Of a stretch of 64,000 bases of DNA, positions 1 to 64,000 are shown piece after piece. The translations under genes were made by a program, and so were the position numbers. The notes under the pieces are model-generated. The model was not told the origin of the DNA. It saw only the letters and a list, made by a program, of their open reading frames with translations, and did not search any database. The stretch spans positions 70,001-134,000 of the forward strand of contig CAUYUJ010012625.1 in NCBI GenBank assembly GCA_963575745.1. Direction: 5' to 3'. Source of the DNA: Prorocentrum cordatum (lineage: Eukaryota > Sar > Dinophyceae > Prorocentrales > Prorocentraceae). Numbering within the stretch: position 1 is the stretch's first letter; every line of letters starts with the position of its first letter.

Positions 1-760
1 CAACCTCCTTATCACCCGAATGAAGGTCGTATAGGTATGGATGTGTGTGTTTGAACAAACATATATAGATATGTGTGTATGTATACAGATGTCTGTTATA
101 TATATATACACATATATACATAAACACAAACAAGTGTTTCCGCCACCGTGGTCTGAGGCACGTGTTGGAGTGTCCTCAGGTCCCTTCCATGTCTCTGCAT
201 TGAATTCTGCAAATATTCTTCAAGGGGCCCACAGCCCTGAGTTCTGCGCGCGCCTCCGCACTCTTGCGTGTTCTCGGGGGGTCGCCACGCGATTTCTCAG
301 AGACCAAGAGCGCGCTGTTCGGGACATGTATGTCCAACATGCTTCCAGATGGCCCCAGGGACCGTTCTGGAGCCCTCTTGGGCGCCTCTTTGGCCGTCTT
401 GGAGACCCTAAAAGGCGGCCCAAGAGGCCAAACTCGTCAAACTGAATTGGTGTTTGATTGGTTTTCGTATTACCGCCTTTCCCGTCTTCGAGAAGCCCAA
501 GAAGAACTCAAGATCGCCCCCCACACACAGCACAGAAGCCCCTTCAGAGGGGTCCAGGAGGCCCTCAAGACGGCCTCAAGTGGGACAACATGAACTGACG
601 TTTTAAGCCATGCCCCAGGATGGCCCCACCATCCTCCGAGAAGCCCCCGAGGTGCGCCCAAGGTGCCCCAAAAGGCACCCACGGGGCCCAAATGAGGCCC
701 CAAAAGGCCCCCGAGACGCACCAACATCGCCTCGAACGGGCATCCGAGAGGCCTCCCAAG
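1..760. other. Gene-free, degenerate CCAAGAGGCC-type repeat
   Basis: Positions 60-135 are TA/CA-rich. From about 160 the sequence is a degenerate mixture of short units such as GGCCCAAGAGGCC and CCCCAAAAGGC. The same vocabulary recurs at 45060-45640 in the opposite orientation. Several frames are open only because the units are GC-rich. No gene is recognised. Confidence 0.5.
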
Positions 761-1109
761 AGGCCTCTACTCTACAACTCAGGCACGGTGGCGGGATGGG
801 CCGAAGGCCAATAGCGCCGCCGACCCCTGGTGGTTCATCACAGAGGTGCCTGGAAAGCTGAACTCCTGACAGGTTCTGGTTCTTTCCAGAAGGCACTCCC
901 AGTGGGCTTCGGCCGATCCCGCAGCACACCTTGAAAAATCTCATTCTCATCGTCCGCACACTCCCTGCTCTGCTGCAACCACTTCCCCTGCTACCTGGCT
1001 AGGGGGGATGGAGGAGGGAGACAGCACAAGGCAAGGGAGGAGGGAGGAGAGGAGGCAGGCAGAAGACGACGACGACGACGACGACGACGGCGACGGCGGC
1101 GCTTGCACC

Positions 1110-1220
1110 GACTCCCAAACAGCGTTTGCACTACGCCACGCAGACCCTGTCTGGAGTCCACACAATTCCCAAACAGCGCTTGCACTATGGCGGCCCCCTG
1201 TCAGGGGTCCACGCTGTCGC
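1110..1220. repeat. 54-bp direct duplication
   Basis: Two adjacent copies of a roughly 54-bp unit share CCCAAACAGCG and TTGCACTA, starting near 1114 and 1168. A short GAC run (1066-1100) precedes them. No gene is recognised in 760-1500. Confidence 0.55.
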
Positions 1221-1499
1221 CCTGTTCTTTTTGTCTCAGGGCTCTCGTTGGCAGTCACTTGTCGGGCCCCGACAGTCACGTTCGTGATCTGCCCAGGCCT
1301 ATCTCAAATGCCGTTCTCGCTTGGCCCAATCGCGTTCAAGAGTGCTCAAGATGCCCTCCACAACGCCTCCAGGACGGCCAAGCTTGATCAACATGGCCTC
1401 CAACATTGTCCCACGATGCCTCCAAGCCCACCCGACAAGCCACCAATATTGTCCCAAGATGGCCTCCAATAGTGTCCCAAGATGCCCCCGGGCTGCTGA

Positions 1500-2210
1500 G
1501 AACTGGATGTTGTGTTGTAGAGGGAGGTCGTAGAGTAGTAGGTCACTTTCAAGTTCAGCTTGGAGAGAGAGCCTGTTGAGTAGTGGGTGTACTGGGTGCT
1601 GTGTTGTAGACGGATGGGGTTGAGTAGAAGCTTAGTTTCAAGTTCAGCTTGGGGAGGGAGCCTGTTGAATAGTGGGTGTTGAGTTGAACACGATGGCTGG
1701 TGAGTACTGGGTGTTGCGTTGTAGACGGAGAGGGTATAGTAGAAGGTTAGTCTCAAGTTCAGCCTGAGGAGGGAGCCTGTTGTACATTGGGTGTTGTGTT
1801 GGAGACGGAGGCTGTTGAGTACTGGGTGGTATGTTGTGGACGGAGGGGGTTTGAGTAGAAGGTTATTTTCAAGTTCAGCTTGGAGAGGGAGCCTGCTGAG
1901 TATTGGGTTCTGTGTTGGAGACGGAGGTTGTTGAACACTGGCCGTAGTGTTGTAGACGAAGGGAGTCGAGTAGAAGGTGACTTCAAGTTCAGCTGGGGAA
2001 GGAGCCTGCTGAGTATCGGGTCTTGTGTCAGATATGGAGGTTGTTGAGTACTGGGTGTTGTATTGTAGATGAAGGGAGTCGAGTAGAAGGCTATGTTCAA
2101 GTTCATTAATGGGAGGAAGTCTGTTGAGCTTTGGTTGTTGTCGGAGACGGAGGCTGCTGAGTACTGGGATTGTGTTGTAGACAGCAGGTGTTGAGTCGAA
2201 GGATGAGCAC
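1500..2210. repeat. ~115-bp tandem array
   Basis: The landmark AGTAGAAGG...TTCAAGTTCAG recurs at about 1533, 1624, 1738, 1855, 1970 and 2081, giving a mean period near 115 bp. The minus strand stays open for 280 codons across it, but the translation simply repeats Ser/Thr/Gln-rich units in more than one frame, so it is called a repeat and not a gene. Confidence 0.8.
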
Positions 2211-2609
2211 AAAGAAAGACATTGAAACAAGAAGCCTTATGAACTAATAATGCGTGCGGAGGGGTGTATACAGATGTATATATGCATATGTTTGTGCGTC
2301 CGTCACCGTTCCCATGTGCCATGAGATGGGGTGTCCCTGAAGCCTTTGCTCAGACCTTGAGCTTCAGTCTTCAATAAGGTCCCAGCCCCTGAATTCGCTA
2401 TCATTTGGGGCTTGCGGGATGGAAGATCATTTTGCTTTGGCAAGTTGCTTTCCGCGGTTGCAATCAAGATCATGCTGCCCTGGTGAGTTGTTCCGCGCAA
2501 TTGCGGCCAAGATTGTCTTGCGCTGGCGACTTGTCACCCTCCCGTTCCCTATCTGTGAAAGAACGCGCTCCATGGACGCTCGCTTGGAAAACTTCCAGCG
2601 TCACGTCGA

Positions 2610-3260
2610 CATCGGGCACCGGCCTCCTCAACAACACATTCGGCGCGCCCAGAACGCCCCCTCCTCCACCCCGGACACCAGCCTCTCTACCTCTCCCCCC
2701 ATCCTCCGAAGGGAGGAGGGGGGGTCGAACGGGGGAGGGGCCGTTACCAGGAGGCGAGGGGGTTATCGAACCGCCCCCCCCCACCCACGCACTGCTGGCA
2801 AAGAACGCCTCAGACGTCGAAGACGTCGACGACGGCGATGACGTCAACGGTGGCGGCGGCGGGAGGCTGCGGCGGCCACGACAGACGAAAGACGCCAGAC
2901 GACAGACGGCAAACGAGGATGGACGAACGACGCACAACGACGAGCTTGACGACGAGGACGACTGGGGACGGACGACGATGACGACGACGCAGAAGGACGA
3001 CAGCCGATGGACGACAACGACGGCCAAGGACGACGAAGTGCACCCCTGACGACTAAGTACGACGACCACAACAACGACTTCGATAAAGACTACGGTCGAC
3101 GGACGACGAACGAGGAAGGACTGATACCGACGACTACAAAGACGCCGACGACGAAGGACGGACGACGGACAACTGACGATAATGACGGTAGACGACGACG
3201 GCGACCTGTGGACGCCGACGACGGTGGACGCCGATGAAGGCCAGGGACGATGACCACCAC
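2610..3260. repeat. GAC-rich degenerate microsatellite
   Basis: Degenerate GAC/GACGAC sequence is densest from 2810 to 3240. Open frames on both strands (Asp/Arg-rich or Val/Ser-rich) follow from composition. No gene is seen between 2210 and 3268. Confidence 0.6.
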
Positions 3261-3267
3261 CGACGAC

Positions 3268-4040
3268 TACACGCTCGATCCAATTCGGATGGAATCCAGC
3301 TGGGGCATGATCCTGCTCTACCAGAATCCCATGAATGCTCGACCCAGCTGTAACAGAATCGTACCGGGGCCGGACAGAGTACTACAAGGGCTGAATCCAG
3401 CTCTGACAGCATCCTATGAGGGCGCGATCCACCTCTGACGCAATTTTGTTCGGGCTTAATCCAGCTCGAACATACTCATACTGCGGCTGGGTCCAGGTCT
3501 AACCGAATCATACGAGGGCTGGATCCAGTTATGATAGACCCCTGCTAGGGCTAGATCCAAATTTAAGCGAATCCTGGTAGGGGTCTATCCTGCTAGCTTT
3601 AACCGAATCCCTTTAGGGGTATATTCAACTCTACAGAACTCCTACCAAGGCCGGGTCTAGCTCTTGTAGAACCCTGCCGGGCTTCGACCCAGCTCTAATG
3701 GAATGCTGATAAGGCTGGATCCAGCTCTCATGGGACCTTACGAAAGCTCGATACAACTCTGGTAGAATCCTTTTAGGGCTCGATCCAGCCCTGATAAAAT
3801 CCTACTGGGGCCGGGTTCCACCTCGAATGGGATCCTGCGAAGGCTCGATCCAGCACGAATGCAATCCCGCTGAGGTCAGATCCAGCTTTTGAAAGAATCC
3901 TACTTGGGTTCGGTCCAGCTTTAATGCAACCCTACTAGGGCTGAACCCAGCTCTGATTGAATTCTTTGCAAGGCTCGGTCCAGCACTGACAGAATCCGCT
4001 GCACGGCTCGATTCAACCTCACGGCGTCCAACTAGGGCTC
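3268..4040. repeat. 32-bp minisatellite, about 24 units
   Basis: Degenerate 32-bp units of the form GGGCTCGATCCAGCTCTAA followed by AGAATCCTACTA repeat across nearly 800 bp. Individual units are 30-37 bp long and diverged, which suggests an old array. Confidence 0.8.
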
Positions 4041-4427
4041 GATCGTCGTCATCGTCGCCGTCGTCGCTAATCGGGCTCCAGCAAGGGGGGGGCCCAGTTC
4101 GCCCCCACCCTTCCAGGCGTCCACAGGATGCGCCCTTTCCACAAAATGCTGAATACACCTAATTGAACCTGTGGAGCTCCAACAGATTCTATCCATGCCG
4201 TTTTGTCGGCTTCGAACCTACGAGAGGACGCGTGTCTCACCCGCAGGCGCATACACGACGAGACCGCCCCCCCTACTTTTAGTGAGCCCGCCCTCCCGCC
4301 TTCTCCAGCCTCCCCCCCCCCCGCGAGGACGGTCTTCTGAAAGGTATGCCTCCGACATCCGCCCGAGATGACCTATCCCATCCCCCAGGAGGATAGCGGT
4401 TGGGAGGCCCGTGATGCGTACAGACAG

Positions 4428-4570
4428 ACATGGGCACGATGCCGAACAGCAGAAGCTGCGCAAAACCCCCCACAACAGCTGTTGGGCAGGCGGCCTGTTG
4501 TCTCGCATGGACCACGCCCGCGGCGACGCCCGGCAGCGAGCCCTGCTCAGCATGGGCAGGAAATGCCGTC
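4428..4570. repeat. Family 15 element, copy 1
   Basis: This segment is shared with 33177-33320 and 38193-38335. The landmarks are TGTTGGGCAGGCGGCCT and a later ATGGGCAGGA-like end. No coding function is seen. Confidence 0.6.
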
Positions 4571-4825
4571 GGTCTCTGCACCCCTCCCCTCCGTATACCC
4601 GTGCCGGTCGGCCCCAGGCGGGGCGCGCGCACCAGCCGTCGCAGTAGTCCGTGGGCGGGATGAACGCGAAGATCACCTTCCACATCACGGTCACTCGTCG
4701 GCCGCGTTTTTTCGCGACAGCCGGGCGCCGGGCGGCGGGCAGGCGCCGGCCCGCCGGGGCGGAGCTGCTCGCCCGTGCTGCTGCTCCTGCTCCGCCTCCG
4801 CCGCCTCCTGCTCCTCCCACGAGCC

Positions 4826-4986
4826 TTAAGTCGGGCCTGTCCCCTACAGGCGGATTTTGGACGAAAAATGACAAAATACCCAAAATATATTCCAACATGG
4901 CAAGACAAAAATAAAAAAATAGTCCCCAGACTATTTTTTCACTGTTTTTGAATATTCCCCCTGTAGAAGGACAGGCCCGACTCAAT
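4826..4986. mobile_element. Family 1 inverted-repeat element, copy 1
   Basis: The left end reads TTAAGTCGGGCCTGTCCCC and the right end is its near complement, ending AGGCCCGACTCAA. The AT-rich core contains CCCCAGACTATTTTTT. This matches the family consensus of about 155 bp and has no coding capacity. Confidence 0.85.
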
Positions 4987-4989
4987 ACG

Positions 4990-5535
4990 AGCCACGAGCT
5001 GCGGACTGCTCTGGCTCGTCGGAGCCTGGAGCCCTCGAGCCCCCAGCCCCGCAAACGTCGGCGGGCTTGGGGGGCAGCAGCGCGCGCCGCTGGCGGCCGC
5101 GGGCGGGGCCGGCGAGGAGGGACGACGAGGAGACGGCGCGAGGGGGGACCGAGCAGAGAGGCGAGCGGGGGACCGAACGACCGCCTCCTCCTCCACCTCC
5201 TCCGCCTCCTCCTCTTTCCTCAGTCCTTCGACCTCCCACCTCACCAACGACCTCCGCCCCCCTGCCACCTCCCCGCCTGGTTCCGCTCGCCTCCACCCCA
5301 TCATCCTCGTTCCTCTCTACTCTCCCCTTCCTCCCTGCTCCTCCAGGGCGCAAAGGAAGGAAAGTAGCCAGGTTCGAAAAACTCTTCGACTCCGCGGGTC
5401 CCCACTCCTGGGGTCCTGAGGACAAACTCTCGCCTCGGGCGGTCGTTGGACTGGCCTCCCAGGTAGGGCCCGAGCAGATCGCGCCCGAGGATCGCGCCGC
5501 GCCGAGGCAGATTTTGCATGGACAAGAAACATACA
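4990..5535. other. Gene-free GC/CTC-rich spacer
   Basis: Pyrimidine-rich and CpG-rich DNA, with a CTC-rich patch near 5180-5215. Open frames on both strands are compositional. Confidence 0.4.
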
Positions 5536-5537
5536 GT

Positions 5538-5692
5538 AGGGGCCCGACCATAAGAAACCTTCAGCAAGAAACCCTACCCTGAGACCCCAGGACGTCCATA
5601 GCTTTCCATGGCAAATCATCGAAACTCAAGAAACCCAGGGCACCCTGGAGGCAAGGAGGGTGTTTCTTGACATGGTCTCCGCCTTGGTCACA
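5538..5692. repeat. Family 3 element, copy 1
   Basis: Shares CCTGAGACCCCAGGACGTCC and CACCCTGGAGGCAAG with copies at 15925-16100, 38010-38180 and 51935-52115. The terminal inverted repeats are weak. Confidence 0.7.
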
Positions 5693-5875
5693 AAAAAACA
5701 AACATGTCAAAAGAGCGCGAAAACTCGGCAGCAGACTATTACCTAACAGCGAAGACTGATAGGTTTCTAATGGTCTCAAAAGAAAACATCTTGACTCCTC
5801 AGGGGGGTTTGGGCAGATGCCAGACGGGTGCCGGGGAGAATCCGCGGAAGTCGTTTTGAGCAAACAGTTACACTC

Positions 5876-6448
5876 TTCGTGGTCTTCGAGGTCCCAGAAC
5901 TCCATTCCTGGGCATGATTTTGAATACCCGGAGCCAACTGTAGGCCACATCTCCCGGGCATGATTTTGAATACCCGGAGCCAACTGTAGGCCACATCGTG
6001 GTCTTCGAATTCCCAAAACTCCATTCCCGGGCCACATTTTGAATGCCCGGAGCCAACTGTAGGCCACTTCGTGCTCTTCGAGTTCCCAAAACTCCCTTCC
6101 CGGGCATGATTTTGAATGCCTGGAGCCAACTGTAGGCCAGTTCGTAGTCTTCGAGTTCCCAGAAGTCCATTCCTGGGCATGATTTTGAATGCCCGGAGCC
6201 ATCTGTAGGCCTTTTCGTGGTCTTCGAGTTCCCAGAACTCCATTCCCGGGCATGTTTTTGAATGCTCGAATTCCCAGAACTCCATTCCTGGGCATGATTT
6301 GAATGCCCGGAGCCAACTGTAGGCCACTTCGTGGTCTTCGAGTTCCCAGAACTCCATTCCTGGGCATGATTTTGAATGCCCGGAGCCAACTGTAGGCCAC
6401 TTCGTGTTCTTCGAGTTCCCAGAACTCCATTCCCGGGCCACATTTTGA
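5876..6448. repeat. 73-bp tandem array
   Basis: Units containing TTCGAGTTCCCAGAACTCC and GAGCCAACTGTAGGCCAC recur at 72-73 bp steps (5989, 6061, 6134, 6207), then one 114-bp step, then 73. Several units are partial. Confidence 0.85.
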
Positions 6449-7245
6449 ATGCTGAGGCAGGCTGAGGCTGAGGCTGAGGCAGGCTGAGGCTGAGGCAGGC
6501 TGAGGCTGAGGCCGAGGCTGAAGGCAGACTGAGGCTGAGGCTGAAGCAGGCTGAGGCTGAGGCTGAGGCAGGCTGAGGCTGAGGCTGAGGCAGGCTGATG
6601 CTGAGGCAGGCTGAGGCTGAGGCTGAGGCTGATGCAGGCTGAGGCTGAGGCAGGCTGAGGCTGAGGCCGAGGCTGAAGGCAGACTGAGGCTGAGGCTGAA
6701 GCAGGCTGGCTGAGGCTGAGGCAGGCTGAGGCTGAGGCTGAGGCAGGCTGATGCTGAGGCAGGCTGAGGCTGAGGCTGAGGCTGATGCAGGCTGAGGCTG
6801 AGGCAGGCTGAGGCTGAGGCCGAGGCTGAAGGCAGACTGAGGCTGAGGCTGAAGCAGGCTGAGGCTGAGGCTGAGGCAGGCTGAGGCTGAGGCTGAGGCT
6901 GAGGCTGAGGCAGGCTGATGCTGAGGCAGGCTGAGGCTGAGGCTGAGGCTGATGCAGGCTGAGGCTGAGGCAGGCTGAGGCTGAGGCCGAGGCTGAAGGC
7001 AGACTGAGGCTGAGGCTGAAGCAGGCTGAGGCTGAGGCTGAGGCAGGCTGAGGCTGAGGCTGAGGCAGGCTGATGCTGAGGCAGGCTGAGGCTGAGGCTG
7101 AGGCTGATGCAGGCTGAGGCTGAGGCAGGCTGAGGCTGAGGCCGAGGCTGAAGGCAGACTGAGGCTGAGGCTGAAGCAGGCTGAGAGGCAGGCTGAGGCT
7201 GAGGCAGGCTGAGGCTGAGGCAGGCTGAGGTGAGGCTGTGACTGC
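6449..7245. repeat. Higher-order GAGGCTGAGGCAGGCT array
   Basis: GCTGAG hexamers and GAGGCAGGCT units are organised in a higher-order repeat. The variant GAGGCCGAGGCTGAAGGCAG recurs near 6508, 6663, 6816, 6983 and 7138 (153-167 bp apart). A 498-codon minus-strand frame (5776-7272) spans this and the previous array and encodes only Ser/Ala/Leu/Gln-rich repeats. It is not called a gene. Confidence 0.85.
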
Positions 7246-7295
7246 GACTGCCGTTGCCACTGCGACTGTCATCGCGAATGCGACTGCGACTGCGA
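7246..7295. repeat. GCGACT hexamer run
   Basis: Short run of TGCGACTGC-type units directly after the higher-order array. Confidence 0.6.
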
Positions 7296-7541
7296 GAACA
7301 GCAGAATTCTACAACTGGATTCTCATCTGAATCTTAAGGGGAATGCTTCCAGATATGCTCCTACACATCGCTGTTAGGTTGCTTTGCCGGGATACTTTTC
7401 TACTGTTCTTGCCGTCCTGCGGTCCACGCGGAGTTCCTTGCCCTCGTCGCGGAGGGAGCGCCAGACCGCAGCCGCACGAGGGGTGCGGGGAACGGGGCCC
7501 ATTGGGGGGGGGACCAGCTCAGGCGGGGAAACATCGTCAGA

Positions 7542-7739
7542 CGAAGGAACACACGCCATAATCATAAAAAATGTTGGCGCTGCTCTCGGATTTCCTGGAT
7601 CTGTGCGGGGACCCCCCTCCCTGGCGCGCGGAGCGCGCCAGGGGCGGCGCTGGAGGCGCCGCCCGGGGGCCCCAGCGCGGATCCAAGAAATCCGCGCGGA
7701 GCGCCAAGAGTTGATGTTTGTGGCGTGCTTTCCTCTTCG
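7542..7739. mobile_element. Family 2 hairpin element, copy 1
   Basis: Ends CGAAGGAAC...GCCATAA and TTGTGGCGTG...TCTTCG are inverted. Inner arms contain GGATCCAAGAAATCCGCGC, and the centre contains the palindromes TGGCGCGCGGAGCGCGCCA and GGCGGCGCTGGAGGCGCCGCC-like sequence. Confidence 0.8.
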
Positions 7740-7943
7740 GGTCGTGCTGAAATCGGCGACGAAACCGAGAGCTCGCGATCGCGCCATGGATCGGAGCCGT
7801 GGGGAGGTCTGTGAAAAAGAACAAACAACAAAAAACACGACGGCCGTCCTGCGTGCATGGCCCGGTCGGCGAGGGTCGGCGGCTCGTCGTCCTGCGCGCG
7901 CGCGGCCCGCTCTCCGACTGCCGGAGGGGTCCGGGCACGACTG

Positions 7944-8100
7944 TTAGGTCGGGCATGTCCTCCTACAAGCGGATTGCGAAAACAAATTCCAATAATTATC
8001 AAACACTCAAAGATGGACAAGAATTGACGGAAAGTCGTCCCCAAATTAACTTTTGACTATTCTTGAACGTTCCTCCTGTAGAGGGGCATGCCCGCCTTAA
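7944..8100. mobile_element. Family 1 element, copy 2
   Basis: Starts TTAGGTCGGGCATGTCC and ends GGGGCATGCCCGCCTTAA. The core is AT-rich. No coding capacity. Confidence 0.85.
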
Positions 8101-9000
8101 CACTGCTGCTGGAAGAGGTCGGTTGCGCGAGGGCAGTGGATAAGAATCACTGAGGGCATAACGGCTTCTGGCCTCCAACGACTCGCGCGGGCACTTCCGC
8201 GATGTCTCAGGTCTGGGTAGCTCAAGATCAACGTGCCTCGAACTCTCGAGTTCCCCTTCTGCTGGGGAATACTCGATTCACACTGGTTGATATGGCTCTT
8301 CCTTGTCGCAAGCTGTTTTGCCCATTTTCCTGCAAGTCGACCAGAGAAGAGTCGTCAAATACTCTGGGATACGTGACTCATGGGAGGTCCCCAGTGGAAT
8401 GCTTAAAACGATCAAGCCAAACTAAGGGGCTATTCACCCGGAGACAGCCAGACTTAGAAAAGATCTGAGCAATACCACGCGGGAGTAGGCTGCACAGGTT
8501 AGGCTGGATGCGAGCCAAGGCCAAAGCAGGGGCGATGCTTCAAAAGGAGGGGGGAGCTCCTCGAAGCTCGAAGGTCGGGATTCGCAGGTAAGGGGGAGGC
8601 TTCTCGTCGCCACGTCAGCATTCTTCCAACACTTCCAAAGAGGTCGATGCCATCACCGTCGTCGTCGACGTCATCGCCGTCGCGGGAAGCGGGACAACTA
8701 ATGCCATGCGGGCAATCGACGACCAAAGAAATCCGCGCGGACCTCAGAACACACATGTTTGTGCACATATACTTATGTTCTAAAGATCACGCTTGTCACA
8801 TGGATGATCCGTGTCCGTGTAGTGGCGTGCCTGAGGGGCCGCGACGGGCCAACGAACAAACCCACGTCACTCGTTACAACTGAGCCAACCACGAACCAAC
8901 CTACGACAGAAAAGCGACCACGACTCTGCAACGGCAAGGTGCGCGAGTCCAGGCATACGTCTTGGAGCCGGTGTCAATGTCAAGAGTAAGTGGTAAAACT
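8101..9000. other. Gene-free spacer with a family 2 fragment
   Basis: Nothing convincing is coding. A GTC run lies at 8648-8685. The right arm of a family 2 element (AAGAAATCCGCGCGGACCTC) is near 8726-8775. Confidence 0.4.
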
Positions 9001-9200
9001 AGAAGACGCAACCACAACAGATCCATAAACTCTTGATGCTCCGCGCGGATTTCTTGGATCAGAGCTGGACCCCCCCTACATGGCGCGCCGAGCGCGCTAG
9101 GGACGGCGCCAGAGGCGCCGTCCAGGAGGCCCAGCGCGGATCCAAGAAATCCGCGCGCAGCGCGAAAAGTTTATGTTTTTAAGGTTGCTTTCTTCTTCGG
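9001..9200. mobile_element. Family 2 hairpin element, copy 2
   Basis: Inverted arms with GCTCCGCGCGGATTTCTTGG and its complement, and outer ends AGAAGACGC / CTTTCTTCTTCG. The central palindromes are slightly decayed. Confidence 0.75.
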
Positions 9201-9488
9201 GAAATAGAAGCAGAGGCAGGAGAAGGCCAAAAGAAGCCCGAACTCAGAGAAGATCCCGCCGTCATGGTCGAGATTTCAGGGGCGTCCCACAGGGGGGACC
9301 GCAGATCATGTCCAGGGCATGTGCGAGACCAGGGGGGGGGGGCAAGGGGGTGCGGGGAAAGAGCAACATGGGGCCATGAGGTCCGGGAAGACTTCGCGTC
9401 ACCCGCCATGATATCCGCCTAACCCTTGTCATCAACCCCCGCTTGGACGCCCTGCGCGATTTAGCCAGGATGCCGAAGAGGCCTGGGC

Positions 9489-9638
9489 TTAAGTCGGGCA
9501 TGTTCTCCTACAAACGGATGTTGGAAGAAATCTGAAAAGAGTCGGACACAATGCTATTAAAAAGGCACACGTTCTAGAAACAACATCCCCAGACTATTGC
9601 TTGACTATTTTTGGAAATGTTCTCCTATGCCCGATTAA
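9489..9638. mobile_element. Family 1 element, copy 3
   Basis: Starts TTAAGTCGGGCATGTTCTCC. The right end is shortened (TGTTCTCCTATGCCCGATTAA). The core contains CCCCAGACTATTG. Confidence 0.8.
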
Positions 9639-9639
9639 G

Positions 9640-10128
9640 GCTGGGCCTCAGAGGGCCGTCGCAGAGGGCTCTCGAAGAGGCGCAGCTGCGAGAGCACGTA
9701 AGTAGCTCGCTGGGGGTCGCAAGCGCAGGGGAGGAGGAGAGGGAGGAGGAGGAAAAGGAGGAGGACGAGCGCGAAGTCAAGTGCAAAGTCGGGGGGGGGG
9801 GAGCACGGCGAAGCCCGAAAGGAAACCTGGACTCCGCACCGATGGGGATCGGCTTGCACGCCTCTTCGCTCCAGCGCTGGCTGAAAACGCGGCGGCGGGG
9901 GGGGGGAGGCAAGATGCCACGCAAGTAAACCCGCACTGCTCGAAGGAAGAACAGCATCTCGTCTTGTGTTCTCGCCATCCGAAGGGCCGGTTCCTGGCCC
10001 CAGGGTCGCCCAAACACCAATCGGCACGAGAGGCCCGTCCACGGGAGGAGGCCGCGGTGGTCCGCAGGGCCCCCGTCGCGGAGATGCTGCGCCAGCTGAG
10101 GAGACAGGGGTGGGGATCGGCAGGGATC
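9640..10128. other. Gene-free GC-rich spacer
   Basis: GAGGAGGA-rich at 9725-9770. No recognisable protein in any frame. Confidence 0.35.
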
Positions 10129-10129
10129 G

Positions 10130-10260
10130 AGCTAATCAGTGTTGTTCGTTCTCGTTTTGTCGTTTTCCTTCGTTCTGTCTTCGCTCCGACTTTGCTGCCA
10201 CACGAAGACAGAACGAAAGAGGTCCACGAAATCACCAGAACACCATTTCACTCGAGCCCT
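10130..10260. repeat. Family 18 inverted-repeat element, copy 1
   Basis: CAGTGTTGTTCG...CCAGAACACCATTT, with an internal inverted pair GTTCTGTCTTCG / CGAAGACAGAAC. A diverged copy is at 38988-39112. Confidence 0.6.
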
Positions 10261-11394
10261 GAGGATCGGATCGGCTCGGCAGGAACAAGCGTCGGGCCCC
10301 GCAGCGCCGTCTGGGGCCCCTCCTTTGGAAAGGCAGGGGTGGAGCATTCTGAGCTCAAGAAACAGTCAGGGTGGTAGTTTTATGTCCCGCGCTGCCCGGC
10401 GGTCGAAAACCACCCATGTCCCAAGCTTCCACCCTGGTGTCTCTGGAGTCTCTGCCTGATCGCGTAGCGCTGTGGATGCTTACAGGTCCGCCACCCTCTG
10501 TTGGGTGTTCCTGTCTCTGGTGGCCTTCTCAGCCTGGCTCAGGACCGTGGGCCAGAGACCGAGAGCGATTATTTTAAGATTTTCCTTCCCAGTGGCCGTG
10601 GCATCTTGACATTGGTCCCCGAGTTTCCCGAGGAGCTGATGCGCGATGGAACAAAACCAAAGACCCAGCCCAGCGTGGAACCTTAGACGATGGATTTCAT
10701 GAACGTGTCCCCCAGCTATGTGAACTTGCTGTCCTCGGGGGCCATCATATAATGGCCATCTAAATTTACGAGTTCAAAACATGTATGTAGACTGGAGCCA
10801 TTGGAATCTCGAGGCCTTGCTAGCCGAGGTTCTGCACCTAAGACATTTGGTCCCGTTGGGGTCCGTACTACGTTGAGAAACGAACAGGGCGCACACACTT
10901 TGGGCAGGAGGCCTGTTAGGAGCAACATTACCCTGCCGCTTTGGGCGCGGCCCCTCCGAGGTCTGCATCTGTATTTTTGTGAGGAAGGGATGAAGGGAGG
11001 GAGGGATCGAGGGAGGGAAGAGGGGACCAAAGGAAGGGGAGAGAGCCCCAAGGAACTACCAAGAGCCACCAGAAAGCCTCCCGCACTTCGCACGTGCCCA
11101 AGAGCCAAGAGCCCCAACCTCCGACGGATCGTGCCACTCAGAACGCCGGCCCCCCAACCCCCGACCACTACCTGTGGATTTGTTTTTCGCCCCGGGTGTA
11201 CCCCTGGGACGGCGCAGGTGCCAGAAACAGTCCCGAGGAGACATATGCGAGCCACCCTCCGCCTTGCCTTGGCGGCGGGCCCATGGGGGAAGCGAGAGGG
11301 GAAAGCCTTCTCAGAAGGCGGCGGGGCTTCTCCAAGCCCTCGCGTCTTCTGAGAAGCAGCCTGTGGCTTCCGAGAAACCTTCCAAGACCTCTCA
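10261..11394. other. Gene-free spacer
   Basis: No credible gene. GGGA-rich patch at 10980-11040. A long minus-strand frame at 10716-11873 is driven by a Gly/Glu-rich translation of the adjoining CTC run. Confidence 0.35.
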
Positions 11395-11606
11395 GGAGGC
11401 GCTACTCCTCCGTCTCCCCCTCCTCCTCCCTCTCCTCCTCCTCCTCCTCCTCCTCCTCCTCCTCCTCCTCCTCCTCCTCCTCCTCCTCCCTCCTCCTCCT
11501 CCTCCTCCTCCTCCTCCTCCTCCTCCTCTCCTATCCTCATTTCTCCTCCCATTCCTCCTCCTCCTCCTCCTCCTCCTCCTCCTCCTCCTCCTCCTCCTCC
11601 TCCTCT
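11395..11606. repeat. (CTC)n microsatellite
   Basis: Long CTC trinucleotide run with a few interruptions (11525-11555). It generates Leu/Pro/Ser homopolymer frames on one strand and Glu/Gly/Arg frames on the other. Confidence 0.95.
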
Positions 11607-11740
11607 TCTGGGGTTTCGGAGAAGCCCGCCGGCTCTTGAGGCCTGCCCCTCCTGTCTGCCCGGCCCGGGCGCGCCGCCGCTGGACTCTGCAGGTCCGAGG
11701 ACAGATCTGGAGGAGACCACCTGTGCCGCAGCGTGGCTTG

Positions 11741-11925
11741 GGACGCACAGAGACATACGAGTACTATGTGTTCTCCTTGGAGGCGCGCGTCCGACCCGAA
11801 CAGATAAGTATACCCATCTTGTAGTACATCCTTTCCCGAGCGGTGTGGCCAGAAAGCGCCCGCCACGACGCATATACCATCAGATTTCTCGGTGCGCGCG
11901 TCGCCCCTGGGGGGGGACGCACATA
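11741..11925. repeat. Family 12 element, copy 1
   Basis: Shares GGGACGCACAGAGACATAC, TATACCCATCTTGTAGTA and AGATTTCTCGGTGCGCGCG with 35962-36190. A more diverged copy is at 43806-43950. Confidence 0.7.
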
Positions 11926-11959
11926 TAGTATAAAAATGTTGGTGTGACGCCGATGGCTT

Positions 11960-12185
11960 GTAAGAGAGCCCAGAATCGAATCGATAAGTCGGATCGGCGA
12001 TCGGGATGAGCCGGCTCGGCGGAGATCGGTTGCCAAGTTGGCGTACGTCGAATCGGCAGAAATCGGCAAGCTAATACGGCCTCCATTGATACATTGGAAT
12101 CCAAGTCGGAATCCCACGTCGAATCAAATCGCAGTCGGAAGCCATCAAAGTCAAATCGAATCGGAGGAATCCAAGTGAGCCCTGT
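11960..12185. repeat. Family 11 element, copy 1
   Basis: Contains GTCGAATCGGCAGA, GGCAAGCTAATACGGCCTCC and AATCGAATCGGAGGA. The same order is found at 20780-21171, where it forms intron 1 of the coiled-coil gene. Confidence 0.7.
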
Positions 12186-12344
12186 CATCCCGCTTGGGCA
12201 AACAAAGGTCGAGAACTTGATACAGAGTGGGTGGCGACGTGGCGGGCGGCGAGGCAAGCAACTTGCTCCAACGCGGAGGGGATGCAAGCCCGACTTCTGC
12301 AGCAGCCGCCAACGCAAAATTCGACGGTCGACTGGCCTAAACAA

Positions 12345-12445
12345 AATGGGCCCAGGGACACACAACCTAAATAGACACACAACCCAGGATTGCCCATAGT
12401 CTACATACGATCTGGGCGTTCGTTTTCCCAAAAATCTCCCAGATT
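12345..12445. repeat. Family 16 element fragment
   Basis: GGGCCCAGGGACACACAA, then a T-rich stretch as in the copies at 54228, 54809 and 58777, but diverged. Confidence 0.45.
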
Positions 12446-12825
12446 CTCGCATCTTGCATCAACAGTGTGATTTCAATTGGACGGCGAAAGAAAACGGGTA
12501 CTGGCAAGCACGCCAAAACTTGCGCACACACCCTGGCCGCGCGGGCGTTGCAGGATTGTGACAACCAGCTGTCCACCATCCCCTCTCCGACGTTCACAGG
12601 GCGGCTTTCTATCCTTGGCCGTTTTCTACCAGGTCCTGGGGCACAGCAGCGACCTCCAGGGGCCGAAGGCCAAGGGGTCGCCCCGCAAAATACAGGCCCG
12701 GACACGTCCTGGGACGCCCTCTGGCCAGCATCCTTGAGGGAATGTCCAGGCCCTGTGCGACGCGAGGTCCTGAGAAAACGAGAACGCTGGAAAAAAATCC
12801 TCATCGGCCAAGGGCCACTACCCGC

Positions 12826-12990
12826 CGGTCGGAAGAAGCGAGTATAATCAAGAAGCAGGTAGGAAGGCGGATCGAGTAGATTCGGCTTGGGCCCGCCCAA
12901 AGAATAACAGAAACATATCGATTCTTAAACTATCCTGGAATCTGGGAATTGAAAAAAACCTACTTTCAACGCCAAATCAAGCCGCGGATT
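12826..12990. repeat. Family 17 element, copy 1
   Basis: GGTCGGAAGAAG, GTAGGAAGGCGGATC and a closing CCTACTTTCAACG motif, shared with 13212-13500 and 31288-31478. The 12446-12825 stretch before it holds no recognisable gene. Confidence 0.65.
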
Positions 12991-13211
12991 AAGCGGGATT
13001 AATCGGAATTGAGCGGGAATGAACAGGATTGAGCTGGATTTCGGACCAGGGCAAAGTCAGAATTTAGCCTCCCAGGAGTTGCATCCGAAGGTTGGGCTCC
13101 ACAAGGGCGGCACTTGCTGCATGCGGCCAGATGGTCCGACCTCAGCAGTGGGCAGAGCCAGCAGAAGAGTCGCCGTGGACCAGCCCACGCCCGTCAGAGT
13201 ACACACTTACA

Positions 13212-13500
13212 AGTACCCGTCGGTCGGACGAGGTAGGTGAAAGTAGACAAGCGCGTTCCACTACTCGTAAATCAGCTGCTCGCAAATGGCCTGGATCAAA
13301 CCCAGAGGACTTACGACATGTTACACAAAGGCAGACGTATGGCGTTTCGGACGTTTGCGAGTAGGCACTTTGCGAGTAGTGGAACGCGCTCGGCGAGAAA
13401 GCATGAAGTAGGAAGGCGGATCAAGTGGTTTGGGTTCACAGCGAAAGCACCTCAAAACACGGCGAAAGCACCTCAACTCTTGAGGTAGGAAGGCGCCTAA
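13212..13500. repeat. Family 17 element, copy 2 (interrupted)
   Basis: GTCGGTCGGACGAGGTAGGTGAAA is separated from AGCATGAAGTAGGAAGGCGGATC by a 141-bp inverted-repeat element (13250-13390). Confidence 0.65.
13250..13390. mobile_element. 141-bp element with perfect 18-bp inverted ends
   Basis: AGCGCGTTCCACTACTCG at 13250-13267 is the exact complement of 13373-13390. Complementarity continues imperfectly inward through repeated CTACTCGCAAA motifs. No target duplication was recognised. It appears nested in the family 17 copy. Confidence 0.8.
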
Positions 13501-13529
13501 GAATACTTGCTCCGAGCGCCATCCGCCCA

Positions 13530-14530
13530 ACATAAAAAGATGCCCCCCCGGACAAAAAAAAACGGCACTATTGTTGTCCTGGCGGCTGCGGCATGCAAAA
13601 ACCTGACGTGTGCCGAAGACGCGAGACGGGATAGTTACCCGGGGAACACGGCACTCTCTTGCCCTGGCGGCCGCGGCAGTTGGCGGCGCGCAGAGGGAGG
13701 GGCAGGGGGGAAGGCTTCTTAGAAGGAGGCCGCTACTTAGAAAGCGCTGGCCCTACATCTCATGACCAGGCCCGCGCCTTCCAAGAAGCAGGGGTGCTTG
13801 TAAGGAGCCTTCCCTCCTCCCCCTACCCCCCCTCTGCGCCTGGCAGAGGCATGCAAAGTGTGCGAGGCGGGTCGCAAGGCCTTTCCCCACCCGACACGCT
13901 GGGCCGACCCAACGTGTCGGGCCGGGGAAAGCTCTGACCTTTGAGTTTCGAGGGAACGCCGTCCGCCCCACTGCGCTCGCGAGGCCGTGCAAGGCGACAC
14001 CGAAATCGAAATCCGGCCCAACCGGCAGCAGAAGCGAAACCGACCGAGCCCCGAATGGAGCGAGCTCGGCTCAGAAGGACGCAACAACGCGGCGACGGCG
14101 CACCCAACGCAACCGACTGCGACGCAGCCGAACGGCCCGACCCGCGAACACCTATGGTGATCCTTGTCATCTGGCGTTCGTGTCACAACTCGAGCCTCCG
14201 GCCGGTCGGGACGATCCAGGCACCCCCAGAACGCTCTCAGCGAGGCGCTGCTGCTGAAACCAAGATGTTCCTCCCTCCCTCCACCCTCGAGTTCGTCCAC
14301 CTTCCCTCCTCCGAACCTTTGGAACAACGTGCAACAGCCCCAGAACCGCGACGTCATGAATTCTTCATAATGTCGACCTCCGAATGTCTCGACCCATCCC
14401 CGATGCAGGACCGGATTTTGTGGTCCTGAATCGTTTCGGACGGCCCCGAGGCCCGCCAATGGCCCACAGAGGCTGAAAGTAGCGAAAAACCCTCCATCAT
14501 GACTTTTCCATGGTTCGAGGGGTCTGGGGT
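13530..14530. other. Gene-free GC-rich spacer
   Basis: Frames are open on the minus strand from 14597 down to 13737, but no domain, start context or exon border is convincing. A 27-bp stretch around CCATGGTTCGAGGGGTCTGGGG (14506-14530) is repeated upstream of the next family 1 copy (14965-14995). Confidence 0.3.
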
Positions 14531-14937
14531 CAGGTCGGGTGTGTCCTCGTGCAGGCGGATTATGGCAGAAAATGAACAACAGTCGAAAAATATACAACAG
14601 AAATTGAACATCCTACCCCTGACTATTGTTTCACTATCTTTGACTATTTTTGGGTGGCCCAAAAGGGGGTCCAGCTGAAAGGGGATGGTGCGATAGATTT
14701 GGGGCAATTGTATTGCAAATGTACTGCGCAGGAGAATTGTATTGCATTGCATTGCAAATCATGCGTTGCACGGGGAAATCCAGCAATACGTCTGTGCCCC
14801 AGATTGTATTGCACGCCCCATATGTTCTGCAACCCCACACATCGATTGCACCAAATCCATTGCACCATCCCCTTGTCGCTGGACCCCCTCTGGGTCAACC
14901 CGAATATTCCTCCTGCTAAGGGGCAGGTCCGACGTGA
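14531..14937. mobile_element. Family 1 element, copy 4, interrupted
   Basis: The left half (AGGTCGGGTGTGTCC) and right half (TATTCCTCCTGCTAAGGGGCAGGTCCGAC) are separated by a 250-bp inverted-repeat element. Joining the halves gives normal family 1 length. Confidence 0.8.
14652..14901. mobile_element. 250-bp inverted-repeat element nested in family 1
   Basis: About 56 bp at each end are inverted at roughly 80% identity (GGGGGTCCAGC, AAGGGGATGGTGC, GATTTGG). The core is rich in TTGTATTGCA. A copy missing its left arm is at 37148-37321. Confidence 0.8.
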
Positions 14938-14995
14938 GTCTTGGGCCCTCCGTCGCTACTCTTCCATGGCTCGAGGGGTCTGGGGTTCGGACGGG

Positions 14996-15137
14996 CATGT
15001 CCTCCTACAGGCAGATCATGGAAGAAACACGACCAAGAGTCGAGCAACATCCAACACAGAACAGTTAAAACATCCTCCCAATACTTGTTGACTATCTTGG
15101 AACCTTCCTCCTGCGTGGAAGACAGGCCCGATCTGAA
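14996..15137. mobile_element. Family 1 element, copy 5
   Basis: TTCGGACGGGCATGTCCTCC...CTTCCTCCTGCGTGG...CAGGCCCGATCTGAA. The left end is diverged. Confidence 0.75.
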
Positions 15138-15265
15138 TACTGGGCCCTCGAGCCTCGCAAGCCAGGGGCCCGCCGCTCGCCCCGCGGCGACGGGGGCCCC
15201 CTGGCCGAGCCGAGCGGGGCGGCCCCCGCCGCACGGCGGGCAGTGGGCCCTCCCGCCACCTCTTG

Positions 15266-15395
15266 CCGTCGCCCGCACGTCCCTTCCCCGTGCATTGTTC
15301 GGTTCCGTGCGTGCTGTCTGTGTTGCTCGAGGGTCCAGGAGGGTCCTCGAGGGTTCTCGCCGAGAAAAAGTGCACCCGTCCGAGCGATGCCAAGC
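15266..15395. mobile_element. Family 5 inverted-repeat element, copy 1
   Basis: CTTGCCGTCGC...ACGTCC at the left end and CCGTCCGAGCGATGCCAAG at the right. The core holds GGGTTCTCGCCGAGAAAAA. A truncated second copy follows at 15465-15515. Confidence 0.75.
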
Positions 15396-15464
15396 CATGG
15401 GATGCGGGACCCACCACAAGGGGGTGGGGGGGGGGGCGACCCCGGGCAGGGGGCCACCTCTTGC

Positions 15465-15630
15465 CGTCGCTCGGACGTCCATTCCCCTTTACATTGTTCG
15501 GTTCCGTGCGTGTTTTCTGTTTTGCTCGTGGGGTTTACTTCGCTCGGGAGCTCCCGAACGAAGTGAACCCCACCCTGCCCCCTGAGAAATCGTGGGGGGT
15601 AGGGGTAGGGGTCGCAGGTGGCCCCCTGCC
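15465..15630. repeat. Family 5 fragment plus family 19 palindrome element
   Basis: CTTGCCGTCGCTCGGACGTCC starts a truncated family 5 copy. It runs into a 42-bp near-perfect palindrome (15530-15571) centred on GGGAGCTCCC. The palindrome recurs at 19142-19183. Confidence 0.65.
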
Positions 15631-15708
15631 CGGGGGGGGGGAACGAGTCCGATCCGCTGGTGCCCCGAACTGCCGCCAACAGGTGCTCCCCTAGGGGAGC
15701 GAACAATC

Positions 15709-15881
15709 ACAGAAACAAAAACACTCGGAGGTCCGCGCAGATGTCTCGGATCCGCTCTGGAACCCCCTGGCGGCGCCTCCGGCGCCGCCTCTGGCGCGCT
15801 CCGCGCGCCAGGGAGGGGGTCCAGCGCCCATACGAGAGATCCGCGCGGACCTCGGAGTTGTTATGTTTATGTCATTATTCG
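15709..15881. mobile_element. Family 2 hairpin element, copy 3
   Basis: Inverted arms ACTCGGAGGTCCGCGCAGAT / ATCCGCGCGGACCTCGGAGT, with a central GGCGGCGCCTCCGGCGCCGCC-type palindrome. The central palindromes are in the reverse order to copy 1. Confidence 0.8.
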
Positions 15882-15924
15882 TTCCCCTATTCCCGCATGC
15901 CCCTCCCATCGGCAACTATAGTGG

Positions 15925-16100
15925 AGGCCAGTCCACGAGAACCTGCTACAAAAAACCGAACCCTGAGACTCCAGGACGTCCATTGCTTTTTGGCGTGGGA
16001 ACGTCACGCCTTCCACAGCAAAACCATCGAAGCCCAAGAAACCATGGCACCCTGGAGGCAAGCAGGATGTCTCTTGGCATGGGCCGCCACTGTGTCGGAA
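15925..16100. repeat. Family 3 element, copy 2
   Basis: CCTGAGACTCCAGGACGTCC ... CACCCTGGAGGCAAG ... CTTGGCATGGGCCGCCACTG. Confidence 0.75.
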
Positions 16101-16164
16101 GCTGCCGGCGGCTGTCGGGGATCTGCTTCGGGGCGGTTCGGTGCAAAAACCGATCGAACTCCCA

Positions 16165-16605
16165 CAGACACACACACACACACACACCCACCCACACACC
16201 CACGCACGCACGCACGCACGCACACGCACACATACACACACACGCACGCACGCACACGCACACGCACACGCACACGCACACGCACACGCACACGCACACG
16301 CACACGCACACGCACGCACACGCACACGCACACGCACACGCACACGCACACGCACACGCACACGCACACGCACACGCACACGCACACGCACACGCACACG
16401 CACACGCACACGCACACGCACACGCGCACGCGCACGCGCACGCGCACGCGCGCACCCGCACACGCACACGCACACGCACTCGCACACGCACACGCACACG
16501 CACACGCACACGCACACGCACACGCACACACGCACACGCACACGCACACGCACACGCACACGCACACGCACACGCACACACCACACACACACACACACGG
16601 GGCAC
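16165..16605. repeat. CA/CACACG microsatellite (about 440 bp)
   Basis: Nearly pure alternation of CACACA and CACGCACACG units. Long His/Thr, Ala/His or Val/Cys frames on both strands come from this run and are not genes. Confidence 0.97.
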
Positions 16606-16702
16606 ACACCCCGTTTGCGGGATCCCGAGGGGGGGGGGGGGCGTGGCCTCGGTGCCGATGGCGATGGCCTCCTTGAACTGGGCACTGGCGCGGGCAGCAG
16701 GA

Positions 16703-16890
16703 CGAAGCCAGGACGAAGACGAAGACAACATCGGGTGAGGATGAGTCGCGAATCGCTGAGATCCGGCGGCTCTGGAGGACGTCTCGGGCATCGCGGCCTT
16801 CTCAGAGCGTTCCGGCTTCTCAGAGCGTTCCGGAACGCGCTGAGAGCGTTCCGGAACGCCCTGGAACGGATTCATTCTCGTCCCAACCTC
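16703..16890. repeat. Family 7 element, copy 1
   Basis: GAAGCCAGGACGAAGAC, CTGAGATCCGGCGG, and repeated GAGCGTTCCGGAACGC palindromes, ending TCATTCTCGTCC. Other copies are at 42788-42985 and 47014-47166. Confidence 0.75.
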
Positions 16891-16929
16891 GCCAGAGGCA
16901 GAACCTGTCTTTTTGGGACCGAACGTCAC

Positions 16930-17062
16930 GGCATTCACATAGGCCTATAGGCATACCACGACTTGCTCTCAAACTGCAGAGTGCTCAAACCAAGACCAAT
17001 GCTCTTATAACATGAGACCGATGTATTAAACTAGACGGTCTCGGCGAGAAATGTTCTAGGAA
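16930..17062. repeat. Family 6 element fragment
   Basis: ATACCACGACTTGCTCT and GTCTCGGCGAGAAATGTTCTAGGAAC resemble family 6 copies at 18434, 41702 and 60277. Confidence 0.5.
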
Positions 17063-17074
17063 CATTTCGTGCAG

Positions 17075-17262
17075 ACCACTGTAAAGAAAACTTCGGAGGT
17101 CCGTGCGGGTTTCTTGGATCTGCGCTGGACCCCACTGTCTGGGGCGCGGAGTGCGCCAGGGGGCGGCGAAAGAGGCGCCGCACAAGGGACACAGCGCCGA
17201 TCAAAGACATCAGCGCGGAACTCTGAAGGCTTTTGTGTATGCCCGTTTTCTTCGACGAGAGA
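17075..17262. mobile_element. Family 2 hairpin element, copy 4 (decayed)
   Basis: AACTTCGGAGGTCCGTGCGG...GCGCGGAACTCTGAAGG arms, outer end TATGCCCGTTTTCTTCG. The centre is diverged. Confidence 0.65.
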
Positions 17263-17294
17263 AGGCAGTCGATAGGACGGGACGGGGAGAAGAC

Positions 17295-17780
17295 CGAGTG
17301 GAGATCCTCCTCCTCCTCCTCCTTCTTCGTCGTCATCAGCATCATCCTCCTCCTCCGCCTCCTCCTCCTCCTTCTCATCATTCTCCCAAAGATCAACCCG
17401 ATTCTCCTCATCCTCAGGTCACCCTCTCCCTCATCGTCATTATCATCCTCATCCTCAGCCTCCTCTCCATCCTCATCCTTATCATCATCCTCATCCTGCT
17501 CGGACTCGTCGTGCTCGATTTCGTCAGCATCCTCATCCTCATCCTCATTATCCTTATTATCGTTATTATTATCCCCATGATCATCCCAACGCTCCTCATC
17601 CCTCAGGTCACCCTCTCCCTCATCATCCTCATCCTCACCATACTCTCCATCCTCATCCTCATCCTCATCCTGCTCGGACTCTTCGTATCCGTCTTCGTCA
17701 GCACCCTCATCCTCATCCTCGTCATCCACATCCTCATCCTCGTTCTCATCATCCTCGTCGTCGTCGTCCTCCTCCTCCTA
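17295..17780. repeat. TCATCC-rich repeat, 188-bp duplication
   Basis: Pyrimidine-rich TCATCC/CTC sequence. The segment beginning CAGGTCACCCTCTCCCTCATC occurs at 17415 and again at 17603 (period 188 bp). On the minus strand an ATG frame (17729 to 17031, 232 codons) encodes Asp/Glu-rich repeats with the motif EGEGDLR twice. This could be an acidic protein, but composition alone explains it. Confidence 0.75.
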
Positions 17781-17784
17781 ATCA

Positions 17785-18430
17785 ATCCCCCTGGGAGGGC
17801 GAGCACAGGCACCAGCAGGCAGCAAGCGCAGGGCGGCGCGCACGCAGGGCGGCGAGGCGCAGGCGATGCGGGAGAGACGCAGGGCCCGAGGCAGGATGGG
17901 AGGGGAGGGAAGGGACGAACCACGGGGCAGCACGAGGAGGGGCCGAAGAAGAGGAGGAACAGGAGGAGAAGTGGCCGATGGTGGGACCCGTCCAGGTTGC
18001 CCAGACCCGACCTGCCGACTGGACCGAACACCGCTCACGCCCCTGGGAGCGACGAGGGCAGAAGAACGGAGCAGGGCGGGGGGAGGAGGGAAGGGAGGGG
18101 AGGGGAGGAGAGGAGGAACGCGAACACGGAGGGCGAGTCGAGAGACCAGCAGCTCGAATCGGTCCCGAGACCCCTCCCCGGGTCCAAGCGCGCCAGCTCC
18201 CCGAGCAGCATCCAGCCGAGGCCACGAGGCCAACTACCGCTGCTGCCTCAACCGGCCGTTGTCGGAAGCAGGGCGGAGCGGGGTGGGACAGAACACGCAG
18301 CGCTCTGCCGTCGCGCGCGCTGGCGGCCCGCTCGGTGTCCTGCCCCGTCCCCCGAGCAGCACACCAGCGGACCCGCAGGCCGAGGGCCAGGCAGGCGCGA
18401 GCCCATCGCGCGAGAATTCCAGCACGTGCA
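17785..18430. other. Gene-free GC-rich spacer
   Basis: Open in several frames because of GC content. No recognisable domain. Confidence 0.35.
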
Positions 18431-18433
18431 GGC

Positions 18434-18660
18434 TTGCGCAGGGACCGACCGTCCCGGCATTCCGATGGGCCTACCACGAATTTGCTCTTAGAACCCCCCA
18501 AATGTGCTAATAACAAAACCGTGCTCTCAGAACACACACCCAGCGCATTGAAGCAGAACGGTCTCGGCCAACAGTCCAACATTGTTCTGAGAGCCTGTCG
18601 CGCAAACCACAACAAACATGTTGTTCTTAGAGCATCTTTTGGTGGGCCGATCGCTGTGGA
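18434..18660. mobile_element. Family 6 inverted-repeat element, long copy
   Basis: Starts GCAGGGACCGACCGTCCCGGC, then CCTACCACGAATTTGC and runs such as GTTCTTAGAGCATCTTTTGGT near the right end. Confidence 0.65.
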
Positions 18661-18689
18661 TGCCACGGCGATGGACCCCCTACCAATCC

Positions 18690-18790
18690 TATCATTGAAT
18701 TTACCATGTGTTTGACATGTCGGAAGCATGTTCTACACATGTTTTAAACAGGTTCGCTACATGTTAAAGCATGTTTAGCACATGCCATAG
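18690..18790. repeat. CATGTTTNACATG short repeats
   Basis: Several ACATGTTT/AGCATGTT motifs in about 90 bp (18705-18785). No function is inferred. Confidence 0.4.
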
Positions 18791-19084
18791 ACATCTGGAA
18801 ATACTTCGGCACCATGCTCCCTCTCACAAGCCTATCGGCCTCCACAAGCCCATCGGCAACCCAGGACGCTTCCCCGCTGCTTGAACCAGGCGGCGCGCGC
18901 ACCCCGGCGCGGCCGCAGGGCGGGGCGCCCCGGCCGAGGCGCGCGCCGCCTTTGGGGTGGGGCGGAGGGCCCCCGCGGAGCAGGCGCGCCAGGGGAGGGC
19001 GAGTCGAGACAGCGGCAGCTGGCCTTCGGTGGGGGGGGGCCTCCGTCGCCACGGCTCGGCGCAGCTCGGCAGGCTGGTGCGCTT

Positions 19085-19235
19085 GTCAGAGGCCACGCGC
19101 GAACCCCACCCCACCACCCCACGCAGCCCACGGGAGGAGGCGGGGTTCACTTCGCTCGGGACCTCCCGAACGACGCGAACCCCACCTCCCCCCTTCGATA
19201 TCGTGGGGTGGTGGGGTAAGGTTCGCACGTGGCCT
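19085..19235. repeat. Family 19 palindrome element
   Basis: The outer arms (CGCGAACCCCACCCCACCACC and its complement near 19200-19225) enclose a second 42-bp palindrome at 19142-19183. Confidence 0.65.
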
Positions 19236-19364
19236 CCCAGTTTGGTGCCAGGGAGGGGTCCTGGGACCGATCTCGAGCTGCCGCAAGCTCAACTCGCGTT
19301 GCTCCGAGGGAGGCGGAGAGCTCGGGAGGAGCAGCCGACTGAGGCCCGCCTCGCGCCAAAGTCC

Positions 19365-21195
19365 TCACTCCGCGGCGTCGACCCGCCGGCGCTTGTCCCC
19401 GGGCTGCTTCCGCCACGCCCTCCCTTGCTGCGCCCTGGCGTTCCCGAAGTCCCCGATCTGCTGCGTGGCCCTCCTCGCCGCGCGCTTCTCCTCGGCCCTC
19501 TCCCCCTTCCGAGCCTGCTCCATCTCGTGCAGCGCCTCGGCCTTCCTCGCCCGCTGCGCGTCCAGCACCTCTCTCTCCCTGGCCCTCGACTCCTCCAGCG
19601 CCCTCTTCGCGCCGAGGGCTGCGCCTGCGGCGGCCCGCTTGGCCTCCTCCAGCTCCTTCAGCCTGTCGCGGCCCTCCCGCTCCAGCTCCAAGAGCTTCAC
19701 GGTGCGGATGGCCGCGGCCCGCTTCTCCTCATCCGTGGCGGGGGTGGATCCCTATCCACAGCATGGGGAGCCGACGTCCTGGGACCCCAGCGGGCGGCGG
19801 ATCCGGATATAGTGCGGCCCCGCAGGGCCGGAATGATTTGTGGATGTCCAGCGCCTGCCGAGGTCCCCGAAGATCGATTCCCCGGGCGGCGAATGTGGAT
19901 GGTGGACCCCCGCCTCGGACCTTCGCCTCCGCGACGCCGCGTATCACCTGCTTCCTGCTCAGCTGGGACGCCCGCAACTTCTGCAGTGCCTGCGCCTCCT
20001 TGAGCTTCGCTGCCTCCACAGCCGCGGCCGCCTCCTCCGCCTCGCGCCTGAGCTCTTCGTTGTCCTGGAACAGCCGCTTCGTGCAATCCTCGACGGACGA
20101 CTCGCACAAGACCACCGCGGCCTTGGCCTCGGCAATCACCTCGTCGATGTCGCGGTCGCCGACCTCAGCGACGAGCCGCGCGCGGATGTCCGCCCTGCCC
20201 CTCGGGTTCCGCGGCGCGGGCAGCTCCGCGCCGCCCCCGCCTGCGATGGCGAGAGCTGCCCGGGCTGCTGCCTTGGCCCTGCCCTTTGCCTTCGTCTTGC
20301 CCTTGCCCCTGCCCTAGAAGAATAAACAAGCACCGTAAACATAACCTTTGGCGCTCTTCGCGGATTCCTTGGATTCGCGCCAGGGGCGGCGCCAGAGGCG
20401 CCGCCCGGGGGGCCAAAAGGTACCCACACCGCCACTCCCCGGACCTCTCCTTGGGTGCGTTCTGACCAGCATTTCGAAGCGAATCCAGCAGTGGCGACGA
20501 GGGCCTCCGAGGAGGCCCAAAACGGGGAAAACGAGCAAAGGGAAGAAGTAAGGGCACCCTTTTCTCTTCCGAGTGTATGTTTATGGCGCTCTGTTCTTCT
20601 TCGATGCCCTTCGCCTTGCCCCTGCCCCTGCCCTGGCCCTGCGCCCTGCGCTCGCCCTGGCCGCCGCCGCTCCCCGCGGGCCGCGCGGGCCCCTCGGCGA
20701 GCTCGGCCGGTGCCGCGGCGGGCCGCGGACCGCTGGGGCCCTCGCCGCCGTCGGGGGCGGCGGCGGCGGGCACGAGGGCCTCGCAGGGAGGGCCCAGGAT
20801 CGAATCGATCGTATGGGCGATCAGGAGGAGGAGGAGGAGGAGGAGGAGGAGGAGGAGGAGCAGGAGGAGGAGGAGGAGGAGGAGGAGGAGGAGGAGGAGG
20901 AGGAGGACGAGGGGGCGGAGGGGGCGGAGGAGGCGGAGGAGGAGGAGGCGGAGGAGGAGGAGCATGGCTCCTGATGCGACCGCCGTTGCCGCTCGCAATG
21001 GATCGGATCGGTGGACATCGGCAGCCGAGTCGGGAAGAGTCGAATCGGCAGACATCGGCAGGCTAGTAGGCCTCCCTTGAGAAACGGATCCCAAATCGGA
21101 ATCCGAAGTCGAATCGAATCGGACTCGGAACCCATCGAAATCGAATCGAATCAAATCGGAGGAGTCGTTTCCTCGTCCTCGGCGAGCTCCGCCAT
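19365..21195 (-). CDS. Coiled-coil protein gene with four inferred exons
   Basis: Inferred exons on the minus strand: 21195-21172 (ATG, MAELAEDE), 20779-20609, 20313-19921 and 19727-19365 (TGA), giving 316 residues in one frame. Residues about 9-95 are low complexity and rich in Ala, Gly, Lys and Arg, including KGKTKAKGRAK, which could bind nucleic acid or act as a nuclear signal. Residues about 115-290 are dominated by Glu, Lys, Arg, Ala and Leu in heptad-like order and should form a long coiled coil; the C-terminus is basic. All three introns look like inverted-repeat elements, and every border has AG before it and G after it. The last two exons are the firmest because they keep a strongly coding-like frame to a stop. 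The first exon is short and less certain. A spliced-leader remnant lies 52 bases before the ATG. The family is not recognised; a structural or scaffolding role is only a guess. Confidence 0.5.
19728..19920 (-). mobile_element. Intron 3, inverted-repeat (introner-like)
   Basis: On the minus strand it starts GTCCGAGGCGGGGG and ends GGATGAG. The two ends carry GGCGGGGGT ... ATCCACA in inverted orientation. It interrupts the coiled-coil frame between an AAG and a GAG codon (phase 0). No other copy is seen in this window. Confidence 0.5.
20314..20608 (-). mobile_element. Intron 2, family 2 element (introner-like)
   Basis: The outer ends are those of family 2: CGAAGAAGAACAGAGCGCC on the donor side and TTTATTCTTCTAG on the acceptor side (minus strand). 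One GC-rich arm with the palindrome GGCGGCGCCAGAGGCGCCGCC is kept (20340-20420); about 150 bp of the middle is unrelated sequence. The acceptor has a pyrimidine-rich run before TAG. The donor border (AAG then GGCATCG) is non-canonical. Confidence 0.5.
20780..21171 (-). mobile_element. Intron 1, family 11 element with GGA run
   Basis: The ends are CTCCTCCGATTTGATTCG near the donor and ATCGATTCGATCCTGG near the acceptor. The inner sequence matches 11960-12185 and also carries a GGA run (20821-20965). The predicted donor is GA (GAG then GAAACG) and the acceptor is CTGCGAG. GA-AG borders are unusual but are known among dinoflagellate introns. Confidence 0.4.
20821..20965. repeat. (GGA)n microsatellite
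   Basis: GGA trinucleotide run inside the predicted intron 1. It produces Glu-, Gly-, Leu- or Ser-rich frames that are not real. Confidence 0.95.
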
Positions 21196-21247
21196 TGGCG
21201 CTGCTCCACCAGGGCGCGAGGTCGAGCGATGGTTGACGCTGAAACGG

Positions 21248-21258
21248 CTTGAGCCAAA
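21248..21258 (-). other. Truncated spliced-leader remnant
   Basis: The minus strand reads TTTGGCTCAAG, identical to the last 11 bases of the conserved dinoflagellate spliced leader. It lies 52 bases upstream of the inferred ATG of the coiled-coil gene and on the same strand. Genomic leader remnants at gene 5' ends are known products of cDNA recycling in dinoflagellates. The match is short, so chance is not excluded. Confidence 0.45.
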
Positions 21259-21309
21259 CGGACGACGATCGACTAACGCGTCTTGCGCAAGAGGACCTGG
21301 CGACCCTAC

Positions 21310-21420
21310 GCGGTGGCTTACGCGGGCCGCCCGCGCGGCACGCTGCGCTTGAAGCAAGGGCGCTTAGGCGCGAGCTTAGGTGGGCAACTTACGCGCTGAT
21401 GTCGGCGCAAACGACTCCAT
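21310..21420. repeat. Family 20 element, copy 1
   Basis: GCTTACGCGGGCCGCC...GCAAGGGCGCTTAGGCGCGAGC. Similar segments are at 29280-29400 and 35680-35775. Confidence 0.5.
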
Positions 21421-21566
21421 TTTTCAGCGTCGCTCATATGGCCGCGAAATGCGGTGGGGACACCCAAGAACAACACGGCCTGGGACCCTAGCATCTCGAG
21501 GGATGCGTCCGGCATCCGACTGAAGGAGGCTCGAGCAGTCGACGGCGGCGGCAATGGGCGACAACA

Positions 21567-21709
21567 TCTTGACAGCAATAAACGATGCCGATCCGTTTCA
21601 CTCTCAAATCCTCAGCGCCAAAACGGCTTCAGTACAGTGCATGGGTGAGAGCGGGAAAGGGATATGTAGGGGAGGCACGGAAGGGCGTCGGGGGCGATAT
21701 ATCTCGACA
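21567..21709 (-). repeat. 3' LTR (143 bp)
   Basis: Minus strand starts TGTCGAGATATATCG and ends GCTGTCAAGA. It is identical by eye to 27253-27395. It begins with the usual TG but does not end with CA. It contains GTTTATTGCTG near the 3' end; no clear polyadenylation signal was recognised. Confidence 0.93.
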
Positions 21710-21718
21710 CCCCTCCTC
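21710..21718 (-). promoter_or_regulatory. Polypurine tract
   Basis: GAGGAGGGG on the minus strand immediately precedes the TG of the 3' LTR, as expected for priming of plus-strand DNA synthesis. It is short. Confidence 0.65.
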
Positions 21719-21757
21719 GAGCCTCTTGCCGAGGGCGCACGCGCAGCAGGGCAGGCG

Positions 21758-24700
21758 CTAGCCACGATGCCCAAAGCAAAACGCACACGCTCCGCGGCTC
21801 ACGAGACGGCGCCTCCGCGACCTCAACCCGCGGCAGGCAGCGTCGGCGTGGACCGCACTCTCGACACTGTCCGTGTGGTGCAGCATGCGCACCCCCTGGC
21901 CCAGCACCCGAGCGCAGATCAGGCAACCGCTCCTCGTCACCAGCGGGTGATGCCGATCGCGCAGAGCCTGGCAGTTCGGACTCGAGTGGATCGAGGTCCC
22001 GACCGTGTCCAGGTGGAACAGCAGCACGCCCCTGCCACGCGGCTCCGACGGCTCCCGACATTGATCGCGGGGAGCGTCGGGTGCTGGAGGCGGATCGGGT
22101 TCTGGCTCCGATCTGCCCCTCTCCGAGCTCTCACTGGGCTGACCCTTGGAGCAGCCCTTGCCCGTCCGTCCTGCAGCTGACCTCGGGAGGTATAGGCACA
22201 TGCACCAGCCGCACCAGCACAGCATCACGCCCACGAGCATGCAGAGGACCGACCAGACCACCACGATCGCCAGGTGTGGGTCGGGTCCGCCGTCGGGCGT
22301 GGCTGGCTGGGCCTTCACGCCGTTCACGAGGACCATGAACGTCGCCAGGTACCGTGCTCCTCGGGACGCGCTCAGGGCAGCCACGATGCCATTCCCGAGG
22401 GCGTCAATCGGGACCAGACCAAGCATGGTGCGGCACTTCTCGAGCGCACCCTTCCCCAGGAACTTCGTCCCAACGTCGGGGAGGTTCTCCGTGCCCTTTA
22501 CCTTCGCGATCTTGATCTGGCCCGTACCGACCAGCTGCTGGAGCCATAGCCACTTCACCTCCAGATGTCGTAACCTGCCGAGTCCGCGCCGCGAGGCGAT
22601 CGCGATGGCGGAGGACGCGTCGCACTCGATCTCCAGCGACGTGTCGAAGCCCATGAACTTGACGAGCTCCCTCACGTACAGCATCTCCGCCGCCAGCTCC
22701 ACGGCCCCCAGGTACTCGGCCTCAGGGCTCGACTGGGCGAGCACTGACTCCGTGCGGGCGTAGGCACTGACGACCACCCCGCACCACCGCACGATCCCGC
22801 ATGCTGTCGACTTGCGGGTCTCGTGGCATCCCGCCCAGTCCGAGTCGGTGCTACCTCGGATGCGCTTGTAGTCCTTCGTGGAGCGGTGAACCATGGCCAG
22901 GTCGACCGTCCCGCTGAGGTAGCGGAGGAGGTGCTTCAGGCACTTCATGTCGGCCACCCTCGGCTCGCTCAGCCGACGACCGAGCTCCTTCAGCGGGTAC
23001 ATCACGTCCAGCCTCCGCGGGATCGCGTACTGGATCTTCCCGCAGCACCTCCTGTACAGCGAGTGCTCCTCGCTGTTGAGCGGCTGCTCGGCTCCGGGCG
23101 GGGTGAGGTCTGGCCTGACCCCAGCCGTGCCCACAGGCCTGCAGCCCAGCATCCCCGCCGCGTCGAGGATGCTCTCGACGTACCCGGGCTTGCTCTTCTC
23201 CACGATCACGTCCCCGAACCTCTGCAGCGACGAGCCGAGGTAGATCACGGGGTTCTCGCCCAGGACGTACCGCCCCTTGATCGCGAGGTGCTTGGCCAGC
23301 TCGTCGAAGAACTCGTCGAGCACTCCCCGCGTGGGACCTGAGGCAAGAGGGTCGTCCGTGTGGACCACGACCCTGATGCCCTTCTCGATGTGATGGTATA
23401 TAGTGGGCTCCGCCTTGCAGACCTTGAATCCAATCCCGACCACGATGCTCTCCAGGAACTCCTGGAATCGTAGCGCTGCCTCTCTGAGCCCATACAGAGA
23501 CCTCTTCAGTCTCCACACGTATCCATGCCCCATGCCGTATTCGGGCGGCGTCTCCACGTAGATCTCGGTGCCGTCCTTCACGGGCGTGTGCATGAACGCC
23601 ACGCTGAAGTCCGTTGTCACGATGACGTGCTTGAGCATCAGCGCCGCCGCCATCAGCACGCGCACAGCCTCCGTGCGCGGGGTGCAGGCGAAGAAATCCC
23701 CCGCCTGGGCGTCCCTGAACTGCTTCACGACGAACCTGCTGCGGACCCCCTCACCCTTCTTGCGGTGGCACCACCTCGTGCCCCAAACCTTCATGTCTCG
23801 GGGTCGCGCCACGACCTCACCGACGCCGAGGGACTCCATGAAGTTCGCCTCCCTCTTGATCCCCTCGCGGACGGCGTCGGGGTCGAGGCACTCACCGTCG
23901 TCGTCGTCGTAGTACGCCTCGCTCAGCAGCTCGAAGTTGGGGTCGAGCTCGCACGGCGTGCAGAGCTCGGTGTCGTCGGGGTAGCCCATCAAGTGGGCGA
24001 CGGACACGCTGCCAACCTTCACCGTAGCAATTCTCCTCTCCTTGTGCGCCTCGCCTTCCGCAGGCGCCTCATCGCCGGCCCGCTTGCCAGCCGAGCTCTC
24101 AGGCTCCTCGACTGCTGCACGCTTCACCTCAGGTGCAGCTGCGCTCTCTGCCGCGGCCCGCTTGCCACGCGGCTCGTTAGGAGGCAACCCCCTCCTCTCG
24201 AGACAGAAGTTCGAATGACGGTACGATGTGCCCAAGCATCCACTACAGCCTGGGGTAAACTCTCTTGACATCGGGTCTGGAAGCACTCGTGTAACTGGTC
24301 GGCCCCTCGGCCTCTTCGTGACGGGCTGTGGTGCGTCCTCGACGTCGTCCATGGCCTCGTCGCCGTCGGCAGCTGCCTCGGCGCCCCCTGGGTCCCCCTC
24401 CTGCGGCTCCTCGAACCTCACCTCCCCCTCCTGGGGGCCTGCCTGCCCCTCCTCGGGCGCGGCGTCCGCTGGTCGCGGAAGCCTGGCGGGCTGCGGGAGG
24501 TTGAGGTCGGGGGCTGGTCTGTCTGCCACTGGCGTGGATGCATTCGGCGCCTTCGTGTCGCTCGGGATGCCCTTCATGGCCAGGAGCAGCTGCTTGTCGT
24601 AGCGCTCGCTCTCCACGAGCCTCCGTGCGGACCTCGCCACGACAATGCCGTGCCTGGTGCCGCAGATGTGGGAGTCGTCCTCCAACGACCGCCCGAGGTA

Positions 24701-27172
24701 GATGCCGTATCCCCACGCGGATTCGAACTTGGCGGCGATAGGCCCAGGTTGCCTCCACATAACCGTCTCGCCGAGTGGTAGGACCTTCTTGGCATAATGC
24801 CTCTCGTGCTGACGCTCGTAGGACGTCTTGTAGTCGGAGCGGTGGATGAGGAAGCGATCGTGGGTCCACGATGCGTGGCGCACGATCCAGGCCATCAGGG
24901 GATGCCTCAACTCGATCACGATACCGTACTTTGCCCCAATGGCTCTCCTCCAGGTCCTCGTCATACCCTCGATGAACGAGTGGAACCTCTCCACCATGCC
25001 GTTGCTCCCCTTGCTCGTCTTCGGCGTGTACCTGAAGGTCGCGTTGTTCCCGATGTCCCTCGCGACCTTGGCCGCCACGTCCTTGGCCGCATTCTCGGGG
25101 TCGCACTGGATGATAACCTTCTCAAACCCGAGCTTCTCCACGTACCGCTTGAGACACTTCAGGAGAAACAGGTCTCCCCCACCCTTCGCCTCGCACCATG
25201 CCGAGGACGTAGAGTGGTATACGTTGTCAATGGCATTCATGACTGGGTGCACTTTCTCGTCACGATGCGTCTTGCCGAACATGTAGTCGATCTGGATCAC
25301 AGGCACACCCTCTACCTCTTTGATCCTCTCATGCCTGTCGTCCAGGCCTCGCCCCCCTACACAGTCCGCGCACCACGCTGCATATGGACAGTGGAGGGCC
25401 TCGTGAGCCTCCCTCTCGGCTCGTGTCGGCTCCCTTGGCGCCGTCATCACCGTAGCCTCGGGCCTGACTTCTTGCGCCGTCGGCTGGTCCACCTGCGCAG
25501 CGATGTACTCCTCGGGGACGCCCGTCGCCGTGTTGTAGACGACCAGGCCGTCCGCGCCGATCTTGGTGCCGACGTAGCTCATCACCGTCGCGCGCAGGAA
25601 GAACAGGCCGAGCCTCCTCTTCAGCCCAAGCCGCGATCGCCCGCTCCTCGAATCCCGCGTGATCGAGGGTGGGCCCGTCGAGCCTGGCGGTGGGAACTCC
25701 ACCCCAGCTCCTGCCTTGTTGATGCTGTTGACACTCAGGATCGGTTGCGTCACCTCCGTGACGTGGAATATCACACTGATCTCGTCGTCATTCTGCGTCT
25801 TCAAGTTCACCTGCTTGTCGCCGTAGTGCTTCAGGGAGGCCCCGTTGGCGACCCTGATCTCCAGCCTCCTGTCCTGCATAGTGGGGTAGTCGGGGAAGTC
25901 GCTGGGCCCGCACACCGACTTGTTGGCGCCAGTGTCCACCATGATGTCAACCGTCTGGCCAACTCTTGTTCCGCTCGGGCCCTCAAGCGTGCCGACGGCG
26001 AAGATCCACGCAGCGCCCTCGCACTCGGAGCACTGGAGGGCGTTGGCACTGATGGAGGCGCTGGCGTCCTCGTGGGAGGAGGCCGCACCCTTCTCCTTCT
26101 CGTTGGTGGTGTCCCAGCTCGCCCACTTCTCGTCCCAGGTGTTGCCGTCCCAGCCACTGCCGTCCCAGGTGCTCACGTTGTGGATCTTGGCGTAGCAATC
26201 CTTCTGTTTGTGCCCCCACTTGCCGCATCGTCCGCAGTGTCCCTGGAACTTCTTTTCTCCGCCGGCGATGCCACCGCCGCTGTTCCTGTCCTTGCCCTTA
26301 CCTCTGGTGTCGTTGCCTTTGCCCTTGCCTTTGCCTTTGGCCTTGCCGTATCCTCTTCCGCCCTTGCTGTTGATGGCGCCGATGTCCATCGGCGCAGGGC
26401 CACCAGGCATGGACTGCTTCGTGAGCAGGAAGTCTGCGGCCACCTTCTTGATCCTCGCCCACTGGATCTCCTCCTTGGGTGTCCCCAGCAGTACGTGGTT
26501 CCTCAAGGCCTCAGGGGCTCGTGCGATCAGGACCGCCGAGCGGATGTTGTCGCTGAGGGCCTCGCTCGCCAGCTTCTCGTACTCTTCGATCGAGATCTCG
26601 AACTTCGCCATGTTGTCGAGGAAATCCGCTTCTCCGCCAAAGTCGAACTCCAGCACCCTCATCAGTCTCGATAGAATGCTGCCCATGTTCTGAGGGTCAT
26701 ACTGGGAGCTCAGCCTGCGGTATGCCTCGAATCCGTCTTGGTTGCTGACCTTGCGGATGATGCCGAGCGGGGTGCCCTCCGTATACATCGTGAGCTGGTA
26801 GAACAACGACTGCGCCATCTGTCTCCACTCGTCGTCGTAGTTGGCGTAGTTCAGCTGGTTCTGGCTGTACTCGACCTGGGTCATTCCCTCTAAGCACTTC
26901 CGACTCTGGTTGCCGATGTACGCCTTGAACTTGAACGCCCAGTCATGGAAGTCTAGCTTCCTCGTGTTGTCGAAGGTCGGCGGCTTCCCTTTGTCTCCGA
27001 TAATCGCGTTGGCGAAAGCCTTCGTCGACTGCTGCCGACTCGCTGCATCTGCGTCGGCTCGCTCCGTCTGGAGCCCTGTGATCGTCTGGTTCTGGTTCTC
27101 GACCGTCTCCATCAGTCGGCCGAGCTCTCGCTTCGTCTCCAATAGCTCCTGTGCGAGAGCCTCCACGCTCAT
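21758..27172 (-). CDS. Copia gag-pol polyprotein with unusual C-terminal tail
   Basis: One frame of 1804 residues from ATG at 27172; a GTG seven codons upstream is also in frame but less likely. Order: copia-type gag; zinc knuckle C313-x2-C316-x4-H321-x4-C326; aspartic protease DTGA with D413; integrase zinc site H590, H594, C602, C605 and catalytic D629, D691, E728; reverse transcriptase with D1188 and the pair D1273-D1274 (HTDD in place of the usual YVDD-type motif); RNase H with TDSDWAG around D1443/D1445. All catalytic residues expected for reverse transcription and integration are present. After RNase H come a hydrophobic segment (about 1634-1662) and two modules with identical spacing, H1720/H1729/C1734/C1750/C1753 and H1766/H1775/C1780/C1796/C1799. 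This tail is not part of a standard copia pol. No frameshift separates gag from pol. Confidence 0.95.
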   Translation of the reverse strand: MSVEALAQELLETKRELGRLMETVENQNQTITGLQTERADADAASRQQSTKAFANAIIGDKGKPPTFDNTRKLDFHDWAFKFKAYIGNQSRKCLEGMTQVEYSQNQLNYANYDDEWRQMAQSLFYQLTMYTEGTPLGIIRKVSNQDGFEAYRRLSSQYDPQNMGSILSRLMRVLEFDFGGEADFLDNMAKFEISIEEYEKLASEALSDNIRSAVLIARAPEALRNHVLLGTPKEEIQWARIKKVAADFLLTKQSMPGGPAPMDIGAINSKGGRGYGKAKGKGKGKGNDTRGKGKDRNSGGGIAGGEKKFQGHCGRCGKWGHKQKDCYAKIHNVSTWDGSGWDGNTWDEKWASWDTTNEKEKGAASSHEDASASISANALQCSECEGAAWIFAVGTLEGPSGTRVGQTVDIMVDTGANKSVCGPSDFPDYPTMQDRRLEIRVANGASLKHYGDKQVNLKTQNDDEISVIFHVTEVTQPILSVNSINKAGAGVEFPPPGSTGPPSITRDSRSGRSRLGLKRRLGLFFLRATVMSYVGTKIGADGLVVYNTATGVPEEYIAAQVDQPTAQEVRPEATVMTAPREPTRAEREAHEALHCPYAAWCADCVGGRGLDDRHERIKEVEGVPVIQIDYMFGKTHRDEKVHPVMNAIDNVYHSTSSAWCEAKGGGDLFLLKCLKRYVEKLGFEKVIIQCDPENAAKDVAAKVARDIGNNATFRYTPKTSKGSNGMVERFHSFIEGMTRTWRRAIGAKYGIVIELRHPLMAWIVRHASWTHDRFLIHRSDYKTSYERQHERHYAKKVLPLGETVMWRQPGPIAAKFESAWGYGIYLGRSLEDDSHICGTRHGIVVARSARRLVESERYDKQLLLAMKGIPSDTKAPNASTPVADRPAPDLNLPQPARLPRPADAAPEEGQAGPQEGEVRFEEPQEGDPGGAEAAADGDEAMDDVEDAPQPVTKRPRGRPVTRVLPDPMSREFTPGCSGCLGTSYRHSNFCLERRGLPPNEPRGKRAAAESAAAPEVKRAAVEEPESSAGKRAGDEAPAEGEAHKERRIATVKVGSVSVAHLMGYPDDTELCTPCELDPNFELLSEAYYDDDDGECLDPDAVREGIKREANFMESLGVGEVVARPRDMKVWGTRWCHRKKGEGVRSRFVVKQFRDAQAGDFFACTPRTEAVRVLMAAALMLKHVIVTTDFSVAFMHTPVKDGTEIYVETPPEYGMGHGYVWRLKRSLYGLREAALRFQEFLESIVVGIGFKVCKAEPTIYHHIEKGIRVVVHTDDPLASGPTRGVLDEFFDELAKHLAIKGRYVLGENPVIYLGSSLQRFGDVIVEKSKPGYVESILDAAGMLGCRPVGTAGVRPDLTPPGAEQPLNSEEHSLYRRCCGKIQYAIPRRLDVMYPLKELGRRLSEPRVADMKCLKHLLRYLSGTVDLAMVHRSTKDYKRIRGSTDSDWAGCHETRKSTACGIVRWCGVVVSAYARTESVLAQSSPEAEYLGAVELAAEMLYVRELVKFMGFDTSLEIECDASSAIAIASRRGLGRLRHLEVKWLWLQQLVGTGQIKIAKVKGTENLPDVGTKFLGKGALEKCRTMLGLVPIDALGNGIVAALSASRGARYLATFMVLVNGVKAQPATPDGGPDPHLAIVVVWSVLCMLVGVMLCWCGWCMCLYLPRSAAGRTGKGCSKGQPSESSERGRSEPEPDPPPAPDAPRDQCREPSEPRGRGVLLFHLDTVGTSIHSSPNCQALRDRHHPLVTRSGCLICARVLGQGVRMLHHTDSVESAVHADAACRGLRSRRRRLVSRGACAFCFGHRG

Positions 27173-27232
27173 CGCGGCCGTCAGCCGCCTCACAGGCGGG
27201 CAGGCTGATCTCCGTGGATCTGCGGGTCAGTG

Positions 27233-27252
27233 TCACCCGCGCTCCGCTGCCA
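27233..27252 (-). promoter_or_regulatory. Primer-binding site
   Basis: Directly after the 5' LTR the minus strand reads TGGCAGCGGAGCGCGGG. TGG pairs with a tRNA CCA end, and the next seven bases imply an acceptor stem AGCGGAG, similar to initiator methionine tRNA but with one mismatch at the discriminator base. The exact primer tRNA is not established. Confidence 0.7.
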
Positions 27253-27395
27253 TCTTGACAGCAATAAACGATGCCGATCCGTTTCACTCTCAAATCCTCA
27301 GCGCCAAAACGGCTTCAGTACAGTGCATGGGTGAGAGCGGGAAAGGGATATGTAGGGGAGGCACGGAAGGGCGTCGGGGGCGATATATCTCGACA
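27253..27395 (-). repeat. 5' LTR (143 bp)
   Basis: Same sequence as 21567-21709. The minus strand runs TGTCGAG... to ...TCAAGA, directly followed by the primer-binding site. The promoter of the element should lie here, but no specific element can be pointed to. Confidence 0.93.
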
Positions 27396-27544
27396 CAACA
27401 GCTGGTCCAAGGACATGGTCGTCCATGGGAGATTTTCCCACCGACCCCCTTGGTATGATGGCGTGCCCAGTGAGAAAGAAGAGAAGACGAACCACCGGCA
27501 TTGTCAGAAGTAGGCAAGCCAGAACGCCTCGCCACTGCTTGAAT

Positions 27545-27785
27545 TCTTGTCAGCATCGAGCCGACAGATCGGGCCCAATCGGGAAGTGTGCATCGACTCG
27601 GACCGCATCGGCACGGCGCCGATCGAAATCGAGTCGGACTGGCGGCGCCATGCAAGCATCGGGCCGCATCGACTTGTCAGAGCATCGGAAACGAATCGGA
27701 TAGAGCCGGCAAAAACCGATATCGAATCGGATCGCTGGGATCGAAATGGACCCCGTGGCAGTACGGGTACGGCAAATCCTGGTGA
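27545..27785. repeat. Family 11-like ATCGAATCG-rich element
   Basis: Dense TCGGA/ATCGA words (GATCGAAATCGAGTCGG, GAAACGAATCGGATAG) resemble family 11. The similarity is of composition more than alignment. Confidence 0.4.
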
Positions 27786-28049
27786 TGACGCCTTGCACGT
27801 TGGTCTTTGACACGGCATGGATCGTCCAACCGTGAGCGAACGCAACTTTCTCGATGCCGATGTTGGGGACTGCAACACGTATCACGGCTCGTATTCGCGA
27901 CGGCGGATTCGGGAAAGGCCCCGGGGAGGAAACCATGCCGACCGGTCGACCTGGCGCGCTCAGATGCGAGCGCAACCCACGCCACGTGCGCCTACGCGGG
28001 AACAATCGCAACTCCAAAATAGGATCGGTTGCGGGAGCGGGAGCGGGAG

Positions 28050-28212
28050 CGGCAGGAGGAGAAGGAGGAGACGAAAAAGTAGGAGGAGGATAAGGAGGAG
28101 GAGGCGGAGGAGGGGGATGGGGAGGAGGAGGAGGAGGAGGAGGAGGAGGAGGAGGAGGAGGAGGAGGAGGAGGAGGAGGAGGAGGAGGAGGAGGAGGAGG
28201 AAGGGGAGGAGG
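28050..28212. repeat. (GGA)n microsatellite
   Basis: GGA-rich from 28050, pure from about 28120 to 28200. Confidence 0.95.
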
Positions 28213-28379
28213 ATTGTGTCAACCTCCTTTGGGCCAGTGAAGGGTCACTCTGGCGAAGGGTCACTGCCACGTGCAGCCGATTCACGCCCGCACAGGGACC
28301 GCCGCCACGCCGACACGACACGAGCCTCTGCCGTCGTCAGGGTTGGCAACTCCTTGGAGGTGTCTTCGTGGGCGAGACT

Positions 28380-28595
28380 TCGGCGGCAACTCGTGGGAGC
28401 CACCCGCACCGTATTGTCGGCTCTTCAGAATCGACGCTAATCGACGCCGACCGGTGCTAGTCGACGCGAATCGACGCTAAATCGACGAACATCGACGCCA
28501 ATAAACGCTACATCGGCGCAATCTCATCTATGACCTGACGCGAATCCGCGCTAAAAGCGGAATTGGGAGGGCATGTGAGGCTCCCGAACCAGACA
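28380..28595. repeat. Family 4 element, copy 1
   Basis: GGCAACTCGTGGGAGCC, TTGTCGGCTCTTC, then repeated ATCGACGCTAA words, ending GGAATTGGGAGGGCATG. Other copies are at 38732-38922 and 63159-63330. Confidence 0.75.
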
Positions 28596-28640
28596 AGGCT
28601 GGATGGAACCAGATTCAGGAGGAGACCATGGACCCTACAC

Positions 28641-29286
28641 TTAGGTCGGGCCTGTCCCCCATACAGAGGGACTTTGGACGAAAAATACAGGAAGTACTGA
28701 AAAAATATTCAAAATATGCCCAATGATACTCAAACATAGCCCCTGACTATTTTTCCCTACCTAGGCTCTGCCTAGAAGGGTTCTTACTCTCTAAGCTTAA
28801 AGGGGCCGGGCAGTGCAACACGCCCCGGGCGGCTCCCCCAGTCCCCTGGGAGCGGTTCCCCCCAGTCCCCTGGGAGCTTTAGCTTTAGCTTTAGCTTTAG
28901 CTTTAGCGTTAGCTTTAGCTTAGCTTTAGCTTAGCTGTAGCTTAGCTTTAGCTTAGCGTTTCGCTTAGCTTTTCGCTTAGCGTTTCGCTTAGCTTTTCGC
29001 TTAGCGTTTAGCTTAGCTTTAGCTTAGCTTTAGCTTAGCTTGAGCTTAGCTTTAGCTTAGCTTTAGCTTAGCTGTAGCTTAGCTTTAGCTTAGCTGTTGC
29101 TCAGCTTTAGTTTAGCTTTAGCTTAGCGTTAGCTTAGCTGTGGCTTAGCTTTAGCTTAGCTTTAGCTTAGCGTTACTGTTACTACTAATGCTGCTTTCCT
29201 AGGGGTTCCAACTCCTAGGTAGGGTCGCACTGGGATAATTTACTATTCTTGAATGTTCCCCCTGTAGAGGGACAGGCCCGACTTAA
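28641..29286. mobile_element. Family 1 element, copy 6, interrupted
   Basis: The left part starts TTAGGTCGGGCCTGTCCCC and the right part ends GGGACAGGCCCGACTTAA. A 483-bp element with an 11-bp array is inserted in the core. Confidence 0.85.
28756..29238. mobile_element. GCTTTAGCTTA-array element, copy A (483 bp)
   Basis: Starts CCTACCTAGGCTCTGCCTAG and ends CAACTCCTAGGTAGGGTCGC...GGGATAA, so the ends carry the inverted CCTACCTAGG. A shared head (GGGCAGTG, GCCCCGGGCGG, CCCCAGTCCCCTGGGAG) leads into about 300 bp of GCTTTA hexamers and 11-bp GCTTTAGCTTA units. It is nested in a family 1 copy. Confidence 0.85.
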
Positions 29287-29400
29287 CCCCACGCGGCGGC
29301 TCACGCGGGCCGCCAGCGTGGCACGGTACAGTGGAAGCGAGGGCGCTCGCGCGCGCCCTCCTGCGGGCAGCTCACGCGCCACTCCTTGTGACGGCGGTCC
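29280..29400. repeat. Family 20 element, copy 2
   Basis: GGCTCACGCGGGCCGCCAGCG...GCGAGGGCGCTCGCGCGCGCC. Confidence 0.5.
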
Positions 29401-29424
29401 GCTGTTCTGCGCCGCTCCGGTGCC

Positions 29425-30220
29425 TGAACCGAGCAAGGCTGGGTGAAGCCAAGGGCTCTGACCCACCTGGGTGAAGCCAAGGGCTGCGTGGGTCAGAGAC
29501 TGGGCAAGGTTCGACCCCAGGGGGGCACCAGTGCAGAGATGCTGCCCCAGGAGTGGCCCCAAGATCTGCCCTGGAGTGGCCACAAGATCTGCCCCAAGCC
29601 CAGGAGATTGCTGGACGATCGAAGTTCGAGAATTTAGGATTTGGGAGCTTCGCGCTCCTCTCTGGCCTCGCAGGAAGCTCCTCGTCGCCCCAACTAGATT
29701 CCCGCCAGAATTCTCGCCCGAACGCACCCCTCGACTAAGGACCTTGGAAGAACGACTGGTCCCCAGGGATGGAGCCAGCACGGGACGCCGTTTGGAACGA
29801 ATCGAGACGTCGAAGGCCTGGGGCACCTGCCAGGACGAAGCCTTGGAGCGCTCGAAGCTACCTGCCAGCATGCCTCCCAGGAGTTGAATTCTGCCGGCTC
29901 TGGACCAAGGGTGCGCCAGTGCCGATGCCGAATTGAAACCTCCCAGGAGTTGCATCCCCAGCCGGGCTGGGGCGCCCAGCAATGGGCAATGAGTATCGTT
30001 TAACCGATCCCCATCCCGAGCGGCGTGGCCTGGACCCCACTGGCCGATTCACCTCCCAAGATGGGCATGCAGGCCGTTCCCTTCGGGCCTCGAGAGGTGC
30101 ATCCCCGACTGGGGGGGGCAATTTGGTGGGGGCCTCGACGGGGCTGGGGACGGGGATGGGGATTGGCCAAACGATACTGCAGCGAGGCGCCCGGAGAACC
30201 TGGCGGTGCAGGCAGTGTTG
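29425..30220. other. Gene-free spacer
   Basis: The phrase GGGTGAAGCCAAGGGCT is duplicated at 29439 and 29469. No convincing gene in any frame. Confidence 0.35.
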
Positions 30221-30222
30221 GG

Positions 30223-30447
30223 CGCCCGAGTTATCCGGGGTAACTCGGGTCCGGGGCAACTCGGGTTCGGATTCCCGAAAAAGGAACCCGAGTTAGCCCT
30301 GACCCGAGTTACCCCTGATGATGTGGGGCTCTGGACGCCCAAATTATCCGGGGTAACTCGGGTCCGGGGTAACTCGGGTTCGGATTCCCGAAAAACGAAC
30401 CCGAGTTAACCCTGACCCGAGTTACCCCTGATGATTCGGGGCTCTGA
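30223..30447. repeat. Tandem pair of family 9 palindromes
   Basis: Two copies of a 113-bp unit (starts 30223 and 30336). Each is a palindrome: GGGTAACTCGGGTC on the left pairs with GACCCGAGTTACCCC on the right, with an inner arm ACTCGGGTTCGG / GAACCCGAGTT. Confidence 0.9.
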
Positions 30448-30774
30448 CAGTGGGCGGCGGTTGCGAGGCACGAGGGCGGCACGGGGGGAGGACGCGCGGC
30501 CGCCCCCCCCGAGCACACGCCCGAGGGCCGCGGGAGTGCGCCGGCCCCGGCGCGAAGAGAGCGCCCTCGCCCTCGGCCCCTCGGTCGTTCTCGCGCCCCC
30601 GCCGCTCCCTCGGTTCGCTCTCGCGCGTTCTCCCCCGCTCCGCCTCGTGCTCGCCTCCTCCAGTCCACCCTGTCGGCCCTCCACTCGGCGCCACCCGAGC
30701 AAGGCATTGCGACCCTTACAACCTGCACCAGGTCTCGCGTTCTCCCTCGTGAGGCGAAGGGAAACAAGATGAGT

Positions 30775-30960
30775 CACTGTCGCTATCTCTCTCTCTCTGT
30801 CTTTTTTCTATTCCTCTACCTCTCGGTTTCTCTCCCTTTTGTTGCTCTCTCTCTCTCTCTCTCTCTACCGTCTTGTTCTCCCGCGCCGCCTCTGGACCTC
30901 TCGCCCTGTGTGTGTATGTTTGCTCCTCCCTGTCTCTACCTCTCTCCCTCCCATTCTATG
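30775..30960. repeat. CT-rich low-complexity tract
   Basis: Runs of CTCTCT and TTTCTCTCCC. No gene is seen from 30450 to 31285. Confidence 0.6.
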
Positions 30961-31287
30961 AATGTCATATAGACAGAGCGAGCACATGGTTTGCTCTCAC
31001 AAGGTCTCGCCCTGTCTCCTTCTCGAACGCTCGATACACAACGATGTACATACATTGATGTACACACGCGTGTGCATACAGTAGGAAATCCATCCAAGAA
31101 GGACCGCACAGGCCTGGCACATGACTGGCACATGCCGCGCACATGCGCGCACATGACAGCGCAAAAACGGCCGCACATACACCCACCCAGGGGTATAGAT
31201 GTGAGTGCGGTGTATACATACACACTATACATACATGGATATGTTTAGATGCGTGTATCCGCAACCGCCCTTTCAACGCCTTGTGTG

Positions 31288-31478
31288 CGTACACGTCGGT
31301 CGGAAGAAGTAGGTAGAAACATGAAGTAGGAAGGCGGATATGGTGAATTGGGTCCAGGCCCTCCCAGAGAATAACAAAAACACAGCAAAAGCATGTCGAC
31401 TCTTGAAGTAGGAAGGCGCTTGAAGTAGACTGGGATCTGGGAATCCAAAAATACCTACTTTCAACGACTGGCGTGTAA
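31288..31478. repeat. Family 17 element, copy 3
   Basis: GTCGGTCGGAAGAAGTAGG ... AGTAGGAAGGCGGATATGG ... AATACCTACTTTCAACGAC. Confidence 0.7.
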
Positions 31479-31727
31479 AGGCCTTCCGCTTTTTGCGAAG
31501 AACTCATCCGGCCCCTCCGACGCATCGGGATATAGATGTGCTCATCTGGGGGGCCAAGTCCTTGCGCGTTTGGTCTTCCAGGCATGCAAAATCAAATCCC
31601 AAATGCAAAGCGTAGGGGAAGGGGTTTTCGTGGCCCCTCCCACACCCCCACACCCCTCAAGGCTTCCACCCCGCCCGTCCGAGCGCGGTGGCGGAACCGC
31701 CGCGCGGCAGCGCAATTGGCCTATACA

Positions 31728-31762
<35 letters not shown>
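31728..31762. repeat. (TA)n microsatellite
   Basis: TATATATA run ending TATGGTCCAGGG. Confidence 0.9.
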
Positions 31763-31764
<2 letters not shown>

Positions 31765-31779
31765 TCCAGGGTTTGGGCC

Positions 31780-32096
31780 CCCCCCCCCAATGCTGATGCC
31801 ATTGGGCCCCCCCCCCCCGCGCGATGGTCCCCCCCGCCCCCCCCTGTGGGCGTGGCGTGGTGCTGCGCTGCGCCCCCCCCCCCCTGTGGATGTGGTGTGG
31901 TGCTGTGGTGGTTCAGAGGTGGGCGTGGCGTGGTGTTGCACTGCGGTGCCCCCCCCCCCCCCTGTGGATGTGGTGTGGTGCTGTGGTGGTTCAGAGGTCG
32001 TCGTCGTCGTCGTCGTCGTCGTCCTCGTCGTCCTCGTCGTCCTCGTCGTCCTCGTCGTCGTCGTCATCGTCGTCGTCGTCATCGTCGTCGTCGTCG

Positions 32097-32167
<71 letters not shown>

Positions 32168-32285
32168 TCTGGGACCATACCATCTGGGGGGGGGGGCCCG
32201 AGGAATCCTGGGACCATACCATCTGGGGGGGGGGCCCACGGGCCCCTCGACCCTGGATCATATATATATATATATATATATGTGT
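31780..32285. repeat. C-run, GTC array and TA run cluster
   Basis: Repeated CCCCCCCCTGTGGATGTGGTGTGGTGCTG blocks (31845-31995) lead into a (GTC)n tract (31996-32167), then two GGGACCATACCATCTGGGGGG copies, then a second TA run (32261-32283). Confidence 0.9.
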
Positions 32286-32639
32286 TTGGACAGGTTTAGA
32301 TGTGTATAATATATATAACTAGATGTATGTGATTGTCTACAGCCTTCTTTCTCTCTATCTTTCTATATTCCCACTTCCCTCTCTCCCCCTCCCCCCCGCC
32401 TCCTGCTCCCCCTATCCTCCTCCTGCGCCTCATCTTGCTCTTCATCCTCGCCTCCCCTCCCCATCTGTCCCCCCTACTCCTCCAGTCCCCCCTCTTCCTT
32501 CCGACTGCCCCCTCTCCGTCCTCGCCCTCCTCCTCCCCATCTGTTTCCCCCCTCCCCTCAGGCCTCCCCTGGTCCTGCTCGGCAGCTGAGTGCAGCCATT
32601 CTCGTGGCATGGGGGTGCACTCTCTCGTCTGAGTGCAGT

Positions 32640-32765
32640 CTCGATCCTCGATCCTCGAACATCGAGACTCGATACAAAGCCTCGATCCTCGAACCTCGAT
32701 CCTCGAACCTCGATCCTCGAACCTCGATCCTCGATCCTCGATCCTCGATCCTCGATCCTCCGCCC
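32640..32765. repeat. CCTCGATCCTCGAA minisatellite
   Basis: 14-bp and 7-bp units of TCGATCC/TCGAACC. The flanking 32330-32640 stretch is CT-rich with no gene. Confidence 0.9.
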
Positions 32766-33097
32766 CCGACCGAGGAGGAGCAAGCGCTGCACAAAGTGAG
32801 CCCCCTCGCCAGAAGGGGGGGCCGAGGCCTCAACCCACGAGGGGGCCCTGCGCCAGCGACCACCGCTCCAGGGTGGAGCACCCGAACACGAAAAACGGGA
32901 GGGCACAATCACCCCGTGTGATACAGTCGGGGCGTTGACTTAAGGAACGAAAAATAAGGAACGAGGCCCCCTTTTTCCCATACATTAAACTCCGATTTCC
33001 CATGGAAAACCTCAGGCAAACCCAAGGAGCACTGTAAAGCAACTAAGGAACACGGAGCCCCTCCCCAACAAAAAGGGTTCCTTCTTCAGGGCCCCGA

Positions 33098-33445
33098 CTG
33101 TAAGGATGCGCGGTGAGGATGCAGGGCCCGCGCCGATCGGCAAAACAATGAACAAGAATTTGGACGCCCGAAATGGGTACGGAAAACATGGGCACAAGGC
33201 CCAACAGCAACTGTTGCCCCACACCAACAGCGGCCGCTGTTGGGCAGGCGGCCTTCTGTCCCGAATGGACACAGGCCGCGGCGGCGTGGACAGCGAGTCC
33301 TGCTCAAAATGAACAAGATCCGCTGTTGGGCATTGTACTCATTCTTTCCGTACCCAGTTCGGGCGTCCAGAAATCAATCCGTATAATAAGAATGCGCGGT
33401 GAGGATGCAGGGCCCGCGCCGATCGGCAAAGCAATGAGCAAGAAC
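33098..33445. repeat. Duplicated GGATGCGCGGTGAGGATGC segment with family 15 copy 2 between
   Basis: A segment with GCGCGGTGAGGATGCAGGGC and GCGCCGATCGGCAAA occurs at about 33110 and 33395. The family 15 copy (33177-33320) lies between the two. Confidence 0.65.
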
Positions 33446-33550
33446 ACGATCGCAACATGTTTTTGCTGTTCAAGGGGTTGGCTTCCCGGCGTCCTCCTCG
33501 TCCTCGAGGCGGCCTCCGGGCTCGGCCGGACGAACTGCCCCCCCTGACTA

Positions 33551-33724
33551 CAGTCAACCCGTATGATAAGGATACGCGGTAAGGATGCGAGGGCCTTGGA
33601 GGGCCACGGCAGCGTGATTCGAACGAGGGCCGGTCAGCGAGGGTCGCTGAGGATGGGCCGAATGGGGCAGGGATGCGAGGGTATCCTGAGGAAGGTTGCC
33701 CATCCTTCCTCTGAGGGCCGACTC
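33551..33724. repeat. Family 14 element, copy 1
   Basis: AGTCAACCCGTATGATAAGGATACGCG...GAAGGTTGCCCATCCTT. Confidence 0.6.
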
Positions 33725-33826
33725 CATCCCTCCAAAGCGAGGCTGCTGTTGCCCCTCGTGCAAGCCGTACTCGCTCAGACATCCAGCTTTCTCGGGCTGG
33801 GCGAAAGGGGGGGATAGCAAAGGGGG

Positions 33827-33955
33827 GGTTTGAGAATCAGCTCACGTAGCTGATTTTCCTGGCGCCTCCCGGCGTCGGGAGGCGCCCGTGCATTGAGGAA
33901 TGGGCCCAGCGGCGGGGCCGAAACCAGCTGCATGCAGCAAATTTCGTAACCCCCT
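33827..33955. repeat. Family 21 element, copy 1
   Basis: GAGAATCAGCTCACGTAGCTGATTTTCC hairpin, GGCGCCTCCCGGCG, and CGAAACCAGCTGCATGCAGC, shared with 39205-39345. The next 250 bp repeat GGGGGGTCCAG phrases. Confidence 0.65.
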
Positions 33956-34209
33956 CTTTCCCTATTCCAAATCCCTTATTAATCGTCCCCCGCATCCGGT
34001 CTTTTAAGGGGCGCCTTGTTGGTAACAAGGGGGGTCCGGTTTATTAGGGCGCTTTCTTTGCATTGGAGCTTGGGGGGTCCAGCTAATGTAGGCGCCCCGT
34101 CGAAGAGGGGGGTCCAGAATATCAGGTCGCATTTGGAGGGGGTCCAGTTTTTTTAGGGGGGGTCGATTAATAAGGGATTTTGAGTATCCCCCCCCCTTTC
34201 GTTCGGCCC

Positions 34210-34295
34210 GACCTTCGGAGCTCCGCGCGGCTTCCTCGGATCGGCGACGCTCCCCCCGTGGCCCTCTGACGGCGCGCTCCGCGCGCTAGGGCAGG
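34210..34295. mobile_element. Family 2 fragment
   Basis: CTTCGGAGCTCCGCGCGGCTTCCTCGGATC followed by GGCGCGCTCCGCGCGCTAGG: one arm and one central palindrome only. Confidence 0.5.
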
Positions 34296-34299
34296 GCAG

Positions 34300-34447
34300 G
34301 GGAGCCCCTGTCCCCCTACAGGGGGATTTTCAACGTTTTTTCTTGTTTTAACAAATCCACGAAAAAGACTAAAAAAAACCGTCCTCAGACTATTTTTTGA
34401 AAACTATTTTTGAACATTCCCCCTGTAGAGGGACACGCCCCACTTCA
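34300..34447. mobile_element. Family 1 element, copy 7
   Basis: CCCCTGTCCCCCTACAGGGGGA...ACATTCCCCCTGTAGAGGGACACGCCCCACTTCAG. The first bases of the left end are lost. Confidence 0.75.
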
Positions 34448-34564
34448 GCCCAGGCTGCCGACCCGAGCACTCCGACCCCCTCCCCGCGCGCGCGGTGCGC
34501 GCCAGGGGGCGGCGCCGGAGGCCAGTGGGGTCAAGCGCAGGTCAGATCGCGCGGCACCTTGGGC

Positions 34565-34660
34565 CCCAGTGTGCGACGGATCCACGTCGGGGTCACGTCG
34601 AATTCGCGTCGGATGCACGTCGGAGTGGCGTCGGACTTGCATCGGAGCATCGCCGCGCCA
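34565..34660. repeat. CACGTCGG short tandem units
   Basis: Units such as CACGTCGGGGT, ATTCGCGTCGGATG and CACGTCGGAGTGG at about 12-bp spacing. The 34450-35010 stretch has no recognised gene. Confidence 0.5.
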
Positions 34661-35010
34661 AGAGCGCCGTCCAAGATCTGACGGGGGCGGACGTGTGACC
34701 TGGAACAATTCATTGTTGCTCGCCGCGCGAGGCCTCTATGGCTTCCCTCATGGCGAGGAGGGGGATGGTGAGAGTCTAACTTCGCCTCGCATTCGCGAAT
34801 CCGAATTCTGGTCATGCAGTTATCTCGTATTCGATGTTTACAAATCGTCCACAACCGCATCGAGGACACAACCTGGGGGATGTTTCGCGCATGCCAGACA
34901 ATGCTTGGGAAAACGAAGCCAGCTTCGTACTGGTTACGGTCGATGTGACATCCCAGGATGGCCAAGTCGACAACAACCACAACCAACGTGCTCATGTCGA
35001 GGTCGGCGGA

Positions 35011-35193
35011 TTACAGTCAACCAGTATAGTACGAGTGCGCACTAACAAGGATGCAAGAGCCTTGGACGCCCATTTCGAAGCTTTTCGAGCGGGGCGTGGC
35101 AAGCGAAAGCGGCGAAGGATGGACCAAGGATGCGAGGATGCAAGGGTACCCTTTGGAAGGTTGCCCATCCTTACTATTATGGTTGACTGTATT
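35011..35193. mobile_element. Family 14 inverted-repeat element, best copy
   Basis: TTACAGTCAACCAGTATAGTA at the left pairs with TTACTATTATGGTTGACTGTA at the right. The inner sequence has GGATGCAAGAGCCTTGGACGCCC. Confidence 0.75.
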
Positions 35194-35679
35194 CCCCGAG
35201 GCACCCTCGTGAAACAACCACTCGGTTCTGGTTGTGGTTCTTTGCTGCCCCTGGAGATTATGGTCATGCAGTTTGTCCTTCTTCGATTTTGGCAGAAGCG
35301 TCCGCGGTGGCGGGGACGGGCGCGGCGGGCGGCGCACTGCCAGTTGCTCCTGCCGACGGCGGCCTTGTCGATGTTAAGCTTCAGCAGCGAAAAGACTCGG
35401 TCGATGCGCTCCTCAGCGGGGCGGCCAGAAGACGAGAGCGGAACATCCACCATCGCAATAAGCACTTAGACAAGCCGTTGGGTAAACGAAGCACAGGGCG
35501 GGGCTGTCTAGCAAACGCCCAGGGCCGCTATTACACGCCAAGTATCGGAGTCGGTGTGGTGCTTCCTCCCTTGAGGAGGGGGGGGAAGCACAGGTTGGCG
35601 GGGGCGCGCAAGTTGAGGCACAAGCTAACGTTTGCGACGAAAAGGAAAAAGTCTGGCGCAAGCTGGCACAGCGGCCTTG

Positions 35680-35775
35680 CGCCGCGGCTTACGCGGCCCG
35701 CCAGCGTGGTACACCACCTGGAGACGAGGGCGCTTGCGCGCGACCTCACGCGGGAAACTTACGCGGGAATGCCGG
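35680..35775. repeat. Family 20 element, copy 3
   Basis: GCGGCTTACGCGGCCCGCCAGCG...GACGAGGGCGCTTGCGCGCGACC. Confidence 0.5.
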
Positions 35776-35961
35776 CGCTCACATGGAGCAGGGAGACGTG
35801 GATCTGGCGTGTGGGCGCCGGATACACAGATCGGGGCCCCCAAGACGGCCCATCAGGGTCCCGAGCAGCCCCAGTGTCACCAGTAGACCTCCCGAATGCT
35901 CCCCGGAGAACCAGGACCCACATTCTCGACACGCTCCAGACGTGGCACCCCGCGGGCCCAG

Positions 35962-36190
35962 ATGGGACGCACAGAGACATACTAGTACTACGGGCATCCG
36001 CCTTGGAGGCGCGCGCCCGACCCGAGCATCCGCCTTGGAGGCGCGCGCCCGACCCGAGCACACAGTATACCCATCTTGTAGTAGATCATTCCCCGAGCGG
36101 TGTGAACCAAAAGCGCCCACAACGACGCACAGACTACAAGATTTCTCGGTGCGCGCGCCGCCCCCTGAGGGAGGGGCGGCGCACACATCG
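35962..36190. repeat. Family 12 element, copy 2
   Basis: As copy 1, with an extra internal tandem duplication of ATCCGCCTTGGAGGCGCGCGC (35996 and 36026). Confidence 0.7.
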
Positions 36191-36477
36191 CAGGAGCATG
36201 CCGGGGCGACGCCGACCAGAGGGCTGCGCCGATCGGGGCAAAAACGGCCCCCCGAAACACGGCGCCGCGCTCGGCCCGAGCCGCGGCTCCGCGCGCCCCG
36301 ACCCGTGGCTCGCGCTACCTCGAGCCCGGGAGCGGGGCGAGGGGGGGCGGCCGTCCGAGGGGGGTCCTTACGAGAGGCAGGGGGGCCTCCTCCCGGGACC
36401 CCCCCCCGAGCGTCCGAGACGGGATGCGGAAGGACGCGCCGGCACCGTGCACCCTCCTCGGAGGCGGGCGTCCGACC

Positions 36478-36616
36478 GAGGAGAAGGAGGAGGAGGAGGA
36501 AGCGGAGGAGGAAGAGGAGGAGCAGGAGGAGCAGGAGGAGCAGGAGGAGGAGGAGGAGAAGGAGCAAGAGGAGGAGCACGAGGAGGAGGAGCATGAGGAG
36601 CAGGAGGAGCGGTGAG
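36478..36616. repeat. GAGGAG-rich tract
   Basis: GGA/GCA trinucleotide mixture. No gene is identified from 36190 to 36880. Confidence 0.7.
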
Positions 36617-36884
36617 GAATCCGGGGGTGCGCTCTGGGCTAGAGGCACCTCTAGCAACACCCGAAAAAGAGGGGGGGAGACACGTGCACCTCGCCTCCCT
36701 TTGGGCTCAATGGGGCCCCTTGAGGGCCTCGCCCGACTGTCACGGCACCTCCCGCCGACCGAAGCGACCATGCCTCGAGGAACGCGCTGGGATGCGGGGC
36801 CGAAGCCAGCTGCTGCAGCAGGTTTGAGGGGCAACGATCGAGGGAGTCTGGCATAGGGGAGAAAGCATCAACCTGGAACTTGCC

Positions 36885-37015
36885 GTCGCTCGGACGTCCA
36901 TTTCCCGTGCATGTTTCGGTTTCGCGCGTGTTGTTGTCTTTTGCTCGATGGTCCAGGATGGTCCTCGATGGTTCTCGCCGAGAAAACATGCACACGTCCG
37001 AGCGATGCCAAGTGG
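36885..37015. mobile_element. Family 5 inverted-repeat element, copy 2
   Basis: CTTGCCGTCGCTCGGACGTCC ... ACACGTCCGAGCGATGCCAAG, core GGTTCTCGCCGAGAAAAC. Confidence 0.8.
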
Positions 37016-37029
37016 AATCGGCGGTACAT

Positions 37030-37145
37030 CGCCGATAGATTGGCGATAGTGTCGTCGTCAGCGTCGTCGGCGCTGTCGTCGCCCTCGTCGCCGCCGTCGT
37101 CGTCGTCATCGTCGTCATGGTCATCGTCATCGTCGCCGTCGTTTA
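37030..37145. repeat. GTC-rich tract
   Basis: Degenerate GTCGTC run adjoining the next element. Confidence 0.7.
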
Positions 37146-37147
37146 TT

Positions 37148-37321
37148 GCGACGGAGAATTGTACTGCAGCAGATTGCAACTCATGCGTTGCACGCGAGAC
37201 TCCAGCAATACATTTGATTTGCGCCCAAGAACGTGCCCGAAGAATGTTGCAACCCACAGTTCTATTGCACCAAATCTCTTGCACCACCGCCTTGTAGCTC
37301 GAACCCCCGTGTTGGGCAACC
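37148..37321. mobile_element. Second copy of the 250-bp nested element, left arm lost
   Basis: GAGAATTGTACTGCAGCAG, CATGCGTTGCACGCGAGAC and ACCAAATCTCTTGCACCACC align with 14730-14901. The left arm is replaced by the GTC tract. Confidence 0.7.
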
Positions 37322-37732
37322 AGACCGTCATTGTCCGCCCGCCCGTCGAATTCGTCTCCCTGATAGCCGTTGCCAGCCATCCGAGCGGGGGGGTGCAAGT
37401 GGGGGGTGGGTCTACTGCTTGTGCCCCTCTACTTCTCGTGCCCCTCCTGCTCGACATCCCTACAGTCTGGTGCCGAAGCGCCCAGCCCCAGAGGGGGGCC
37501 AGGTGGGAAGAGTGGAGGCGCGCTTCCCAAACATCATATTGTTTGTTTGTTGTCCATGCCTGGACCCCGAGGACCTCCGAAGCCCCCCGCCCTGTCCCCA
37601 GGGCTTGGTTCTCATTCCGAGTCAATCGACGCTCCCAGGCCCAGAGAGGGCCCCCGCAGGCCGGAAGCGCCCAACAAGTCCCGTTGTGATTTGTTCTCTC
37701 CTATCATTTGATACTGGAATTTGCAAGTCGCG

Positions 37733-37935
37733 ACAGACGAGATCGGTCACTACCGATTTTGCTTCAAAGGCTTGTATGGGTCGCGACCGATGTGTTTCAA
37801 AATCGGTCGCGACCGATCGGCCGAGATCGGTCGCCACGGGTCGCCACCAACTTTGGCTTCAAGCGCGATCAGTCACGACCGACTTGGACTGCCGATCGGT
37901 CGCTGCCAATCGCCAGGAAAATCCCGTATCCGATG
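37733..37935. repeat. Family 10 GGTCGCGACCGATC palindrome element, copy 1
   Basis: Many palindromic words of the type CGGTCGCGACCGATCGG and GATCGGTCACTACCGATT. Copy 2 is at 42545-42745. The 37325-37730 spacer before it has no recognised gene. Confidence 0.75.
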
Positions 37936-38009
37936 ATCTGGGAACGCAGATCCGACCCGTGCCCGGCCGCGACCGCCCCCGCCGCCGATTGGCACACCCG
38001 AAGTGGGTA

Positions 38010-38180
38010 CTGTGGAGGCCCGACCACAAGAAACCTCCCACAAGAAACCCAACCCTGAGACCCCAGGACGTCCAGTGAAATTTGGTGTGGGAACTCCACT
38101 CTTTCCATCGCGAAACCATCAAAACCCAAGAAACCTGGGGCACCCTGGAGGCAAGCAAAGTGTTTCTTGGCATGGGCCTC
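38010..38180. repeat. Family 3 element, copy 3
   Basis: CCTGAGACCCCAGGACGTCC ... CACCCTGGAGGCAAG ... CTTGGCATGGGCCTCCACTG. Confidence 0.8.
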
Positions 38181-38192
38181 CACTGTACGGAA

Positions 38193-38335
38193 AACGCGGG
38201 CACGACCTGGCAGCCAACGTGGTCCCGAGCCCGCAGCGGCCGCTGTTGGGCAGGCGACCTCTGGTCTCGAATGGACAACGTCGGCGGCGAGGCCGACAGC
38301 GAGCGCTGCGCAGAATGGGCAGGAACCGAGCTAAT
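38193..38335. repeat. Family 15 element, copy 3
   Basis: GCAGCGGCCGCTGTTGGGCAGGCG ... GAATGGGCAGGA. Confidence 0.65.
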
Positions 38336-38363
38336 GCCAATATACCTGCAACCATTGTTTGAG

Positions 38364-38578
38364 GTGCCCAGGGATACACAAATGAATAGACACGAATCCC
38401 AGGATCCCAAATTTTTCGTATATACAAATAGACATGCATATGCATATAGATGTGTGTAAATGTACATATTCTGGAATTTAGCCTTCCCCCCCTTCCCAGA
38501 AGTTCCTATATGTTGGAAGGATCGACGATTGATTGTGTCTGTGTGTTTTTTCCCTCCTGAATTCTACGTGATGGCCGT
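38364..38578. repeat. Family 16 element, copy
   Basis: TGCCCAGGGATACACAAATGAATAG ... GACGATTGATTGTGTCTGTGTG ... CCCTCCTGAATTC. Confidence 0.65.
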
Positions 38579-38731
38579 AGGTTCAACGAATTCTTAATCT
38601 TTGGGGTAATTCGATTATGTTTTCGATCTCCTACGCCTGGATGTTCGTCTGCCCCTCCACGTCCCAAAGTTCCCATATTTTCTGCGGAATCTACGATTAC
38701 TTGTGGCAGCGTGTTTTCCATCCTTCGGTAG

Positions 38732-38922
38732 CAACTCACGGGAGTCTCCCATACCATCTTGTCGGCTCTTGCGAATCGACGTTCGTCGACGCGAAATCGA
38801 CGCTCGTCGACGCTAAATCGACGCTAACCGACGATAAATCGGCACATCTCATCGACTCCCAGACGGTAACAGGCGCCAAACATGGCATTGAGAGGGTGCA
38901 GCAGGCTCCCCTAATCTGCTAA
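38732..38922. repeat. Family 4 element, copy 2
   Basis: CAACTCACGGGAGTCTCCCATACC, CTTGTCGGCTCTTGCGAATCG, tandem ATCGACGCT words, GCATTGAGAGGGTGCAGCAGG. Confidence 0.8.
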
Positions 38923-38987
38923 CGGACATGGCTGCGAGCTTTCCTTCCGGAGCTCGACCCTGAGTCGACCCAGAGCAGGGCTGAACC

Positions 38988-39112
38988 TAAACGGTGTTCG
39001 TTTTCGTTTTGTTTTCTTTTTCCCTCGCTTTTGTCTCGAATCCGCCTCTACTGCAGAACGAAGTCGAACCGAAAACGGCCCACGGAATCGCCAAAAACAC
39101 CGCTTAGGTCCA
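38988..39112. repeat. Family 18 inverted-repeat element, copy 2
   Basis: AAACGGTGTTCGTTTTCG ... CGAACCGAAAACGGCC ... AAACACCGCTTAGG. Confidence 0.6.
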
Positions 39113-39204
39113 GCCCTGACCCAGAATTCGATGAAAGTTGCCCCTCCTGCGCTCGACCCAGTTCGACCGAGCCGATGGTCGGGTCGGGCGACAGGGGGGG
39201 ATAG

Positions 39205-39345
39205 CAAAGGGGGGCTTGAGAATCAGCTCGCGTAGCTGACTTTCCCGGCGCCTCCCGGCGCCGGAGGCGGCCATGCATCGAGGACTGGGCCCCTCGGTGA
39301 GGCCGAAACCAGCTGCATGCAGCAGATTTCGCAGCCCCCCCTTTT
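39205..39345. repeat. Family 21 element, copy 2
   Basis: GAGAATCAGCTCGCGTAGCTGACTTTCC, GGCGCCTCCCGGCGCCGG, CGAAACCAGCTGCATGCAGC. Confidence 0.65.
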
Positions 39346-39349
39346 CGGG

Positions 39350-39800
39350 AGCGGCCAAGAGGGGGGTGTCCAAGAGGGGGGGGTGCAAATCATGACCGGC
39401 GGCATGTGCGCGGCCCAGCGGGGGGGACAGGTACGTAATGAAATAAGAAGAGGCGCCATGAAATCTGGGGAAATATCATGACCCCCGCCATGATATCCAC
39501 CCCCCCTAGTCATCACCCCCCTCTTTTCCACCCCCGACTTTCCCAATCCCCCCCTTTCGTCCAGCCCGGGAGGGGCGGCGGCTCCTTGGTGCGCTCCTCC
39601 GGACCTCCGCGGCCGGGCGGCCGCCGCGCGCGCGCGCGCCTCGAGGCGCGACGGGCCGCGGGCCGCCCCGAGGCGCGCGGGAGCGCCCCAGAGGGGGGCA
39701 ACGCCCGGGGTGGTCTGGCCAGCCTCCCCCTCCTCCTCATCCTCGCCCTCCTCTTCCTCCTCCTGTTCCTCCTCCTCCTCCAACTCCTCCTCTTCTTTTT
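39350..39800. other. Gene-free GC-rich spacer ending in a CTC run
   Basis: Repeated ATGACCCCCGCCATGATATCC wording and a CTC run (39728-39795). No gene. Confidence 0.4.
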
Positions 39801-39984
39801 ATTACCAGTAATCATACCTATACGACCACCCTACGGGTGATAAGGAGGTTGGGGGGGGTGGAGGGGCCGAGCAATGGGCAACAGTGGTGATTGTTCTCCT
39901 GACGATGCCAGTGGAGAACCTGAGAAAAGAACTCATTCGCTGTCTCATTCGGTCTCACTACCGATCTCACAATCGATATCACTA

Positions 39985-40045
39985 TCGACGTCATCATCAT
40001 CATCATCATCATCATCAACATCAACATCATCATCATCATCATCAG

Positions 40046-40106
<61 letters not shown>

Positions 40107-40190
40107 GCCATCATCAACATCATCTCATCATCATCATTACCATCATCATCATAATCATCATCATAATCATCATCAACATCATCATCGGGA
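39985..40190. repeat. (CAT)n microsatellite
   Basis: Long ATC/CAT run, followed by two tandem GACACCGACGGGACA units. Confidence 0.95.
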
Positions 40191-40508
40191 CACCGACGGG
40201 ACACCGACGGGACATCGGCGGGACACCGGCGGGACACCGCGCGCCACCGGCCGCCCGGCGGAGAATCATTTGGTCCGGCCGCGCCTCAGCCACAGGAGAC
40301 TTTCCTCTCGCCCGCCCACGCAGCTTCGCCTCGCCCGCACGGCACGCACGAACACGAAACCGACTTCGATTTCCCGGTAGGGGGTCTCTCCGTTCCACTT
40401 CGATCTCACCCCCCAACCTCCGATTATTATTCGCCTCCGTCTTCTTATTATCATTATTCTTATTATCATTATTTCATTATTTCATTATTTTTCGTATCAT
40501 TATTATTG

Positions 40509-41076
40509 CCTACCTAGGCTCTGCCTAGAACGGTTCTTACCGTGTGTGCTTAAAGAGCCGGGCAGTGTAAATCGCCCCGGGCGGTTCCCCCAGGATCCGC
40601 CCCGCGGTTCCCCCAGTCCCCTGGGAGATTTAGCTTTAGCTTTAGCTTTAGCTTAGCTCTAGCTTAGCTCTAGCTTAGCTTTGGCTTAGCTTTAGCTTAG
40701 CTTTGGCTTAGCTTTAGCCTAGCTTTAGCATAGTTGTAGCTTAGCGTTAGCTTAGCTTTAGCTTAGCGTTAGCTTAGCTTTAACTTAGCGTTAGCTTAGC
40801 GTTAGCTTAGCTTTAGCTTAGCTTTAGCTCAGCTTTGGCTTAGCTTTAGCTTAGCTTTAGCTTAGCTTTAGCCTAGCTGTCGCTTAGTTTCAGCTTAGCT
40901 GCAGCTTAGATTTAGCTTAGTTTTAGCTTAGCGTTAGCTTAGCTTTAGCTTAGATTCAGCTTAGCTTCAGCTTAGCTTTAGCTAAACGTCAGCTTAGCTC
41001 TAGCTTAGCTTTACCGTTACTACAAATGCTGCTCTCCTGGGGGCTCCAACTCCTAGGTAGGGTCGCATTGGGATAA
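40509..41076. mobile_element. GCTTTAGCTTA-array element, copy B (568 bp)
   Basis: Same head and tail as 28756-29238 (CCTACCTAGGCTCTGCCTAG at the left; CAACTCCTAGGTAGGGTCGC...GGGATAA at the right). The array between them is about 390 bp, longer than copy A and with different variant order. The flanks are unrelated to family 1. Confidence 0.85.
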
Positions 41077-41154
41077 GTATGATTATCTTTCTTAGTATTC
41101 TTATGTTTCCCCATAGTAATAAGGTTGTTCGTTTAGTATTATTAGTAGTAATAT

Positions 41155-41212
41155 TATTCCTCTTCCTCTTCTTCTTCTTCTTCCTCCTTCTCCTCCTCCT
41201 CCTCCTCCTCTT
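41155..41212. repeat. CTT/CTC run
   Basis: TTCTTCTTCTTCCTCC... pyrimidine run. Confidence 0.8.
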
Positions 41213-41466
41213 ACCGAACTTAGCAGCCTGGTCCTCTGACAGGAGCCGCATGGCGCATGGGCCACTAAACAAGAACAGTGGGTCTCAGGGTCCTCAGATC
41301 TTTTGGCTGAGCCTAGGATTCAAGCCCTACTGGCAAAATCTCTGGATCGAAGGAATTTCACGAGACGCCTGCAACCTCTGGTGGGTGTGTCGGGTCTGCA
41401 CGAGGAGCCAGGCTTCTGGACTGTACCCCCCGCAGGCCACGCACCAATACTCGGGGGCACGCAAAC

Positions 41467-41640
41467 ATGGATTAGCGATCCATGGATTTGGCGCGCGGTC
41501 GCCAAATCCATGGATCGGGGGAGGTGCCCTCCCCAAAATGCGGCCGGTGGCGCCTCGTTCATCTGCGGAAGTCAGCGATTTCACATGAAAACGGGGCCCG
41601 TCGCTAATCCACGCCCCCTCAATCCATATTTGCGATCGCC
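41467..41640. repeat. Family 13 element, copy 1
   Basis: ATCCATGGATTTGGCGCGC and GCCAAATCCATGGATCGG form a hairpin, then CGATTTCACATG and GCTAATCCACGCCCC. Copy 2 is at 58053-58175. Confidence 0.75.
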
Positions 41641-41701
41641 TGAAATGCACTCCCTGATAAACTTCGGCTCTGTGACTGCAACGCCCTGCCGGCGGTTATC
41701 T

Positions 41702-41903
41702 TGAGCAGGGACCGACCGTCCCGGCATTTCTATAGTTCTACCACGAAATGTTTGTTCTTAGTGCCCATAGAGCCCGATGTGATAAAACAAGACCGACTCC
41801 ACCAGATATGTTCTAAGAACATCTAGTGGGAACCACAAAAGGTTCTTAGAACATTCTTTGGTAGGGCTGGAGGCACGCCAGGACGCTTCGCCACTGCTTG
41901 ACT
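41702..41903. mobile_element. Family 6 inverted-repeat element
   Basis: AGCAGGGACCGACCGTCCCGGC...TTCTACCACGAAATG at the left is imperfectly inverted at the right (GGTAGGGCTGGAGGCACGCC...GCCACTGCTT). GTTCTTAGAAC-type words lie inside. Confidence 0.75.
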
Positions 41904-42077
41904 CTGTGACTGCGACGCCCTGCCGCCGGACATCCGAGGCAAGGGCTGGCCAAACACGCCGATCACTCGCTCGGCTCTGGCTTGGTCGGCCCCCGGCAAG
42001 AGGCCGCTGCCGCGAGGGCGCGGCCGGCGGCCAGGGCGGGCCCCCCTCCCCCGTTCCCCCCCGAGGATGAGGCTGAT

Positions 42078-42215
42078 GACTTGCCATCGCTCGGACGTCC
42101 ATTCCCCGTGCATGTTTCGGCTTTGTGCGTGCTTTTTTGCTCGACGGTCCAGGATGCTCCTCGATTGCCCTCGCCGAGAAAAACAAAGCACACGTCCGAG
42201 CGATGCCAAGCTGAT
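42078..42215. mobile_element. Family 5 inverted-repeat element, copy 3
   Basis: CTTGCCATCGCTCGGACGTCC ... ACACGTCCGAGCGATGCCAAG; the inverted ends of about 20 bp are nearly perfect. Confidence 0.85.
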
Positions 42216-42229
42216 GCTGATGCTGCTGC

Positions 42230-42261
<32 letters not shown>

Positions 42262-42281
42262 TTGATGCTGCTGCTGCTGCA

Positions 42282-42368
<87 letters not shown>

Positions 42369-42540
42369 GATGATCCCGCTCTCCCAAAGTAAGTCGAGGC
42401 CGAAGCGCCAACGCCCACCGAATGGTGATGATGCTGATGATGATGCTGATGTTGCTGATGATGCTTATGATGGTGCTGATGATGGTGCTGATGCTGATGC
42501 TGATGGTGCTGATGATGATGCTGATGCTAATGCTGATCAT
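42216..42540. repeat. (GAT)n microsatellite
   Basis: GATGATGAT and GATGCTGAT runs with one interruption (42375-42420). Confidence 0.95.
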
Positions 42541-42544
42541 TGAA

Positions 42545-42745
42545 TAACGTCGCTACCGATTCTGCTTCAAATGTCGGTGTCGGTCGCGACCGCTCTGCTT
42601 CAAAATCTATCGCTCACGACCGATCGGTCGCGACCGGTGGCGACCCATCGCGACCGACTTGGAGATCGGTCGAAATCGTTCGCGACCGCTGTGGAGTGCC
42701 GATCTGTAGAGTGCCGATCGGTCGCTACCGATCACGGGTGAAACA
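42545..42745. repeat. Family 10 palindrome element, copy 2
   Basis: GGTCGCGACCG, CGATCGGTCGCGACC and GATCGGTCGCTACCGATC words in the same style as 37733-37935. Confidence 0.7.
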
Positions 42746-42787
42746 CATCGGTACCCAATGATCTGGGTCTGAGCTGGTTAAACTAGC

Positions 42788-42985
42788 CTCGAGCGCATCT
42801 AAGACGAAGCCAGGACGAAGACAAGTTCGGGCGATGAACACACAAACACACACACACACACCTTTGAGATCTGGCGGCTCTGAAGGATGTCTCGGGCGCC
42901 GCGGCCTTCTCAGAGCGTTCCGAAACGCTCTGAGAGCGTTCCAGAACGCGCTCTGGAACAAATGTATCCTCGTCCTAGCTCCGCC
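42788..42985. repeat. Family 7 element, copy 2
   Basis: CGAAGCCAGGACGAAGACAAG ... CTCAGAGCGTTCC ... TATCCTCGTCC, with a short CA run inserted at 42839-42862. Confidence 0.75.
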
Positions 42986-42999
42986 CAGAACAGCCTCGA

Positions 43000-43800
43000 G
43001 CGTATCCCGATCTCCCAGGCAGACACGCCAGAAAAGGCGATGACAATCTTATGGATATGCCCTCAGAAACTGAGGGAATCCTGAAGGTCGGCATCGAGAT
43101 GAGGCGACGCCAATCATGGGATAGGGTTGTGCTCCAGGCTGGTGATAGCTGGGCCGCGACGAGATCGGTCAAAAACCAAGACGGGGGGGATTGAAGGCAA
43201 ATCCGCTCAAAATCAGCCCCAAGACGCCTCCCAGGGTCCTCAGGAACAACGCCACGATTTGCGCTGGCCTCCGAGCTGCCTTTGGTATCCCGAATTCCTA
43301 AACATTCCAAAACGGCACCGGCGCAAAACGTTACGTTACCGGCCCCCCGCTCCCCGCCCCCGTGTAACGCCCGTTATCGCCTGGGAATGAAAAACACTTT
43401 AAAAACAGCCCCCGGAAGCCGAAAAGAACAACAAAAACCTTTCCGAACCCAACACCTCGAACCTGCCACGGCCGCCCCTTCCAGCTGGCCGGGACCAATG
43501 CTGGGCCACCTCAGACCTCAGACCCCCAGCCAGGTCCAACCTGGGGGGATCTTGGTGAGGATGGCCAGCGGCTACGTTCGAAATCAAATTTCTTCTCCAG
43601 CGCAATTTTCGGAGACGGGAAAGGAAAGCTGAGGGGACGAAGCGGGCAGAACCGATGACCTCGCGTGCCGTCAAAACTGGTATCAGGGCAGACCTGGGAA
43701 GCACCCTTACTCAAGCTAAGACATCTCCAGTGTCCGACCATGCTCTTGGCGCCTAACTCCAAGCGAGACAGGTTCGCCACATGCACCAGCGGATGGACAA
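43000..43800. other. Gene-free spacer
   Basis: Several frames are open for 80-120 codons, but none shows a recognisable domain. Confidence 0.35.
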
Positions 43801-43805
43801 CGGCT

Positions 43806-43950
43806 ACTGCTGGGACGCAGGAGGACATACTGGTACTATGCGCACTCCTCGGAGGCACGCGTCCGAACATGATATGCAAAAGGAACCTCTTCTAGCATGA
43901 CATTACCCCGCCAACGTAGCCAGGAAGCGCCCTGCTCAGCACAGCCAGCA
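43806..43950. repeat. Family 12 element, diverged copy 3
   Basis: GGGACGCAGGAGGACATAC, CTCGGAGGCACGCGTCCG and CCAGGAAGCGCCC match family 12 landmarks. Confidence 0.55.
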
Positions 43951-44199
43951 GATTTCATGGTTCATGCGATACCTCACAATGGTATTGATATGACTTCGCA
44001 TCGGAACGCACGCTTGTTTCTGCTCAATTCACCTGATGACTTCTCATAATCGCCAATATCATGCTCCGCCTCGCGCGAGGCGAAGTACGCGCAACGGAAC
44101 GCAAAGCAACCCGTCAACGCGAGCGAAACATTGAATTGTACTATCTACCCCTGTTGCTCATCCTTGTCCTCAGTAGGATGAGTTCGTAAGACGAGAAGA

Positions 44200-45025
44200 T
44201 AGGCGTTCTAACGATATTGGCTCCACGCGAGTGGTATCTGAATGGAGTTGGCACGTACGAGTGGATAAAATTGGAGTGCGTGTGGCACCAAGCAAGTGTG
44301 TCTTAAGCTAGTCATCCACTTCGAATAAATAATCGATATGCGCCAAAACGGCATGCGTGCTCGACGTGGGCCCTGGAAGTACTGCTCTAATCATAGTGTG
44401 TTGAGTCTTACCGACTGCATGATGGAAGTGGTAGAAAGCCAGTACCATTGGAGGCGCATCGCCTGTATGAGTCAAATGGTACGAAGGCCTTAGAACGTGA
44501 GACAAGTCGTCTTGGGGCCTCCTCTTATGCACGGTGACAGCGGTGCGAAAACAGCGCCACTTGAAACACATCGTCGGTGTGATTCGAGTGGTACCTAGGC
44601 AATGGGCTTGAAGTCCGATCGTCCGGAGACTCAGACCGCGTGTAGTTTTAAATCGTGCCGATTGGGCCATGCCGCCTGCCTGCTTCAAGTGAGCAGCACG
44701 TGAGCATTCGCGTCTGTATGCCTCAAATGGTACCACGCGAATGCCACCTGAGACACAGCACCTGAATATCTCCAAGGATACGTACCGTCTGCAGTCAGAT
44801 CACATACCTGCCCAAAGTCGTACCAAGCAGTGGCCCTGTAAGGCATATCGTCTGTGTGCCTCATTTGGCATCATGTAATTGGCACTCCAACTCTATCACG
44901 TGCATGCCTCAAGTGGTACCAGCGGGGCACCACTGGAATCATATCGGGTGTAGGCAGCAAGTGGTACCTAGCAGATACCATTTGAGGCGTACATTTCAAA
45001 CGGTACCAAGCAAATACAGCATACT
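44200..45025. repeat. Degenerate tandem array with TCAAGTGGTACC
   Basis: Words such as GCCTCAAGTGGTACC and GGTACCAAGCA recur at loose spacing of about 50-65 bp. This is an old, AT-richer array. Confidence 0.6.
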
Positions 45026-45059
45026 TTCATATCAGAGCATGAGGTGTCGTCCCACGCTC

Positions 45060-45640
45060 CCCCTCAGGGGCCGTTCTTTGGGCATGGTTTGAAGCTTTCG
45101 CATTCTCGTTGGGATCTCGTCGGAGGCCTCTCGCGGGCGATTCCCCTGAGGACTTTGGGAAGCGGTTTTGGAACCTCCCAGGATTTCGCTGACGTTTCTT
45201 GGATGCCTCCTGGGGCCTCTTGGGCTGTTTTGGGGCCTCCCGGGGCTGCTTTGGGCGGAAAGCTTGGGTGTTCGGTTCGCTCTCCCCCTTTTGGGCCCTT
45301 CTTGGAACGGTCTTGGGGGCCTCTTGGGCCGTTTTGGGGCTTCGGATGCTCGGAAGTCAGGAGGGACTGAAACAGCTCAGGGAAATCAATGATCTGTGGC
45401 TTCTCGGGACCCTCTTGAAGGGGCCGTTTGTGCTCTCTCGTGGGGCGGCTCGATATTTGTCTGGGCCGTCTTGTGACGATGTTGGGCGTCTTAGGACCGA
45501 TCGTGCGGCGCTTCGGGTCCCCCTTGGACCGTCTGGGCCACCTTTCGGGGCCCGTGGGGCCAATCTTGGGGCCCTCCTGGAACCGGAAAACAATCACGCG
45601 AGCAGGCGCGGGAAGCCTCAGGGGCCACGCAGGGAGCCCG
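45060..45640. repeat. Degenerate GGCCTCTTGGGCCGTTTTGGGGC repeat
   Basis: Short GGCCTCTTGGG and TTTTGGGGCC units recur. The reverse strand resembles 160-760. A proline-rich 212-codon frame on the minus strand reflects the units. Confidence 0.55.
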
Positions 45641-45944
45641 AGAAGAAAAGACAATGTGTATCCTGGATACTCCGCAAGATTCAACAATGGACCTAGAAAC
45701 ATTTCCAGCTAGCGCCTCGAAGGCACAACGGCGGATACGTACATGTGTGTATATCTATACACACGTGATGGACTTCGCGATGATTAAACGTTTCGGTCTC
45801 GCTATATGTCCCTCTCTCTCTTTTTGTTTCCTCTCGCTCTCTCGGTATGTATATATATATACACGTGCACATTCATAAACATACGTTCATACATACACTA
45901 ACACACAAACAAACATTATACAGCCGATACATGTATGTCTAACG

Positions 45945-46120
45945 ATATATGTGGCACGATGGATGTCGTGCAATCGATGGCGCACGATCCACGTTGTACA
46001 TTATATGCGGTGCAAGCCATGTTGTACATTTTACGTGGCGCGATCTTCGCTGCGAAATCAAAGTGGCGCAGCGTCTGGCGTGCAGCCTACGTGGTGTAAT
46101 CTACGTTGTGATATCGGTAT
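45945..46120. repeat. ~29-bp minisatellite, six units
   Basis: Units of the form ACGTGGCGCGATC followed by GTTGTACATTTT, starting near 45949. A partial continuation is at 46196-46240. Confidence 0.65.
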
Positions 46121-46649
46121 GGCTATATATATACACACATGTATAAAAATGGTGTGGGGGGCACACGATGTGTTGCAACATACGCAAAAAAATAGAGGTG
46201 GCGCAACGTCGTACGCGGTGCAATGTGTGCCGTGCAGTTGATTCTGGTTCGCAACAACTTGTCCACTCCACTGCTCGCGCAACCATCCCACCCACCCACG
46301 CGCAATCTCGTTTGCAAAACCCATGCAGCGGCGATTGCGATGAGTGCTTGGCGTTGGCTTGTGCATCTCTGCGGCCGTGCTGTCCCGCGCATGCTCGTGT
46401 GCGAAGAGGCCAGCTAGTTTGGCACGACCGACGCGGCAGCGATGGCGCTGACCGCTGGGTACTTCCCAGCGGGCAGTTCAGTTCGAGTCGGTGGCGTGGG
46501 CAGGCGCGGTAATTATCATAGCAACGTCGACAACGGCAGACACGATGATGGTAGTAGCAATGCTGATAATGATGAAGACAACAACGACGGCAAAGCCAGT
46601 GACGGTGCCGATGCTGATCACGCCGACGACCATGACGGCGTCGTCGCGT

Positions 46650-46960
46650 CTGCGATAAAGGTTTTGGAAGGAGTTCCACATGCGCGCGCGGCCGACGCGC
46701 GAGTGCGGCCCGCATGGTATTATTTGACACAGATCGTGCCCCACTGCACGCGCGGCAGGGCGATCCAATGACTTCGATATGCGGCGCGAGAGGCCCGTTT
46801 TGCCGAATGGAATGAAGATGTTGAAACAACACCATGGTTTTCAATAGAATTCGCATGGGAGCGAGCGCAGGCATTGCTGAAACCGGATGTTGCAAAACTG
46901 TATGCTGATATTCGTTTTCGAGATATTCGTGCCGATTCCGTGCCGATGCGGCCTCTCCGA
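46650..46960 (+). pseudogene. Coding-like segment with one in-frame TGA
   Basis: From about 46650 one plus-strand frame reads like protein (...VRPAWYYLTQIVPHC...) up to TGA at 46769-46771. The same frame then continues with equally protein-like residues (REARFAEWNEDVETTPWF, EFAWERAQALLKPDV) to about 46950. A tryptophan codon mutated from TGG to TGA would explain the break. Third codon positions are AT-richer than in the retroelement. The frame runs into repeat DNA on both sides, so it may be a lone exon or a pseudogene fragment. The family is not recognised. Confidence 0.35.
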
Positions 46961-46972
46961 TCCACTTCGATC

Positions 46973-47013
46973 TCTTCCCCCAACCTCCGACCACTGCAAC
47001 CCGAAGCCAGGAC
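46973..47013. repeat. 40-bp direct repeat left of family 7
   Basis: TTCGATCTCTTCCCCCAACC and TCCGACCACTGCAACCC; nearly the same sequence is at 47167-47208, directly after the family 7 copy. Confidence 0.65.
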
Positions 47014-47166
47014 GAGGACAAATTCGGGTAAGGAAAAATCGAGATTCTCTGAGATCCGGCGGTGCTGAAAAATGTCTCGGGCGCCGCGATCTTCTCAGAG
47101 CGTTCCGGAACGCTCTGAGAGCGTTCCCGAACGCTCTGGAACGCATTCATCCTCCTCCTAGCCCCG
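47014..47166. repeat. Family 7 element, copy 3
   Basis: GAAGCCAGGACGAGGAC ... CTCAGAGCGTTCCGGAACGC ... TTCATCCTCCTCC. It is bracketed by 40-bp direct repeats. Confidence 0.75.
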
Positions 47167-47219
47167 TACGATTCGATCTCTCCCCCTACCTCCGACCACT
47201 GTAACCCCCTCCCCGCTGA

Positions 47220-47310
47220 CGGATGGTCACGGTGCAGATGTTGCACTCGGGGCCGCCGTCCGTGTACTGGTTTATCTTGGCGCCCCCAGTCGGGTTGCTC
47301 ATGATCACCC
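47220..47310 (-). CDS. Exon-like segment C (family unknown)
   Basis: The minus strand after a CTCCACAG acceptor-like site encodes VIMSNPTGGAKINQYTDGG and continues PECNICTVTIRQ. It looks like real protein and sits between a family 1 element (47371-47525) and a family 7 element, both of which could be introns. No family is recognised. Confidence 0.4.
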
Positions 47311-47370
47311 TGTGGAGCGCGCAACCGGAAAGAAGAAGAGGAGCGGAGCGAGGATGGATGATGGGTACGC

Positions 47371-47525
47371 TTACGTCGGGCATGTTCCTTCACAGGCGGA
47401 TCTCGAAAGAAAATATATCATTGTCAAAGAACATGAAACACATAAAAATGATAGAAAAATCGTCCCCACACTATTTTCTACTATTTTTGAATACTCCTCC
47501 CGTGAAGGGACATGCCCCGACTTAA
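47371..47525. mobile_element. Family 1 element, copy 8
   Basis: TTACGTCGGGCATGTTCC ... TACTCCTCCCGTGAAGGGACATGCCCCGACTTAA. It lies between exon-like segments B and C, so it is a candidate intron. Confidence 0.85.
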
Positions 47526-47559
47526 GGGTACGCGGACCGTGGAAGACTCCCGACGTCAT

Positions 47560-47690
47560 TATTTGTTCGCGACGTGGACGCCCACAGAGATCTTGAACCG
47601 CAGCCCAGGAACCCGCTGTGCATCATCCATCATCATGAATCGTTTCTGGTGGCCGGCAGGAGCGGGGCAAAGGTTCCCGGTTGCAGTAAA
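47560..47690 (-). CDS. Exon-like segment B (doubtful)
   Basis: Minus strand reads ...GHQKRFMMMDDAQRVPGL and RFKISVGVHVANK, then TAA. It would have to splice out before the stop. The plus strand is also open here, so the strand is not certain. It is included because A and C on either side are on the minus strand. Confidence 0.25.
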
Positions 47691-47696
47691 TCTAAA

Positions 47697-47898
47697 AAAA
47701 GAGAAACAACAACTGCATAAACAGAAACTTTTGGCGGTCCGCGCGAATCTCTTGGATCTGCGCTGGAACCCCCTCCCTGGGGTGCGGAGCGCGCCAGGGG
47801 CGGTGCCGGAGGCGCCGCCGGGGGGGTTCTGCGCAGATCCAAAAAATCCGCGCGGAGCGCCACAAGTTAATAGTTTATGGTCAGTTTAGAGTCTTCGA
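47697..47898. mobile_element. Family 2 hairpin element, copy 6
   Basis: CATAAACAGAAACTTTTGGCG ... GCGCCACAAGTTAATAGTTTATG, with central palindromes and an outer end CTTCGAAG. It adjoins exon-like segment A, so it is a candidate intron. Confidence 0.8.
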
Positions 47899-48070
47899 AG
47901 TAAATCTCAAAAAGCTGCCCGTCGCGATTCTCTGACAGCGTGGCACTAAGAGGGTTCTGGTCACCGTAAGGACAGACAACAGAAGAGCCCCACAGAAACT
48001 GCGCTCCCGCCAGAATGTCGGGCTGCACGTTTGGTCTGGACGGCCCCGATCCCTTAAACTCGGGTGCACG
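47896..48070 (-). CDS. Exon-like segment A (family unknown)
   Basis: Minus strand encodes SRPNVQPDILAGAQFLWGSS, VVCPYGDQNPLSATLSENRD, GQLFEIYFEDSK. Its mixed composition is unlike the low-complexity frames around it. It ends exactly where a family 2 element begins. Together with segments B and C it suggests a minus-strand gene whose introns are short inverted-repeat elements. Upstream exons may lie at 48700-49010, where the minus strand also reads protein-like. Function unknown. Confidence 0.45.
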
Positions 48071-48489
48071 TGGCCGCGCTGTCACCCCTGCCTCGGCTGC
48101 ATCTGTTCTTTCCCAGGGATTGCCGGCCGTCCTTTTCCTGCTCCTCGACACGCCGCTTCACCTTTGCTGCTGTGCTCGACGCGAGGGGGTCTGGGGTTAC
48201 GCCTACGGTTCCCCTTGCGCGGACGCCCTCAGAGGGGATGAGGCCGAACGCCCTTGCGCGGACGCCCACAATGGGGATGAGGTCGAGCGCCGTAGCGCGG
48301 AATACGACCCCTCCCAGACCATGCAACCGTCGCGCTGCCCCGCCCCGCCGCTTCTCGCCTATGCGCCTGCACTGGAGAGGGCACCTTCTCGTATGCCCGA
48401 CAGCGAACGACGACAAATGGCTGATCGTCGTCGTCGTCCTCCTCCTCCTCCTCCTCCTCTTGCGCAGGTCCTGCCACTCCTCTAGGGCT

Positions 48490-48640
48490 CCCAACTTCGC
48501 GCTTCGCGCTCCGCGAAGCGCGAAGCGCGAATAACTTCGCGCTCTCGCGCCGCCCCCCCAGAGGGAGAAGAGGAGGACGAAGAGGAGGGGGAGAAGGAAC
48601 GAGGACCGCGAAGCGCGAAGCGCGAATAACTTCGCGCCCT
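48490..48640. repeat. CGCGAAGCGCGAAG palindromes
   Basis: CTTCGCGCTTCGCGCTCCGC and its complement are adjacent (48494-48525). A 30-bp segment ending GCGAATAACTTCGCGC occurs twice (near 48508 and 48608). Confidence 0.7.
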
Positions 48641-48859
48641 CGTGGGAGCCCTTGCTCCTGCCCCTCCGCATCCTCCGCCTCCTGCTCTTCCAGTCTGGGG
48701 GCGAGAAGGCGGGGCGGATCGGGTCGGGGGCAACGACCGCGGCACGGATGGATCGCCGATAAGGGGCCCGATAGCCGACAACGCCTGGGGCCGCTGGGCT
48801 TCGCTCCTGGGCACCCGTCGCCGATCTGTCGGCGAAACATCGCCGATTCCAGCTCGATG

Positions 48860-49010
48860 ATCCGCCCCTGTGCGATGATCCTCAGAGCGTGTATTTGGCG
48901 CCGACGTGTCTGTCCACCGGCGCCCCCCAATGCGACGCAGGCGGCACAGTTGACGAGGGCCAACACGGGCTGGGTGCGGTCGACGGAGCTGAAGGAGGTA
49001 AAGCACACAT
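48860..49010 (-). other. Possible further minus-strand exon
   Basis: The minus strand reads CFTSFSSVDRTQPVLALVNC and then AACVALGG near 48925-49010, and RIIAQGRIIELESAMFRRQI near 48825-48890 in the same frame. It resembles protein, but no borders are convincing. Confidence 0.25.
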
Positions 49011-49064
49011 TGGGGTACTAACACACGTCCCGAGAGCCATCGACCTGAGCCTCCCCCCCAAACT

Positions 49065-49210
49065 GTTCGGGGAGACGTAAGACTCGTGTTGGCCTGACGG
49101 GGGCGCTAAGAAAATGACGAGACCCAGTCTGAAATACGGACCAGTGCAGACCCAAGACCCATCAACAATATTGCATTGAACCCGCCCTCCAAGATCCCCC
49201 CTGCAAGGTT
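49065..49210. repeat. Family 8 element fragment
   Basis: GGGGAGACGTAAGACTCGTG, GGCCTGACGGGG and ATGACGAGACCCAGTCTGAAAT, as in 63607-63810. Confidence 0.6.
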
Positions 49211-49299
49211 TCATGCTCTCTGACGGAATTGGCATCCCGTTTGAAGACAACCGATTGGAAATCTTAAACTGTGCCATAACACAAATGCTGGGACGTAAA

Positions 49300-49800
49300 C
49301 GCCGCGAATCACCGTTACTGCTGCGTATTGGCAATCCTGAATCGTGCCAGAACACCAGTCCTGGGACTTCAAAACCACGAATTCACGTAACTGCTGCGCC
49401 ATGGCAATCCGACATCGTGTCGAACACCACGGCTGGATTCTTAACCATGATAACCCTTGAACAAATGTACCTTGAAACGATCGTGTGCGTGGTTACAGCA
49501 GGAACCCCATGTTGAAAAGGAATGACCCTCCATGCGTACAATCATGCAACTGTTGAATCCGAATGCACGGGGCACTAAGGCGAGAAACACATGTAGAAAA
49601 CCAACCGCCCACAATCCGTGTAACTATTACACATGGTGAAGACGAATGTGCGCGGCGCAAAGGCGAGAACTATAGTTTGAAAAACGGCCCGCCCTCCATC
49701 CGTAAAACGTTTGCGAAACTCTAAAGCAGCTGTGCTCGGCGCAAAAGCGACAGCCACATTTTGAAAACGATTCCCACTAACTTCGCGATACCTTTGCAAC
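49300..49800. repeat. Degenerate ~88-bp tandem array
   Basis: Units with GGCGCAAAGGCGAGAAC and TTGAAAAACG...CCGTAAAAC, clearest from 49562 to 49800 (three units). Earlier sequence is more diverged. Confidence 0.55.
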
Positions 49801-49946
49801 AATTTAGCTTCAGGCGAGAACGCATCTCAGGCGAAACGTCCGGCCCGCCCTTTCGACTGGCCTCCTCGGGGTGCGACACGGAGGAGTTACTGTATATAAG
49901 GTCAAGGAATTCAGGAGAAAGGGATGAGGACGGATAAGGAGGGGGA

Positions 49947-50369
49947 ATGGAGAAAGGGAAGGAACAACTGGATGAGGGACTTGAAAAGCTTCAGGCCCGC
50001 AGCGCTGCTCCTGCAGAGGCAGCTGCGACAGAGGCCCGAAATACCACAGGCGAAACCACGTTACATGGGCGATCGGTAATGGAGGGCATGGGCGCTCTCG
50101 AAGACATGCGGGTCGCCATTTTTGTTAATCGCTCTCGTCCTCGTCTTCGTCCCTCTTCGTGCTGGCCCAATCTCACTTTCCTCCAAGTGAGCTTGCTCAT
50201 TGGATTCCAATCTCAATCCGTAGAGGATTGGTACACTGGTATTCCCGCTTTTACTTACCTCGAACTGTGGCAATGGCTGCATCTACTGTTGCAACGGCTT
50301 CCTCTCCTATTGGAACGGCTTCCTCTGCTCAGTGGCGTCCCGACAGTCGTCCAGAAATCGTCAAACTAA
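49947..50369 (+). CDS. Uncharacterised 140-residue ORF
   Basis: ATG at 49947. The first 40 residues (MEKGKEQLDEGLEKLQARSA, then PAEAAATEARNTTG) look helical and coding-like. The rest is Leu-rich and less convincing (repeated LLLQRLP). A TATATAAG string at 49893-49900 and an AATAAAG string near 50398 lie outside the frame. These are probably coincidental, since dinoflagellate genes generally lack TATA boxes. No family is recognised. Confidence 0.25.
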   Translation: MEKGKEQLDEGLEKLQARSAAPAEAAATEARNTTGETTLHGRSVMEGMGALEDMRVAIFVNRSRPRLRPSSCWPNLTFLQVSLLIGFQSQSVEDWYTGIPAFTYLELWQWLHLLLQRLPLLLERLPLLSGVPTVVQKSSN

Positions 50370-50534
50370 GAAGTAGAGTAAAGCAGAGAAAGACATAATA
50401 AAGAAAAACAGATGAGCAGAGTCGAGCCCGCTGGACGGGGCGAACGGGGCCTGAAGGTCTCCTTCTTCTCGTACCGCCCCCTCCCGGGCTTGATGTTTAT
50501 CGTCACCGTGGCCTCGCGCCAGGGCATAGCCGAC

Positions 50535-50660
50535 GGCAGCGACAACGCCGACGACGACGACGACGCGACGACGACGACGGCGACGGCGACGCCGACGCCG
50601 ACGCCGACGCCGTCGCCGACGCCGTCGCCGACGCCGACGCCGACGCCGACGACGACGGGG
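50535..50660. repeat. GACGAC/GCCGAC trinucleotide tract
   Basis: GACGACGAC, then GCCGACGCC hexamers. Confidence 0.85.
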
Positions 50661-50804
50661 GGCTGGTGGTGCTCCGTGGCGCGCCCTCGTCGTAGGCTGC
50701 CCCTGGCGTGCTCGCGCTTGCCGTCGTCCGACTCCTCCTCCTCCTCCTCCTGCTGCTCCTCCTCCTCGTCCTGCTCTGCCTCCTGCTCTGCCTCCTATGG
50801 AGGC

Positions 50805-50990
50805 AAGGTTCATATCCAGGGCGTCTTGGATTCTTTGGAGGAGCACCACAAGGCCGAGGCGCACTGGATATGGATAAAAATCGAGCCTCCGGGGGGCACC
50901 ATTATCCATGTCCAGCGCGCCTCGGGTACCCGGGGAAGGGAACCCGATACTCCATCTCGCAGTGGATATGGACAGAAGTATGGACAAACT
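50805..50990. repeat. Family 23 paired hairpins around ATATCCA
   Basis: GGTTCATATCCAGGGCG with GCGCACTGGATATGGAT, and ATTATCCATGTCCAGCGCG with GCAGTGGATATGGACAG: two adjacent inverted modules in one 185-bp segment. Confidence 0.55.
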
Positions 50991-51089
50991 CCTCCTCCTC
51001 CTCCTCCTCCTCCTCCTGCTCTGCCTCCCTACTCCTCGCTGGAGGATCGTCATCGTCCTGCTCCCGCGGCGCATCTCTGCCTCCTGCCG

Positions 51090-51262
51090 CTCAACCGCAT
51101 ACTGTGATCCGCGATAAGGATGCAAGGACCCTGGACGCCCACCTCGAAACTTTTCGAACGGGGCGCGGCCAACGAGAGCGGCAACGAATGGACCGATGAG
51201 GCACGGATGCAAGGGCACCAATGGGGAGGTTGCCCATCTTTACTATGCTGGCCGACTGTATG
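51090..51262. repeat. Family 14 element, copy 3
   Basis: TGATCCGCGATAAGGATGCAAGG ... GAGGTTGCCCATCTTTACTATGC...CCGACTGTAT. Confidence 0.65.
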
Positions 51263-51599
51263 CCCCCTCCTCCTCCCCCGCTCCCCTTCCTACTGCTTCG
51301 GGGTCGTGGCGACGCAGCCAACTCCTCTCTGGGGCTCTTCAGGCACTGACCCTGCCAGCAAAGCCGCGGGCGCAAAGCGCTAACGGGTTGTCCGCAGGAG
51401 GCGACGAACCTCGGTAGCCAAAAACGGACATCGTGAACCTCCCCTGATCGTGTGCCCTTATCCTTCTGCCCCCCTGTCCCACTCCCCCAACTCCCCGATC
51501 CTCCAAATACTCCCCCCACTCCCGTCCCGCCCTCCCGGCCCCTGCCGATCACCATACACCGTTCTACCCATCTCCCCCCTCCTCCCCTTCTCCTCTCTC

Positions 51600-51700
51600 C
51601 TATCTCTCTCCTCCTCCTCCTCGTCCTCCTCCTCCATTATCTCCTCCTCCTCCTCCTCCTCCTCCTCCTCCTCCTCCTCCTCCTCCTCCTCCTCCCCTCA
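51600..51700. repeat. (CTC)n microsatellite
   Basis: CTC run within a longer CT-rich stretch (51460-51700). No gene. Confidence 0.95.
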
Positions 51701-51934
51701 GCCGTCTCTTTGTCCTCCCTCCTCCGTTCCACCTCCCCTCTGCTCCCTTTTTTCCCATACGCATCCCTCTGGACTCCTTGAAGAGCGCCGAGCTTCCAGA
51801 GAAGTATTGATCTTCCCAGGGGCAAATGAACGGGGCAAGGGGGGGGGCGGGAGGGGGCACACCCCGTCGAGACGTCATGCGCGCGGTCCGCCTGAGCTGC
51901 TCATACAGTCAAAACTGATAGTGAGGATGCGCGA

Positions 51935-52115
51935 TCCAGTAAGGGTCCGACCACAAGAAACCTTCCACAAGAAACCCAACCCTGAGACCCCAGGACGTCC
52001 ATCGATTTTTGGTGTGGGAACGCCACGCTCTCCACAGCAAAACCATCGAGACCCAAGAAACCTAGGGCACCCTGGAGGCAAGCACGGTGGTTCTTGGCAT
52101 GGGTCTCCACTGCAA
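51935..52115. repeat. Family 3 element, copy 4
   Basis: GGTCCGACCACAAGAAACC ... CCTGAGACCCCAGGACGTCC ... CACCCTGGAGGCAAG ... CATGGGTCTCCACTGC. Confidence 0.8.
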
Positions 52116-52262
52116 GGATGCAAGCCCCTTGAACGCCCAGGTCGAAGCTTTCCGTCGAGCTGGGATGACCTTCGCAAGGGGCTAAAGATGGGCCGAGGAG
52201 GCAAGGATGCAAGCGTTCCCCTGGAAGGTGACCCATCCTTACTGTCGGATTCGACTCTAACT
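52112..52262. repeat. Family 14 element, copy 4
   Basis: CAAGGATGCAAGCCCCTTGAACGCCC ... AAGGTGACCCATCCTTACTGTCGG, abutting the family 3 copy. Confidence 0.6.
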
Positions 52263-52319
52263 CATGGGTTCCGTGACAACACTGCACTGCAGGATCAACA
52301 CATCCTCATACATGTAAAC

Positions 52320-52400
52320 TTATAAACATATAAACGTCCGAAGATCTGCGCGGATTCCCGCAGTCGTTGCCGAATCCCCCTCCCTGGCGCGCGGAGTTTG
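52320..52400. mobile_element. Family 2 fragment
   Basis: AAACATATAAACGTCCGAAGATCTGCGCGG ... CTCCCTGGCGCGCGGAG, then the similarity stops. Confidence 0.5.
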
Positions 52401-52553
52401 GGCGCGAATTCATAGGGGGGTGATGCGTTGGGGGGGAAAGAACAGGGTGCCCTTTTGGGGCCCCGAGTGCCCCTGTCTGGGCCTTCAAGGGCCGATCTAG
52501 GGGCCCAAAAAGGGCCCCTGCTCGGCAGCCCTCGGCGCCCCCCCATTTATCAT

Positions 52554-52704
52554 TGGGTCGGGCATGTCCTCCTACAGGCGGTTCCTGGAAGAACATGCAA
52601 ATACTTTGAACAAATCGTAAATCATCAATAATAGTAGGAACGGCGTCCCCGTACTATGTTCGTAATATGTTTGAAGATTCCTCCTGTAGAGGAACATGCA
52701 ACCC
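52554..52704. mobile_element. Family 1 element, copy 9
   Basis: GGGTCGGGCATGTCCTCCTACAGGCGG ... GATTCCTCCTGTAGAGGAACATGCAACCC. The right outer end has diverged. Confidence 0.8.
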
Positions 52705-53284
52705 AGAAATGTATCGCCCCCCCATAAAGCGAAAACCCATCCGCCGCGCGGCCCGGAGCTCCGGGCGATGACCTCCTGGACGACGCCCGAGATGCGTCGA
52801 CGCGCGGTAGCGTTCCTCCCACGGCGGCGGCGGTGCACGGGTGCCTGCCGCAGCGCGAATCGTTTACCACCCCTGAGATCCTGGCGCTGCAATTTTTTCA
52901 CAGGGTCCAGGGCACCGGGCGTGTTTTGTTTTTTCACGATGGCGCAACTGTTTTGCAACGTCGGATCTCAGGGACTGAGCGGTGCTCTGGGTGGGCTCAT
53001 GGTCTGGGCCTCCCGCGTGGGGCCGAAGCAGATTGAGTCGGGAGATCGCGACGCATCGCCGATGCACTGGCGAGTGTCGGCTATGCGTCGCCGCCCTCGG
53101 CGCGGAGGAGATCGGGCGTTACATATCGAGCCGCCTCGCCGACGCCTCGGCGACGCGGCGCGAACCTGCGACCCCATATATTATGGTGCCATCTGAAAGG
53201 CCTGGAGCATGAGTCATGAGCGTGGCGGGCGGAGCGCGTGGGCGGATGAGCCTGGGTGCGACGCCTTCGCCGAAGAGCGACGAC

Positions 53285-53410
53285 CATGAGCGCGTCGGCG
53301 GATGGCGACGACTGCGACGACCTCGACCAGCGGCGGCCGACGGCGGCGACGGCGGCGACTTCGACGAGCGACGGCGATCGACCTCGGCGACGAGCGACGA
53401 GCGACGAGGG
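53285..53410. repeat. GCGACGACC-rich tract
   Basis: Degenerate GGCGACGAC units. The 52705-53580 stretch has no recognised gene. Confidence 0.5.
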
Positions 53411-53579
53411 GGCCCGCCGCCCCGCCAGCCGCCGCCCGCGGCCACCGCTGCCACACCCGCCCGCCACCGCCCAGTCGCCCACGCCACGGCCCTGCCGCCC
53501 CCTGTCCGACGCGCCCGCCGACACCGACCCCGGGGGGGAACCTGCGAACGGCCTCCCGCGCTCGCGCCGGGCAAGGCTG

Positions 53580-53737
53580 GAGTCGGGCGTGCCCCCCTCG
53601 AGGCGGATTTGGGACGACGAATAAAAGATACCCCCAACATGCTCAACAAATGCTCAAGAATAGCCAAAACGTAGTCCCCATACAATTTTTAAGCTATCTT
53701 TGAAGATTCCCCCTGTAGAGGGACAGGCCCGACTTAG
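53580..53737. mobile_element. Family 1 element, copy 10
   Basis: AGTCGGGCGTGCCCCCCTCGAGGCGGA ... GATTCCCCCTGTAGAGGGACAGGCCCGACTTAG. Confidence 0.8.
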
Positions 53738-53879
53738 AACTCGCGACGAGCCTCGCGCGCTCGCGCCGGGCAGGGCAACGGGCGCCGCCTCGCAGGCCAC
53801 GGGAGGCGGGGCCCGGCGCCGCCCCAGGAGAGGCCCGCGCGGAGCTCCGAGCCGCTCTGCCCGTGCGGCGCTGCTCTGA

Positions 53880-54015
53880 CTCCCCGTCGCTCGGGCGTCC
53901 ATTCCCCCGTGCTCTGTTCGGTTTCGAATGCGTGTTTTTTTTTGCTCGAGGCTCCCGGAGGGTCCCCGATGGTTCTCGCCGAGAAAAAATGCACACGTCC
54001 GAGCGATGCCAAGCC
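53880..54015. mobile_element. Family 5 inverted-repeat element, copy 4
   Basis: CCCCGTCGCTCGGGCGTCCATTCC ... ACACGTCCGAGCGATGCCAAG. Confidence 0.75.
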
Positions 54016-54019
54016 TCAG

Positions 54020-54180
54020 AGGAGAGGGGCCAGGAGGCAGGCGACGCGAGGCTCGCTCAGCGGCGGCCTCCTCCTGCTGGGCCTTCATCGTGAGGACGTC
54101 GTCCACGTGGTCGAAGTCCCACCCGCCGACGGCGTCGCCGTCCTGCGCAAACGCGACGCGCGCGCGGGGGCAGGCACGGG
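54020..54180 (-). other. Possible minus-strand exon between elements
   Basis: The minus strand encodes FAQDGDAVGGWDFDHVDDVL, TMKAQQEEAAAERASR. It is bracketed by a family 5 and a family 16 element. The protein-like composition is suggestive only, and the family is unknown. Confidence 0.3.
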
Positions 54181-54227
54181 CCGCCGCAAGCCGTCGCCCT
54201 CCGACGGGCCGTCCTCGTGTGTGTGTG

Positions 54228-54243
54228 TGTCAAGGGCCCAAGG

Positions 54244-54288
<45 letters not shown>

Positions 54289-54425
54289 CACATAAATAAC
54301 AGGATCCCCCATATGTTCACACATTTTCTTATTTTGTCCTCCCAACACTTCCCATATTTTCCCCTGTTGTCTTGGGAATCGACGATTCATTGTGTCTGTG
54401 TTTTTGCCCCTCCTGAGTGTAGTTC
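54228..54425. repeat. Family 16 element, copy
   Basis: GGGCCCAAGGACACACACAC, a TA run (54256-54284), CTTGGGAATCGACGATTC, TTGTGTCTGTG, ending CCCCTCCTGAG. Confidence 0.75.
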
Positions 54426-54529
54426 GGCGTGACCCCGAACATCCTTCTGCCAGAGCGAGGGCCGGAACACGAACACCTTGTGCCAGCTGGACGGGCACCT
54501 GACCGACTTCCTGAATCAGAACAAAAACA

Positions 54530-54706
54530 AACGCCATACACAGAAACTTTTGGCGCTCCGCGCCGATTTCTTGGATCCGCGCCGGACCCCCCTCCCTGCC
54601 TGGCGCGCGGAGCGCGCCAGGGGCGGCGCCGGAGGCGCCGCCGGGGGGCCCCGCGCAGATCCAAGAGATCCGCGCGGAGCGCCAAAAGTGAATGTTTCAT
54701 GGCGTT
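54530..54706. mobile_element. Family 2 hairpin element, best-preserved copy
   Basis: About 53 bp at each end are inverted with few mismatches (AACGCCAT, ACTTTTGGCGCTCCGCGC, TCTTGGATC). Two perfect central palindromes (CTGGCGCGC...GCGCGCCAG; GGCGGCGCC...GGCGCCGCC) lie between them. The transcript would fold into one long hairpin. Confidence 0.88.
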
Positions 54707-54808
54707 TTTTCTGCTTCGATGGATGCGCCGTTCCTGGCGGGCGAGGCCTCGGCCACCAGCTCCCCAGCCCGTGGCGGTCATGTCCTACTTCACCCCGGAG
54801 TTGAAGGG

Positions 54809-54965
54809 GCCCTGGGACACACAAATAAATACACACAAATAACCGGATTCCCCATAGTTTCGCATATTTTCTGGGTTTCTGTTGTCCCCCCACTTCTCAT
54901 ATTTTCCCCTATTTTCCTGGGAATCGACGATTCATCGTGTCTGTGTTTTTCTCCTCCTGAAGAGT
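54809..54965. repeat. Family 16 element, copy
   Basis: GGGCCCTGGGACACACAAATAAATAC ... TCCTGGGAATCGACGATTC ... TCTCCTCCTGAAG. Confidence 0.8.
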
Positions 54966-55140
54966 TGCAGGTCGGGGCCTGGGGCCCCCTGCCCCGGAGC
55001 TGCCGCTGCGCGGCGGCCTGGAAGCGCGCGGTGCCACCGCGGAGAGGGTTTCCGCTCCCGAGGGCGGCGGCCCCTTCAGCCATGCACGGCAGGCCTGGTG
55101 GCGTGTGCCAGCCGGCCAGCCCCGGCGCTGTGAGTAGCCC
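54966..55140. other. GC-rich spacer, open in several frames
   Basis: Lies between a family 16 and a family 1 element. It could be an exon, but neither strand is decisive. Confidence 0.25.
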
Positions 55141-55259
55141 AGGTCGGGCATGTCCTCGGACTACAGGCGGATGTCCGAAGAACACCGCAAACAGTGGAGA
55201 AATGCCCCCCATATCATCGAACCGATTCGAAGAATCGTCCCCCAGACTATTTCTTTGCT

Positions 55260-55280
55260 ATTTCAACATGTTTCCTCCTG
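55260..55280. repeat. Target-site duplication, left copy (21 bp)
   Basis: ATTTCAACATG followed by TTTCCTCCTG. It is identical to 57531-57551 and belongs to the family 1 host sequence. Confidence 0.93.
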
Positions 55281-55320
55281 TTTTTTTTTTTTTTTTTTTT
55301 TTTTTTTTTGTTTTTTTTTT
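55281..55320 (-). other. Poly(A) tail of the retrocopy
   Basis: The plus strand has 29 T, one G, then 10 T, directly after the left target duplication. On the minus strand this is a poly(A) tail at the 3' end of the inserted cDNA. Confidence 0.93.
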
Positions 55321-55948
55321 CCCGTCCGGAATTCAACGGGCGCCTCTCCCGAATCACCACCAGCCTCCTGCGCAGCCACCGGGCCCACCTGCGCACAACT
55401 CAATGTGCATCGACCAGGCTGTACAGACATAGTCTCGGCCAAAATGGCTCTATACTGGGCACGACGAAAGTGCAGGAAAAAAACAGCAGGAAGATACGTT
55501 CAGGCCTAGATGTGGACGGGTGGAAAAGCACAAGAGGGGCTACGGCTACGCGGAGCGGAGCACGGGGTCAGCGATGCGCGGACGAGGAGCCCAGAACGGA
55601 GAGGGGGAAGCAGGAGGGACCAGCGACTAAACGACTAAACGACCACAGGAATTGGCCGACTCCTGTGCTGAGAAAGCAGGCGTCCTAATAAGACCCCGGA
55701 CGCGGCTCACGAAACCCGACGAAGATCAGGATGAACATGTGGTTATGGTAGATGATGAAGCCAGCGGGCGGCCACGCACGCCGAGGTAGCGACGACGGGC
55801 GGTCCGAGCCTCCGCTCGGAGCGAACCGCCACCGGGCCCAGCGAAGCAGCCAGCGCCCACCCGCCCAGAACAGCACCCCTCCGCCGAAGAACGTGATATG
55901 CTGTCCAGTGAACGTGATATGCTTTAGGAGGCAACTTTAACCCAAGTT
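55321..55948 (-). other. 3' UTR of the GT92 retrocopy
   Basis: About 628 bp between the stop codon and the poly(A). No repeat family member was recognised in it, unlike the surrounding spacers, which fits derivation from an mRNA. Confidence 0.7.
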
Positions 55949-57433
55949 CTACGCAGGAGACCAATCCGTCGGGCTGCAACCCATATCAGATTCCCTCATG
56001 AGCGCGCACAGCTCGGCCCTGACGTCGTCCACCTGCACGTCGAAGAAATGATCCCTCACTAGGCTACTCCCAGGCACGTCCGGCCGCAATCTAATATGCG
56101 CGAACGTGGCGATGGCGCCCGGCCCCGTGTGCGGCTTCGCACAAGTTGTACATGCCCTCATGTGTGGTGGAGTCCCGCAATGTAGAGGATAGTGCACCCA
56201 ACCGTTCACCACTCGCTCAGGCCGCATGATCGGTTTTCTGAGCCCCCCGGGTATCCCCCCCACATGGGTATGATTCTCGCGCAACTGGGCTTCTATCAAG
56301 AGCTGCCTTTCACTTCCCGGCTTCTTCCACATTGTCCAAAGATAATATTCAAAGTCGGCCTCTGTGCAATTGGCGAACGAAGCTTGTGCAATGCCGTACA
56401 TTCGAGAAGGGATGTCCGAATATGGTATCAAATACTCGTCGAAATCCAATGAGACGACGAACTCGCTCATCCCTTTGAATCTGTTCAAACAGTCATTGAT
56501 GAACACTTGTTGTTGCATGCGCTGATAAAAATGACCACATGGAGTTTCAAATCGCAAATCATAAACAGTATCGGTACTCTGTGCGTCATCATCGACCAAC
56601 AAGATGGTAACAAGCCCGCGACTCACAAAGGAGGAGAGCAATCTCATCAGATGGCTCCGTCCACTCCGACGAAGATACACGACCATCTGGGAAGCGCCAA
56701 AGCCGAGGTGATAGACAAACGACTGCGGCAGCTGGTGGACCGCAAGTCTCGACGGGGGCGTCGCATAGCAAAACGTGATATCGTACGGTTTGTTCGGCAT
56801 CGGCAACAAGAACGGACGGTGACAATCTGTGATGCTGGCCACGGAAGTTCGATTAGCGTCGACCACGTCGAAACTAATGCAGGTTGTGGGCCCGGCACTG
56901 CGATTCGCCCACGCGGCCGCCTCCGCGCTGGGGAGCGTCGCGTACCACAAGGAACCGCTTGGCTTGTAAAATTGAGCGGTTTCACCAGAGCCGTACACTA
57001 CATGATGAACACTCGCTCGGGCTGCATGACGAAGTTCTGTTAGGCGACTTGGTGCTGGATGTCCACCTCCGAGGCGCCGTTGATTATCACCTGCGAGCAA
57101 AGACAACGCCAATAGGGGTGTCGAAACACCAAACTGCTTATGAACTAATACCGCTGAAAGAACAGGTATATTGGTAATCGTTCCGTTTACCTTGACAGGT
57201 ATGAGACCACGAACCTTCAAAGTCGCAAGCACCCTGTCATCTCTGAGATTTGACTTGGCCTGCGCATAAACGCCCACCCAACTTGCAGGATGCCCATGCT
57301 CAGCCACCCGAACTAGAGGAAGCGATCCGAATCTGCCCAGCACAAGCGCATAAACCATGCCCGCAGAAAGGGCTATGAGCCATGCACACAGAAAGGGCAG
57401 CGCGACGGAGGGTAGGCGGGGCACCAGCGGCAT
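55949..57433 (-). CDS. Glycosyltransferase family 92 (DUF23-like) protein
   Basis: 494 residues, single exon, ATG at 57433, stop at 55949. The N-terminus has one hydrophobic segment (about residues 8-32) after a short basic tail, as in a type II Golgi or ER membrane enzyme. The catalytic part has the family signature: QVFINDCLNRFKGMSEFVV (N313 in NDCL), then SLDFDEYLIPY with the metal-binding DxD-like D330/D332 and E333. Further Cys- and His-containing stretches (HCGTPPHMRACTTC) follow. GT92 enzymes transfer sugars, often galactose, to glycans; the acceptor here cannot be told. The gene lies in a retrocopy, so it arrived without its original promoter. Whether it is transcribed is unknown, but the frame is complete, which suggests a young or functional copy. 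Confidence 0.88.
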   Translation of the reverse strand: MPLVPRLPSVALPFLCAWLIALSAGMVYALVLGRFGSLPLVRVAEHGHPASWVGVYAQAKSNLRDDRVLATLKVRGLIPVKVNGTITNIPVLSAVLVHKQFGVSTPLLALSLLAGDNQRRLGGGHPAPSRLTELRHAARASVHHVVYGSGETAQFYKPSGSLWYATLPSAEAAAWANRSAGPTTCISFDVVDANRTSVASITDCHRPFLLPMPNKPYDITFCYATPPSRLAVHQLPQSFVYHLGFGASQMVVYLRRSGRSHLMRLLSSFVSRGLVTILLVDDDAQSTDTVYDLRFETPCGHFYQRMQQQVFINDCLNRFKGMSEFVVSLDFDEYLIPYSDIPSRMYGIAQASFANCTEADFEYYLWTMWKKPGSERQLLIEAQLRENHTHVGGIPGGLRKPIMRPERVVNGWVHYPLHCGTPPHMRACTTCAKPHTGPGAIATFAHIRLRPDVPGSSLVRDHFFDVQVDDVRAELCALMRESDMGCSPTDWSPA

Positions 57434-57455
57434 TGTGAAGAAGCGTTGAAATCGG

Positions 57456-57476
57456 TTTAGGGCAAAATGGCTTCAG
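57456..57476 (-). other. Degenerate spliced-leader copy C (oldest)
   Basis: The minus strand reads CTGAAGCCATTTTGCCC and then TAAA: about 15 of 21 positions match the dinoflagellate leader, including AGCCATTTTG. It lies in the 5' UTR 22 bases before the ATG. Confidence 0.6.
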
Positions 57477-57501
57477 ACACCGTGCTCCTGAGCTACATAG
57501 G

Positions 57502-57522
57502 CTTGGGCCAAAGTGGCTTGGG
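57502..57522 (-). other. Degenerate spliced-leader copy B
   Basis: The minus strand has AGCCACTTTGGCCCAAG; 17 of 21 positions match the leader over the full copy. It directly follows copy A without a gap. Confidence 0.85.
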
Positions 57523-57530
57523 CTTGAGCC
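57523..57530 (-). other. Truncated spliced-leader copy A (newest)
   Basis: GGCTCAAG, the last eight bases of the leader, abuts the target duplication at the 5' end of the retrocopy. Incomplete first-strand synthesis would leave such a truncated leader. Confidence 0.8.
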
Positions 57531-57551
57531 ATTTCAACATGTTTCCTCCTG
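57531..57551. repeat. Target-site duplication, right copy (21 bp)
   Basis: Identical to 55260-55280. It continues into the right end of the family 1 host. Confidence 0.93.
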
Positions 57552-57870
57552 TAAGGGGACATGTCCGACTTAAGGGTAGCCCTCGCGTTCTGCTGCTACC
57601 TGAGGCCGATCGAGTGCCTCCGCCTGAAGGGTAGGGACCTGGTGCGGCCGTCGCCGGCGGCCGCACCGCAGCACGCGTCGTGGGGCCTCTTGCTCCACGA
57701 CCTCCTGGCGGGTCCCGAGAACATGCACCACTACCGCCACCTCCGTTCACCCTCCCTCCTATACGTTCCTCTTCCCCTCCTCCTTCCTGGGAGAGGAAGA
57801 GGGTGAAGGAAGGGTGGCGGTGTATATTTTTTGGGGCCCGTACTCCCGTCACAGGTTCCTGGGGAGAATG

Positions 57871-58030
57871 AACGCCATAAACAGAAACTTTTGGCGCTCA
57901 ACGCGGATCTCTTGGATCCGCGCCGAACCCCCCTTGCTGGCGCTCGGAGCGCGCCAGGGTCGGCGCCGGATACGCCGCCGTGGGGGCCCAGCGCGGGTCC
58001 CGCGCGGAGCGCCGAAAGTTTCTGTTTATG
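57871..58030. mobile_element. Family 2 hairpin element, copy 9
   Basis: AACGCCATAAACAGAAACTT ... GCGCCGAAAGTTTCTGTTTATG, with slightly decayed central palindromes. Confidence 0.85.
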
Positions 58031-58052
58031 ATACTGCTTCGGGGGTGCAAGA

Positions 58053-58175
58053 ACATGGATAGGCCATCCATGGATTTGGCGCGCGGTCGCCAAATCCATG
58101 GATCGGGGGAGGTGGAAATCCGCGATTTCCCATGGAAACGGGACCCGCCGCTAGTCCACGCCCCTTGATCCCCTG
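58053..58175. repeat. Family 13 element, copy 2
   Basis: ATCCATGGATTTGGCGCGCGG and GCCAAATCCATGGATCGGGG hairpin, then GCTAGTCCACGCCCC. Confidence 0.75.
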
Positions 58176-58417
58176 GAAACGGGACCCGCCCCTAACCCAC
58201 GCCCCTTCGATTCCAGGGCCGACGAAACCCAGGAGTCCGTCGGGATGGGCCTGGGCCCGTGGCTGAAGGTGGCAAGGGCAGCGCTGAAGAGTCGGCGACG
58301 TGCCCGACGGCGCTCCGAGCTCTCGGGGCCTTCGGCGGCCAGCCGCTAGCCGAAGAGGCACCTCCTTGCCGCCGCCGACCCGCTGGGCCTGCAGGCGCTC
58401 TCGCCGCACCTGTACAG

Positions 58418-58670
58418 CTCCTCCTCCTCCTCCTCCTCCTCCTCCTCCTCCTCCTCGTCCTCCTCCTCCTCCTCCTCCTCCTCCTCCTCCTCCCTCCTCC
58501 CCCTCCTCCCCCCCTCCTCCCCCTCCTCCTCCTCCTCCTCCTCCTCCTCCTCCTCCTCCTCCCCCTCCTCCTCCTCCCCCTCCCCCTCCCCTCCCCCTCC
58601 TCCCCCCCCCCCTCCCCCTCCTCCTCCTCCTCCTCCTCCTCCTCCTCCTCCTCCTCCTCCTCCTCCTCCC
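58418..58670. repeat. (CTC)n microsatellite
   Basis: Long CTC run with C-rich interruptions. Confidence 0.95.
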
Positions 58671-59036
58671 TTCGCCACGGAGGAGCTTCGGAGGACATCC
58701 TGGGTCGTCGCCGCACCGTGGCGGAGACCCAGAGGCGGAGCCGCTGGCAGGCGCAATCGCCGCACCTGTACTAAAAGGGCCCAGGGACAAACAAGTAAAA
58801 AGACAATCCAAGGATTCCCGCTCGTTTTCCAATATGTTCAGGGCTTTCGTCTTCCCCCCCACTTCCCAGATTTTCCTATACTCTCCTGGAAGTCAACGAT
58901 TCATTGTGTCTGTGTGTTCTTTCTTTTCCCTCCTGATGTACAGCCTTCGCCACGGAGGAGCTTCGGAGGACATCCTGGCTCGTCGCCGCACCGTGGCGGA
59001 GACCCAGAGTCGGAGCCGCTGGCAGGCTCCTGCGAA
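58671..59036. repeat. 85-bp direct repeats flanking a family 16 element
   Basis: CTTCGCCACGGAGGAGCTTC...GAGCCGCTGGCAGG occurs at 58669-58752 and 58944-59029. Between the copies lies a family 16 element (58777-58939, GGGCCCAGGGACAAACAAG ... CCCTCCTGATG). Confidence 0.8.
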
Positions 59037-59089
59037 GGAGACCTCCTAGATGGGGTCCGAGCAGGTGGGGTCGGAGGATCGCGCCTCAT

Positions 59090-59165
59090 CGCCAATGCAT
59101 CGGCGATGCATCGGCGATGCGTCGCCGACGTCGGCATCACATCGGCGACGTCGTTCTGGAGGCAA
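59090..59165. repeat. GCATCGGCGATG short tandem units
   Basis: ATGCATCGGCGATGCATCGG and related words. No gene is seen in 59040-59865. Confidence 0.6.
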
Positions 59166-59867
59166 CCGGCCTCCGCATCGAGCCGCATCCCCCGATGCAT
59201 TGGCCATGTGGCGCGATCCTGCGAGCCCATCGGCTCCGACCCCTTCTGGGAGGCCTCGATCTGCGAAGGAGACTGAGCTTCTGACCGAGGTGGCCCGAGC
59301 CCGAGGAGCAAGACTCGTCAACAAAATGACGGCTTATATTTTCGGTGCTGGTCGGCGTTACGTCAATGCTGGCATGAGGTATTCGGCCCAGACAGGGGTG
59401 TCCGAAATCGGGCAGAGCCCCCAAAGCATTGAAGAACGCGTTTTCTGACAAGTACCCGAACTACCGAGCGCTTCGATTTTGAACAACGTTCAACTTTATG
59501 TTTGACGAGGCTTGTAGGCAAGAAAGGCCTTTGGTGCGCGGCTTCACGGGGGACGCAGGGTGACCAGACCTGGGCGCGCAAGCCGCTGCCACCGCTTCGC
59601 GCTCAGCGATCGGGTGGACCCCACTGTGCCCACACCAAAGGTCCCTCCGGCGAAAGGTCACTCTTACGTCTAGTCGATCGCTTGGCCACAAAGCTCGCCG
59701 GGGTTTTGAAGGGCGCCTGGAGCAGGCGCCGCTGCTGCTTTCTCGAGCTTCTCGCGGGGTGCGGATAGTTCGGGCTCGCGTTCAGACGCGCGGAACTTGC
59801 AGGTGTGAGCCTAGGCATTGCCGGTGGACCTTGCGAGACTCACTTGTCAGCGACCTTTGACGAGTAC

Positions 59868-60022
59868 AATCAATCCGCATAGTAAGGATGGGCAACCTTC
59901 CCTACGGTACCCTTGCATCCGTGCCTCCTGGGTCCATCCTTGGCCACTTTGTTGGCCGCGCCCCGCTCGAGAAGCTTTTGAAGTGAGCGTCGGAGGCCCT
60001 TGCCCTTGCATCGTCCTCGCGC
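59868..60022. repeat. Family 14 element, inverted copy
   Basis: CAATCCGCATAGTAAGGATGGGCAACCTTCC ... GAAGCTTTTGAAG ... GCATCGTCC: the family order read in reverse. Confidence 0.6.
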
Positions 60023-60276
60023 ATCCTTCTGAGACGGGTCGGCTCTAGCCAGCTGGATACAAAAAGGGCAGGCACTGGAGTTAAGCTCGGCACACCTTTG
60101 AGGGGCAACGATAGGGAAGGACTGGCATAGGGGGGGATGCATCGTCCTGGAATCGGCGATACATCGCCGATAGATCGGCAGTAGGCGCCCGATCGTGAAT
60201 CCGAACCTTCCTGTGTTTGGACTGTCGAGCCCCTATCGGCGATCTATGGGCGATTGGGGGCAGACGCCCCCCCTTA

Positions 60277-60465
60277 AGCAGGGACCGACCGTTCAGGCAT
60301 TTCTATAGTCCTACCACGAAATGCTCTTTCAACCCAAAACCCGATGTGTGAAAAGCAGACGGACTCCGCCAGAAATGCTGTGAGAACCCTTCGAGGGAAC
60401 CACCAAAAGGTTCTGAGACCATCGATCGGTAGGGCTACAGGCACGCCACGACGCTTCGCCACTGC
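60277..60465. mobile_element. Family 6 inverted-repeat element
   Basis: AGCAGGGACCGACCGTTCAGGC...CCTACCACGAAATG ... GGTAGGGCTACAGGCACGCC...GCCACTGCT. Confidence 0.8.
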
Positions 60466-60564
60466 TCGATATCCCTATCCCCCCCTGTCGTTGCCCCCGA
60501 ACCCGAGCGCTGCGCCGGGCCCTGCGCTCGGCCGCAGCGCCCGTGGGCCTCCTCCGACCCTTCG

Positions 60565-60725
60565 GGGAGACGTAAGACCCGGGTACGGAGGACGTAGACT
60601 AGATTCACCTCCCTGGCGCGCGGAGCGGGCCAGGGCGGCCAAGCGGCGCTTCGAGAAATTCGCGTGGAACTCCGAAGGGTAAGGTTTTGATGTTTGGTTC
60701 CGTTTCCTTCTTCGGACAGTCATTG
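60565..60725. mobile_element. Family 8 and family 2 fragments
   Basis: GGGGAGACGTAAGACCCGGG starts a truncated family 8 copy. CTCCCTGGCGCGCGGAGCG...TTCGCGTGGAACTCCGAAGG is a family 2 remnant ending CCTTCTTCGG. Confidence 0.5.
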
Positions 60726-60776
60726 CCCTCGACCGAACCGAACCGACGAACCGAACCGAACCGACCCTCATCTTTC

Positions 60777-60985
60777 GGGGAGACGTAAGACCCGGGTACG
60801 GGGGACTCGGAAATCCCCGACGAGGTCGTCAAAAAAGTGACGAGGCCGAGCCTGCATTTTGACGAGGCCTCCCGCTGCAGACATCCCACAAAACTCCTCC
60901 TCGTCAAAATCCGAGTCGCGGTCGTCAAAAAACGATGGCGAACCCGAGTCCTGGCAAGCCCGGGTCTTACGCTCCCCCGAACCCT
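60777..60985. mobile_element. Family 8 inverted-repeat element
   Basis: GGGGAGACGTAAGACCCGGG at the left and CCCGGGTCTTACGCTCCCCC at the right are inverted. Inside, GACGAGG...GTCAAAA words repeat. Confidence 0.75.
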
Positions 60986-61044
60986 GCGCCCCGTCGGAAG
61001 AGGCCCGGCTGCACGCTGGGAACCCGCCTTTTCACGTCTTTGGG

Positions 61045-61270
61045 CGCCCGAGTTGTCCGGGGGCAACTCGGGTCCGGGGTAACTCGGGTTCGGGTTCCCG
61101 AAAAACGAACCCGAGTTAGCCCTGACCCGAGTTACCCCTGATGATTCGGGGCTCTGGACGCCCGAGTTGTCCGGGGCAACTCGGGTCCGGGGCAACTCGG
61201 GTTCGGGTTCCCGAAAAACGAACCCGAGTTAGCCCTGACCCGAGTTACCCCCGATGGTTCGGGGCTCTGA
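61045..61270. repeat. Tandem pair of family 9 palindromes, second locus
   Basis: Two 114-bp units (starts 61045 and 61159) closely matching 30223-30447, each with the arm ACTCGGGTTCGGG / GAACCCGAGTT. Confidence 0.9.
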
Positions 61271-61280
61271 CGTCTCGCGT

Positions 61281-61435
61281 GAGGTCGGGCCTGTCCCCCT
61301 ACAGGGGGATTTGAGGCGAACAAGTAAAGATAGTCAACCGATACTCTAAAGTAGTCAAGAGTGGTCAAAAAATCATCCCCGATGTTTTGACTGTTTTTGA
61401 ACATTCCTCCTGTAGAGGGACACGCCCGACTTCAG
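61281..61435. mobile_element. Family 1 element, copy 12
   Basis: GAGGTCGGGCCTGTCCCCCTACAGGGGGA ... ACATTCCTCCTGTAGAGGGACACGCCCGACTTCAG, 11 bp after the palindrome pair. Confidence 0.85.
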
Positions 61436-62250
61436 TCTCGCGCCGAGCTGCATCGCCGATCTGGCGAACCCTGAGATTCCAGGCTCTCGCTCGCCTCCCC
61501 TCCCTCTGCCTCCTTCGCCAGCCACGTGTCCCGATGTGGCACGCCGTGGGAGCAGCCAGCAAGGATCGCCGCCCGGCACGGCCGCTTGGGCGATGACCTG
61601 GACGACAAGTGCTGTCCCGTAGGTCGCGCTTGTGCTCGGCGGTGGGCAAACATCCCTTTAGTAAACCACCCTCTAATGAAGACGGCCTGGGACCGAAACC
61701 GACGGACCTGGACCCGCAAAAATGACGGCCGCGACGCCCTCTCGCGAACCGAAGACGGCCAATTCACTAACCCACGTGTCAGGGTAGGAGGTCTATCAAC
61801 CTCCGATGTTCCAGGTGCAAGCATGCTCACCTTGTGTGCTCAGTGGCCGGGCCCCAGCAGGAACAAGGAAAGGCGACACAAACACCAACAGGGCGAGGCG
61901 AGGCGAGGAGGCAAGGGGAATCTCCCTGGTGGTGTGGCCCCCCCTCTCGCTCGAGACATCCCCAGCCTCCAGCTCGGGGAAGCGTCGTGGACCCTCTTGC
62001 TGGAGGTGGGCCCCCTGGTGGTGTTGGTGTCGCTCCTCCTCCTCCCGACCCCCAGGGGGTGTACACGGCACCGCACTGGCTGCCGCCTGCCCTGCCGCCG
62101 TCGCCCAGGCTGCAGCCGCCCAGATGATAGAATGCTCACGCTGTTCAGTCAGTCCGAACGTCTCGCTCGTTCAAACGACTTTGTTACTTTTGCTCTGGCT
62201 TCTTCCTTCTAGTATCCATGCGGCCTTTCGGTCAGCCCTGCATGTCGGGA
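61436..62250. other. Gene-free spacer
   Basis: Overlapping frames on both strands (61780-62140) are compositional. No domain is recognised. Confidence 0.35.
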
Positions 62251-62256
62251 GCGGGT

Positions 62257-62573
62257 GCAGTGCCGAAGTCTCGCGCAGCCAGCTGTCACGTGTAGTTGTT
62301 CACGTCCGCCTTGCTCGGTCTTCTCAAAAAGCATCGTCCTGGCCTAGTGGAGTCGCCTAACTTGCTCGGACATTTGGGAAGCAAGCGTAACAGCGAGGGG
62401 GGGCGGGGCACACCTGTGTCGTCTCCAATTATCCTCCCTCCCACCTCTCTCTCTCTCTCTCTCTCTCTCCTCCTTCCGTCGATTGTTTTTTGTTTCGTCT
62501 CCTCGAACAGACTCGGGGTGCAATGTCGAAATCTCGCGCAGCCAGCTGTAGCGTGAAACTGCTCACGTTCGCT
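62257..62573. repeat. ~55-bp direct duplication around a CT run
   Basis: TCTCGCGCAGCCAGCTGT with similar flanks occurs near 62270 and 62532. A (CT)n run lies between (62441-62469). Confidence 0.65.
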
Positions 62574-62859
62574 GTTGCAAACCAAAGTTGTGTGATACGC
62601 GTATCCGACGAGCGACGGCACGAACAACAAAACAAATACGAACGAAACGTCGACTCAGCACACCTGCTGACACGACGACACAGTGATGTACGTGACTCGC
62701 AAATTCGAAGCGCGTAAGCGCCTGTAGCGCATCCACGATGGACAATAGTCTGAAAGACGCGAAATGGACAAACTAGAATGACACATGTGCTTATGTATAT
62801 ATACATATTAAGGAACACAAAGAACGTGCAACAACTGTCAGATGATGATATCGGGAGGG

Positions 62860-63060
62860 GGGCGCGGCGTAGGAGAAGCAGGTGGATAGAGAAGCAAAGA
62901 GGTAGAGGGAGAGAGAGCCAGAGAAGGACAACGGGAGAGGAGTGGAAGAGGGGCGAGAGGTGGGCAGAGGAGAAGAGAAGGGGAGAGAGTGGCAGTGGAT
63001 GAAGAGAAAGAAGGAGGGATGGGAAAGAGGAAGCAAGAGGACGAGGGAGGGGAAGGGGCA
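62860..63060. repeat. AG-rich low-complexity tract
   Basis: GAGAGAGA, GGAGAGG and AGAGGGG words. No gene from 62580 to 63158. Confidence 0.6.
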
Positions 63061-63158
63061 CCAAATTAATGCTCCAGATGAGTACCCGCATGCGGGAACA
63101 CTAGGAACGCGTAGAACACATAGCGACGGACGAAGAGCTCAAGTAGCGCCCCCCCTTC

Positions 63159-63330
63159 GGTGGCAACTCATGGGAGCCTCCCATGCCATCTTGTCGGCTC
63201 TTGCGAACTCACCGAAGCTAAATGACGCTAACTGACGCTAAAATCGGCGCTACCTCATCGACTGCCAGACGCTGATCGACGCTAAAGACGGAATTGAGAG
63301 GGTACACCAGGCTCCCAGGATTTGCTACCA
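63159..63330. repeat. Family 4 element, copy 3
   Basis: GGCAACTCATGGGAGCCTCC, CTTGTCGGCTCTTGCGAAC, TGACGCTAA repeats, GAATTGAGAGGGTACACCAGG. Confidence 0.8.
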
Positions 63331-63606
63331 AATCCCCAGAAAACAAACACAACAATCTCAATTTCTCTCTGGGCGGTTACGGTTGTAGTCCAACGGTGAT
63401 GGTCAATCGAACCTGCGCGACTCCAATTGCACCTGACATGCGGAGATACTCAAAGCAAACTGCGCGACAAACACCGAAGATGTATGGGGTAGCGAATCGC
63501 ATCCTCCGTGAAGTAGCGCACCGTTATGTCACCGACGGATCCATCCTGACAGGCGTGATCGCACGGCGGCGAGGTTCATGGACGGATGCGAGCGGAAGGT
63601 ACCCAC

Positions 63607-63810
63607 GAATCGTGGAGACGTAGGACTCGGGAACGCGGGACTCGGGTTGGCCTGACGGGGCCATCATGAACATGATGAGACCTGGTCTGAAATTAGATGC
63701 GAACTCCCGCTGCAAACGTCCCACGAAAACCGGACCGTCAAAATCCAGAACGCGCTCGTCAAAAACTGCAGCAAACCCGAGTTCGGGCTTACTCGAATCG
63801 CACGTATCCC
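63607..63810. mobile_element. Family 8 inverted-repeat element, copy
   Basis: GTGGAGACGTAGGACTCGGG ... TTACTCGAATCGCACGTATCCCC; the inner words GTCAAAATCC and TCGTCAAAAAC match 60777-60985. The last 190 bases of the window show nothing recognisable. Confidence 0.6.
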
Positions 63811-64000
63811 CGAACCTATGCACCACCATGTTTGGATTCAAATCATCAGAGGTCTTCGGCAAAACGAAGACGGGTTACTAAGCCCTATTCAGGGGCCGCT
63901 GTGCCGGCTTACGCCAGATGAAGCCCGGCATCGAGCTAGACTCGACAGGAAGAGCCAGATTAAACGGGATCTGGTGGGACCGAGCTGGATGAGGCCAGTT

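Follow-up and report, generated by a model that had tools for sequence, protein, structure and literature searches.

According to the relevant part of one review, mRNA recycling has involved roughly one fifth to one quarter of all genes in dinoflagellates; the responsible element is stated there to be unknown, with Ty1/copia favoured (PMC6050394). As far as the relevant passages go, papers on retrogenes carrying the dinoflagellate spliced leader (DinoSL) describe mRNA recycling with tandem leader relics, the outermost one intact, an intact reading frame, and likely several rounds, all of which they share with the locus analyzed here; these passages do not report target duplications, and they leave the machinery open or favour copia (PMC6050394, PMC12014239). 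Our locus additionally offers the two borders with a target duplication and an A-tract, a recoverable empty site, a source gene that carries intron-like inserts, and a possible provider of the enzyme.

Two other kinds of retrocopy are also close to it. Mammalian L1 processed pseudogenes are, in the passages concerned, likewise intronless, with an A-tail and target duplications at both ends (PMC7692494, PMC2912911), whereas here a leader occurs at the 5' end and the candidate enzyme source also carries a leader. The LINE-1-like retrocopies of dicots are similarly non-mammalian, and for them too LTR elements were favoured before an L1-like mode was argued; the relevant part of that paper does not mention a spliced leader, which is present here (PMC4838847).

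Borders of the insert and the host element

The window is a 64-kb stretch of the Prorocentrum cordatum genome, for which one assembly of 4.13 Gb was searched. It contains a block that is very probably a recent processed retrocopy of the mRNA of a GT92 gene on contig C17961, made by LINE-type target-primed reverse transcription (TPRT). The features of this putative retrocopy and its surroundings are the following.

55143..57574, + strand: host element, a family 1 MITE-like repeat interrupted by the retrocopy (outer limits approximate)
55260..55280, no strand: target-site duplication on the 3' (poly(A)) side of the insert, identical to 57531-57551
55281..55320, - strand: A-tract of the retrocopy (T29 G T10 on the + strand)
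55281..55884, - strand: 3' UTR tail, with near-identical copies elsewhere in the genome
55949..57433, - strand: intact 494-codon GT92 frame plus stop codon (PF01697, E 7.5e-17)
56550..56553, - strand: site (GATT) of a 29.3-kb intron-like insert in the source gene, from the comparison with C17961
57450..57453, - strand: site (GATT) of an 11.8-kb intron-like insert in the source gene, in the 5' UTR, from the comparison with C17961
57456..57476, - strand: older spliced-leader relic, 15/21, also in source gene C17961
57502..57522, - strand: older spliced-leader relic, 17/21, also in source gene C17961
57523..57530, - strand: newest spliced leader, last 8 nt only, not in source gene C17961
57531..57551, no strand: target-site duplication on the 5' (leader) side of the insert, identical to 55260-55280

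The earlier note had described identical 21-bp repeats, with poly(A) directly at one end, spliced leader directly at the other, and an intact intronless gene between them, and each of these elements was recovered. The repeats agree at 21 of 21 bases, or over 22 bases when the T-run's first base is included, which falls within the ~7-25 bp expected for TPRT; in 200 simulated 8-kb flanks, neither end of the 21-bp repeat was matched by chance over more than 13 bases. The T-run (T29, G, T10), representing minus-strand poly(A), starts directly at the first repeat, an arrangement also expected for TPRT. At the other border, GGCTCAAG (minus strand, 57523-57530), which corresponds to the last 8 nt of the dinoflagellate spliced leader (SL), directly abuts the second repeat. 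If the shared T is assigned to the duplication, the insertion nick reads CTGT/AAGG, and the nick sites readable at this and other insertions show no clear common consensus by eye. The mammalian L1 nick motif is T-rich, whereas no such motif is present here.

Genome-encoded leader relics lie upstream of the gene, as in DinoSL retrogenes. The 17/21 relic is the best SL match of the window, and a match of this quality arises by chance 0.03 times per window (30 simulated windows); the 15/21 relic is notable solely for its position, because such matches arise 0.97 times per simulated window. Other SL matches in the window are an unrelated one of 16/21 at 21248 and a further one of 15/21 at 22544. 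The GT92 frame spans 507 codons from stop to stop and 494 from the ATG, and its product has a Glyco_transf_92 domain; the retrocopy may be expressed at its new site. Within the 64-kb window, we found no second copy of the block and no Rfam match at the gathering threshold.

These borders bear on the Ty1/copia route preferred for dinoflagellates in the review (PMC6050394), in which an LTR retrotransposon would have packaged the mRNA and made the copy. The same window does contain a copia-type element, whose frame is open for 1,822 codons and whose terminal repeats are identical over 146 bp, but the borders of the retrocopy, read directly, contain neither LTR fragments nor a short integrase duplication. 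Duplications made by integrase are usually 4-6 bp long, whereas the one found here is 21-22 bp and is abutted by the A-tract; moreover, the borders of an SL-tagged LINE-like element (see below) are built in the same way. The evidence thus favours LINE-type TPRT over a copia route, which we consider very unlikely.

Removal of the insert and one repeat restores a family 1 element, as the earlier note had claimed, and what was called a normal element there can be refined to a MITE-like repeat, short and dispersed, with terminal inverted repeats of ~29-30 bp (the joined ends pair at 22 of 29 positions). The joined flanks gave 14 nhmmer matches above the inclusion threshold (masked window), on both strands and at 10 distinct places. 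Nine of 11 aligned relatives, i.e., these 10 places and one just below the threshold, continue through the flank junction, by which the empty site is recoverable by paralogy.

The probable source gene on contig C17961

A search for an intron-bearing parent gene and a measure of its divergence from the copy had been recommended, and both were carried out. The parent was found on C17961 in three blocks (10089-11360, 40681-41584, and 53333-53408), interrupted by two long inserts, putative introns that are missing from the copy, as expected for TPRT. When joined in silico, the blocks differ from the copy by 3 substitutions in the 2,201 positions before the A-tract (0.14%; 99.9% identical), indicating that the copy is recent. 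Both inserts have GATT direct repeats at their borders and GA...CG ends instead of GT-AG, because of which their splicing is not proven; we infer that they are spliced introns and that C17961 was the template. A 17-nt inverted repeat (94%, E 0.005) occurs in intron 2, whereas intron 1 gave no more than weak candidates (best E 0.094), and no copy of the intron 3'-end motif was found in the window when 3 mismatches were allowed. Introners, in the parts of the papers that describe them, share with these inserts the 4-bp direct repeats and the related 3' ends (PMC10666404, PMC7789003), whereas the putative C17961 introns are 11.8 and 29.3 kb long, with GA...CG borders, and one of them contains a full-length LINE-like element.

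At the 5' end, CCCAAG is preceded by CGAAA in the source and by GGCTCAAG in the copy. The source therefore now has AA, not AG, before the leader junction, which suggests that the acceptor has mutated since, that it is an unusual acceptor, or that the template was another allele or a paralogue not seen here. The two inner SL relics, already present in C17961, appear to be inherited from the source, and only the outermost 8-nt leader appears to be new; since C17961 is devoid of this stub, it was probably added by trans-splicing. The A-tract alone is no proof of a post-transcriptional tail of a mature mRNA, because C17961 carries its own genomic A34 tract.

The AA dinucleotide and the non-canonical borders of the inserts, with their 4-bp direct repeats, would also fit a template other than C17961, namely a lost or unassembled intronless allele or paralogue, in which case the GATT-flanked inserts would be later transposons in C17961. 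Further GT92 alleles or copies do exist, as indicated by the JGI protein P0002, which is 99% identical to the GT92 protein and differs by 3 residues from the copy and by 3 from the source; P0002 and P0003 were the only protein relatives found (in one search, scoring covered the 7,999 candidates with the most shared words), and no relatives were found in IMG/VR contigs. However, given the 0.14% divergence between copy and C17961, the 41 kb of inserts, one with a LINE, would need to be very young, and their direct-repeat borders resemble those of dinoflagellate introners in the passages concerned (PMC7789003, PMC10666404). We therefore regard another template as rather unlikely and C17961 as the preferred one.

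The locus is known from one assembly, which leaves some room for a DNA-level duplication or an assembly artefact mimicking a retrocopy. An ordinary tandem gene array, named in the earlier note as a refuting case, was not seen in the 40 of 86 candidate matches that were scored. A tandem duplication or mis-join would hardly produce together inserts missing exactly at GATT, a new leader, an A-tract, 21-bp repeats, and an uninterrupted target element, and this explanation is extremely improbable.

The 3' UTR tail is, in the source gene, flanked by a 5-bp duplication (CTTCG) and looks like an inserted retrocopy end, truncated on its 5' side, from another gene, X. Gene X is represented at C20421 by an SL-tagged copy with a 734-codon frame and A92; the frame has no Pfam match, and no duplication of at least 7 bases was found in the 500 bases checked around this copy. 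The tail, whole or in part, is 98.2-99.7% identical at C20421, C11115, C20589, C5335, and C19700. Young X copies end in the same tail, those at C19700 and C11115 with repeated flanks, and older relatives of the tail are dispersed in the genome. Both observations might indicate that the X-derived tail is a recognition signal which made the GT92 mRNA a preferred LINE substrate, but the single full LINE found ends in another 3' UTR and no other strong tail match occurs in the 47.5-kb source region, and such hitch-hiking seems distinctly unlikely. A first reading of the GT92 tail as the 3' UTR of a LINE was weakened, the repeats being copies of gene X and the tail of the full LINE being different.

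LINE-like elements and spliced leaders in the genome

Intron 1 of C17961 contains a 7,419-bp element with a complete SL, A8, and an 18-bp duplication, which was found at one of the four A5+ runs tested. Its domains are in the order Exo_endo_phos (E 1.4e-3), RVT_1 (E 1.6e-3), and RNase_H (E 4.1e-4), as expected of a LINE providing endonuclease and reverse transcriptase (RT) for TPRT in the same genome, with all scores below the Pfam cut-off. Among the homologues listed, 20 of 27 are named P. cordatum proteins, two of them at 97%, and distant homologues carry RVT_1, endonuclease, or RNase H; the scanned part of ORF2 had no PDB match by sequence at E up to 1. This SL-tagged endonuclease/RT/RNase H element, with its A-tail and 18-bp duplication, lends support to a LINE-type mechanism and, together with the 3 differences in 2,201 positions, to the recent TPRT that the earlier note had proposed. 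We infer that a LINE of this type made the copy. Intron 2 also holds an SL-tagged RT-like element, around which no duplication was found.

When 187.7 kb were searched for A7+ runs behind which upstream sequence is repeated, 5 matches resulted, all of at least 15 bases, against a single 11-base match in the reversed control. The non-window sequence in this set had been chosen for its connection with the present locus, and one of the five matches (C5335) is a microsatellite. In the whole genome, we counted 14,218 complete SLs, which may include SL RNA genes. Of the minus-strand SLs, 21% directly follow (CCT)n, compared to 0.39% of background positions, a rate taken from ~180 kb of sequence retrieved for this analysis and not from the whole genome. 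The places listed with an SL after (CCT)n were 2,317 on the plus and 1,495 on the minus strand, and 735 and 575 in a second such count; rates use minus-strand counts only, because on the plus strand a place is entered twice where it agrees with two CCT phases. In a further count, a pattern occurred 68 and 38 times on the two strands, against 8 and 15 times for its reversed form; in each case, overlapping starts on one strand entered the count repeatedly. SL-tagged insertions accumulate at (CCT)n and (GGA)n, and these copies need not be LINEs. A survey of 28 tandem-SL loci is uninformative on 3' ends, because just 3 had an A7+ run within 1.5 kb downstream, none of them with a duplication.

Some target-specific non-LTR retrotransposons also insert in microsatellites, in a way comparable to the SL insertions at (CCT)n and (GGA)n. 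Nevertheless, the elements treated in the part concerned have a restriction-like endonuclease, whereas the one found here looks APE-like (weak Exo_endo_phos match), and the microsatellite preference here is common to copies that need not be LINEs (PMC4640811).

Proposed mechanism and its significance

We propose that the three-exon GT92 gene on C17961 was transcribed and its two long introns removed, and that the mRNA would have received an SL at its 5' end by trans-splicing and been polyadenylated. Non-LTR (LINE) machinery would then have nicked the family 1 MITE-like repeat, and reverse transcription, primed from the nick on the A-tract, would have stopped after copying no more than the final 8-9 of the 22 leader bases, before the insert was sealed with a 21-22 bp duplication.

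The chances seem about even that SL-trans-spliced APE-type LINEs preferring (CCT)n/(GGA)n are the engine of mRNA recycling in P. cordatum, with cellular SL mRNAs copied in trans into the same sites. Microsatellites would then be landing strips for thousands of SL-tagged copies, and source genes would carry such LINEs in introner-like introns, so that retroposition would lead to the gain of introns and this in turn to further retroposition, in a closed cycle. The locus is a nearly complete case, comprising source, copy, fresh leader, empty site, duplication, and a LINE-like element that is SL-tagged and has the same kind of borders. Because leaders pile up at CCT/GGA microsatellites throughout the genome, the question of the agent becomes testable in other dinoflagellate assemblies from sequence alone.

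The GT92 retrocopy and its target

The GT92 retrocopy (the copy) lies on the minus strand of the window, inserted in a family 1 repeat, and the anatomy claimed in the earlier note (21-base repeats, A-tract, leader and an intact 494-codon gene) is borne out by the sequence of the block:

55281-57530, minus strand: retrocopy block, 2,250 bases
55260-55280 and 57531-57551: flanking direct repeats, 21 bases each, identical
Starting at the first 21-base repeat: A-tract, read on the plus strand as T29 G T10
Directly against the second 21-base repeat: stub of the dinoflagellate spliced leader (SL), GGCTCAAG

Since the T beside the A-tract is assignable to the repeat, the duplication could be 22 bases. 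Chance matches to an end of the 21-base repeat did not exceed 13 bases in 200 simulations of 8-kb flanks. The gene is open for 494 codons from its ATG and has a GT92 domain; window G+C is 59.5%, and 59.7% is reported for the P. cordatum genome (PMC10666404). Behind the stub we observe two older leader relics, of 17/21 and 15/21 matches. No other leader match in the window scores as high as the first (expected 0.03 per window); the second is at chance level over the whole window (expected 0.97) and counts solely because of its place.

Joined by script, the flanks form a repeat to which other parts of the window are related, with 14 nhmmer matches above the inclusion threshold (both strands) at 10 distinct places. 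These places and one just below the threshold were aligned across the junction, and 9 of the 11 run on through it, with 15-19 of 25 columns identical, which bears out the claim that removing the insert restores a family 1 element. Of the other two, c9461 is diverged at the junction (11/25 columns) and c14529 carries a deletion there. The two ends of the joined repeat form an inverted-repeat pair (22/29), and so do those of the six relatives tested (21-31 matches over 27-39); the host is therefore a MITE-like element, with the insertion in its right inverted repeat.

The probable source gene on contig C17961

The copy was searched against the window's own assembly (4,128,499,153 bases, 21,875 contigs designated by C-numbers, the window being C12623:70001-134000). 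Among the 40 scored of 86 candidates, only matches on C17961, the window aside, reach the coding part. They belong to a GT92 gene (the source), probably the intron-bearing parent that the earlier note had proposed to seek, interrupted by two intervening stretches, the putative introns:

C17961:10089-11360: source gene block
C17961:40681-41584: source gene block
C17961:53333-53408: source gene block
Putative introns 1 and 2, and close to C17961:9274: an element end in three copies, GAGACCCACAAGGGGTCG[GT]CG, then GATT or GACT

Spliced in silico, the source comes to 2,242 nt, equal in length to the copy sequence set against it, and its reading frame is intact. Over the 2,201 nt that precede the A-tract only 3 substitutions separate the two, as expected of a young copy; two change amino acids (R129S, I289T) and the third is in the 3' UTR. 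Five further differences lie at or within the A-tract. P0003, a related JGI protein of 504 aa, is identical to P0002 (99% identical to the copy's product) over the first 160 and last ~90 residues and diverged between, and might be a mosaic paralogue, a product of gene conversion or an assembly chimera.

The intervening stretches, of 11.8 and 29.3 kb, both start and finish at a GATT repeat and have related 3' ends (~320 nt common, 68%); the third copy of this end motif is located downstream of the gene. These putative introns, whose splicing is presumed from sequence, resemble introner elements reported in dinoflagellates (PMC7789003, PMC10666404), but differ from them in their unusual GA...CG borders, which are not GT-AG.

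At the leader junction, the source reads CCCCGAAA and the copy GGCTCAAG, each followed by CCCAAGCCACTTTGGCCCAAG. The inner leader relics are common to both and thus already present in the source, which was therefore probably recycled itself at an earlier time. The outer stub was gained by the copy; it equals the final 8 nt of the SL, leaving the copy short of ~13-14 of 22 leader bases. In the source, the junction is preceded by A instead of the G of the expected AG acceptor; this reflects either a later mutation, a non-canonical acceptor, or another allele as template.

The shared 3' tail and gene X

The 604 bases at the 3' end of the copy (55281-55884) are found again in the assembly, complete or partial, at 98.2-99.7% identity:

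C20421: all of the 604-base tail
C11115: nearly all of the tail
C5335 and C20589: block positions 230-625, then a different 3' end
C19700: block positions 33-306

Four tail-bearing loci are also alike upstream, over up to 2.6 kb at 99.1-99.9% identity. The gene carried there, gene X, has a 734-codon frame within C20421:154000-172400 with no Pfam match. Several copies occur at ~99% identity with differing 5' and 3' UTRs, some SL-tagged (SL at the 5' end) and some 5'-truncated: X begins with a tandem leader at C20421 and a leader stub at C5335, and reaches the end of the contig at C20589. The source 3' UTR carries an A34 of its own and a 5-bp duplication (CTTCG), and has the appearance of an X copy that was 5'-truncated and inserted. 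Given this A34, the A-tract of the GT92 copy could be templated, making it weaker evidence for a mature mRNA tail.

Some X copies have the same insertion style as the GT92 copy: at C19700 a 5'-truncated copy with A28 and a 15-bp duplication, at C11115 a 5'-truncated copy with A8 and repeated flanks, and at C5335 a copy with A7 and a repeated TGATGG microsatellite. For the copy at C20421 (A92), no duplication of at least 7 bases was found in the 500 bases checked. Dispersed sequences match parts of the tail (often ~positions 276-544) at 72-93% identity, and several of them end near GGGAGAGGCG.

A candidate LINE and the putative landing sites of SL-tagged insertions

Intron 1 of the source contains a further element:

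C17961:53185-45767, same orientation as the source gene: LINE-like element, 7,419 bp

It carries the full 21-nt SL and A8, and each end is bordered directly by an 18-bp duplication. ORF1 (360 codons) matches the RanBP zinc ribbon weakly (E 0.01), and a second frame, over 2,000 codons long, matches, in order, Exo_endo_phos (E 1.4e-3), RVT_1 (1.6e-3) and RNase_H (4.1e-4), all below curated cut-offs. Of the 27 homologues listed for this frame, 20 are named as P. cordatum proteins, two at 97%, and seven distant ones are annotated RVT_1, endonuclease or RNase H. A LINE with its own trans-spliced RNA and borders like those of the copy would be the simplest candidate agent, and the earlier inference of LINE-type copying is supported by the presence of such an SL-tagged element in the genome. 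Intron 2 holds a second complete SL, around C17961:40353, with zinc-finger-like and RT-like frames (RVT_1 E 0.029); a duplication was sought around this element and none was found.

The tandem leader GGCTCAAGCCATTTTGGCTCAAG occurs 2,426 times in the assembly (reversed control 0). Thirty places were read, the first in contig order, of which 28 are distinct, with no mutual similarity in the downstream 1 kb at E up to 1e-20. Just upstream, 12 of the 28 have at least 18/24 bases of (CCT)n (background 1.5% of 21,276 positions) and 2 have (GGA)n (background 0.47% of 21,276). There are 14,218 complete SLs (none in the reversed control), a denominator that still includes any SL RNA genes; since the plus strand is partly counted twice, rates use only the minus strand. 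On it, CCTCCTCCTCC lies 0-4 nt upstream of 1,495/7,017 complete SLs (21.3%) and GGAGGAGGAGG of 575/7,017 (8.2%), against a background for either of 0.39% of positions in ~180 kb of sequence from this analysis. For A12 followed by (CCT) the counts on the two strands are 68 and 38, versus 8 and 15 for the reversed pattern, some places being counted repeatedly. One SL, at C26:258925, has an A12-(CCT) tract 6.5 kb downstream on the same strand; it is one of 79 CCT-SL places among the matches listed, with at least 4 A-tract places on those contigs. These counts point to microsatellite landing sites for SL-tagged insertions. The GT92 copy itself is not in a microsatellite; its duplication contains TTTCCTCCTG.

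In the parts available to us, a review describes the element mediating dinoflagellate recycling as unknown, with Ty1/copia more likely (PMC6050394), all retrotransposon-like clusters found among Oxyrrhis ESTs matched Ty1/copia (PMC3942190), and a 2025 survey puts recycling down to retrotransposons generally, LTR and non-LTR both being abundant, with no match to 'target site' (PMC12014239). The window also holds a Ty1/copia-type element (21565-27396, minus strand; 1,822-codon frame, RVT_2 E 2.7e-23), with terminal repeats identical over 146 bp. Among the open-licence papers listed, no title or abstract beginning reported dinoflagellate SL retrocopies with target site duplication, poly(A), LINE/TPRT or microsatellite.

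The GT92 locus is a young member of a kind already known. The observation of a processed retrocopy of a trans-spliced mRNA and its interpretation hold, and the locus is valuable in that a single genome contains the source, the copy, the target and the probable machine; it also led to the strong microsatellite bias of SL-tagged insertions.
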